Made by a program: the position numbers and the translations under genes. From the NCBI GenBank assembly GCA_025355445.1, contig JANXZQ010000151.1:1-38537 (forward strand): a DNA stretch of 38,537 bases, read 5' to 3'. Below the pieces are notes generated by a model, which was not told the origin of the DNA, ran no database searches, and was given only the letters and a program-made list of their open reading frames with translations. Within the stretch, counting starts at the first letter, position 1. Each line of letters starts with the position of its first letter. Source of the DNA: Gammaproteobacteria bacterium. Its GTDB lineage: Bacteria > Pseudomonadota > Gammaproteobacteria > Steroidobacterales > Steroidobacteraceae. Positions 1-38,537 of the stretch are shown piece after piece.

Positions 1-134
1 GGCTCGATCTTGATGACCTCGGCTCCCATGTCGCCCAGCAACTGGCCGCAGAAGGGTCCTGCGAGCAATGTGCCCAGCTCGAGAACGCGCAGATCCGACA
101 AGGCGCCATGCTCAAAGGTCACCGCTGTAGTCAT
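1..134 (-). CDS. CaiB/BaiF (family III) CoA-transferase, N-terminal fragment
   Basis: Only the first 44 or so codons are in the window; the gene runs off the left edge. The translated start reads [10 protein letters not shown], followed by [20 protein letters not shown] and then [10 protein letters not shown], which is the hallmark N-terminus of family III CoA-transferases (the L-E-x-G...AGP-x-x-x-x-x-L-x-D-x-GAEVIK-E pattern of CaiB, Frc and BaiF). Such enzymes move CoA between carboxylic acids in the cytoplasm. A GGGGA ribosome-binding site lies just before the ATG. It is divergent from the HMG-CoA-lyase/HyuAB operon and shares a promoter region with it, so it probably activates the acid that the lyase cleaves; that pairing is inference. 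The substrate cannot be told from this fragment. Confidence 0.85.
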
Positions 135-180
135 TTCATCCCCGTCCCACCAGTCTCAACCCGCCCTCTGATGCCGATAA

Positions 181-188
181 TGTATACA
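181..188. promoter_or_regulatory. Palindromic half of the divergent control region (TGTATACA)
   Basis: A perfect 8-bp palindrome TGTATACA lies 47 bp upstream of the CoA-transferase start. Its core is identical to that of the 12-bp palindrome at 308-319. Two copies of one rare palindrome, one near each divergent gene, are what a shared GntR/FCD regulator operator would look like. Binding by the product of 5260-5922 is inference. Confidence 0.55.
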
Positions 189-307
189 AGTGTGCGCAAC
201 TCACCAAGCCGGATTGCCTTGCCTGCCGTGCACGTTGCCGCTTTTGTAGCCAAAATGGCTGCCGTTTCGTCTTGTAAGAACCCTGGCCAGTGCGTTAATC
301 TGGAGAC

Positions 308-319
308 ATTGTATACAAT
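308..319. promoter_or_regulatory. 12-bp palindromic operator (ATTGTATACAAT) before the catabolic operon
   Basis: ATTGTATACAAT is a perfect 12-bp palindrome ending 11 bases before the ATG at 331. It contains TACAAT (314-319), a good -10 element that would place transcription start near 326, so a repressor bound here would cover the promoter. FCD-type GntR regulators bind short AT-cored palindromes of this kind, and one is encoded in the operon. No matching -35 is obvious. Confidence 0.6.
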
Positions 320-330
320 ATAGAACCGTG

Positions 331-1248
331 ATGAAAATCAAATTCGTGGAGGTCGGTCCGCGCGACGGCTTACAGGCCCAGTCCGTAGCGCTTGACACCA
401 AGGGCAAGCTCGCGTTGATCGAGCGGGTCCTCGCCGCGGGGGTGAGGCGGCTCGAGGTGGCGAGTTTCGTCAATCCGCGCAAAGTGCCGCAGATGGCGGA
501 CGCTGAGGCGCTGTTTGCGGCGCTGCCAACACGTCCTGAAGTTTCCTACATTGGGATGGTGTTGAACCGGCGCGGCTTCGAACGGGCGCGAGCTGCCGGT
601 TGCCGCGAGATCGGAATGGTGGTTGTGGCGAGCGACACATTCAACCGGCGCAATCAAGGCGCCGGCACGGACGAGTCTATCGCCGCGTGGCTCGAGATCG
701 CTTCGGCGGCGCGCGGGGACGGCATTTCAGTGAACCTCACGATCGCCGCAGCATTCGGTTGTCCCTTTGAGGGCGAGGTCGGTCCGGCGCGGGTGGTCGA
801 GATTGCCGAGCGCTGCGCGCGCGGCGAGCCTGTCGACATCGCCATTGCAGATACGGTCGGCGTCGGGGTGCCGACGCAAGTGACGGATCTGGTTGGCCGA
901 CTGAACGCAGCGCTGCCCGGACTGCCGCTGCGCGCCCATTTTCACAATACCCGTAACATCGGCATCGCCAATGCCTACGCGGCGGTGCAGGCCGGCGTGC
1001 AGAGTTTGGATGCCAGCGTCGGCGGCATCGGCGGCTGCCCATTCGCCCCGGCGGCGACCGGCAACATTGCCTCAGAGGATCTGCTGTATATGTTGGAGCG
1101 CATGGGAGTTGAAACCGGCGTGTCGTTAGAGGGCATGATCGAAACGGGCCTATGGCTTGAGACTGCCATGGGCCAGACAATGCCGGGCATGGTGATGAAG
1201 GCCGGCTTGTTTCCGAGCGGCAAAGCAGAAATGAGGGGCGCAAAATGA
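331..1248 (+). CDS. Hydroxymethylglutaryl-CoA lyase-like enzyme (HMGL family)
   Basis: A TIM-barrel lyase that cleaves a 3-hydroxy-acyl-CoA to an acyl-CoA (or acetyl-CoA) and a keto acid; the exact substrate is unknown. The N-terminus KFVEVGPRDGLQ carries the Arg-Asp pair of the active site, HFHNTR supplies the metal-binding histidines near residues 203-205, and SVGGIGGCPFAPAATGN is a clear version of the HMG-CoA lyase signature with the catalytic Cys near residue 236. At about 305 aa it has the normal family length. It differs from canonical enzymes at the usual SASE-x-F-x-x-x-N segment (here VASDTFNRRNQ), so a substrate other than HMG-CoA is possible. GTG at 328 directly precedes ATG 331; no Shine-Dalgarno is visible, consistent with a near-leaderless message. 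Its stop overlaps the hyuA start by 4 nt. Confidence 0.9.
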   Translation: MKIKFVEVGPRDGLQAQSVALDTKGKLALIERVLAAGVRRLEVASFVNPRKVPQMADAEALFAALPTRPEVSYIGMVLNRRGFERARAAGCREIGMVVVASDTFNRRNQGAGTDESIAAWLEIASAARGDGISVNLTIAAAFGCPFEGEVGPARVVEIAERCARGEPVDIAIADTVGVGVPTQVTDLVGRLNAALPGLPLRAHFHNTRNIGIANAYAAVQAGVQSLDASVGGIGGCPFAPAATGNIASEDLLYMLERMGVETGVSLEGMIETGLWLETAMGQTMPGMVMKAGLFPSGKAEMRGAK

Positions 1249-3353
1249 CGTATCGATTGGGCGTCGATGTGGGAGGCACCTTCACCGATTTGTTCCTTGT
1301 GAATGAGAAGACTGGCAAGGTGTTCACCGCCAAGGTGCCGAGCACGCCGGCCGACCAGTCCATTGGCGTGCTGCTCGGCATCGAGCGGGTCTGTCGCGAG
1401 GCCAATATCCATCCGCACGAAATCGATCATGTGATGCACGGCACCACGGTTGCCACCAACACGGTTCTGACGGGCACCGGCGCCAAATGTGGACTGGTAA
1501 CCACGCGGGGTTACCGCCAAGTGCTGCAGATCGCCCGCTCCTTCGTACCGGGCGGGTTGGGCGGATGGGTGATCTACAATAAATCACTGCCGATGGCCCC
1601 GCTTGCCTGCACCATTGAAGCCCACGAGCGCATTGGCGCGAAAGGTGACATTGTGCAAAACCTCGACGAGGGGCAAATGCGTGCCGCTCTTCGCGGGCTC
1701 AAAGCACACGCCATCGAAGCGTTAACCGTATCGCTGATCAACTCTTTCGCGAACCCCGTTCATGAGCGGCGGATTCGCGATCTGGCGGAGGCCGAACTGC
1801 CGGGAATTCCGGTGTCGCTGTCTTCCGATGTGGTGCCCGAAATGCAGGAATACGAGCGGACGGTCACCACGGTCGCCAATTCTTACGTGCGCCCAAAGGT
1901 TTCCCGCTATATCGCGAACCTTAAAACCAACATTGAGCACATCGCGCAGGACGTAAAGCTTCACATCCTGCGCTCTGACGGTGGCCTTGCCGGTGCTAAG
2001 GCAGCGGAAGAGTTCCCGGTGAATCTCTTGATGTCCGGCCCCGCCGGCGGGGTGACGGGTGCTTTGTGGGTTGCCGCGCAGGCGGGTTTCCCGAACCTCT
2101 TGACGGTCGATGTCGGTGGCACCTCAACCGATGTTGCCTTGATACAAAATGGCGAACCGCGACTGCGCCGCGAAACCACCGTCGGCGACGTAATCGTGCG
2201 AGCCTCCTCCGTGGACATTCGCACTGTCGGTGCCGGTGGCGGATCGATTGCCCACGTACCCGAATTGACCAAGGCGCTGCGTGTCGGCCCGCAGTCGGCG
2301 GGCGCCGATCCAGGGCCTGCGGCCTACGCGCGGGGCGGCACCGAACCGACCGTAACCGACGCCAACGTGGTGCTCGGATATCTCCCCGCTCAGCAGAAGC
2401 TCGGCGGCGAGATGACCCTCAATCGCGAATTGTCGAGTAAGGCGGTGCAAAAGATCGCAGCCGCTCTCGGTCTCTCGTTGGAAGAAGCCGCGCTGGGGAT
2501 TTACAGCATCGTCAACGAAAATATGGTGGGCGCGCTGCGCCTGGTGTCGGTCGAACAGGGTTACGACCCCCGGGACTACGCCTTGATCGCCTTTGGCGGC
2601 GCGGGGCCCTTGCATGCCAATGCGCTTGCGCGCCTGTTGGGATCCTGGCCGGCCATCATTCCGCCGGGCCCTGGGGTGCTCTGTGCACTGGGCGATGCCA
2701 CGACGGCGGTTCGCGATGAGCGAGCGCGCACGTATGTGAGGCGATTTTCGGACTCCTCGGCTGACTCTCTCGTACAGATTTTGGGGGAGCTCGCTGAAGC
2801 GGCGGCGAAGTCTCTGGAACGTGAGGGTGTTCCGCGCAGTGAGATCCGAAAGAATTACCAGGTCGACTTGCGTTATCACGGGCAGGGGCTGCGCCTCACG
2901 ATACCGGTGGATTTGGCCGAGCTTAAGAAGCTGGGCCTCAAGGCAATAGCGGATCGATTCGACGCAGAGCATCGGCGCTTGTTTACCTTTGCGCTCGAAC
3001 TTGAGCACGAGCTGGTCACGCTACGGGCTTCCGTGCAGGGGCGCGGTATCAAGGTAACTCGGAGCAAAATCGCCAAGGGTCGACCGGATGCCGGCGCCGC
3101 TGTGGTGGGCAAGCAAATGGCATTCATGGAGGGTAAGCGTGTTACTGCGCGGGTATATGATCGAGCGCTACTTAGAGCCGGCAACCGGCTCGCGGGGCCA
3201 GCGATCGTCATGGAAATGGATTCGACGACCGTCATTCTGCCCAAACACCATGCCAAGGTCGATTCGCTGGGGAATATGCTCATTTATCCGGACAAGTATG
3301 TCGTCGCCAAGCGCAACGCGCGCGCTGGCAAACATGTCGGCAACAAGGCTTAA
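1245..3353 (+). CDS. hyuA: Hydantoinase/oxoprolinase A-type subunit (HyuA family)
   Basis: ATP-dependent amide or carbonyl-activating subunit of the hydantoinase/5-oxoprolinase/acetone carboxylase superfamily, acting in the cytoplasm with HyuB. The N-terminus RLGVDVGGTFTDLFLV is the family's ASKHA-type phosphate-1 loop. A second nucleotide loop (TVDVGGTSTDVAL) and the GAGGGSIA motif follow near residues 290 and 330, and AFGGAGPLHA lies near residue 450. At 702 aa it has the usual full length of HyuA. The ATG overlaps the preceding stop as ATGA, so translation is coupled. The hydantoinase, caprolactamase, pyrrolidinone hydrolase and acetone/acetophenone carboxylase subgroups cannot be separated from sequence reading alone; the adjacent amidohydrolase favours a cyclic amide substrate, which is inference. 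Confidence 0.93.
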   Translation: MTYRLGVDVGGTFTDLFLVNEKTGKVFTAKVPSTPADQSIGVLLGIERVCREANIHPHEIDHVMHGTTVATNTVLTGTGAKCGLVTTRGYRQVLQIARSFVPGGLGGWVIYNKSLPMAPLACTIEAHERIGAKGDIVQNLDEGQMRAALRGLKAHAIEALTVSLINSFANPVHERRIRDLAEAELPGIPVSLSSDVVPEMQEYERTVTTVANSYVRPKVSRYIANLKTNIEHIAQDVKLHILRSDGGLAGAKAAEEFPVNLLMSGPAGGVTGALWVAAQAGFPNLLTVDVGGTSTDVALIQNGEPRLRRETTVGDVIVRASSVDIRTVGAGGGSIAHVPELTKALRVGPQSAGADPGPAAYARGGTEPTVTDANVVLGYLPAQQKLGGEMTLNRELSSKAVQKIAAALGLSLEEAALGIYSIVNENMVGALRLVSVEQGYDPRDYALIAFGGAGPLHANALARLLGSWPAIIPPGPGVLCALGDATTAVRDERARTYVRRFSDSSADSLVQILGELAEAAAKSLEREGVPRSEIRKNYQVDLRYHGQGLRLTIPVDLAELKKLGLKAIADRFDAEHRRLFTFALELEHELVTLRASVQGRGIKVTRSKIAKGRPDAGAAVVGKQMAFMEGKRVTARVYDRALLRAGNRLAGPAIVMEMDSTTVILPKHHAKVDSLGNMLIYPDKYVVAKRNARAGKHVGNKA

Positions 3354-3364
3354 GGAGCAGCGCA

Positions 3365-5260
3365 ATGCCAGCTAAAATCGTTCAGCGCAATCGTAAGCGC
3401 ATCAATCGCGTCAAAGTGGACACCGTCACCATCGATATAATCGAAAGTGCATTGCGAAATGCGCGGTTCGAAATGGATACCGTGCTTTTTCGTACGGCGA
3501 TGTCACCGGGTATCCGTGAACAACACGATGAATTCCCGATGATTGCGAATCTTGAAGGCAAAATGGTGGTCGGGCAATTCGGCTCCTTTATCTGGGGCTT
3601 CATGCAAGGGTATGAAGGAACGATCGAGGACGGCGACATCTTCCTCACGAATGATCCATATTCGGTGAACGGTGCGATTAGTCACGCCAACGATTGGTTG
3701 ATGTTGATGCCCATTTACCGCAACGGCCGACTCATTGCGTGGGCGGCGATGTTCGGTCACATGACGGACGTCGGTGGCAAAGTGCCCGGCTCCCTGCCAA
3801 CCGATGCCAGGACTATCTACGAAGAGGGTGTCACCGTGCCTCCGGTGAAGATGTACAAGCAGGGCACGCTCAACGAGGATGTACTGAAGATCCTGCTGCA
3901 TAACTGTCGACTGCCACACTGGAATCTCTCCGATTTCAATGCAATCACGGCAGCGCTGCGGACCGCCAATACTCGCTGCATTGAGATTAGTGAACGCTTT
4001 GGAGACGACGTTTTCCACTCTGCCATGGCTGAAATGCTGGATCGCAACAAGCGCGCCATGCGGGAACTGATTGTGCGGACGGTTCCCGAGAAAAAGCAGT
4101 ATTTCGAAGACTACCTGTGCGACGACGGTCTCGACATGGGACCCTACAAGATTGCTTGTACCATGTGGCGCGAAGGCAATAAGTGCATCTTCGATTTCAC
4201 CGGCACCGACCCGCAATCAATCTCCTCGATTAACTTTCTCCTGAACGAGGAGATGTTCAAGATGTTTGCGGGTGTGTACATGATCATGGTGTTCGACCCC
4301 CAAATTCTTTTCAACGATGGATTCTACGATTTGATGGAAGTTCGAATTCCCTCCGGAACACTATTGAAGCCGCTAAAGCCCGCGGCATTGTCCTGCCGCA
4401 CACATGCGCTAGGGCGCATCTTCGATGTATTAGGAGGTCTGCTGGGGCAAGGGAATCCGCAGTTCATGTGTGCCGCCGGCTTTTCCGACTCACCACATTT
4501 CATGTATTCAGGCTATGACAAACACGGCGATTGGTTCCAGCTATACCAGATTACCTTTGGCGGCATCCCCGGCAAGCCCTTTGGCGATGGTCCCGACGGG
4601 CACTCGCTCTGGCCGTCCTTTACCAATGTGCCGAACGAGTTTCTCGAGAGCTATTTTCCTCTGCGAGTCGAGACTTACGAGACGATTCCGGATACGGGCG
4701 GCGCCGGCAAAAACCGCGGTGGCAACGGCTTGCGCATAGGGTATCGATTTCTGGAGCCCGGTGAAATATCGATTCACGATGATCGCTGGCTCACCTATCC
4801 TTGGGGTGTCAACGGCGGCCTGCCCGGCGCCCGCAGCCGAAAACTCCTGGTTCGGCAAGACGGTACAGAAGAAATATTGCGCTCAAAAGTCGATCACGTG
4901 AGAGTGCTGGAGGGAGATCTGCTTATCGCTGATACCTGGGGCGGTGGCGGATGCGGTGATCCGCTCGAGCGCGATGTCGAGAAGGTCCTGTTTGATGTGG
5001 AGGCCGGATTGGTAACCGTCGAGGGCGCAAAACGCTACGGCGTGATCTTGGCTGCGAAAGGGCGCGTGGACACCGCAGCGACTGATAAACTGCGTGCTGA
5101 AATGAAGAAAGTCCGAGGCAACGCCAAATTGTTTGATCGGGGCTTTGATTCGATCCACGAACTGAAGGAACGCTGTCTTCGTGAAACGGGACTGAGGCCG
5201 CCGTTGCAGCCGCAGTTTACGAAGTGGGCCTCCAAGGCGGTCGCAGCGGGAAGCACCTGA
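3365..5260 (+). CDS. hyuB: Hydantoinase/oxoprolinase B-type subunit (HyuB family)
   Basis: Catalytic partner of HyuA. Family hallmarks visible are the FRTAMSPGIREQHDEFP segment (usually S-x-x-I-x-E-x-x-D-x-x), GDIFLTNDPY, the HANDWLMLMPIY stretch (family: HxxDx), FDFTGTDPQS, GGIPGKPFGDGPDGH, and the Gly-rich DTGGAGKNRGGNGLRIGY block, followed by the C-terminal WGGGGCGDPLERD motif. At 631 aa it is on the long side for HyuB, with a basic extension of about 20 residues before the conserved region. AAGGAG at 3351-3356 is a strong ribosome-binding site for the ATG at 3365, and the gap after hyuA is only 11 nt. HyuA and HyuB are expected to form one complex. Confidence 0.93.
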   Translation: MPAKIVQRNRKRINRVKVDTVTIDIIESALRNARFEMDTVLFRTAMSPGIREQHDEFPMIANLEGKMVVGQFGSFIWGFMQGYEGTIEDGDIFLTNDPYSVNGAISHANDWLMLMPIYRNGRLIAWAAMFGHMTDVGGKVPGSLPTDARTIYEEGVTVPPVKMYKQGTLNEDVLKILLHNCRLPHWNLSDFNAITAALRTANTRCIEISERFGDDVFHSAMAEMLDRNKRAMRELIVRTVPEKKQYFEDYLCDDGLDMGPYKIACTMWREGNKCIFDFTGTDPQSISSINFLLNEEMFKMFAGVYMIMVFDPQILFNDGFYDLMEVRIPSGTLLKPLKPAALSCRTHALGRIFDVLGGLLGQGNPQFMCAAGFSDSPHFMYSGYDKHGDWFQLYQITFGGIPGKPFGDGPDGHSLWPSFTNVPNEFLESYFPLRVETYETIPDTGGAGKNRGGNGLRIGYRFLEPGEISIHDDRWLTYPWGVNGGLPGARSRKLLVRQDGTEEILRSKVDHVRVLEGDLLIADTWGGGGCGDPLERDVEKVLFDVEAGLVTVEGAKRYGVILAAKGRVDTAATDKLRAEMKKVRGNAKLFDRGFDSIHELKERCLRETGLRPPLQPQFTKWASKAVAAGST

Positions 5261-5922
5261 TGCGAGCCGCAGAGAAGGCCTATTCGTCTGTGCGCGACGG
5301 CATTTTGCAGGGTCGCTACGACGCCGGTCTGCGTTTGACGGAACACGAATTGGCGCAAACCGTCGGCGTCAGCCGCACGCCGATTCGCGAGGCCCTGCGA
5401 CGGCTGCATGCCGAAGGTCTGGTGCATTTTGAGCCCAATCACGGCGCCATCGTCGCCTCCTTCGAATTTGAGGATGCGGAAGAGATTTTTGAATTGCGTG
5501 CGTTGTTGGAACCGATCAGCGCGCGACGCGCCGCCGAGCGGGCTTCTCGCGAAGTGATTCAAGAACTTCGGGCTTTCGCCGACCAACAGCTGCTGGAGTC
5601 GACCCGGCGCACAGCGAACTATTTGGCGCGCATCGGCGATCTGAATGATCGCTTCCACCGGCTGATACAGAAGACTGCTGACAGTGCCAGGCTGTCAAAA
5701 ACCCTATCCGGTCTGATCGAGGCGCCGCTAATTCTGCGCACTTTCCGTCAATACACACCAGTCGAACTGCGTCGAAGCGCGGACCAACACTTGGAACTGG
5801 TGAACGCAATCGAGGCGCACGATCCCATGTGGGCACATAGTGTCATGCACGCCCATATTTTGACGGGGCGCGCCAGCTATCTGCGCGGACGACTCAACGC
5901 CGTTAACGGGCGGAAGAAATGA
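5260..5922 (+). CDS. GntR-family transcriptional regulator, FCD subfamily
   Basis: DNA-binding regulator with an N-terminal winged helix (LTEHELAQTVGVSRTPIREA is the classic GntR recognition region) and an all-helical FCD ligand domain of about 140 residues. FCD metal/ligand residues are visible in RIGDLNDRFHRLI (Asp and His) and in the later His-containing helices (DQHLELVNAIEAHD, HAHI). I chose the ATG at 5260 because its first base is the last base of the hyuB stop and because the upstream GTG alternative would only add hyuB antiphase residues. The 220-aa product is normal for the family. As a member of the operon it most likely controls the operon and the divergent CoA-transferase through the TGTATACA palindromes; this is inference. 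Confidence 0.93.
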   Translation: MRAAEKAYSSVRDGILQGRYDAGLRLTEHELAQTVGVSRTPIREALRRLHAEGLVHFEPNHGAIVASFEFEDAEEIFELRALLEPISARRAAERASREVIQELRAFADQQLLESTRRTANYLARIGDLNDRFHRLIQKTADSARLSKTLSGLIEAPLILRTFRQYTPVELRRSADQHLELVNAIEAHDPMWAHSVMHAHILTGRASYLRGRLNAVNGRKK

Positions 5923-5987
5923 ACGGCGTCGGCGTGATGTCATTCAGGGACGTCGCTTTCTCGCAGAGCCTTTCCTGATCCCGCGCC

Positions 5988-6644
5988 ATGGCGGAAACTC
6001 TGCAACAAAACTATGAGAAAGGTGGTTTTGGGCATCACTTGATTCCGGGAGCGAAACCGGTGCTACTCATCGTTGATTTTGTGCAGGCCTATCTTGCGGT
6101 TGACTCACCGCTTTATGCGGGCGTGGAGGACGCGCATGTGGCCGCCATTCGCCTGCTGCAAGCTGCTCGCGCAGCATCGATGACGATCGTGCACACCAAC
6201 GTGGAATATCAACCGGGCGGCCGCGACGGTGGTGTCTTCTTTAGAAAAGTACCCGCTCTCGTGTGTTTCGAACGTGGTGCGAATTCGAAGTGGGCGGCTT
6301 TCGCGAGGGGGCTTGAGCCCGTTGCCGGAGAGACGGTGATCACGAAGCAATACGCGAGTGCCTTCTTCGCCACGCCTTTGGCTTCGATGCTGGCGGCATT
6401 GGGTGTCGATACCGTCATCATTGCCGGAGTGTCGACCAGTGGCTGTGTGCGTGCTACCGCGGTCGACTGCTGTCAGCACGGGTTTATTCCGCTGGTTGTG
6501 CGCGAGGCGGTGGGTGATCGCGCCCCTGGGCCCCACGAGTCGAACTTGTTCGACCTGCAGGCGAAGTACGCGGAGGTTATTTCGCAAGCGGCCGCAGAAA
6601 ATTACATCCTCCAAGTCGCGCGCCATCAGGGCCCCGGGACGTAA
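5988..6644 (+). CDS. Isochorismatase-family cysteine amidohydrolase
   Basis: A cytoplasmic cysteine hydrolase of the isochorismatase-like fold. The catalytic triad is visible as Asp30 (LLIVDFVQAY), Lys120 (VITKQYASAF) and Cys153 (GVSTSGCVRATA). The ending pattern AVGDRAPGPHESNLFDLQAKY with cysteine at 153 resembles N-carbamoylsarcosine amidohydrolases and maleamate amidases rather than isochorismatases. It starts 65 nt after the regulator gene and is likely part of the operon. Together with HyuA/HyuB (N-methylhydantoinase) it would fit a hydantoin-like route in which ring opening is followed by removal of a carbamoyl group; the substrate is unproven. Family assignment is firm. Confidence 0.9.
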   Translation: MAETLQQNYEKGGFGHHLIPGAKPVLLIVDFVQAYLAVDSPLYAGVEDAHVAAIRLLQAARAASMTIVHTNVEYQPGGRDGGVFFRKVPALVCFERGANSKWAAFARGLEPVAGETVITKQYASAFFATPLASMLAALGVDTVIIAGVSTSGCVRATAVDCCQHGFIPLVVREAVGDRAPGPHESNLFDLQAKYAEVISQAAAENYILQVARHQGPGT

Positions 6645-7027
6645 GGCCAGTCCGCGAGTTAATGACCGTCATAAGCCGCCAATTGTTGCTGCAGAAAGTC
6701 GGCCGCGGTGACCACGTGACCGTCTGACAATCGAATCGTATATGGGATGCCGGATGTGGAGGATTTTGAAGCGCACAAGCGAATGAAAACTTCGGCTGTT
6801 ACCACGTGATCGACTGTGTTTGAGCAAACGACATGCGTGCTGTGAGTAGGAACAAACCAACAGTCATATCTTGATGTAGTCGCATGTGAGCCTCCGATTA
6901 CATGGATGATATTATATTGCCCAGCGGTCCGTTAAAACGACTGGGAAGGGCTTGTGAGCGCTACCGGGGCACCCTTTCCTCATCGGTGACGCGCCAAAAG
7001 ACCACAACGATACCGAGGACGCATTAA
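6645..7027. other. 383-bp gap with no confident gene
   Basis: This stretch follows the catabolic operon. It holds a weak minus-strand coding signal (see 6659-6805) and ends with a GAGGA ribosome-binding site before the phospholipase D gene at 7028. No hairpin terminator with a T-tract and no recognisable regulatory site was seen. Confidence 0.4.
6659..6805 (-). pseudogene. Possible small or broken ORF with a separated signal-peptide frame
   Basis: Read on the minus strand, a frame ending at 6659 gives a plausible protein-like stretch (…GIPYTIRLSDGHVVTAADFL, then QQQLAAYDGH, stop). It can start at GTG 6805 for 48 aa, and it remains open well upstream without an ATG. Just upstream, at about 6887, ATG with a perfect GGAGG site opens another frame (MRLHQDMTVGLFLLTARMSF, then AQTQ) that looks like a signal peptide but stops after 28 codons. 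This would fit one small secreted protein split by a frameshift. The product is not recognised and the call is weak. Confidence 0.25.
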
Positions 7028-8647
7028 ATGACATGGCAACTGGCCATAAGGGCTGCAGCGCAACCTCGATTGTTGAGAGCGAGTCTATGCTTGCTGATAT
7101 TGACCGCAATGCTGAGCGGGGCTGCTTGCACCTCGCTGGCCAAAGAAGGCCTCTCAGGTAGAACGGTGAGCAATGTGCTGCCCGCCACTGACACTCCTTT
7201 GGGCCGGCTCAATCAGGCTTTGATGGCCGCGCACGGCAGCAAATCAGGGTTCAAAATGGTATCGGTCGGTGTTCAGGGGCTAGTCGCGCGTATCGACATG
7301 ATAGACGCCGCGCAACGAACCCTCGATGTGCAATCTTATATTTTTCGCAACGACAAATCGGGCAGGGAAGTCGTTAAGGCATTGATCCGAGCGGCGGACC
7401 GCGGTGTGCGGGTCCGCGTGTTGGTCGATGACGGCGAGACGATCTCGGGCGACGAGAAGATACTCTCATTGTCAGCACACGCAGGGCTCGAAGTCCGCAT
7501 CTTTAATCCTCTGGTTTACCGCGGCCACAATCGAATCCGCCGAGCCGCAGAATTCCTATTCGATAAAGCACGTGTCGACTATCGCATGCATGACAAGCTC
7601 ATGGTCGCTGACAATGCTGTTGGAATTATCGGCGGGCGAAATATTGGCGATCAGTATTTCCAGATCGATCCCCAATCGCAATTTGGTGATGATGACGTAA
7701 TCGTAGCCGGCCCTGTCGTCCCGCAGCTCTCACAAGTATTCGATCGTTTTTGGAACGATCCTATCGCGGTGCCTGCGCCGGCAATAGACAGGGGCCATAC
7801 TAACGGTCAAGCGCTGGATCGGTACATCGCTGAACTCGCCCAAAGTTCACCTGCGCAGCACACGGGCGAGGACGATTCGTTGACAGACGAGCGCCCATTC
7901 CAGGACCTATTGAGTGGGAAGATCATGCTTCACTGGGCCGCAGCAAAAGTGATCTATGACAGTCCAGACAAAAAAGAAGTCGAAAAAGGTAAGTTGCCCG
8001 GGAGCCTGATTTACGGGGCAATAACTGAGCAGATGAAGGAAACTGCGACCGAGTTGCTCACGGTCACGGCTTATTTCATCCCGTCGAAGGATGAACTGAG
8101 TGAATTGAAAGCTGCCCGGGAACGGCACGTGCGCGTGGGCGTTTTGACTAACTCTCTAAAGGCGGCTCCCAGTTCTGAGGCCCACTCAGGTTACATGCAT
8201 TATCGAGTGCGATTGCTTCAGGAAGGAGTGGAGTTGTATGAAGTGCGGGCACTGCTGGGCAGCGCCCGAGGGAGCGGACAAGGGCAGAAGATATCTCGCC
8301 ACGGCAACTACGCCTTGCACGCTAAATTACTGATCTTTGATCGTAGACGTCTATTCGTAGGCTCTATGAACGTCGACCAACGGTCCAAACACTTGAACAC
8401 GGAAATCGGACTTCTTATTGACAGCCCGGAGTTGTCGGCTGAAGTGATCACGCGGTTCGACGCGCTGACGGGTCCGAACAACTCTTATCGCCTTTCTCTT
8501 CAAGGCAATGGGACGCATCCGCGGCTGCGATGGACCACGCGGGAAGGGGGCACAACTGTAAACTACGATACCGAGCCGGCCGACAACGTCTGGCAACGAC
8601 TTAAAGTCAGGTTGCTGACTTGGCTTCCCCTCGACCGTGAACTATAG
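7028..8647 (+). CDS. Phospholipase D family protein, ClsC-like (cardiolipin synthase type)
   Basis: A two-HKD-motif phosphatidyl transferase, probably acting on membrane phospholipids from the envelope side. The N-terminal 35 residues hold a hydrophobic segment ending LTAMLSGAACTS, either a signal anchor or an imperfect lipobox. HKD1 is MHDKLMVADNAVGIIGGRNI with His188, and HKD2 is LHAKLLIFDRRRLFVGSMN with His431. Both carry the downstream Gly-Gly/Ser and Asn residues, so the active site is complete. The LVYRGHNRIRRAAEFL stretch before HKD1 resembles E. coli ClsC (YmdC). At 539 aa it is longer than ClsC. The GAGGA ribosome-binding site sits 8 nt before the ATG. It is convergent with the DUF4197 gene. 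Confidence 0.88.
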   Translation: MTWQLAIRAAAQPRLLRASLCLLILTAMLSGAACTSLAKEGLSGRTVSNVLPATDTPLGRLNQALMAAHGSKSGFKMVSVGVQGLVARIDMIDAAQRTLDVQSYIFRNDKSGREVVKALIRAADRGVRVRVLVDDGETISGDEKILSLSAHAGLEVRIFNPLVYRGHNRIRRAAEFLFDKARVDYRMHDKLMVADNAVGIIGGRNIGDQYFQIDPQSQFGDDDVIVAGPVVPQLSQVFDRFWNDPIAVPAPAIDRGHTNGQALDRYIAELAQSSPAQHTGEDDSLTDERPFQDLLSGKIMLHWAAAKVIYDSPDKKEVEKGKLPGSLIYGAITEQMKETATELLTVTAYFIPSKDELSELKAARERHVRVGVLTNSLKAAPSSEAHSGYMHYRVRLLQEGVELYEVRALLGSARGSGQGQKISRHGNYALHAKLLIFDRRRLFVGSMNVDQRSKHLNTEIGLLIDSPELSAEVITRFDALTGPNNSYRLSLQGNGTHPRLRWTTREGGTTVNYDTEPADNVWQRLKVRLLTWLPLDREL

Positions 8648-8697
8648 CGGTCCTAACATTCCACACCTGAACGGCAACCGCCGAGTCGCCTAACCGA

Positions 8698-9396
8698 TCA
8701 GTGCAGCGCGCCAAATACTTTCGAGACGATGGCGCTGCCGGCCGCGGCAGGATTTTGCCGGATGGTGTGCTCTTCTTCGTTTATCATGAGGTACAAGCCA
8801 TCCAATGTCTTGTGAGTGACATACTCCTCGATATTGGCGGCATCACCCTTGACGAGACCGAGTTTGACCCCCTGGCCCGCAAGGCGATCGTATTTCTGTG
8901 CCAAGCCGACCCGATCCGTCGCCTTCTTCACGATCGGTAGGAACTTCACGGCCAACGGCGCGGCGGTCTTGCTGCGAAAGAAATTTGTCACCGATCCATC
9001 GCCGCCGGTGAGAATGGCCTTTGCATCGTCTAAGGACATTGTTTTGACCGCGTTAACCATAAGGTCCTTCGCTTCGGGGACGGCTTGTTCGGCAGCATGA
9101 TTCATCGCCTCGACCAACTCATCCGCCGCCTTGCCTTGTCCAAGCATGCGCATGCCTTTGGCGACCTCATCGAGGGCCGGCGGCAAAGGGATTTTGACCT
9201 TGGGGTTATTGAGAAATCCACCCGCAACGCCCAGTTTATTAATGGCCGAGGCCGCTCCCTTGTCGAGTGCCCCCTTGATGCCCTGAGCAGCATCCCGATT
9301 CGTCAGGTCGGCAAGGCCGAGAGCGTCAGCGGCCCCGAGATAGAGACACGCCAACAGCCCCACCAGGCGAAGCGACCGCAAATATGGCGCACGCAT
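8698..9396 (-). CDS. DUF4197 domain-containing secreted protein
   Basis: Start placed at ATG 9396 rather than further upstream because AAGGAGAG lies just before it and because MRAPYLRSLRLVGLLACLYL then AADALG forms a proper signal peptide. The mature part matches the DUF4197 pattern: a helical N-terminal region (GIKGALDKGAASAINKLG), then NFFRSKTAAPLAVKFLPIVK, and the C-terminal EEYVTHKTLDGLYLMI, EEHTIRQNPAA, SKVFG blocks. The family is periplasmic and of unknown function. Length (232 aa) is typical. It is transcribed alone on this strand and faces the phospholipase D gene tail to tail with about 50 bp between the stops. Confidence 0.9.
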   Translation of the reverse strand: MRAPYLRSLRLVGLLACLYLGAADALGLADLTNRDAAQGIKGALDKGAASAINKLGVAGGFLNNPKVKIPLPPALDEVAKGMRMLGQGKAADELVEAMNHAAEQAVPEAKDLMVNAVKTMSLDDAKAILTGGDGSVTNFFRSKTAAPLAVKFLPIVKKATDRVGLAQKYDRLAGQGVKLGLVKGDAANIEEYVTHKTLDGLYLMINEEEHTIRQNPAAAGSAIVSKVFGALH

Positions 9397-9495
9397 ACCA
9401 CTCTCCTTGATGACCTTACCGTCACCTGAGTATAGCGCTTCGCGTTTCGTGGGGGCCATCGACCGTGTGATATGGATCATAAACACTCCTGCTTC

Positions 9496-9882
9496 TTAGT
9501 GGTCACTAGGATTGGCGGTTGGTATCGATAAACAAAACACTGCTCCGTGGCCCTCGGCGCTTTCGACCCACGCACTTCCGCGGTGTTTTTCTGACACGAC
9601 CCGAACGAACACAATGGCTTCGCTGTTTCCGTGTAGACAGAACAGCTGTACCTTTCCCGTATCAGGCGAAAACTTCACCGCGTTGTTGAGCAGATTCACA
9701 ATGGCGCGGGCCAGGAGTTGGCGGTCGCCGCGCACGGTCACAGAATCCTCGGGCACGGTCGCGATGATCGACAAGTGCCGTGCCTGCGCTGCGGCCCACA
9801 CCTCGTCATAGGCGTCTTGGACGGCGTCGCGCAGGTCGAAATCGGCTCCGCGTGTGGGGCAGAGCCGTTCTATAAGGATCAA
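9496..9882 (-). pseudogene. Sensor histidine kinase fragment with internal deletion
   Basis: This frame keeps parts of the catalytic domain of a sensor histidine kinase. It begins inside the linker (homologous reading continues upstream of the TTG as [13 protein letters not shown] up to about 9900) and includes the N box (RAIVNLLNNAVKFSPDTGKV). It then jumps directly from the strand after the N box to FVRVVSEKHRGSAWVESAEG and HGAVFCLSIP, the last part of the domain. The G1 (DxGxG), F and G2 boxes that should lie between are absent, an in-frame loss of some 35-40 residues, and the sensor and phosphoacceptor domains are missing altogether. It abuts the mscL stop. A functional kinase is excluded; a small expressed remnant cannot be excluded. 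Confidence 0.75.
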
Positions 9883-9899
9883 AGACCTTGCAGTTTCGA

Positions 9900-10301
9900 C
9901 TATCGTTTAGTGAGCGCGTCGCGAATCTGTTCCAAGAGTACTTCCTGACGCGGCGGCGGCGGTGGTGGTGCGTCAGCTGCCGGCGCGGGCGCCTTCTTCA
10001 GTTTATTGATGGCGCGAATCATGATGAAGATCACGATTGCAATGATGAGGAAATCAAATACCGTCTGCAGAAAAGCGCCGTACTTGAGTAATACGGGGGC
10101 CCCTTTCGGATCGGTGCCGACGGCGACCGCCAAGTCGCTGAAATTGATCCCACCAACCAGAATGCCGAGCGGCGGCATGACGACATCCCCGACGAGTGAG
10201 GAGACGATCTTGCCGAATGCGGCGCCGATGATGATACCCACCGCCATATCGACCACATTACCCTTCATCGCAAATTCTTTGAATTCGCTGCCAATACTCA
10301 T
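9900..10301 (-). CDS. mscL: Large-conductance mechanosensitive channel MscL
   Basis: Inner-membrane channel that opens under membrane tension to release solutes on osmotic downshock. The N-terminus [20 protein letters not shown] and the pore-lining helix [20 protein letters not shown] are textbook MscL. The periplasmic loop ([12 protein letters not shown]) and TM2 ([20 protein letters not shown]) follow, with a Pro-rich linker (eight prolines around residues 112-119) and the C-terminal helix bundle. At 133 aa it has normal length. A purine-rich AAGGGA lies 10 nt before the ATG. The gene lies in a group of envelope genes on the same strand and directly downstream carries the kinase remnant. 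Confidence 0.98.
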
Positions 10302-10392
10302 AGTTGTTTTCCCTTGTGAATCGACGATTAGACGTTGTCGAACATTTCGAACGAATCGACCGTGTACTTTAGGGTCGCGACCTCCCTTTTAA

Positions 10393-10725
10393 TCAGCTCG
10401 ATTGTACGGTACCGCCCGGCGTCAGCTTGTTGATCGCCTGCGGCAGAGCCTGAGCGAGCTTTTGTGCCAGGTCCTGCGGATGCAGGCCGAATTTCACCGC
10501 GAGCGCCTGCATCGTATCCGCGCCGAATGCAGTATGCACTTGATCGGGCGAAATCGGCAGATTGGCGCCGCTCCCCACCCACGACTGCACCGTGGCCCCC
10601 AGGCCCTGCTGCTGCATTTGGGTAACGATACCCTGCACTCCACCGTGTTTTTCAATCAATCCACTGACCACGGACGCCATTTCGCCGCCCACCAATCCGC
10701 CCAACAATCCGTCGAGTAATCCCAT
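10393..10725 (-). CDS. YidB family protein (DUF937)
   Basis: A 110-aa protein starting MGLLDGLLGGLVGGEMASVV with the YidB/DUF937 pattern: a Gly-rich start, LIEKHGGVQGIVTQMQQQGL, the SWVGSGANLPISPDQVHTAF core and a C-terminal ALPQAINKLTPGG motif. Function is unknown; the DUF937 group is widespread and small. The ATG at 10725 is preferred because it has a GGAG ribosome-binding site and the homology begins there; the same frame stays open far upstream across the DUF481 gene, which is chance. It lies between the DUF481 gene (30 nt upstream) and mscL, on the same strand. Confidence 0.9.
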   Translation of the reverse strand: MGLLDGLLGGLVGGEMASVVSGLIEKHGGVQGIVTQMQQQGLGATVQSWVGSGANLPISPDQVHTAFGADTMQALAVKFGLHPQDLAQKLAQALPQAINKLTPGGTVQSS

Positions 10726-10754
10726 GATCTTTTGCTCCAGTGATTGATCAGCAG

Positions 10755-11531
10755 TTAAAACGCGTAAACCAGATTGAGGGTCGTCAATGTGTCGAGCTTT
10801 TTCAGTCCTGCCGGTGGCTTGGTGTTGTCCTGGATGGCGTAGCCTAGACTTAGCGCCAGTTTGGTGGACATTTTCACAGCCAGCGCCAATGAATTCGTCA
10901 CCAGGGTGTCGGCCGACGCGACGTTGACGAGTAATTTGTCGGACAGAGTGGTGGTGTTGGTCAGCGCCTGCGAATAGTTCACGCCGACGGTGCCCATGAC
11001 GCCGCTCTGCGAGGGCTCCAAGGTCCTGCCGATCACCGCGCCGGAGGCGGGGTCTTTCGTAATATCTTCGGGGCGCACGACTTGGTATCCGACGCCTACC
11101 TGTGCGCTCAGCTGAGTCGCCGTGGTATTGATGATCTTGTAACCGAGCCCCGCCGCGCCGCTCGCCTGATAGGCAAAACCACTGAACATGTCGTGCGCGT
11201 AGCGCAGAGCGCCGAATGTGTACAGGTCCTGGGTGAGACTGTAGTTGGACTGCCATAGCGCATCCCAGCGCTCGGCGGAGAGAATGCCGGTACTGCGTCC
11301 ATACAGCCCACCCAAATGGAACATGTGGTCCCACGGACCGTCCAGATAAGCCATGTCGATCGCGGCGTTGGCCGCTTTGGACACTGTATTTCCCGTTGAG
11401 GAAACATAGCCCGCCTGGCCCTTTCCGGTCCAGACATTTTGCGGGGGCGGTGGCGGCGGTGTGTCATCGCACATTGCCACGACCGGTGCCAACAGTGAAA
11501 GAGACAATGCTAATGCGGGTAAGTTATTCAT
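10755..11531 (-). CDS. DUF481 outer-membrane protein (YdiY-like)
   Basis: Predicted outer-membrane beta-barrel. A signal peptide (MNNLPALALSLSLLAPVVAM) is followed by a short Pro-rich stretch and then the DUF481 pattern: VWTGKGQAGYVSSTGNT, alternating strands with aromatic girdles, AALRYAHDMFSGFAYQ-like segments and GLGYKIINT. The last residue is Phe, as in classic outer-membrane barrels. The role of the family is unclear. AAGGA at 7 nt before the ATG supports the start. Downstream on the same strand is the YidB-like gene; a strong hairpin (11556-11589) separates it from the upstream secreted-protein gene. Confidence 0.85.
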   Translation of the reverse strand: MNNLPALALSLSLLAPVVAMCDDTPPPPPPQNVWTGKGQAGYVSSTGNTVSKAANAAIDMAYLDGPWDHMFHLGGLYGRSTGILSAERWDALWQSNYSLTQDLYTFGALRYAHDMFSGFAYQASGAAGLGYKIINTTATQLSAQVGVGYQVVRPEDITKDPASGAVIGRTLEPSQSGVMGTVGVNYSQALTNTTTLSDKLLVNVASADTLVTNSLALAVKMSTKLALSLGYAIQDNTKPPAGLKKLDTLTTLNLVYAF

Positions 11532-11555
11532 GCTGAATCCTTGGATTGATTGTGC

Positions 11556-11589
11556 TCAAGGATCGCCGCGTCATCGGCGATCCTTGAGG
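11556..11589 (-). terminator. 14-bp perfect hairpin, terminator-like, without T-tract
   Basis: CTCAAGGATCGCCG pairs perfectly with CGGCGATCCTTGAG across a 6-nt loop. It begins 10 nt after the stop of the DUF3761-type gene on the minus strand and ends about 25 nt before the DUF481 start. There is no run of T after the stem, so it could be a terminator, an mRNA-stabilising hairpin or a control element in the DUF481 leader. Confidence 0.6.
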
Positions 11590-11598
11590 CGTACCGAG

Positions 11599-12120
11599 TT
11601 ATTGGCAGGCCTTGCCGTGATCGGGGCGGTTGCCCTGAGCAGTCGCTTGCGCCTCGGTCATATAGGAACCGTTCTTGGTCTTCCCGTACCAACGATCAGA
11701 CGGGCAGTGATATACCTTGCTGCTGGTATTGACCCACACCTGTCCGGGACCGCCGCCGGGAGCGGCGGCCGCAGGCGGCGTTGCTTTTTGCTTGGCCGTC
11801 GAGACGGCGGCCACGGCCGGAGTTGCCGCGGCTGCCGATGATGCAGTTGCGGCCGGCGCGGCGGGAGCGGCAGGAGCAGCAGCGGAAGGAGCAGCAGGTG
11901 CTTCGGCGCTGCCGGGAGCGGGGGCCGCCGGCGCTGCGTACCAATCCTGTACTCCCTTGTGCCCGTGGCAAGCCCCCTTTTTGACTGGCCCCGACCAATA
12001 GCTGCCGTCTCGGCACAAGCCGGTTGACCCTGCGGGCGCCGCGGGCGACGTTTGGGCCATGCTGGCCGCTGAGAACAACAGCCCCACCATCAGTGTAATA
12101 GATGAAATTTTGCGCAACAT
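11599..12120 (-). CDS. Secreted DUF3761-type protein with Ala-rich linker
   Basis: Signal peptide MLRKISSITLMVGLLFSAAS-MAQ, then a Cys-containing module (GLCRDGSYWSGPVKKGACHG, HKGVQDWY) that matches the DUF3761 pattern. A low-complexity Ala/Pro linker of roughly 60 residues follows, and then a second module, VWVNTSSKVYHCPSDRWYGK to GKACQ, a domain common at the C-terminus of small proteobacterial exported proteins, again with a Cys pair. The protein is expected in the periplasm or outside the cell; its function is unknown. GGAGA precedes the ATG. It is divergent from the AsmA gene. Confidence 0.8.
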   Translation of the reverse strand: MLRKISSITLMVGLLFSAASMAQTSPAAPAGSTGLCRDGSYWSGPVKKGACHGHKGVQDWYAAPAAPAPGSAEAPAAPSAAAPAAPAAPAATASSAAAATPAVAAVSTAKQKATPPAAAAPGGGPGQVWVNTSSKVYHCPSDRWYGKTKNGSYMTEAQATAQGNRPDHGKACQ

Positions 12121-12307
12121 GAGTGTCTCCTGGTAGATGTCTAAAACTCGTTACTATCGAGTCAGCGTGTCTTGGCGGGTAGGATGGCAGGTTACGATTC
12201 AGGGAAATGTAAAACACTGTCAAATGGATGATTCGGTTTCAGCGCTATCGCCCGGGAGGGGCACCGCTTGGGCTATGATTGAGTCCTCAATCCAAGGCGA
12301 AAAATCC

Positions 12308-14308
12308 ATGAAATCAGCCAAGATCCTAGCTTTTATCGTCGGCGGCCTGGTGCTCGCGCTGCTGATCGGCGTGCTCCTTGTGTCCCTCCTGGTCAACCCC
12401 AACGATTTCAAGCCAAAAATCGCCGCGACGGTGAAGGACTCGACAGGCCGGGAGCTGAACTTGAAAGGAGATATCAAGCTCTCCGTGTTCCCCTGGGTGG
12501 CCCTGCAATTGGGGCCGGCGAGTTTGGGCAATCCGCCGGGGTTCGGCGATGCGCCGTTCCTGTCCTTCAACCGCGCAGACGTGCGGGTCAAGCTTCTACC
12601 GCTCCTGTCCAAACGCCTGGAAGTGGCGCGGGTGGTGCTGGACGGTCTGGATTTGCGCTTGGTGAAGCACGCCGATGGCAAGTCCAATTGGCAGATGGAC
12701 GAGAAGGACGCCACCCCGGCCAAACCTGCGGCCCCAGAATCCGGCGGCCCGGCGCTTAAGTCCATTGCAGGCATCGCGGTCACCCACGGCCGGGTGAGCT
12801 ACAACGAGTACGTGATCGAGAATTTGGATTTCGAGACGGGGGCGATTTCCAGCCATCAAGCGGTCCCCGTGTCCCTGACGCTCAATGCCAGCCGCGGCAT
12901 TGCCGGGGAAACCTTTGCCCTCACCGCCAAACTCAATGTTGAGGATAACGCGGACACCAAGGATATTCGGATCGCGGCGCTCACTGTGAGCGGCATCGTC
13001 GACCGCCCCACGGGGACACGGCTGCACTATGAACTGGCGACGCCGCAGCTGGTCGCGAATCTCGACAAGCAAACCTTGAGCCTGCCGGAGTTTTCCTTGA
13101 ATCTAGGCGCCGCCAAGGTCACAGGAAAACTGGCGGGCACGAAGATCGTCGATGACATGCATCTCACCGGCTCCATCGCCTTGGCGCCGTTGGTGCTCAA
13201 GGAGTTCGTGGCGAACCTCGGCATTGCGTTGCCCAAAACACAGGACTCCAAAGCGCTGTCCTCGCTCTCGCTCGGCAGCGCGTTCCGCTACGACGCCGAC
13301 GGCGCGACGCTGGATGACCTGCAGATCAAATTGGATGACACCACGCTGAAAGGGGACATCAAGGTAGGTCTCGGAAAAACCGAATCCGTGAAGTTCAAGC
13401 TCGCCGCGGACCGCATTGATCTCGATCGTTATCGCCCGCCCGTGGGCAGCACGCCGGATCCGAAAAGCGCCGCAGCGAATCAGCCCAAGCCCAAAGCGCC
13501 GGCAGATACCTCGGAGCCCATGATGGCGCAGGGCACGTTCACGCTTGGCACCGCGCATGCGGCGGGGCTCGATTTCACCAATCTCTTGGTCACGGTGGAC
13601 ATGAAGGACAATGTCACGCACCTGCACCCCTTGGAGGCGCAGCTCTACGGCGGCAAGTACTCGGGGGATCTCACCTACGATGCGCGCACCGCGACGCCCG
13701 CGATCAGCATGGATGAACATTTATCGAGCGTGGATTTGGCGCAGCTGCTGGCCAATACCAAAGCCAAGGGCCGGGCATCGGGCAAGGCCAATGTGAACAT
13801 CAAGGGTGCGGCGCGCGGCGCCGGCGCCGACGACATCATGAAAACTTTGACCGGGCACTTCGATGCCAACGTCGCGAATGGCGCGCTCGAGGGCATGGAT
13901 GTGGGCTATGAGCTGGCGATGGCGCAGGCGCTCCTCAACAAGAGCTTGAGCACCTCCGTACCCAACACCCACAAGACCGCGTTCGATGCCTTTAAAGTGA
14001 GCGCACTCATCACCAATGGCATTGCCGAGACCAAGGATCTGGCCATTTCTTCGGCCGTGATCAAGGTGGCCGGCCAGGGCACCATCAACCTGCCCACTAG
14101 CGGTATCAACATGACGCTGCTGGCGAGTGTCATGAAAACCGCCAGTACCACGACCGTGGAAATCCCGTTGAAAGTGACCGGCACGTACACGGACCCCTCG
14201 GTCAAGCCGGATCTCACCGAAGCGGCCAAAGGGGAACTCAAGCAGAAGGCGGTGGACGCGCTGAAAAAGCATGGCCTCGACTTGAACAGCTTGTTCAAAA
14301 GGAAATGA
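12308..14308 (+). CDS. AsmA family protein
   Basis: Large inner-membrane-anchored periplasmic protein of the AsmA-like repeated-beta-groove family, whose members help move lipids between envelope membranes or affect outer-membrane assembly. A single N-terminal membrane segment (ILAFIVGGLVLALLIGVLLV) is followed by NPNDFKPKIAATVKDSTGRE, the AsmA N-terminal motif, and LKGDIKLSVFPWVALQLGPA. The C-terminal portion (GHFDANVANGALEGMDVGYE to PTSGINMTLLASVM) matches the AsmA-2 region. I chose ATG 12308 over the longer open frame because the hydrophobic anchor starts there. At 666 aa the length is normal. It ends convergent to the NO reductase gene. Confidence 0.93.
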   Translation: MKSAKILAFIVGGLVLALLIGVLLVSLLVNPNDFKPKIAATVKDSTGRELNLKGDIKLSVFPWVALQLGPASLGNPPGFGDAPFLSFNRADVRVKLLPLLSKRLEVARVVLDGLDLRLVKHADGKSNWQMDEKDATPAKPAAPESGGPALKSIAGIAVTHGRVSYNEYVIENLDFETGAISSHQAVPVSLTLNASRGIAGETFALTAKLNVEDNADTKDIRIAALTVSGIVDRPTGTRLHYELATPQLVANLDKQTLSLPEFSLNLGAAKVTGKLAGTKIVDDMHLTGSIALAPLVLKEFVANLGIALPKTQDSKALSSLSLGSAFRYDADGATLDDLQIKLDDTTLKGDIKVGLGKTESVKFKLAADRIDLDRYRPPVGSTPDPKSAAANQPKPKAPADTSEPMMAQGTFTLGTAHAAGLDFTNLLVTVDMKDNVTHLHPLEAQLYGGKYSGDLTYDARTATPAISMDEHLSSVDLAQLLANTKAKGRASGKANVNIKGAARGAGADDIMKTLTGHFDANVANGALEGMDVGYELAMAQALLNKSLSTSVPNTHKTAFDAFKVSALITNGIAETKDLAISSAVIKVAGQGTINLPTSGINMTLLASVMKTASTTTVEIPLKVTGTYTDPSVKPDLTEAAKGELKQKAVDALKKHGLDLNSLFKRK

Positions 14309-14433
14309 ACGCGACGCCTAAGGCCTTCGCACGCCCTACCGGGTGTGGGTGTCGGATTTCCGCGGCGAATCCTTCGCCGTGAAATTCAGGCCCATTGTCA
14401 ACGAGTAAGGGCCCCCCAAAGGCTCCTTCCTTT
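14309..14433. other. Convergent intergenic gap with a 7-bp hairpin
   Basis: Between the AsmA and NO reductase stops lies CGGCGAA-tcc-TTCGCCG (14363-14379), a 7-bp stem with a 3-nt loop and no T-tract. One plus-strand frame ending at TAA 14406-14408 reads RTPYRVWVSDFRGESFAVKF then RPIVNE, a protein-like tail without a start codon; it may be a relic. Confidence 0.3.
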
Positions 14434-16767
14434 TCAACCAGATGTGGTGACGCCCAGCGCGACGTGCGCGCGCACCCCGAAATAACCCTTGGTCGATGCA
14501 ATCACCAGCGGAACCGCGCCAAAGAAAATGAAGACGAGATCGCCCGGCAGGCGCAGCCATTCGATCAGGTGGGCTCGTCCACTGCCGATGTAATCCAGGC
14601 TGCGCGCATGCCAGTAGCCGTGCTGCACGACATCCCAGACTTGCAGCACGCCGCTGGGGAACAGGCTGAACATCACCATCATCGCCAAGCCAATGTTGGT
14701 CCCGAAAAAAGCAGTCTTGACGCATTTTTCGATGCCCGCCCAGCGCGCGTCGTCGCTGGTTTGACGCAGCACGAATACCATTAACGCGATCGCCAGCATT
14801 CCGAACACGCCCATCATGGCAGCGTGACCGTGGTTGGGCGTCAATTGCGTGCCGACTTCGTAATAACTGACGATCGGAAGATTGATCAGGAATCCGAACA
14901 TTCCGGCGCCGACGAAGTTCCAGAAGCCAACCGCCATTAGAAAGTAAAACGTCCACTTGTGCGGAATCGCAATTGGCTTGCCGGTGACTTCGCCCTCGCT
15001 GCGCGTCGTACGTACGAAATCCCACGCGTCGAGCGTCAGCAGAGTCAAGGGCACCACTTCCAGCACGGAAAACAGCGCCGACATCGCCATGTTGAAGCCG
15101 GTCTGGCCCGTGAAATACCAGTGATGGCCGGTACCGATAAGGCCGCCGAGGAAGTACAGAATCGCATCCAGATAGATCACTCGCAACGCCGTGTTGCGGC
15201 GGGTCAGACCGAGCTGGTAGAGGGCCAGTGCCACTATCGTTGTCGCGAAGAACTCGAAGAAGCCCTCGACCCATAGATGGATGATCCAGAAGCGCCAGGT
15301 GTCGACCACGGTGTAATTGGTCTTCGCACCGAAGAAAAGCGCCGGAAGATAGAACACTGGGATGGCCAGAGCGGCGACGAAAAACATCCATACGATCGGC
15401 CGTGCTTCGACTCTTTCTACTTTGCTGGGACGCGCCACCCACCAAAGCAGCGCAAACCACACCAAAAGGCCTATCGCCAGCAGGTATTGCCAGATGCGGC
15501 CGAGCTCCAGATATTCCCAGCCCTGGTTGCCGATCCAGAACCACCAGCGGCCCAGCAGTTGCGAGATGCCGGCCCATTCGCCGAGCAGACTGCCGGCGAT
15601 CACGGCGACGAACGCGACGAATAGCAGGTGCGTCCACATCGCAAGACCGCGCGGCTCGTCGCGGCGCAGGGTACGACCCAGGAACAGTGCGGCCGCTACG
15701 TACGAGGTGGCGATCCACATGATGGCGCTCTGCAAATGCCAGGTACGCATCAAATTGCTCGGAAAGATGTTCTCGAGTTGGAAGCCATAGAAACTGCTCG
15801 GGTCGGCGCGATAATGCGCGGTGGCGCCGCCAACCAGGGTCTGGAACAGAAATACCAGCGCGACGACGACATAGAACTTCACCAGCGCCCGCTGACCGGG
15901 ACTGGCTTCGCCGGGCCGTGCGTAGGGGCGCATCACATGGCCGCGACTTATCCAGCCCAGGTAGTCGAACTTTCCGAATGCCAGAAGGACCGTGGCGATA
16001 CCGGCGAGCAACACCAGCAAGCTCAATGCGCTCCACAGAATCGCGCCCGGGACCGGGGTATTGCCCACACTGGGATCGTAGGGAAAGTTGTTGGTGTAGG
16101 AATGATTCTCACCGGGCCGATTTGCCACCGACGCCCATGCCGCCCAAGTCACGAACGCGGTGAACGCGCGCAGTTCGGCCGGGTCGCTGATCAAGTTCGG
16201 TTTCAACCCCCCGTTGTCAGCGGGGCGCTTGAAGTAGTCGGTCCAGTAGCCAATCTGCTGCTGCCACGCCTGCGTCTCTGCTGAAGTCAGCGTCAGAACA
16301 CCGTTGACGGGATCGTAGCGATTGGCCTTCAGCACCAGCGCAACTTCAGCTTGCAGTCCGGCGCGCTGCATCGGGTCCAGTTGATCGAGCGGCTTACCGA
16401 ATTGCGTGTGCGCCAGCGCCGCGGCGGTATCCTGGCCCATCCAATGCAAGGCCGCTGCCGAATAGTCCGGTCCGAGGTAGGCGCCATGACCCCAAATGCT
16501 GCCGTTATCCATCAATCCGTATTTCAGGAACACTGCCTGCCCGTCGCCTACATCGGCGTCGGTGAACAGAGGCTTGCCCTGCGGATCGGCAACTAGGTGC
16601 GGAATCGGCGGCGCGTTGCGGTAGGCGAGTGCCGTGATCGCAATCAGCACAGTGAAGCCGATCACCATGACGATCACGATGGCGCGCAGCCACCAGGGAG
16701 ACAGCGGGTTCTCGTCCGCAGGATTGGCGATCGCATTGCTTGCGGGCGTGGTCAAAGTCGCGGTCAT
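14434..16767 (-). CDS. norB: Quinol-dependent nitric oxide reductase (qNOR)
   Basis: Integral inner-membrane heme-copper superfamily enzyme that reduces NO to N2O with electrons from quinol. The 777-aa length with a fused N-terminal domain (one membrane segment plus a periplasmic cytochrome c-like domain without a CXXCH) is diagnostic for qNOR versus the two-subunit cNOR. Ligand histidines are visible: His344 in MRTWHLQSAI, His497 in HLWVEGFFEFF together with Glu501 and Glu505, His548-549 in GTGHHWY, and His646/His648 in NHGHAAMMG. There are about 14 membrane segments. It stands alone with no norR, norC or norD nearby, suggesting a detoxification rather than a denitrification role (inference). 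A CAGGGA ribosome-binding site precedes the ATG. Confidence 0.95.
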   Translation of the reverse strand: MTATLTTPASNAIANPADENPLSPWWLRAIVIVMVIGFTVLIAITALAYRNAPPIPHLVADPQGKPLFTDADVGDGQAVFLKYGLMDNGSIWGHGAYLGPDYSAAALHWMGQDTAAALAHTQFGKPLDQLDPMQRAGLQAEVALVLKANRYDPVNGVLTLTSAETQAWQQQIGYWTDYFKRPADNGGLKPNLISDPAELRAFTAFVTWAAWASVANRPGENHSYTNNFPYDPSVGNTPVPGAILWSALSLLVLLAGIATVLLAFGKFDYLGWISRGHVMRPYARPGEASPGQRALVKFYVVVALVFLFQTLVGGATAHYRADPSSFYGFQLENIFPSNLMRTWHLQSAIMWIATSYVAAALFLGRTLRRDEPRGLAMWTHLLFVAFVAVIAGSLLGEWAGISQLLGRWWFWIGNQGWEYLELGRIWQYLLAIGLLVWFALLWWVARPSKVERVEARPIVWMFFVAALAIPVFYLPALFFGAKTNYTVVDTWRFWIIHLWVEGFFEFFATTIVALALYQLGLTRRNTALRVIYLDAILYFLGGLIGTGHHWYFTGQTGFNMAMSALFSVLEVVPLTLLTLDAWDFVRTTRSEGEVTGKPIAIPHKWTFYFLMAVGFWNFVGAGMFGFLINLPIVSYYEVGTQLTPNHGHAAMMGVFGMLAIALMVFVLRQTSDDARWAGIEKCVKTAFFGTNIGLAMMVMFSLFPSGVLQVWDVVQHGYWHARSLDYIGSGRAHLIEWLRLPGDLVFIFFGAVPLVIASTKGYFGVRAHVALGVTTSG

Positions 16768-17212
16768 GACGGTTCCCTGCTCTTTATCAAGTCGCGCAAA
16801 ATTTTATCAGGTCTACCGCGGAGTGTCCGGCCGCTGGGGCAGCAAAAGAGTGAATGCGGCTCAATCGGCCGCCGCACGCCAACCACTAGTGGAGCGATAA
16901 AATACAGTGGCTCACTCCTGCGGTCGGTGCGGTCCCGTACAGTGTCTGATGTCCCGATCAACGGTAGAATGCGAAAACCGCATATGCTGGTATCGCAGGT
17001 ACCGGCCACGATCCATAGAAATATGCAGTCGGCCGTCGTCAATCTGGAAAAGGACAAATGACTCTTTATGCCCGATAGTTAAGACAAATGCTTCAGATCC
17101 CGCACAACAGCGCCACAGGGCGCTTTCGAGGTGGGACAATGAAGGGGGCGCAACACTCGGCGGCCATCAAGTAGGCATAAGCCCGGGCGCAGCTCAATCC
17201 GAGGTCCCCCCG
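16768..17212. other. 445-bp gap: norB promoter region
   Basis: No gene is convincing here. Upstream of norB, TTTATCA occurs twice in direct orientation (16783-16789 and 16803-16809), exactly 20 bp apart, two helical turns. No clear FNR/DNR box, NsrR site or sigma54 promoter was found. A weak hairpin AGCGCC-acag-GGCGCT (17109-17124) followed by TT lies before the small ORF at 17213. Confidence 0.4.
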
Positions 17213-17446
17213 TTGACAAATTCCGAGTTGGTGCAGCTTCGCGTTCGCGTCATTGCGCTGGAGAACTTGGTGATCTCCTTACTAGCACAAAGCCCAGAGC
17301 GGCAGCTCGATCTGGTGCGTGAAATGGCCGCTTACATCTCTCCGCGTCCGGGGTTCACTCCGCATCATTTGACGATCCGCGCGGCGGCCGAGATGATCCA
17401 CTTGGTTGAACGCGCCGGGCATTTCCGGAACCTACCGCCCCCATGA
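17213..17446 (+). CDS. Small hypothetical protein (77 aa)
   Basis: I place the start at TTG 17213 because GAGG lies 8 nt upstream and the protein-like sequence begins there (TNSELVQLRVRVIALENLVI); the longer open frame upstream has atypical composition. The helix-rich product includes an amphipathic first helix with Leu/Val heptads and ends AAYISPRPGFTPHHLTIRAA, then MIHLVERAGHF. I do not recognise a named family. It is cytoplasmic by appearance. Its last 92 nt overlap the 3' end of the convergent DUF488 gene. Confidence 0.6.
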   Translation: MTNSELVQLRVRVIALENLVISLLAQSPERQLDLVREMAAYISPRPGFTPHHLTIRAAAEMIHLVERAGHFRNLPPP

Positions 17447-18020
17447 GCGCGCCGCGGGACGGCGACGTTGTGCTCTCTGCTGCGGCATAGGTCAACTCGC
17501 CTCGCACGATCCGCGCGGGCGCTGTCATCGGATGCACCATGGTGTGTTTGGCATCGAGGATATGCACGACCTCGATACCACGAACGCACAGCGCGTCGGA
17601 GATCATCGATCGATGACAGCGCCACCACACCGCTTCTGCGCACATGATCGCCGTGCGTGCATGGTTTGCCACCTTCAGTAGCTGCGTCAGCCCGTGCTCG
17701 AATTCTGCGCTCGACATGTAGTCGGCGTAGCCTCGAAACGAGGCGTTGCGCCACGCCGTATTGGGCGAACCGGGCAAAACGCGACGACGACCGCCAAGCG
17801 CTTGCAACCAGTGATAGCAGATCGAATGTGTGGCGAGCGTCGCGGCGAGTGCTTCCTTTCCGTACTGAGGGTATTTCCGCGACCCAGGGAAGCTGCGCAC
17901 ATCCGCGGTTACCGTGATGCGGGCTCCGGCGAGCAAACCTAAGAACTCCTCTATCGGGCGTGTCGAATGACCGATCGTCCAGATCGTCGCCGGCATTTGG
18001 GCAGGCTTGGATGGTCGCAT
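17355..18020 (-). CDS. DUF488 family protein
   Basis: Small cytoplasmic protein of the DUF488 family, function unknown. Hallmarks are TIGHSTRPIEEFLGLL at the N-terminus, DVRSFPGSRKYPQYGKEAL, GYADYMSSAEFEHGL and the CAEAVWWRCHRSMISDAL motif with its Cys/Trp/His cluster. The family normally ends shortly after the GELTY-type motif (here RGELTYAAA near residue 181). This copy runs another 40 residues of low-complexity Ser/Gly/Arg sequence antisense to the small ORF at 17213, so the original stop may have been lost. It follows the DUF2945 gene by 3 nt and is probably in the transketolase operon. Confidence 0.88.
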   Translation of the reverse strand: MRPSKPAQMPATIWTIGHSTRPIEEFLGLLAGARITVTADVRSFPGSRKYPQYGKEALAATLATHSICYHWLQALGGRRRVLPGSPNTAWRNASFRGYADYMSSAEFEHGLTQLLKVANHARTAIMCAEAVWWRCHRSMISDALCVRGIEVVHILDAKHTMVHPMTAPARIVRGELTYAAAESTTSPSRGALMGAVGSGNARRVQPSGSSRPPRGSSNDAE

Positions 18021-18023
18021 CGC

Positions 18024-18236
18024 TCAATCGATCTTGTGCAGCGCGGAACCTTTATGCATCGCGACGTGATCGGTTTTGTCGCTCTTGATCTCGTACTGCG
18101 GATCCTCGGCGCTCGCGTGATGAGTGTAACCCTTGTAATCGGTGTCTCTCTTGTGCACCTGCGTGATCTTGCCGCTCACGTGGCCCGCTTCGGAATTCCA
18201 GCGTACGTGATCGCCAACTTTGAATGTCGCACTCAT
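18024..18236 (-). CDS. DUF2945 (HVA1-type TUDOR-like) small protein
   Basis: A 70-aa protein starting MSATFKVGDHVRWNSEAGHV with the DUF2945 consensus (F-x-x-GDxVxWNSExGxVxGxI, then YKGYTHHASAEDPQYEIKSD). These small SH3/TUDOR-like proteins, called hypervirulence-associated domain proteins in databases, are of unknown role and are often found beside stress genes. It lies 28 nt after transketolase and 3 nt before DUF488 on the same strand, consistent with one operon. Confidence 0.92.
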   Translation of the reverse strand: MSATFKVGDHVRWNSEAGHVSGKITQVHKRDTDYKGYTHHASAEDPQYEIKSDKTDHVAMHKGSALHKID

Positions 18237-18264
18237 TTGAGTAACTCACTTGAAATTAGAAAGA

Positions 18265-20310
18265 TCACGACAGCAACGACTTGGCGCGCGAACACACGTT
18301 GTCGACCGTGAACCCGTATTCGCGCAGCACCGTTTCGCCCGGCGCCGATGCGCCGAAGCGGTCGACGGCGATCACGTCGCCCGCGTCGCCAACATAGCGA
18401 TGCCAACCTTGAGCGGCCCCCGCTTCGACCGCGAGTCGGGCACGCACCGTCGGCGGAAGCACCGCGTCCCGATCGCCTTTGGGCAGCGCATCGAACAGGT
18501 CCCAACTCGGCATCGAGACACAACGCACGGCGATCCCTTCGACTTGCAGCCGTTCAGCGGCCGCCACGATCAGGCCCACCTCGGAGCCGCTCGCGATCAG
18601 GATCAATTGCGGCGTGCCATTCGCTGCGTCCTTAAGCACATAGGCGCCGCGACGCACTCCCTGCGCCGACGCATAGCGATGGCGATCCAATGTCGGAACG
18701 GCTTGGCGTGACAACACGAGCAGCACCGGGCGACCTCTCGATTCCAGGGCGACCTGCCAGGCGACCGCGGTTTCGTTGGCATCACCGGGACGCAGCAGGG
18801 TCAGGTCCGGAATCGCGCGCAGGTTCGCCAGTTGCTCGATGGGCTGGTGGGTCGGGCCGTCCTCCCCGAGCGCGATGCTGTCGTGCGTGAACACATGGAT
18901 CACGTGCAGGTGGGATAACGCGGCGAGACGGATCGGCGGGCGCATGTAGTCAGAAAAGATCAGAAACGTCGCGCCGTAAGGGATGATGCCACCGTGCGCC
19001 GCCATGCCGTTCATGATCGCGCCCATCGCATGTTCGCGCACGCCAAAGTGCAGATTGCGGCCGGCATAGCTCCATCCGCCCCCCTCAGAACCTTGGGTAT
19101 CCTCGCCCGACGCCGCTGGAGGATTGAAATCGCCTAAACCTTTCAGTCCTGTCTTCGTTGAAGGGTCCAAATCGGCCGAGCCGCCGGTCAACGCCGGCAG
19201 TTTCGGCGCGATCGCATTCATGACTTGGCTCGATGCTTCGCGCGTGGCGATGCCCTTCGCGTCCGCTGGAAACACCGGAATGTCCGTATCCCACCCTGCG
19301 GGTAAATCGTCGCACAGGCTGATTTTTAATTCTAAGGCGAGTTCGGGAAAGGCGTTGGTGTATGCGGTGAGGCGATCGTTCCAGTCTGCTTCACTTTCCG
19401 AGCCGCGATCAAGAGCCTTCCGACAATGCGCGAGCGCCGCACCGGGCACGAGAAACTCAGGCGCAGTCGGCCAATTCAATTTCTCCTTCGTTTTGCGTAC
19501 ATCGTCCACACCCAGCGGTGAACCGTGCGCTTTGAAGCTATCCTGCTCGGGCGAACCGTAGCCAATATGCGTGCGTACCAGGATCAGCGACGGCCCTCGT
19601 GTGTACTCACGCGCTTGTGTCAATGCTAGATCGATCGCCGCGAGATCGTTGCCGTCATCGACCCGTATCGTGTGCCAGCCGTAGGCGCGGAAGCGCGCCG
19701 CGCGATCTTCCGTAAACGTGATATTGGTACCGGCAGACAGTGTCACGTCATTGTCGTCGTAAAGGCAGGTCAGTTTGCCCAGTTTGAGATGCCCAGCCAA
19801 CGAGGCTGCCTCCGCTCCCACGCCTTCCATCAGATCGCCATCGCTGACCATCGCATAGGTGTGATGATCGATGAGAGTGTGCCCGGAGCGGTTATAGCGC
19901 GCGGCGAGCTGGGCTTCGCCGATGGCCATGCCGACGGCATTCGCCATGCCTTGCCCCAAAGGTCCCGTCGTGACCTCTACACCCGGCGTGTGTCCGCGTT
20001 CCGGATGCCCCGGCGTCTTGCTGCCCCATTGGCGGAACCGGCGAAGCTCATCGAGGGAGAGCGCGTAGCCAGTCAGATACAGTAGGCCGTAGAGCAACGC
20101 CGAGGCGTGTCCGGCCGAGAGTACGAAGCGATCGCGGTCGACCCAATCCGGATTGCTTGGGTTATACCTAAGAAAGCGTGTCCACAACACATACGCCATC
20201 GGGGCTGCACCGAGCGGCATGCCGGGATGACCGCTGTCTGCCTCTTGCACCATGTCCACGGAAAGAAACCGGATCATGTTTACACATTGCTGATCGAGAA
20301 GCTCTGACAC
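18265..20310 (-). CDS. tkt: Transketolase
   Basis: Thiamine diphosphate enzyme of the pentose phosphate pathway that moves two-carbon units between sugar phosphates. Clear blocks: [20 protein letters not shown] near residue 24, ThDP-binding [17 protein letters not shown] near residue 117, [20 protein letters not shown] (metal and pyrophosphate; the usual GDGCLMEG is here SDGDLMEG), the second-domain [17 protein letters not shown] and [11 protein letters not shown] region, and the [20 protein letters not shown] signature. At 681 aa it has standard length. It starts at GTG 20310 with a GGGAG site. The SDG/GEGA variation (VGAEA for usual SHEA) makes it a divergent paralogue rather than a textbook TktA. 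Confidence 0.95.
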
Positions 20311-20673
20311 TTGTGACTCCCACTTAGGTGCGTGATCGCGGCGGCATAGTCATGCACGAATTCAATAGATGCGATTCGTTGGACCATTTAAAACCCACTT
20401 CGTTCTCGCAGCGTAGCCGTTCGCCTCGTGCGCAAGGATCGTCAAGTCGGTGACGCATGTTATGCAAGTGCGCAAGTCTTAATAGCGACCGCCATGGACA
20501 CCCTCTGTGGGCATACGTACGTCAGCGGACCGACGTCAAGACCCAATTCGTGCCTATTGGAGTTGGCTTGGAACCATTCATTTAACTGGCTCGCAAGACG
20601 CATCCCGGCCGGCGCGCACCGCCGGCGGTGAGTGCCCGGGTGCAAATCCGCTCTACGGACTTTCCGACTTCAA
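20311..20673. other. 363-bp gap with palindromes
   Basis: No gene is supported. A perfect 14-bp palindrome CACCGCCGGCGGTG lies at 20617-20630, about 45 bp downstream of the nucleotidyltransferase stop; it overlaps a GCCGGC pair and has no T-tract. TTCAAT-c-ATTGAA (20669-20681) spans that gene's stop codon. The right part of the gap contains the transketolase promoter, which I could not pinpoint. Confidence 0.4.
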
Positions 20674-21195
20674 TCATTGAAAATCGCGCTGGATATCGTC
20701 GCGAATCCGGTCGCGGACGGCCTCATCGAGGAACGTCGCATCCAGCAGCAGTAACAGGTGCTCTTTCTTCACAATGCCGCGAGTCGCGAGCTCGCGGTTG
20801 AACACGATATCTTTCTCGCGCCGCGCTACGTATTTGGCGATCGCCAGATCGTGCGGGTCCAGGCACAGGCCGCTGACGCCCGCGGTGTCCCCGGGCGGCA
20901 GATTCACCAGCCTTCCTTTCCAGCCTTTGGGCAGCGTCGCTGTCTTCTCATCTACCGGGTCCGCGTAGTACCCATGCGTCTCGTGAAACCGCGAATCTTG
21001 CCCGATCATGTTCAGCCATTCCGTTCGATCGGGTCTCTTCTTGGCGATCAAATCCACCTCGAACGATCTGAGGATCTCATCGGGTAAATTCGGGTGCTTA
21101 CCATGCAAGGACTGGCTACCGATGATGATGAACTGCGTCTCGCCGGTGATTTCGCCGGCGGCACGCAAAATGTGATCAACCTGTTGCTTCTTCAT
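20674..21195 (-). CDS. Nucleotidyltransferase-fold protein (DUF6036/AbiEii-like), putative toxin
   Basis: A 173-aa cytoplasmic protein with a minimal nucleotidyltransferase signature: FIIIGSQSLHG (the GS motif) followed by FEVDLIAKK (the catalytic acidic residue after a strand). It then has GYYADPVDEKTATLPKGWKG and a C-terminal helical part containing PHDLAIAKYVARREKD, as in DUF6036 and AbiEii-type proteins. Nucleotidyltransferases of this kind serve as toxins in several toxin-antitoxin systems. It overlaps the AbrB-domain gene by 20 nt, the tight coupling expected for such a pair. Toxin activity and target are inference; the fold assignment is moderately firm. Confidence 0.78.
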   Translation of the reverse strand: MKKQQVDHILRAAGEITGETQFIIIGSQSLHGKHPNLPDEILRSFEVDLIAKKRPDRTEWLNMIGQDSRFHETHGYYADPVDEKTATLPKGWKGRLVNLPPGDTAGVSGLCLDPHDLAIAKYVARREKDIVFNRELATRGIVKKEHLLLLLDATFLDEAVRDRIRDDIQRDFQ

Positions 21196-21616
21196 TGAGA
21201 CGTCTTACGACTTCGCGCGGCAACAAGCCGACATAGGGCGGAGACTGACGAAGCCGATTGGAATACTCGTCGCGACCCAACATGGCCGCAAACAATTTGC
21301 CGTCATTCGTATCCTCGAGCAGAGTCTGCCATTCGCCATAGACCGGGCCCCAGACGCCGTTCCTCTGCCACCGATGCAGATTACCCAGACTATGGGCTCG
21401 GATGAGGTTCGGGGTAAATCGTGAGGCAACCTCGGCCGCGAGCTTTCGCTTGAGCTCGTCCAGCACTTCGTGCGAACTGGCCGACTTATCGATCGGGCGA
21501 ATGCCGCGTTCGTTGAGCTGCAGGAAATCTCCCTCGCCAATGCCCCACACTTGCAGGACTGTCTTCGGCACGATTATGCCGAGTGAAGTGCCGATGCGGC
21601 GCAAGACGAGCTTCAT
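21176..21616 (-). CDS. AbrB/MazE-type DNA-binding antitoxin with C-terminal extension
   Basis: The first 45 residues (MKLVLRRIGTSLGIIVPKTV, then LQVWGIGEGDFLQLNERG) are a swapped-hairpin AbrB/SpoVT domain, as in MazE-type antitoxins. The remaining 100 residues (helical start, then HRWQRNGVWGPVYGEW and PPYVGLLPREVVRRLNEEAT) are not a family I recognise and are expected to bind the partner. ATG 21616 is chosen over the longer frame because the domain begins there and because a sigma70 promoter predicts transcription start at that base. A 20-bp palindrome lies directly upstream, so autoregulation is likely. It is followed, with a 20-nt overlap, by the nucleotidyltransferase. Confidence 0.8.
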   Translation of the reverse strand: MKLVLRRIGTSLGIIVPKTVLQVWGIGEGDFLQLNERGIRPIDKSASSHEVLDELKRKLAAEVASRFTPNLIRAHSLGNLHRWQRNGVWGPVYGEWQTLLEDTNDGKLFAAMLGRDEYSNRLRQSPPYVGLLPREVVRRLNEEATG

Positions 21617-21621
21617 TGACT

Positions 21622-21651
21622 TATTATAATATATTATAATATTGGTGACAA
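21622..21651 (-). promoter_or_regulatory. Sigma70 promoter overlaid by a perfect 20-bp palindrome (leaderless type)
   Basis: On the minus strand TTGTCA (-35, 21646-21651) and TATAAT (-10, 21623-21628) are separated by exactly 17 bp, placing +1 at about 21616, the A of the AbrB-domain ATG. A perfect 20-bp palindrome, TATTATAATATATTATAATA at 21622-21641, covers the -10 and most of the spacer. This is a near-consensus promoter for a leaderless mRNA with an operator fit for AbrB-type autorepression. Confidence 0.75.
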
Positions 21652-21756
21652 GCAGCCTATAGCGATTCATTCATTGTCGAGGAGTATCCTCGATTGACGC
21701 TACGTGACATACGCGCAGCCATTGATTTTGAGACTAATCGCGAACAAGCGGTATAA
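21649..21756 (+). pseudogene. DUF433 antitoxin C-terminal remnant
   Basis: Read on the plus strand, the open stretch between TGA 21646 and TAA 21754 gives DSFIVEEYPRLTLRDIRAAI, then DFETNREQAV, and stop. This is the C-terminal signature of DUF433 antitoxins (E-x-Y-P-x-LT-x-x-D-I-R-A-A). The N-terminal two thirds are missing, replaced by the promoter of the AbrB-domain gene. A DUF5615-like partner fragment follows 26 nt later. Confidence 0.6.
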
Positions 21757-21782
21757 GCGTAGCTGCGGACCTAACTCCACGC

Positions 21783-21938
21783 ATGTCCTTGCTGATCGAC
21801 GAGAATGTTCCGGAGTCCGTGGCGGATTTCTTCGCATCTCGTGTCCACACAGTTCGATATGTCCACGATGAGCTGGCGCGACGACGATTTGCCGTGTGGC
21901 CGCCACAATTCAAGGTCGAGATCTGCGGCCTCGTATGA
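21783..21938 (+). pseudogene. DUF5615 PIN-like toxin remnant
   Basis: A 51-aa frame starts MSLLIDENVPESVADFFASR and continues HTVRYVHDEL, which is the N-terminus of DUF5615 (Mut7-C-like PIN) toxins with the first catalytic acidic residues (LIDEN). Full-length members are about 110-120 aa. Here the second half is lost or replaced by ARRRFAVWPPQFKVEICGLV. The stop is 3 nt before the hipA 3' end on the other strand. With the DUF433 remnant it is a degraded toxin-antitoxin pair in normal order (antitoxin first). Confidence 0.6.
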
Positions 21939-21941
21939 CGA

Positions 21942-23180
21942 TCACGCGCCGCCGCTTAAGCGACTGAGCAGTCCAGTGCGCCGGCGCACATCAGCACATA
22001 CTTTCTGCAAGCTGCCGGGATGGCGAACCTTGAGTCTTCCAGCCGCCGTCGCGAACGCGCTGGTGGCCTTGACGACGTCCTCAACGATGCGCGCCGCGCG
22101 TGCGACGCCCCATTCATCCGCTAGTGCGATTATTTCCATACCGGTCGGGCAGGCAAAGCCTTGCTGAAAAGACAGGGTGTGTTCGCCTCGACCGCTGATG
22201 TCCGGTACTAAATCGAACGCCGGTGCCAGGCGAAATCCATCGGGACGCGCAAGCATCCAGAAATTCTTGAGGTGATCATCAATATTGCCGATAGCGGCGT
22301 TGAAGACCATGTGCCGATACAGCGCGGCCAAGTCATCCGCAGGGGAAGCAGAATGTTTGCGCAACACTTGAGCGAGCTCAGAATAGCCGTGCACATAGAT
22401 GCCGGGACGCTCTTTGCACAGCGTGCGCAGACTCACCATGTGGTACCGACCGTCCTCGGCACTGACGTCGAAACGCTTGACCATGAGCACGCGCCGAGCG
22501 CCGATCGTCTGCAATCGCGACTCCGGGACTTCAAGTCCCGCGCGCCGAGCCAGCGTCAGACATGTTGCTTCGAGGCCAACGACGTCATAGGCATCATCGC
22601 GTGCGCGACTGGGGAATTTAGCGAGCCACTCTCCGGACTCATCGTGTACGAGCGCCTTGGGCCTCGCGCCGCCAGCGCGGCTGCTGCCCTCCAGGAGACG
22701 GCGAAACTCATCGCCCGGTGGCAGTGTCCCGGCCTCGAATTGTGCGGCCGCCGCCAAGAGCTTTGACAGCTCGGTGCTGGGAACACTTTGATCGGGATGA
22801 GGGGCGGTATCGGTCGCCGTAAATAGGAGTGCCCCGGTGCCGCCGCCGCGCATGCGCAGCAGCATCTCAGGTAATGTCGGCGTCCCGACATCGGTAATCG
22901 CCGCAGCGAGCAAGCGCCGACCCCAATCGTCCGGGAGCGCATCGTCGAACACCGCAAGAGGTGGATACAGCATCTCGGCGCGAAATCGTCGCGCGGCATC
23001 CAAAGGGAGAGACACCGGATCAAGCGCGAAGGCGCCGGCCTCGCTCGCCCACGCACGCGTGTATTCGAACTCGGATTCGAAACGCCCGCTGTTGCGGTCC
23101 GGAGCCGTCGTGGCCAACTCTCCGACCAGGCGGATCGCCCCCTCCCGGCGTCGCACCCAGACAAATATATGCTTGATCAA
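21942..23180 (-). CDS. hipA: HipA-family serine/threonine kinase toxin
   Basis: Type II toxin kinase with a HipA N-terminal subdomain (FESEFEYTRAWASEAGAFAL, then DPVSLPL) and a catalytic core. GGARPKALVHDESGEWLAKF is the P-loop-like and Lys region near residues 172-190. EVPESRLQTIGARRVLMVKR precedes the strand-hinge region, NIDDHLKNFWML holds the catalytic Asp/His/Asn near residues 300-310, and FDLVPD is the metal-binding DxD-like motif. At 412 aa it is full length. Its start overlaps the hipB stop by 4 nt (ATGA). HipA proteins phosphorylate translation factors such as GltX; the target here is not known. Confidence 0.93.
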   Translation of the reverse strand: MIKHIFVWVRRREGAIRLVGELATTAPDRNSGRFESEFEYTRAWASEAGAFALDPVSLPLDAARRFRAEMLYPPLAVFDDALPDDWGRRLLAAAITDVGTPTLPEMLLRMRGGGTGALLFTATDTAPHPDQSVPSTELSKLLAAAAQFEAGTLPPGDEFRRLLEGSSRAGGARPKALVHDESGEWLAKFPSRARDDAYDVVGLEATCLTLARRAGLEVPESRLQTIGARRVLMVKRFDVSAEDGRYHMVSLRTLCKERPGIYVHGYSELAQVLRKHSASPADDLAALYRHMVFNAAIGNIDDHLKNFWMLARPDGFRLAPAFDLVPDISGRGEHTLSFQQGFACPTGMEIIALADEWGVARAARIVEDVVKATSAFATAAGRLKVRHPGSLQKVCADVRRRTGLLSRLSGGA

Positions 23181-23479
23181 GCTCGTCTCGATGCGCGCTG
23201 TCTGCTGCGGGTACGCGGCATGCGCGCCTGCTCGAGGAGGCTCGCCTTGTGGGCCAACACGCCGTTCAGGTCATCGAGATGGTCAAGAACCCACAAGGCC
23301 TTGACCCAAGCGCCGATCTGAACCGTGGCCGTGCCATGCTCCATCGACCGGAGCGTTCCTGCGCTCACTCCAAGGCGCTGCGCGAAGACGGTCATGGTGT
23401 CATTACGCGCGAGACGCAATGTCTTCAGGCGGATCCCGAGCTCCGACAGATATTGCTGCTGCTCTTTAACATCTATCAT
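23177..23479 (-). CDS. hipB: HipB-like HTH (XRE) antitoxin
   Basis: A 100-aa helix-turn-helix protein: LGIRLKTLRLARNDTMTVFA, then QRLGVSAGTLRSMEHGTATV is a standard XRE domain, followed by an Ala/Arg-rich tail. ATG 23479 (MIDVKEQQQYL) is favoured over the upstream frame start because the upstream residues read through the promoter region. Coupled to hipA by a 4-nt overlap. As in other hipBA pairs it should neutralise HipA and repress the operon through the ATCTA-N8-TAGAT site at its own start. Confidence 0.88.
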   Translation of the reverse strand: MIDVKEQQQYLSELGIRLKTLRLARNDTMTVFAQRLGVSAGTLRSMEHGTATVQIGAWVKALWVLDHLDDLNGVLAHKASLLEQARMPRTRSRQRASRRA

Positions 23480-23488
23480 AATGTAGAT
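23471..23488. promoter_or_regulatory. Putative HipB operator ATCTA-N8-TAGAT
   Basis: Two 5-bp arms (ATCTA and TAGAT) separated by 8 bp overlap the hipB start codon. The same 5-8-5 geometry is known for the E. coli HipB operator (TATCC-N8-GGATA), though the arm sequence differs. Only one copy is obvious here. Confidence 0.5.
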
Positions 23489-23986
23489 AAATGGCCACTT
23501 GTCGCCAGAACTAACAGTATAGCAGAGATTAATTATCACTGCAGTCAGCCGGCATCACCTCCACCGAAGTAGCTCCCTCTGGTGGCATCAAGGAATCGGG
23601 TACCGGCCGCATCGGAACTTGCACTTGAGTTGATGACGCGCGGCGGTGCCGCCGCTGGCAAGCATCGATCGCTCGACAGGGGGACCGTCGTCGAGGGCGC
23701 GCGTTCGGCGATCGGGAGCTGCCATTGACGGACCAGACGGCGTTCATGGAGACTCAAAGCAAGCTTGCGGCTTTCAAACAACGCTAGTCGCGTTGTTGCC
23801 TGACCACTCAGCACCGTAGGCATTAACTGACTCGGAATGACGTCACGCGACAATTGCGTCTCAGCGTTGCGTGGTCATACTGGCACTTCGAACTGGTTGG
23901 CTAATTGGTCTCTTCGATACACGACGAAAGCCGTCAGAAATTCACCGGCTCACTCGCAATCTTCCCGTCACTTAATGGAGAATCGT
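23489..23986. other. About 500-bp gap with no confident gene
   Basis: This region upstream of hipB and of the small secreted-protein gene contains a 102-codon minus-strand open frame (23545-23853) of poor coding character and a short GC-rich inverted repeat GCGGCGG-tg-CCGCCGC (23640-23655). The left end is AT-rich and holds the hipB promoter (a candidate -10 TATACT at 23516-23521). Nothing else can be supported. Confidence 0.4.
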
Positions 23987-24232
23987 ATGACTCGGTTACT
24001 CGCCCCCTTGGCAATCGCCGCAATGATGTTGGTCGGCTCATATACCTTTGCCGATGACGAAGTCAGTCAAGCAGGAATGGCACAGCAGCATAAAATGATG
24101 AAGGACTGCATGGCCAAGCACGCAGCAGAGGACACCCGCATGACCAAAGGCGATATGGAAAAAATATGCAAAGAGGAAGTCAAGTCGCAAATGAATAACT
24201 CGAACGCGATGTCGGACTCACCTCAAAAATAG
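23987..24232 (+). CDS. Small secreted Cys/Met-rich protein (81 aa)
   Basis: Signal peptide MTRLLAPLAIAAMMLVGSYT then FADDE, with a mature helical domain of about 55 residues rich in Met, Lys and acidic residues and two cysteines spaced for a disulfide (KMMKDCMAKHAAEDTRM and KICKEEVKSQM). GGAG lies 6 nt before ATG 23987, which is why I did not use the ATG at 23975 or the longer frame. It should be periplasmic. I do not recognise the family; metal binding or acid/stress protection is possible but unproven. It is followed by a strong hairpin. Confidence 0.65.
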   Translation: MTRLLAPLAIAAMMLVGSYTFADDEVSQAGMAQQHKMMKDCMAKHAAEDTRMTKGDMEKICKEEVKSQMNNSNAMSDSPQK

Positions 24233-24247
24233 AAGCCGCGCGCTAAG

Positions 24248-24288
24248 TTGGCGGCGAACAACCTACGTATCGGTTGACTCGCCGCCAA
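24248..24288 (+). terminator. Composite hairpin after the small secreted-protein gene
   Basis: TTGGCGGCGA (24248-24257) pairs perfectly with TCGCCGCCAA (24279-24288), and an inner CAACC/GGTTG helix (24259-24263 with 24272-24276) closes an 8-nt loop. It begins 15 nt after the stop. No T-tract follows, so it is a terminator or 3' stabiliser of lower certainty. Confidence 0.5.
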
Positions 24289-24308
24289 ATGTCTAACCAA
24301 ATGTCTAA
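24285..24308. repeat. Exact tandem 12-bp duplication
   Basis: CCAAATGTCTAA occurs twice back to back (24285-24296 and 24297-24308), directly on the 3' arm of the hairpin. It looks like a recent slippage duplication. Confidence 0.8.
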
Positions 24309-24528
24309 TTAGTCATCGTCGCCGCCGAAACCGCTTTGGCTGCGACCGATATCCATAACCGTTTACGCTCGTCGGATTGCCCATTTGTAGGGTCATTGCT
24401 GTAGGCCGTTCCCTCCCTCAGAAGTCTTTGGCCGCCTACATCAATCTGGCAACGCAAGGCGCTTACTGAAATCTCGCTTTGGCGAGCAACCCCAGCGCTT
24501 ATTCAGCACACAAACCAGGGGAAATCAC

Positions 24529-25077
24529 ATGGCCGGTAAAAACACCGCAGTCTTCGGAATCTACAAATCAGGTGAGTCCGCAGAACGCGCCGTTGACTCC
24601 ATTATCGCCGCCGGATTCCCCAGCTCCAATATTTCCGTGCTACTTCCCGATACACGTAGCACCAAAGAATTCGCTCATGAGAAGGATACCAAGGCTCCCG
24701 AGGGAACTACTGCCGGCGTGACCACGGGTGGTGTCATTGGCGGCACACTGGGCGTGCTTGCCGGCGTTGGCGCCTTGGCTATTCCGGGCGTAGGTCCTCT
24801 CATCGCGGCCGGTCCGATCATGGCAGGCCTGGCGGGATTAGGTGTGGGCGGCGCCATTGGCGGCGTCGTCGGGGCATTGGTTGGCATGGGGATCCCTGAA
24901 TATGAAGCAAAACGCTATGAGGGTCAGGTGAAAGGCGGCGGCACGCTGTTATCCGTGCATTGCGACTCGTCCGAGGAAGTCTCTCGCGCCAAAGACCTTT
25001 TGAAATCAACGGGCGCGACCGACATCGCCTCCTCTGGCGAGAGCGCTAGCACGACCTCAACCACGCGGGTGGCATAA
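24529..25077 (+). CDS. General stress protein 17M-like, Gly-rich membrane-spanning protein
   Basis: The first 50 residues (AVFGIYKSGESAERAVDSII, then AAGFPSSNISVLLPD) form the GSP17M-like domain. A long Gly/Ala/Val-rich hydrophobic part (about residues 65-125, with GGVIGGTLGVLAG and VGALAIPGVGPLIAAGPIMA) is likely two membrane-inserting or channel-like helices. A small C-terminal domain (GTLLSVHCDSSEEVSRAKDL, then LKSTGATDI) repeats the first fold. This three-part layout is seen in low-temperature or general stress-induced proteins of soil bacteria. GGGGA lies 7 nt before the ATG. It begins a small group of stress-type genes. Confidence 0.82.
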   Translation: MAGKNTAVFGIYKSGESAERAVDSIIAAGFPSSNISVLLPDTRSTKEFAHEKDTKAPEGTTAGVTTGGVIGGTLGVLAGVGALAIPGVGPLIAAGPIMAGLAGLGVGGAIGGVVGALVGMGIPEYEAKRYEGQVKGGGTLLSVHCDSSEEVSRAKDLLKSTGATDIASSGESASTTSTTRVA

Positions 25078-25138
25078 GCCTTCCTCGGCACAGCGCAGCG
25101 CCTAAGTATAACGCTTGGGAAAAGACAACGGAGTCACC

Positions 25139-25555
25139 ATGAAAAAACGCTATTTCTTTTTGGTCCTTGCCTCTGTTCTCGCGGGATTGGCGGCTCAGAG
25201 CGCGGTCGCTCAAACGCCCCGGGCAGTGTCGTCCGACACCGCGACCCCTACGACGCGTGCAGATAACAGCAAAGCCAACAAAATGGACAGCACCAATACC
25301 ACCGCGACGGCGGATGCGCAGAAAGACAATGCCAACGATCGGAAGATTACGCAGAGCATTCGCAAAAGCGTGATGGCGGATAAGTCGCTCTCAACCTATG
25401 CGCACAACGTAAAGATTGTAGCGATCAACGGCAGCGTGACATTGAACGGCGTGGTTCGCTCGGATCAAGAAAGGGCCAGCATCGAGGCGAAGGCCGTCGC
25501 GGTGGCTGGCCAAAGTCACGTGGTCAACGATCTCAAAGTCACACCGAAGTCTTAA
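25139..25555 (+). CDS. BON-domain periplasmic protein
   Basis: A signal peptide (MKKRYFFLVLASVLAGLAAQ, then SAVAQ), a Thr/Ala/Asn-rich linker, and one BON domain (DRKITQSIRKSVMADKSLST, AHNVKIVAINGSVTLNGVVR, IEAKAVAVAGQSHVVNDLKV) of about 70 residues. BON domains bind phospholipid surfaces; OsmY-type proteins have two copies while this has one. Start at ATG 25139 with GGAG upstream. It lies between GSP17M-like and DUF1328 genes, consistent with an osmotic or envelope stress set. Confidence 0.9.
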   Translation: MKKRYFFLVLASVLAGLAAQSAVAQTPRAVSSDTATPTTRADNSKANKMDSTNTTATADAQKDNANDRKITQSIRKSVMADKSLSTYAHNVKIVAINGSVTLNGVVRSDQERASIEAKAVAVAGQSHVVNDLKVTPKS

Positions 25556-25602
25556 GCGAGATTATTCGAGCCCAATAGCCTTGCATAAAATAGAGAGTCA
25601 CT

Positions 25603-25767
25603 ATGCTGCATTACGCCATCGTATTTCTAGTCGTTGCTTTAATTGCTGCCGTCTTCGGATTCGGCGGCATCGCCGCCGGTGCCGCAGGCATCGCGAAAGT
25701 GCTATTTGTCGTATTCCTGATCGGCGCGATCGTGAGTTTCTTTATGCATAGTCGGCGAAGGGTCTAA
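25603..25767 (+). CDS. DUF1328 small membrane protein (YtjA-like)
   Basis: A 54-aa protein ([20 protein letters not shown], then [20 protein letters not shown], ending SRRRV) with two membrane helices joined by a Gly/Ala turn and a basic C-terminus. This is the standard DUF1328/UPF0391 pattern. GAGAG precedes the ATG. It is in line after the BON gene with 47 nt between, and its last 66 nt overlap the 3' end of the convergent DUF885 gene. The role of the family is unknown, though it is typical of stress-induced small membrane proteins. Confidence 0.92.
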
Positions 25768-27546
25768 TTCGGCGGTTTTCACCCCGAGCTTCTGCGCCCT
25801 AATCCAGCTATTCGTCCGGGAATCCAGTAGATCGAGCGGCACAACGCCGCCGTTCAGCATCTGGTCGTGGAAGGTACGCCGGTCGAATTTCGCCCCAAGG
25901 GCCTTCTCTGCGCGGGCACGAAGCTCGCGGAACTTCAATTGTCCCAGCTTGTAGGAGAGCGCCTGCGCGGGCCACGCGATGTAGCGATCCGTTTCGGACT
26001 GGATGGTGGGCTCGTCGATGGCGCCGGACTGGCGAAAGAAAGCGACCACTTGATCGCGGCTCCAACCTTCCGAGTGCAGCCCGGTATCGACCACAAGCCG
26101 CACCGCGCGAAACAGCTCACTGGAGAGGCGGCCGTAGTCGCTCACCGGATCCTGGTAGAACCCCACTTCCTTGCCGAGTTGTTCGGCATACAGCGCCCAA
26201 CCCTCGATGTATCCGGAGTTCTGGCTATGCTGGCGGAACTTGGGCAGCCCCACCATCTGCTGCGCCACCGACAGCTGCATGTGGTGTCCCGGAATGCCCT
26301 CGTGATACGCCGTGGCCTCGTCGTCGATCAGCGAGCGCTGGGCAAAGTTGGACACCGCTACGACGATGCGGCCGGGACGTTTGCCGTCGGGAGTGCCGGT
26401 TTGGTAATGAGTGGCGTTGGCTGCCTGGAATGCCGGCATGGCTTCGACGGTGACCGGCGAACCCGGGATGTAAGTAAACAGGGTCGGCAGCTTGGGCTGC
26501 ATCTGGTCGACGTATTGACGGAAGACCTCGACGATCTGCTCGGCGGAGGTGGGCTTGTACTTGGGGTCGGTCTCGACTGATGCACGGAACGCTGCCAAAT
26601 CCGCGAATCCTGCCTTGTGCGCAATGCCGGTCATTTCAGTCTGAATACGCTCGATCTCTTGCAGACCGATGCGATGAATTTGCTCGGGAGATAGGTCGCT
26701 GACCGTGGTGCGGCTATGGATGTTGTTCAGATAGCGGCGCGCGCCTCCGGGAAGCGAGGCGGCACTCAGTACGGTGCGGCCGTGCGGCGCGTACTCCGCG
26801 ACGATGAAACCTGCAAATGCCCGGTAGGCGGGCAGTACTTCATTGTTGACCGCATCGGTGATCGCCCGAGTCAGGCGTTGCTGATCGTCCGCGGAGATAC
26901 TCGCTGGAAATTTCCGGGTGGGCAGCAGGAACGGATCCGCATCGATGACTCCTTGGCACTGCCCGGGAACCTTGTCGATGAGAAAACGCACCGGCATGAG
27001 GTTGTCCTTCAAGCCCGCGCGCAATACCTCTTGAGTCTGGGTGAAGACCCGGGTTATTTGCCGCAAGCGCGCGATGTAGTCCTCGTACTGCTTCACCGAG
27101 TCGAAGGGCACGGCCAACGGCAGGTCGGCGAGTCGCACGTGCGGGCCATCCATCTGGCTCACCGGCATCTCGTATTCCCTGAAGGCATGATTTTCCATGC
27201 GCTGGCGCAGCGTGGCGCTCAGAACCGCATGCGATAGCACGTCTTGCTCGGGGAGACCGGCGGTGGAAATCGCATCCAGACGGGTGAGGAAGGTTTGATC
27301 CCTGGCCTGCTGGTCGGCAATTCCCGCGAGCGAGTAGTCGTCCAGCCTATCGTTGTAGCGGTAGTCCCCGTAGCCCGTCGCACGTTCGGGATGCGCCTTG
27401 AGCTCGGACTGGTAGTAATCCTCAAAGAGTGAGTTCTGCGCCGCAACCCGGGAATCGACTGAAGCCGGCGCGGCGCCGAAAGAGGTGCCGGCAGCGACGC
27501 AGAAACAACAGGCGCCGAGCAGCAGAGAGAGGTATTTTTTTTGCAT
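25702..27546 (-). CDS. DUF885 family secreted metallopeptidase-like protein
   Basis: A signal peptide ([20 protein letters not shown], then TSFGAAPAS) and a 585-residue DUF885 domain. The zinc-site motif is [13 protein letters not shown] (His415 and following His), preceded by [14 protein letters not shown] and followed by [17 protein letters not shown], all as in DUF885 proteins. The enzyme is expected to be a periplasmic peptidase, substrate unknown. The usual C-terminal block ([13 protein letters not shown]) ends near residue 583, yet this copy carries about 30 additional residues antisense to the DUF1328 gene, so the stop may have moved downstream. It is divergent from the LysE gene with 38 bp between starts. 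Confidence 0.93.
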
Positions 27547-27584
27547 GCTGGTAGGCTAACGGCTCTGGTATCGGGAATGCAATC

Positions 27585-28235
27585 ATGACGTTCAAAACTT
27601 GGCTGTTGTTCTTGGTGATGGAGACGGCGCTGTCCCTGTCGCCGGGGCCGGCGGTATTCTACGTGGTGTCGCAGGGCGTGCGCGGTGCGTTGCGGCGCGC
27701 TCTGCCGGCGGCCGCCGGCATCATCAGCGCCAACGCCATTTACTTCACGCTGTCGGCCACCAGCTTGGGCGCGATTATTGCCGCCAGCGCGCGGTTTTTT
27801 ACGATTGCCAAATGGGCGGGCGCGGCCTACCTGATTTATCTGGGAATCAAGGCGCTGCTCTCGGCGGGCGCGAGCCATGCCGTGGCTCTGGGGGAAATCG
27901 CGCCGGTGGAACAGGGCGATCGGCGCCGTGTCTACTTGGGAGCGCTCACATTGCAACTCGCGAACCCCAAGGCGCTTTTGTTCTTTTTGGCGCTGCTGCC
28001 GCAATTCATCGACCCGGCGCAAGCGGTCGTGCCGCAGATGCTGATACTGGCGGTCACTTCGATGCTGCCGGAATTCTGCATACTGTTGGGTTATGGCTGG
28101 CTCGCTCACCGCGCGCTGCGTGCATCGGCGAAGTTCGGCGTGTCGAGTAATATGAACCGCTGGCTGGCCTGGATCGAGGGCGCAGGTTTGTTCGGCTGCG
28201 CAACTCTGGTGTTGAAATTCAATCGAGCCCCATAA
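27585..28235 (+). CDS. LysE-family amino acid or metabolite exporter
   Basis: Inner-membrane exporter of the LysE/RhtB superfamily. The N-terminal ETALSLSPGPAVFYVVSQGV is the family motif (SPGP), followed by GIISANAIYFTLSATSLGAI, AGAAYLIYLGIKAL and FLLALLPQFIDPAQAVVPQM-like blocks. Six membrane helices are expected. At 216 aa it is full length. It is divergent from DUF885 and 2 nt before the GTG of the S9 peptidase gene, so the two are likely cotranscribed: a peptidase supplying amino acids and an exporter removing excess would fit, but that is inference. Confidence 0.92.
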   Translation: MTFKTWLLFLVMETALSLSPGPAVFYVVSQGVRGALRRALPAAAGIISANAIYFTLSATSLGAIIAASARFFTIAKWAGAAYLIYLGIKALLSAGASHAVALGEIAPVEQGDRRRVYLGALTLQLANPKALLFFLALLPQFIDPAQAVVPQMLILAVTSMLPEFCILLGYGWLAHRALRASAKFGVSSNMNRWLAWIEGAGLFGCATLVLKFNRAP

Positions 28236-28237
28236 GA

Positions 28238-30229
28238 GTGAGTACAGGGAGAGTGACCATCAGACCGCTCTGCGCCTTCCGCATCGCTTACGCAATAGTC
28301 TTCGCCGCGGCTTGCGCCGCGAGCGCCGCCGCGGCTGACGCGTCGCCGCCCGTACCGCAGCGCGTGCACAGGTTTCTACGCGTCGAAATCTCACCCAACG
28401 CCGCGTTCGTGGCATCCATCGAAGGCGACTCGCCGCCGAACGGATTTTATCCGCCGCTGCGGGATCTCGTGATCAGACGCGTGCGCGACGGTGCGGCGAC
28501 CAAGATTTCGTTGCCCTGCGGCGCGGTTGCGGAGTGCTGGCCGGGTGCTCCGGCGTGGACCCCGGATGGCAGGCATTTGAGCTTCAGCCTGCGGACGCCG
28601 GGAAGTCATGCGCGCGCGGTATACACGGTGGCGGCCGACGGCAGCGGTCTCAGCAAGCTGTTGGATTTCGGCGGGACCATCGAGGATCTCAAGTACGGTC
28701 CGGACGGACGCTTAAGTATGCTGGCCACGGAAAATGCCAACAAGGAGCTCGGCGCAACGGAGGCGGGCGCGCCCATCGCCGGAGATCTGGATGCGGCAAC
28801 TCCGGAACAGCGCATCGCCGTTCTCGACAAGAACAATGTGCGCTGGGTGTCGCCGCCCGATCTATTCGTTTACGAATACGATTGGCGCCCGGGCGGAAGA
28901 GGGTTCGTGGGTACTGCTGCGCCCGGCGATGGCGATAACAATTGGTGGAGCGCCAAGCTGTACGCGTTCGCGGACGCCGGCGGCCTTGCCAAGGTCATCT
29001 ATACCCCCAGGGATATGCGTCAGCAGATTGCCACGCCGAAGGTGTCGCGCGACGGCTCTACCGTGGCCTTCATTGCGGGAATCATGAGCGATTTTGGTTC
29101 CACCGGCGGTGACGTGTACACGTTGCCCGTAGAAGGCGGCCGCGCCCTCAACATCACGCCTACGATGCGCGCATCGGCCACTGCACTGGCCTGGAATTGC
29201 GATGGCCGGCTGCATGCGCAGCTGCTCGCCGGAGATAAGACCCAATTGGTGGATCTCGGTCTGGGCCGCGAACCGGCGACACCGGTGGCCATGTGGAACG
29301 GTCAGGAAACTTTGAGCAATGGCGACGGCTATGTGTCGGTCGCTTGCCCGACGGGCGTTACGGCTGCGGCGCGAGAATCCTTTACGGCAGCCCCGGAGAT
29401 ACTGGTCGGCGCCTCCGGACACTGGCGGTATCTGACATCGGTCAATGCCGAGTTGCACACTCCGGCGCGGGTCAAGAGCATTTGGTGGCAGAGCGATGGC
29501 TTCAATGTGCAGGGGTGGCTGTTGCTGCCCGAGCATGCGAATGGAAGCCTGCCGATGGTGACCAACGTTCACGGCGGCCCGGCCGCTGCCGCGACGCCGT
29601 TCTTCGCCGGACCCGGACTCACCACCACGCTGCTCGAACATGGTTACGCCCTGTTTCGGCCGAACCCGCGCGGCAGCTACGGTCAAGGCGAGAATTTTAC
29701 CCTGGCGAACGTCCGCGATTTCGGCCATGGCGATCTGCGCGATATCCTGGCCGGCATTGATGCCGCGGCGAAGGCCGCGCCCATTGATACCGCACGCCTG
29801 GGAATTATCGGCGGCAGCTATGGCGGGTTCATGACCATGTGGGCCGTGACTCAGACCAACCGCTTCAAAGCGGCGGTGGCGGCCGCCGGCATCAGCAACT
29901 GGCTGTCTTACTACGGCGAGAACGGCATCGACGCCTGGATGCTGCCGTATTTTGGCGCGTCCGCATACGACGATCCCGCCATCTACGCGCAGTCCTCGGC
30001 GATCAACTACATGCGCAACGTGAAGACACCGACCTTCGCCTACGTCGGCGAGCGGGATATCGAGTGCCCGGCGCCGCAGACGCAGGAGTTCTGGCACGCC
30101 ATGAAGGCCATGAACGTGCCGACGTCCATCATGATCTACCCGGGGGAAGGTCATGGTCTGCGCGATCCCGTTCACAGCGCCGACGCCATGCAGCGCACTC
30201 TGGACTGGTTCGATCGCTATCTGAAGTGA
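28238..30229 (+). CDS. S9 family prolyl oligopeptidase-type peptidase
   Basis: Signal peptide (RIAYAIVFAAACAASAAAAD) followed by a beta-propeller-like N-terminal domain (residues about 40-400) and an alpha/beta hydrolase domain. The catalytic serine is Ser527 in GIIGGSYGGFMTMW. The aspartate is in YVGERDIECPAPQ and the histidine in YPGEGHGLRD, so the triad is complete. The oxyanion/adjacent strand VTNVHGGPAAAATPF is also visible. At 663 aa it matches DPP4/acylaminoacyl-peptidase-type S9 members. It would act in the periplasm. Starts at GTG 28238; a GTG at 28253 is an alternative. Confidence 0.93.
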   Translation: MSTGRVTIRPLCAFRIAYAIVFAAACAASAAAADASPPVPQRVHRFLRVEISPNAAFVASIEGDSPPNGFYPPLRDLVIRRVRDGAATKISLPCGAVAECWPGAPAWTPDGRHLSFSLRTPGSHARAVYTVAADGSGLSKLLDFGGTIEDLKYGPDGRLSMLATENANKELGATEAGAPIAGDLDAATPEQRIAVLDKNNVRWVSPPDLFVYEYDWRPGGRGFVGTAAPGDGDNNWWSAKLYAFADAGGLAKVIYTPRDMRQQIATPKVSRDGSTVAFIAGIMSDFGSTGGDVYTLPVEGGRALNITPTMRASATALAWNCDGRLHAQLLAGDKTQLVDLGLGREPATPVAMWNGQETLSNGDGYVSVACPTGVTAAARESFTAAPEILVGASGHWRYLTSVNAELHTPARVKSIWWQSDGFNVQGWLLLPEHANGSLPMVTNVHGGPAAAATPFFAGPGLTTTLLEHGYALFRPNPRGSYGQGENFTLANVRDFGHGDLRDILAGIDAAAKAAPIDTARLGIIGGSYGGFMTMWAVTQTNRFKAAVAAAGISNWLSYYGENGIDAWMLPYFGASAYDDPAIYAQSSAINYMRNVKTPTFAYVGERDIECPAPQTQEFWHAMKAMNVPTSIMIYPGEGHGLRDPVHSADAMQRTLDWFDRYLK

Positions 30230-30247
30230 CGGCCGGCCGACGGAGCT

Positions 30248-30263
30248 TGGCACAGGGCTTGCT
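30248..30263 (+). promoter_or_regulatory. Sigma54 (-24/-12) promoter of fliK
   Basis: TGGCAC-AGGGC-TTGCT matches the RpoN consensus TGGCAC-N5-TTGCW at every position. The -12 GC lies at 30261-30262, so transcription should begin near 30274, one base before the fliK ATG. RpoN with FleQ-type activators controls flagellar genes in polarly flagellated gammaproteobacteria. An activator site was not found. Confidence 0.8.
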
Positions 30264-30274
30264 ATTTCCGGGGT

Positions 30275-31873
30275 ATGAATGCAACACCCCCGGTATCGCA
30301 AACCCCCATCGCATCCGATCCGGCGCAAATTAGCGGCCCAGCCTCGGTCAATTCCGTCACTTCCGGCGGCAAACGTGCGGACTTTGCCGCGGCACTCTGC
30401 AAGGCGGGCGCCAAACCCAACCGAAAGCCGGCCCCCAGCATGGCCGGTTCCGGCGCGGCCGGCTACAGCCCGGACGGCGGGCAATTGCCGGGGACGGGCA
30501 ATCTCTCGCCGCCTCCGACAGTATCGGCGGGGACAACCGGCGCGGCACCGGATGCTGTGTCTTCCGGCCGTTTGGGGTCGGTGGGCGATTCCGGCTCGGC
30601 TGCGGCCATGGGTCCCTCCGACGGCGCAGCTACCGCGGCGCCGGGCACGGCTCAAATTGCCGCGGTCACACCCGGCCTCGCACCCACACTGACGTTCTCG
30701 CTGGACCTGTTGGCCGGTGCCGGTAAGCCGGGCGCCGGTGAGCCGGCCTCGCAAAAGGCAGACGCCGCGGCCCTTGCCGGAGCGGCATCCACCGCCGCGA
30801 CGCCCGCCGCCGCGACGCCCGCCGTCGCGACGCCCGCCGCTGCGACCCTGGATGTAGGCGTCGCCGCAGAGCGTGCCACGGTGCCGGGGGGTGCTTCCGT
30901 CGGGGGTCGCGCTGCGATCACGACGGGCACTTCCCCGCGCGCAAGTTTGACGGCGGCGTCGGCCGTTGCGGCGAACGCTGCGGCGACGTCTGCCTCTAGC
31001 GGAGCTTCTGGCAGTGCGGCGGCTCAGGCAAATGCCACAGCGTCCGATCCCTCGTCACTAGGGGCAACCGCGGCTGTCATGGGGGCGGCGACCGGTGCGG
31101 TCGCCGAATCCCAAGCAACCGTCGATTCCACTTTGTCCCCTGCTATCGACTCGGCGACGCCTGCCGCCGGCAGCGCAGCGGTGGCAGCGGGCGCTAACGG
31201 CGCACCCGCGCCGGGACTTCCGGTTCCGGCCGGCCGCCCCGCAGCCGCCGCAGCGACCGCGACGGCCGCGTCAACCGCTGCGGTGGCCACGGCATCCGCG
31301 GGCACCATCGGCACGGACAAGCATGCACACAGCGACAGCGGTGATTCCTTGCTCTTGGATGTTTCGGCCGGTTCCGCGGGCGCCGCGCAATTGTCCGTCA
31401 ATGCGGCCGGCGCAGCGGCGCCCGGCGCGACCGACGCCGCTGCGCCGCCGACCTTGAAAGTCACGGCGGGGGTGGATAGTGCCGAGTTCGGACAGGGTCT
31501 TGCTGACCGTCTGTCTTGGATGGTGGACAACAATCTATCCAGCGCGAAATTGCAGGTCAATCCCCCGCAGCTCGGGCCCATCGAAGTGCGCATCGTGTTG
31601 CAGGGTAACCACGCGCAGGTGTGGCTCACCAGCCATAGCGCGGTAACCCGCGATGCACTGGAGTCGAGCTCGCCCAAGCTGCGCGAGATGCTCGGCGCTC
31701 AAGGATTCGGCCAGGTCAGCGTCGACATTTCGCAGCGCAATTTTCAGGAACGCTCCGCCTATGCGCAGCCCTACGAGAGATCTTCCGTCGCAACCGCCGG
31801 CTCTCCCGCGGTATCCGCAGTTGCGGCCGCTCTGCCGCGGCTCTCAAACGGCGCAGTCGATGCCTACGCTTGA
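30275..31873 (+). CDS. fliK: Flagellar hook-length control protein FliK
   Basis: Exported molecular ruler that sets hook length and switches type III export specificity. The first 400 residues are Ala/Gly/Thr/Pro-rich and poorly conserved, as usual for FliK. The C-terminal 110 residues are the diagnostic Flg_hook domain: ADRLSWMVDNNLSSAKLQVN, then PPQLGPIEVRIVLQGNHAQV and SSPKLREMLGAQGFGQVSVD. At 532 aa it is of typical length. No other flagellar gene is in the window, so fliK is detached from the usual fliE-R operon; it has its own sigma54 promoter. The 3' end stops 3 nt from the fabG stop on the other strand. No ribosome-binding site is visible. Confidence 0.9.
   Translation: MNATPPVSQTPIASDPAQISGPASVNSVTSGGKRADFAAALCKAGAKPNRKPAPSMAGSGAAGYSPDGGQLPGTGNLSPPPTVSAGTTGAAPDAVSSGRLGSVGDSGSAAAMGPSDGAATAAPGTAQIAAVTPGLAPTLTFSLDLLAGAGKPGAGEPASQKADAAALAGAASTAATPAAATPAVATPAAATLDVGVAAERATVPGGASVGGRAAITTGTSPRASLTAASAVAANAAATSASSGASGSAAAQANATASDPSSLGATAAVMGAATGAVAESQATVDSTLSPAIDSATPAAGSAAVAAGANGAPAPGLPVPAGRPAAAAATATAASTAAVATASAGTIGTDKHAHSDSGDSLLLDVSAGSAGAAQLSVNAAGAAAPGATDAAAPPTLKVTAGVDSAEFGQGLADRLSWMVDNNLSSAKLQVNPPQLGPIEVRIVLQGNHAQVWLTSHSAVTRDALESSSPKLREMLGAQGFGQVSVDISQRNFQERSAYAQPYERSSVATAGSPAVSAVAAALPRLSNGAVDAYA
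30794..30838 (+). repeat. Three 15-bp tandem repeats in fliK
   Basis: The unit GCCGCGACGCCCGCC occurs three times (third with GT for GC at bases 1-2), with a partial fourth (GCTGCGACC). It codes for Ala-Ala-Thr-Pro-Ala repeats in the FliK linker, a place where unit gain or loss would change ruler length. Confidence 0.85.
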
Positions 31874-31876
31874 TCT

Positions 31877-32608
31877 TTAGGCCATTCCGCCGTTGATGGA
31901 AATGATTTGTCCGGTGACGTAGCCGGCTTCCGCGGAAGCGAGAAAGGCCACCAAGGCGGCAACTTCTTCCGCGCTGCCGGCGCGCTTCATCGGCACCATG
32001 TCGGCGATGGCGGCGGCATCAAAAGCCACGTCGCCCATGCCGCTGGAAATAATCCCCGGCGCCACGGCATTGACGGTGATGCCGCGGCTCGCCAATTCGA
32101 GGCTCAGCGCCTTGGTGGCGGCGTTCAGCGCGCCCTTGGCCGCCGCGTAGTTCACCTGGCCGCGGTTGCCGAGCAACGCCGTGACCGAGGATATGCTTAT
32201 GATGCGGCCCCAGCGCGTGCGAATCATGGGCAGCATCAGCGGCTGCGTCACGTTGTAGAATCCATTCACCGACACGTCGATGACGCCGTGCCATTGCTGC
32301 GGACTCATTCCCGGGAACACGGCGTCGTCGTGAATGCCGGCGTTGTTTACCAGTACCTGCACCGGTCCATCCTCGAGCAATTTGTCCACTGCTGCGCGCG
32401 TCGCGGTTGCGTCGGTCAGATCGAATAGCACCGCAGCCGCCGCGCCGCCCGCGGCCACGATGGACTCGACGACGGCTTGCGCCGCGGCGGCGCTGCGATG
32501 GGCGTGTACATAAACGAAGCAGCCGGCAGTGCTCAGCCGCCGGCAAATGGCCGAGCCGATTCCGCCGCTGCCGCCCGTTACCAAGGCACGAATCGCCGTT
32601 TTACTCAT
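31877..32608 (-). CDS. fabG: 3-oxoacyl-ACP reductase (FabG-type ketoreductase)
   Basis: Short-chain dehydrogenase that reduces a beta-ketoacyl-ACP with NADPH. The cofactor loop is VTGGSGGIGSAICRRL, NNAG is present (VLVNNAGIHDDAVF), and the catalytic Ser/Tyr/Lys are in ISISSVTALLGNRGQVNYAA and then AKGALNA. It ends GYVTGQIISINGGMA, the FabG terminus. At 243 aa it is full length. It is the last gene of the aryl-polyene-type operon in this window, 11 nt after the dehydratase, corresponding by position to ApeQ in E. coli aryl polyene clusters. Role in polyene chain building is inferred from context. Confidence 0.93.
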   Translation of the reverse strand: MSKTAIRALVTGGSGGIGSAICRRLSTAGCFVYVHAHRSAAAAQAVVESIVAAGGAAAAVLFDLTDATATRAAVDKLLEDGPVQVLVNNAGIHDDAVFPGMSPQQWHGVIDVSVNGFYNVTQPLMLPMIRTRWGRIISISSVTALLGNRGQVNYAAAKGALNAATKALSLELASRGITVNAVAPGIISSGMGDVAFDAAAIADMVPMKRAGSAEEVAALVAFLASAEAGYVTGQIISINGGMA

Positions 32609-32619
32609 CGTTCAACCGT

Positions 32620-33069
32620 CTATTTGGCATCGAAGACCACCGTAGCCCGGCCGCGCAGCAGCGACTGTACCCCGCAGGCTACTGCAAATTCATACAGCGC
32701 AGTGCGGCCGTCGCCCGCGAGCAGCAGGGCATCGCAAATCAGGTCGGCTTGCAGGTCATCGAAGCGCAGCACGTGCAGCCGCACATCCCGCAGGCCGGCG
32801 AGAAATCCAGCCGCGGGTGGTGCTTCGGCCAGGGCCCTGGCGCGGGCTCCAGCCGCGAGCGCGCCATGTACGGCCATCGCCTGTGCGGCATATTCGATTC
32901 CACAAGCGACGCTGAGGCGGCCCTGCGAGCGCAGTGGATTGTCGGTGGCGCGATGCGTGCCGCTGCGGCAGCGAACATGCTGCGCATCCCATTCGACGAT
33001 CTCATCGAGCAGGCACATGCGGTCGCGGTGGGGAATGTTTCTCTCGATCCAGGCGCGGTCTAAGTGCAC
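32620..33069 (-). CDS. Hotdog-fold 3-hydroxyacyl-ACP dehydratase (ApeP-like)
   Basis: A 149-aa single-hotdog protein. The IPHRDRMCLLDEIVEWDAQH start corresponds to the FabZ/ApeP pattern (PHR-x-x-x-LLD). The mid-region LRSQGRLSVACGIEYAAQAM supplies the hotdog helix with Glu as second catalytic residue. The family works as a heterodimer with ApeI in aryl polyene synthases; an ApeI partner is not in the window. Start is GTG 33069, which overlaps the upstream CLF gene by 10 nt. Order (KS, CLF, dehydratase, ketoreductase) is that of an aryl polyene operon. Confidence 0.85.
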   Translation of the reverse strand: MHLDRAWIERNIPHRDRMCLLDEIVEWDAQHVRCRSGTHRATDNPLRSQGRLSVACGIEYAAQAMAVHGALAAGARARALAEAPPAAGFLAGLRDVRLHVLRFDDLQADLICDALLLAGDGRTALYEFAVACGVQSLLRGRATVVFDAK

Positions 33070-33857
33070 GGCTGTACCTGGACCGCGACGCGCGACACAT
33101 CGAGATATTCGAGGATGGCGCGCCCGGCCTGCCCTCGGGCCAGCAAACGCAGCAAGGGGAGCGAGCGCGCCGCAGGAATTGCGCCGCGCAATTCTTCCAA
33201 GGCCGGATCAGCCATTCGTTCAAAGGCGTCGGCGGTGAGCATTGCGTCCAATCTCGCCGACGAAGAGGCGCGCCGTTGCGGAGTCAACACCAGGGCGACG
33301 CCGAAGGCATCGGGCAGCGGACGCTTCGCGTGCAGCGGCTGCGGGTATTCCGAGTCATAGGCGACCAGCAGCACCGGCGCGCCGTCGACCACGACCTGGC
33401 TCATGGCCTCGAGCAGGCCGGCATTGAAGCTCGCATCGAAGGCGCACAACACGTTCGATTCGGCCATCGCGCGGGTGGCGATGCTCCAATAGCCGGCGGC
33501 GGCGTTGTGCACCGAATTGGCAAAGCGCGTGGGCGAAATTTCGCGGCCCGCCAGCGCCAGGGCTTGACACAGTTCGTGGCAGTTTTGTCCATCGCCGCCC
33601 GAGGATGCGAACACGCTGGCGAGTTGCGCGGGATCCTCGCCGGCCTGCGCCGTGGCCTCGATGGCTATCGCCAGCGCCAGCTTGACCACGCGGCCGGTGC
33701 GCCGTCGTTCCGCGGGCGCCAAGTGTGTGGGCGCCGGCAATACCGCGGGCGCCGGCGCATACGCCGCCCGGCCCGCCAGCACCGCGGCCGCTTCGGGCCA
33801 GTTGGACAATCCGGGACCCAGTATCCCGAGGCCGCTTACGTAGGCGGATAGGCTCAC
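33060..33857 (-). CDS. Ketosynthase-like chain-length factor (ApeC-like)
   Basis: A truncated thiolase-fold protein of 265 aa, matching the beta-ketoacyl synthase N-terminal-like family found in aryl polyene clusters. The diagnostic stretch ISPTRFANSVHNAAAGYWSI, then ATRAMAESN takes the place where a ketosynthase has its catalytic Cys, and no Cys is present at that position, so it should be non-catalytic. Such proteins pair with a full ketosynthase to set chain length. It overlaps the ketosynthase gene by 4 nt (GTGA) and the dehydratase by 10 nt, consistent with coupled stoichiometric production. Confidence 0.87.
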   Translation of the reverse strand: MSLSAYVSGLGILGPGLSNWPEAAAVLAGRAAYAPAPAVLPAPTHLAPAERRRTGRVVKLALAIAIEATAQAGEDPAQLASVFASSGGDGQNCHELCQALALAGREISPTRFANSVHNAAAGYWSIATRAMAESNVLCAFDASFNAGLLEAMSQVVVDGAPVLLVAYDSEYPQPLHAKRPLPDAFGVALVLTPQRRASSSARLDAMLTADAFERMADPALEELRGAIPAARSLPLLRLLARGQAGRAILEYLDVSRVAVQVQPCT

Positions 33858-35047
33858 CCTGCGCGCCCGAAGATCAGACTGCAGTTCGTGCCGCCGAAGC
33901 CGAAGGAATTGGAGAGCACCCGCAGCAGCGGGGCGCGGCGATTGTCCTTGATATAGTGTGCCGTCAGGGTGGGGTCGATGGTGCTCGTCTGTACTCCGCC
34001 CGGAATCAACCCGTTCTGAATGGCAAGAGCGCTGATGACCGCCTCCAAGGCACCGGCAGCACCTAAGGTATGACCGGTCGCGCCCTTGGTCGAACTACAA
34101 GGCGTCGTCGGGCCGAACAGACTGGTGACCGCCTGGCTTTCGGATCGGTCATTGCTCAGCGTCCCGGTGCCATGCAAATTGATGTAATCAATGTCGCCGG
34201 GCTCGAGCGCCGCGGCCTTGAGCGCGGCATGCATCGCGAGGCGTGCACCCAAGCCTTCGGGGTGCGGCGCCGACATATGGTAGGCATCGCTCGATTCGCC
34301 GAGACCCAGCAACAGCACGGAGCCGGCGGCGGTAATTTCCGGCGCCCGTTCGAGGACGGCAAAGGCTGCCGCCTCACCGATGGAAATACCGTCGCGCGCG
34401 ACATCGAAAGGGCGGCACGGCCCCGGCGACGTCAGCTGCAGCGAGTGAAAACCGTACAGGGTGGTGAGGCATAGCGAGTCGACTCCGCCGACGAGGGCCG
34501 CATCGATGAGCCCGGCTTCGAGCATGCGCCGTGCCGAGCCAAAGGTTTTGGCGCTGGACGCACAGGCACAGGAGACGGCGACGGCAGGCCCTTGCAGGCT
34601 GCAACGTTGACGTACGTAATCGGCCACCGAAAATGAATTATGAGTGGTGCCGTACTCGAAGCTCGCAGGCAGCGCTCCGCTGACCGGGTCACGCGCGCGA
34701 TAGGCAAGCTCGGTCTGCAGAATGCCGGCAGTGCTCGTACCCAAGAACACGCCCACGCGGTGCCGGCCCCAGCGCTCGGCCGCTTGCTGTACGGCCTCGT
34801 AGAAACCATCCTGGCGCAGGGCGAGCTCCGCCAGCCGGTTGTTGCGGCATTCGAATTTGCGCAGATTTTCCGGCAGCCGCACGGCGTCGACGCCGGCCAC
34901 CTCGCCGACATGGGTGTCGATATCCACGGTTTCGAACTCGCAGCGTTCTAGGCCGCTGTGCTGTTCGATCAGGCTCTGTAAAGTTGCGGCCACACCCGTG
35001 CCGATGCAGCTGGTCGCGGTGAATGTTTTGATCAGCAAGGGCTTCAT
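33854..35047 (-). CDS. Beta-ketoacyl-ACP synthase (KAS II/FabF-like, aryl-polyene type)
   Basis: Condensing enzyme that elongates an ACP-bound acyl chain with malonyl-ACP. The catalytic triad is visible: Cys in AVSCACASSAKTFGSA, His in INLHGTGTLSND and His in STKGATGHTLGAAGA. It ends VLSNSFGFGGTNCSLIFG, the normal KAS II terminus. At 397 aa it is full length. The short, divergent N-terminal region and the adjacent chain-length factor indicate the ApeO/ApeR-type group rather than housekeeping FabF. Its ATG overlaps the deacetylase stop by 4 nt. Confidence 0.93.
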   Translation of the reverse strand: MKPLLIKTFTATSCIGTGVAATLQSLIEQHSGLERCEFETVDIDTHVGEVAGVDAVRLPENLRKFECRNNRLAELALRQDGFYEAVQQAAERWGRHRVGVFLGTSTAGILQTELAYRARDPVSGALPASFEYGTTHNSFSVADYVRQRCSLQGPAVAVSCACASSAKTFGSARRMLEAGLIDAALVGGVDSLCLTTLYGFHSLQLTSPGPCRPFDVARDGISIGEAAAFAVLERAPEITAAGSVLLLGLGESSDAYHMSAPHPEGLGARLAMHAALKAAALEPGDIDYINLHGTGTLSNDRSESQAVTSLFGPTTPCSSTKGATGHTLGAAGALEAVISALAIQNGLIPGGVQTSTIDPTLTAHYIKDNRRAPLLRVLSNSFGFGGTNCSLIFGRAG

Positions 35048-35862
35048 GCCGGTATTGCCGAGCGCAGCGTGACCGGGCGCAGTTGCCGTTCGGCGATGGC
35101 GTCGAGCAGCCGCGGCAGCACTTCCAGGATCACGGGTTGTCCGCTGCGGCCGCGCGCCGCATTGCCATCGTGCAGCAATAGAATGTCGCCGCCTTGCAGT
35201 TGGTCCGCCAGACGCCGGAACACGGTATCCACATCCGTGGTGACGGTGTCGAAGCCGCGGCGTGTCCAGCTCGCGAGCCGCAGTTGCAGGCGCGCCAGTA
35301 TGGGATCGAGAAATGGATTGCGCAGGCCCGCCGGCGCACGAAAAAACTGCGGCATGCTGCCGGTGATGCGCAGGATGCCGTCCTGGGCGCGTGAAATCTC
35401 CGCGCTCATGCCGCCCGGGCCCAGCAGCGAGAAGTTATGCCGATGCCGCTGGCTGTGATTCTCGACGTCGTGTCCCAGTCGCACGATTTCTTGCGCCAGT
35501 TCGGGGAAGCGTTGTACTCGTTCGCCGACGCAAAAAAAGGTAGCACGCGCATGATGACGGGTGAGTGCCGACAAAACCTGAGGCGTGACTTCGGGATCCG
35601 GGCCATCGTCGATGGTAATGGCGACGTCTCCGGACGCCGCGTTGCGCACGGGCAGGCGCGTCATGTTCGGCCCCAGCCACTGGCTGCGCGGCCAAAGTCC
35701 CGCGGCGGCCAAGGCGACGTGATTCGCCGCGACCGCTCCTAAGCCCCACGGCCACGATTGCGGGCGCGCCAGCACTGCTGCCGCGGCGCCCAGATGCACG
35801 GCGGCGGATGCATACAACAGCGGCGAAGGTGACCAACGCCAGGGCGCGCGCCGATTGCTCAC
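35044..35862 (-). CDS. NodB-type polysaccharide deacetylase with N-terminal membrane segments
   Basis: A metal-dependent deacetylase fold with all NodB motifs: AITIDDGPDPEV (metal Asp-Asp), HSQRHRH (H-x3-H zinc site), RAPAGLRNPF and the C-terminal LLLHDG. Two hydrophobic stretches (residues about 13-60, ASAAVHLGAAAAVLARPQSW and AAVAANHVALAAAGLW-like) precede the domain, so the catalytic part is membrane-anchored, probably facing the periplasm. I start at GTG 35862, whose GTGA overlaps the hydrolase stop, as at every neighbouring junction. Its presence in an aryl-polyene-type operon suggests it acts on a lipid- or sugar-linked polyene intermediate; the substrate is unknown. Confidence 0.88.
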   Translation of the reverse strand: MSNRRAPWRWSPSPLLYASAAVHLGAAAAVLARPQSWPWGLGAVAANHVALAAAGLWPRSQWLGPNMTRLPVRNAASGDVAITIDDGPDPEVTPQVLSALTRHHARATFFCVGERVQRFPELAQEIVRLGHDVENHSQRHRHNFSLLGPGGMSAEISRAQDGILRITGSMPQFFRAPAGLRNPFLDPILARLQLRLASWTRRGFDTVTTDVDTVFRRLADQLQGGDILLLHDGNAARGRSGQPVILEVLPRLLDAIAERQLRPVTLRSAIPA

Positions 35863-36500
35863 GTGAATCGCGAATCCAAAAAATTCTCCCATAGGCCGGA
35901 CCAAGTGGCCCAATCGTGTCCGCCCGCGATCACATTCACCGCATTTGCAGGCAGCGTGTCCGCCAGCAGCTTATGCGCCGCGGAAAAGCGATCTTGCGCA
36001 CCGTATCCCAGATATAGCGGCCGTGCATCGGCGCGACGCGTCTTTATATAGCGCCATATTCGGCGTTCTTCGTCGGTTTCCGCAAGTTCGCCCGGCTGCC
36101 ATGCCGCAAGTCCCCGCGCCTGCACGATTTCCGCGGTTAAAATCCGATTTCCCAGGTAAGGAGCCAGCAGACACAGCCCGTCGAGTTCATCGGGATACGA
36201 GGCGGCATAGTCGAGGGCAATGAGCCCACCGAGCGAGATCCCGCCCATCCACAGCCTAATGCCCGCCGCCCGCGCCGGCAGCACGATGTCGGATCGCAGC
36301 CGCACGAGCGCGCCGCGATCGCCCACGTGCGCCAACTCCATGTCCACGAATATCAAGTCCAGGTCCAGCTGCCGTGCCCGTACCGCTTCGGCAAAGCCGG
36401 CGGTCAAAAAATCCTGTGCGGCGTGATAGGCGCCGGGCAGCCACACCATGCGTGTGGGCGCCGCGGCTGCTGCCACTGCCGGCCTTGTAATGCTACGCAC
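35859..36500 (-). CDS. Alpha/beta-hydrolase (acyl or thioester hydrolase type)
   Basis: A 213-aa cytoplasmic alpha/beta-hydrolase. The nucleophile elbow is MGGISLGGLIALDYA (Ser), the acid is in LYLGYGAQDRFSAA (Asp) and the base in IAGGHDWATW (His), giving a complete triad. MVWLPGAYHAAQDFL near the N-terminus forms the oxyanion strand. I choose GTG 36500, which overlaps the MMPL stop by 8 nt; the longer frame only extends through the MMPL coding sequence. It could release or transfer the finished acyl chain (thioesterase-like), but that is inference. Lies between exporter and deacetylase in the operon. Confidence 0.82.
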   Translation of the reverse strand: MRSITRPAVAAAAAPTRMVWLPGAYHAAQDFLTAGFAEAVRARQLDLDLIFVDMELAHVGDRGALVRLRSDIVLPARAAGIRLWMGGISLGGLIALDYAASYPDELDGLCLLAPYLGNRILTAEIVQARGLAAWQPGELAETDEERRIWRYIKTRRADARPLYLGYGAQDRFSAAHKLLADTLPANAVNVIAGGHDWATWSGLWENFLDSRFT

Positions 36501-38537
36501 GCGACTCGTCGGCGCGTGCCAGCACTGCCGCGAATAGCAGCGCCAAGAAGGCGCCCGGCGCCACCGTGGCGCCCAAGGCCACCAGCACGGGGATATGCGA
36601 GAACAACAGCAGCCCAAAGCCGATCACCGTACTCGCATTGGCGATCACCAAAGAGGCCAGCGTCAGTGGCTCGCTCCCCGACTCGTGGACGCTGGCTTGC
36701 CGGTCAAAGAACAGGGCGTAGTTGGAACCGACGGCAACGATGAGCAGCATGCCTACCAGGTGCAAAATAGTCAGCTGCACTCCGCTCAATACAAGTCCCG
36801 CCGCAACGCTGAGCACCGCCAGCAGCAGCGGCGCCATCACTCTCGCCACCCGCCATGGCGAGCGTAGCGCGATCGAGAGCAGCACGATGATGGCCAGCAC
36901 GCCCGCCAGGGACATATGAATGGCCTCGGACAGATAACTGGCATACAAACCGTCGGATTCTTGCTTCAAGTCGAGCGCCCGCGCCTCGGAAAGCCCCGCA
37001 ACTTGCAGCGCCGACCTCACCCGAGCCGTGTCGACTGCCTGCGATCCGGCCGCCGCATGCAGCGGCAGAATCGCGTTCCAACGATCCCTCTGATGCAGGA
37101 TCAGCGCATCGAAGCCGGTGCTGAGCGATGTTCCCTGAAGATCCCGCGCGCCCAGCAGCGCGCCCTGCCGCGTCTTCTCGACATCAGTCAGAAAAGGCTG
37201 CAGTACAGCGTCGCTCAATTCCAAGCCGGGCGTGGCCTGCCGCAGGCTTGCACGCAGTTGGCCGGCATCGGGCAGGCTATCGCGGCGGGTTTTTTGCGTA
37301 GCCATGCTGGGCAAGTAATTCGCCGGACTGTCGAAACCGCCGATCACCTGGGCGTCCACCAAAGCCGTCAGCGGCTGGGCCGCGCGTTCTGCGAGCTCAA
37401 GCGCTGATTCGAGGGTCGGAGCGGAGACGATCACCAGCTCGCGGACATCGGCGGCTCCCAAATCGCCGCGCAACTTCGCGTCAAAGTCCTGGTCCGCCAT
37501 GGATATCGGACTCAACGCCGCGAGCTCACGATTCCACATCGTAGTTTCATGTCGGATCAGCACGACGAGCGCCGCCGCTGCCAGCAGCAGGGCGAGCGCC
37601 GCAACGAGCATGCGGTTCAGTTGCCGCGCAGGACGCAGCAACCCGGCAACCCGGGAGCCCAAGGGTGCGACGTCACGTATCGCGAAGCCGCTCGGCAGCA
37701 GTGCCGGCAGCACGAAGCGCGTCACCAAAGCTGCAGCCACCAGCCCGCTGATGGAGTACAGGCCCAGTTGGGCAAGGCCGGGGAAACCCGAGGGAAGCAG
37801 CGACACGAAGCCGCAAACGGAAGTCAACATCCCGAGACGGATGGTGGGCCACCATGCCCGCTGCCAGCTCTGCGCGGCCGTCGCGTCCTGCCGCAGACGG
37901 TGCGATTGAACGAAAAAATAAATGGAATAATCCACCGACTCGCCGATCAACGTGATGCCGAAGCCCAGGGTAATGCCGTGAACGGCGCCGAAGCCCAAGG
38001 CAACGGCGGCGATGCCGATCACCGCACCGCTCGCCACGGGCGCAAGACCGAGCGCCAACGCGGTGAATGACCGGTATACGGCAAACAATAAACTGACCAC
38101 CAGGATGGCGCTGACGATCGACAGACGGATGGCGGCGCGTTCGATCTTTGCGCGCGCAGCGACGGCGAATACGCCGGGCCCGCTCATTTTCAATTGCAGA
38201 GCTTGGGCACCGTTCTGCGTGGACTCGGGCACCGCCGCGGCGAAGGCCGCGCGGATCGCCTCAATGGCGCGTTGCTGGGCATCGGTATCGGAGCCTCCGG
38301 CCGTGGTTTGCGCCGCGAGGAGGGCGCGCGAGCCGTCGCGGGAAACCCAGATGCCGTCGCCGGTCGCCGGCTGGGGCATGCGTTCCAGCTCCTCGACGAT
38401 GTGCAGCATTTCGCCCGTCGGGTCGCTCGGCAGCAGGGACTTGAGCATCAATCCGGCGGCGCGCTTTTCCGCCGATGGACTGCACGGCGCCATTGCGGAC
38501 ACGATCGAGGAGCTGGCGTCGACCGCCGGATTGATGC
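36493..38537 (-). CDS. MMPL-family exporter, 5' end beyond the window (aryl-polyene type)
   Basis: Inner-membrane RND-superfamily transporter of the MMPL kind, with at least 680 residues visible and the frame open to the window edge. Groups of membrane helices are seen in the first half (about residues 130-300 of the visible part, including FGAVHGITLGFGITLIGESV, which holds the conserved acidic residue and SVDYSIYF). A periplasmic domain and a second helical group near the C-terminus (LHLVGMLLIVAVGSNYALFF, with the second GxNY/DxxY-type motif) follow. MMPL exporters of this type are standard parts of aryl polyene clusters (ApeM) and move the polyene lipid to the outer leaflet. The start codon lies outside the window. 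Confidence 0.9.
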   Translation of the reverse strand, partial: INPAVDASSSIVSAMAPCSPSAEKRAAGLMLKSLLPSDPTGEMLHIVEELERMPQPATGDGIWVSRDGSRALLAAQTTAGGSDTDAQQRAIEAIRAAFAAAVPESTQNGAQALQLKMSGPGVFAVAARAKIERAAIRLSIVSAILVVSLLFAVYRSFTALALGLAPVASGAVIGIAAVALGFGAVHGITLGFGITLIGESVDYSIYFFVQSHRLRQDATAAQSWQRAWWPTIRLGMLTSVCGFVSLLPSGFPGLAQLGLYSISGLVAAALVTRFVLPALLPSGFAIRDVAPLGSRVAGLLRPARQLNRMLVAALALLLAAAALVVLIRHETTMWNRELAALSPISMADQDFDAKLRGDLGAADVRELVIVSAPTLESALELAERAAQPLTALVDAQVIGGFDSPANYLPSMATQKTRRDSLPDAGQLRASLRQATPGLELSDAVLQPFLTDVEKTRQGALLGARDLQGTSLSTGFDALILHQRDRWNAILPLHAAAGSQAVDTARVRSALQVAGLSEARALDLKQESDGLYASYLSEAIHMSLAGVLAIIVLLSIALRSPWRVARVMAPLLLAVLSVAAGLVLSGVQLTILHLVGMLLIVAVGSNYALFFDRQASVHESGSEPLTLASLVIANASTVIGFGLLLFSHIPVLVALGATVAPGAFLALLFAAVLARADESRA

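Follow-up and report, generated by a model that had tools for sequence, protein, structure and literature searches.

The hook-ruler gene fliK appears to be transcribed as its own unit from a working σ54 promoter placed so close to the start codon that the message would be leaderless, and it seems to share this arrangement with a small, conserved group of flagellar genes. On comparative sequence evidence, we put the probability of this reading at roughly 80%. The gene lies in a 38,537-base stretch of DNA (the window) that is the entire contig C376 of a 4.87-Mb draft genome, G000, in 548 contigs, with an estimated completeness of ~84% and an estimated contamination of 6%. In the mechanism we propose, the σ54 holoenzyme, opened by an activator of the FleQ/FleR (FlrA/FlrC) type, would start transcription ~0 to 3 nt before the fliK ATG, and ribosomes would bind directly at the 5'-terminal AUG, with no need for a Shine-Dalgarno sequence. 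The group with promoters fused to the start codon would comprise fliK, flgA (P-ring chaperone), and flrB/fleS (sensor kinase) in the window's genus (g1) and its sister genus (g3), together called the clade here. The σ54 promoters of flgB, fliL, and a fliD-like gene would have kept their leaders.

The fliK gene (30275 to 31873, plus strand) encodes 532 amino acids, and a C-terminal Flg_hook domain (Pfam PF02120, residues 411 to 491, E = 3.6e-20) assigns the product to FliK. This is the only PF02120 match in G000; the second fliK that the initial annotation had proposed looking for was not found in this ~84% complete bin. The FliK C terminus, -DAYA (31859 to 31870), is invariant in 14/14 aligned sequences. 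G000 also contains fliM, fliF, flgA, fliL, and a gene for an flrB-type kinase, so FliK occurs together with flagellum genes. One PF04552 match (contig C407, E = 6.5e-66) identifies rpoN, which is found in 58/60 relatives as well. Three PF06490 (FleQ) matches were detected in G000, and no enhancer site was identified for fliK. A genome lacking rpoN, which the initial annotation had named as fatal to its promoter, is thus not what we have, and the FleQ-domain proteins and other flagellar genes that it had listed for checking are present.

The putative promoter, TGGCACAGGGCTTGCT at 30248 to 30263 (plus strand), reads TGGCAC-N5-TTGCT and is composed of a −24 element, TGGCAC (30248 to 30253), and a −12 element, TTGCT (30259 to 30263), with the GG and GC doublets of the σ54 class in their TGGCAC-N5-TTGCW context. 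It is the sole zero-mismatch match to TGGCACN5TTGCW in the window. Sites with up to two mismatches number 22, the same as the 22.0 expected, and the information therefore lies in the exact match alone. With canonical spacing, which places the C of TTGC (30262) at −12, the predicted +1 is the T at 30274 (uncertain by ~2 bases), immediately before the ATG at 30275 to 30277, and the predicted leader is 1 nt long. Both the exact RpoN consensus and the start one base before the ATG had been called in the initial annotation, and both calls hold as predictions. A transcript start on the A of the ATG (30275) fits equally well. Of 14 fliK sites, 5 have a G at the predicted +1, 6 a C, and 3 a T, and a purine is usually preferred as the σ54 start base; because the predicted base is often not a purine, the true fliK start may be shifted by 1 to 2 bases. 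In Campylobacter jejuni, σ54 starts vary between 8 and 13 nt from the motif, according to an excerpt of that study (PMC3847290).

The fliK start lacks a recognizable ribosome-binding signal, as had been claimed. The best pairing of the 16S rRNA tail just upstream of the ATG is −2.1 kcal/mol, near the random median, since composition-matched random 17-mers have a median of −1.7 kcal/mol and their lowest 5% lie at −6.1 kcal/mol. The fliK frame opens after the TGA of the upstream peptidase gene, and no start codon precedes the ATG at 30275 in this frame. Just after this ATG, changes at codon positions 1, 2, and 3 sum to 16, 13, and 31, and the third position changes most in 5/5 compared pairs (12 to 28 codons per pair); the same five pairs show no third-position pattern upstream of the σ54 site. 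The sequences in our FliK alignment had been cut at the chosen ATGs beforehand, so their invariant first methionine is not evidence for the start.

Conservation among relatives supports the fliK promoter. An exact TGGCACN5TTGCW with a predicted leader of 1 to 3 nt precedes all 14 readable fliK starts in g1 and g3, G000 included, which extends the apparently leaderless fliK of the initial annotation to two genera. TGGCAC is identical at all 14 loci, as is TTGC, whose following base is T or A. The ten specified columns of the −24 and −12 elements are invariant at 2.0 bits each, and the flanking columns have a mean of 0.32 bits (maximum, 1.63). The left neighbor of fliK differs among these genomes: it is an S9 peptidase gene in G000, G008, G010, and G020 (in the latter three, S9 and LysE genes both lie to the left), and in G001, G004, G005, G019, and G024 fliI ends ~0.5 kb upstream, leaving space for fliJ. 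The site and its spacing are therefore kept though the neighbor changes. As judged from these alignments, the exact site with its short predicted leader is not due to chance.

These counts derive from a search that matched FliK in 35/60 relatives, including 13/22 of the same genus; of the nine same-genus relatives without a match, G002 and G013 possess fliM. The search gave 37 match rows, 7 of them without a locus (including a weak second match in G005), and the remaining 30 loci comprise the clade set of 14, L021 (G009, cut at a contig end), and 15 loci outside the clade. Among the last, the arrangement is mixed. The predicted leader is 2 nt in L023, and the leader to an ATG is 21 nt in L026, 31 nt in L029, and 51 nt in L017, where the site has one mismatch. 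A GTG lies at 26 nt in L020 and L028 and at 61 nt in L030 (one mismatch), and L024 could be read as 37 nt to an ATG or −2 nt to a GTG. No site with up to three mismatches was found at the fliK start of L016, L018, L022, L025, or L027, and L019 and L031 are unreadable at contig ends. Short leaders are not exclusive to the clade: in G034 (g13) the predicted leader is 2 nt for fliK and 25 nt for flrB, and in G032 (g11) that of flgA is 1 nt.

The leaderless-type geometry of fliK is shared with flgA and flrB. For flgA, a homologue search gave exact sites and predicted leaders of 1 to 5 nt at 17/17 readable clade loci. (Fourteen rows of this search had no locus and L169 is truncated; four loci have two ATGs side by side, and for these we took the second, the first giving 1 to 2 nt.) The flrB/fleS kinase gene has a predicted leader of 1 to 4 nt at 15/15 readable clade loci, with one mismatch in the site at 12 and two mismatches at 3; these counts omit the unreadable L238 and the weak matches L250 to L252. 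Across the 46 ATGs of fliK, flgA, and flrB, the predicted leader is never below 1 nt, as would be expected if a shorter one cut into the AUG. Measured from predicted starts, the ATGs pile up at the shortest spacing that spares it. Outside the clade, flgA is mixed (12 loci), with leaders of 1 nt (L181), 4 nt with one mismatch (L190), and 2 nt with two mismatches (L188), the remainder being longer or ambiguous. The flrB leaders there are 24 to 46 nt in the six loci where a site is followed by an ATG start; at L241 the site lies 31 nt ahead of a TTG, L243 matches in part, and no site was seen at L242, L246, or L247. The six outgroup FlrB N termini are a few residues shorter, and a conversion of leader into codons was considered for flrB and set aside because the placement of alignment gaps is too uncertain. 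In a separate observation made by eye, GCCAAAATATCGTC-like DNA recurs near flgA codons 4 to 8 in many of L161 to L178 despite amino acid changes; this might be a putative FleQ/FlrC-type activator site inside the coding region.

Other σ54 flagellar genes have longer predicted leaders: 10 to 30 nt for flgB (15 clade loci), 30 to 36 nt for fliL (10 clade loci; 34 nt at the one outgroup locus, L072), and 45 to 48 nt for the fliD-like gene (3 genomes). flgB was located in 15/17 flgA loci and fliL in 11/15 fliM loci; we recognized flgB, the fliD-like gene, and the majority of fliL starts by eye. The tabulation of sites and leaders covered 11 to 45 bases upstream of each ATG and was complemented by separate wider scans. 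Median 16S-tail pairing is −0.1 kcal/mol for fliK (14 loci), −0.9 kcal/mol for flgA, −0.1 kcal/mol for flrB, and −8.5 kcal/mol for flgB, where L170 (−3.5 kcal/mol) is an exception. The fliL median of −4.3 kcal/mol is weak despite the predicted leader, and a few short-leader starts have Shine-Dalgarno-like pairing (flgA L176, −5.4 kcal/mol, and L177, −5.1 kcal/mol; flrB L236, −4.6 kcal/mol), so the contrast in Shine-Dalgarno strength rests on flgB.

A genome-wide search also pointed to these genes. Exact TGGCACN5TTGCW sites number 14 in G000 versus 1 for the reversed pattern, and 9 in G010 and 7 in G020 versus 4 and 4. Exact sites alone are not proof, since the excess is smaller in the latter two genomes, and part of the sites may be chance matches. 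At 8 of the 30 exact sites in the three genomes, the ATG of an open reading frame of at least 80 amino acids lies at 1 to 5 nt, compared to a fraction of 0.024 for random points (binomial tail, 4e-7, a value that overstates independence since the species are related). These eight starts belong to fliK and flgA in each of the three genomes and, in two genomes, to a tolC-like gene that is short in one of them. We did not count the tolC-like gene as a fourth member. It is full length in G010, with a predicted leader of 1 nt; the G000 copy (L041, contig C420) is a short frame of 104 amino acids that matches only residues 6 to 81 of the G010 protein, in the G001 orthologue a TTG comes at 27 nt and the nearest ATG lies at 75 nt, and a σ54 site was not seen at the G028 gene. 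Each of the 14 exact sites in G000 has the ending TTGCT, a separate search for TTGCA there gave 0, and G010 and G020 use both endings. A small conserved protein (MQS-I-ALL...TLLVRRGDGQFAL) is encoded after an exact site at L108 and at L034 (reverse strand); its predicted leader is 1 nt long in G020 and 31 nt long in G000.

We weighed two other accounts of how fliK is expressed. Translation could depend mainly on messages that start upstream, in the peptidase gene or at fliJ, leaving the σ54 site a secondary role. The S9 prolyl oligopeptidase-type gene (28238 to 30229, plus strand) is on the same strand, and a gap of 45 bases separates its stop codon from the fliK ATG. In L022 and L025, of the same family, fliK directly follows the preceding gene with a Shine-Dalgarno-like sequence (by eye) and without a visible σ54 site. 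Readthrough of this kind is nevertheless improbable for the clade, where the upstream gene varies between species and the site and spacing stay constant, where the gap before fliK is without a Shine-Dalgarno sequence, and where flgA, divergent from flgB and unreachable from the flgB side, has the same geometry. Alternatively, the abutting ATG could be unused and the message leadered after all, with translation starting further downstream. The low complexity of the FliK N terminus would allow for this, as would the outgroup loci, where ATGs mostly lie 21 to 51 nt after an exact or near fliK site (L026, L029, L017) and 24 to 46 nt after the six flrB sites. However, in the window the frame has no further start codon until codon 56, which lies beyond a FAAAL segment whose F is invariant in the 14 aligned sequences, third-position bias begins right after the first ATG, 8/14 FliK proteins begin with MNA, and FlgA proteins begin with a signal-peptide-like sequence at the abutting ATG (by eye). 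A downstream start is thus very improbable.

The geometry might instead be real and selectively neutral, an ancestral leader deletion that was retained without altering how much protein is made or when. Had each gene changed once in an ancestor and been inherited in that form, the conservation would look the same. Set against this are the three separate promoters that share the geometry while those of flgB, fliL, and the fliD-like gene do not, and the spacing that stays at 1 to 5 nt while the flanks have diverged; we regard neutrality as somewhat unlikely. Under the preferred reading, in which the σ54 promoter drives a leaderless fliK within a conserved group, modest, dosage-limiting translation of low-copy proteins is a likely consequence. 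It is suggested by a need that fliK, flgA, and flrB would share, since we take their products to be required in few copies. As a hypothesis by analogy, such limitation is in line with the reduced translation of leaderless regulators in an excerpt of the Salmonella study (PMC3293720). A broader idea is more tentative, and we lean against it: the RpoN flagellar regulon may be split at translation initiation into a leaderless arm (fliK, flgA, and flrB/fleS) and a leadered arm (flgB with a strong Shine-Dalgarno sequence, fliL, and the fliD-like gene), setting low-copy parts apart from bulk structural parts. We rate it lower because fliL shows no strong Shine-Dalgarno sequence. If such a split were real, one sigma factor would send the ribosome two kinds of message.

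The position of fliK was assessed next to the gene order in relatives. The window yielded no other flagellar gene to the left or right of fliK, and 18 open reading frames scanned left of base 25,700 gave no flagellar family, so the gene is locally isolated. On its right, in convergent orientation, begins a cluster (31877 to 38502, minus strand) that we presume to be of the polyene or aryl polyene type and that encodes a ketoreductase, ketoacyl synthases, a polysaccharide deacetylase, an alpha/beta hydrolase, and an MMPL exporter; the window ends beside the MMPL gene. In G000, fliL is at base 48 of contig C113, and flrB, fliF, and fliG are on C130. The order in relatives is flrB, a response regulator gene, fliF, fliG, fliI, fliK, another response regulator gene, a histidine kinase gene, an M13 peptidase gene (in 8/11 stretches), and then fliL, fliM, and fliP. 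The claim that fliK lies outside any flagellar operon therefore stands locally, and in relatives the gene is within the fli locus. The polyene-type cluster separates fliK from fliL in 8/10 genomes whose fetched stretch spans both (G001, G008, G010, G011, G018, G019, G020, and G021), lying between fliK and the response regulator gene with ~16 to 22 kb from fliK to fliL; its genes were not found between fliK and fliL in G004 and G024. Contig pieces of G005 and G014 show the cluster adjoining fliK. Stretches of the split locus include L079/L080, L083, L085/L086, and L093.

From the gene order in relatives compared with that in G000, rather than from a dated tree, fliK here looks like an island produced by insertions around a gene that already owned its promoter. 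The private promoter would then be older than the physical isolation of fliK, which would explain why the gene could survive insertions on both sides, and a private promoter may likewise let other operon members survive large insertions. If the preferred reading is right, activator-dependent σ54 transcription can couple to translation without a ribosome-binding site, and this offers a testable idea for how the hook ruler and the FlrB kinase stay at a low copy number.

Parts of this arrangement are familiar, as far as excerpts of the published accounts go. Pseudomonas resembles the clade in that σ54 controls fliK and in its FleQ and FleS/FleR regulators: there, fliK is a class III gene (σ54 and FleR), in another class than fliE-J, and flgA is a class II gene (σ54 and FleQ) (PMC8036289). 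A private RpoN promoter for the ruler gene, which the initial annotation had called unusual, is therefore known; the leaderless geometry is unusual and is not mentioned in that excerpt. Control of fliK by σ54 also occurs in Helicobacter pylori and C. jejuni (PMC8036289, PMC3930126). Vibrio cholerae flgA is said to be RpoN independent (PMC3930126), a point against the preferred reading.

Leaderless genes are likewise known widely. The Salmonella definition (leaders of 0 to 6 nt) covers the clade genes as predicted, and its 33 leaderless genes include some for regulators and membrane proteins whose level is expected to be low; the 33 are of mixed function, however, and a link to σ54 is not stated in the excerpt (PMC3293720). 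In C. jejuni, leaderless start codons are all ATG, as here, but all lie behind a σ70 motif and are poorly conserved between species (PMC3847290). There is also a likeness in form with Deinococcus radiodurans, where a core promoter is fused to the start codon with no or a very short 5' untranslated region; that promoter has a classical −10 motif and serves about a third of the genes (PMC12340547), whereas the clade would use an activator-requiring σ54 −24/−12 element at a few flagellar genes. Where the excerpts specify which promoter serves bacterial leaderless genes, they give one of the σ70 type (including PMC3847290 and PMC12340547). We found no report of leaderless σ54 flagellar promoters in excerpts of the literature on leaderless genes and σ54 flagellar control, supplementary tables excepted. 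Sinorhizobium meliloti has 171 leaderless and 112 σ54 starts (PMC3616915), and it or Bradyrhizobium japonicum could contain single leaderless σ54 cases. Leaderless genes and a σ54 promoter for fliK are thus each known already; the apparent novelty lies in a conserved group of σ54 promoters predicted to be fused to the start codon.
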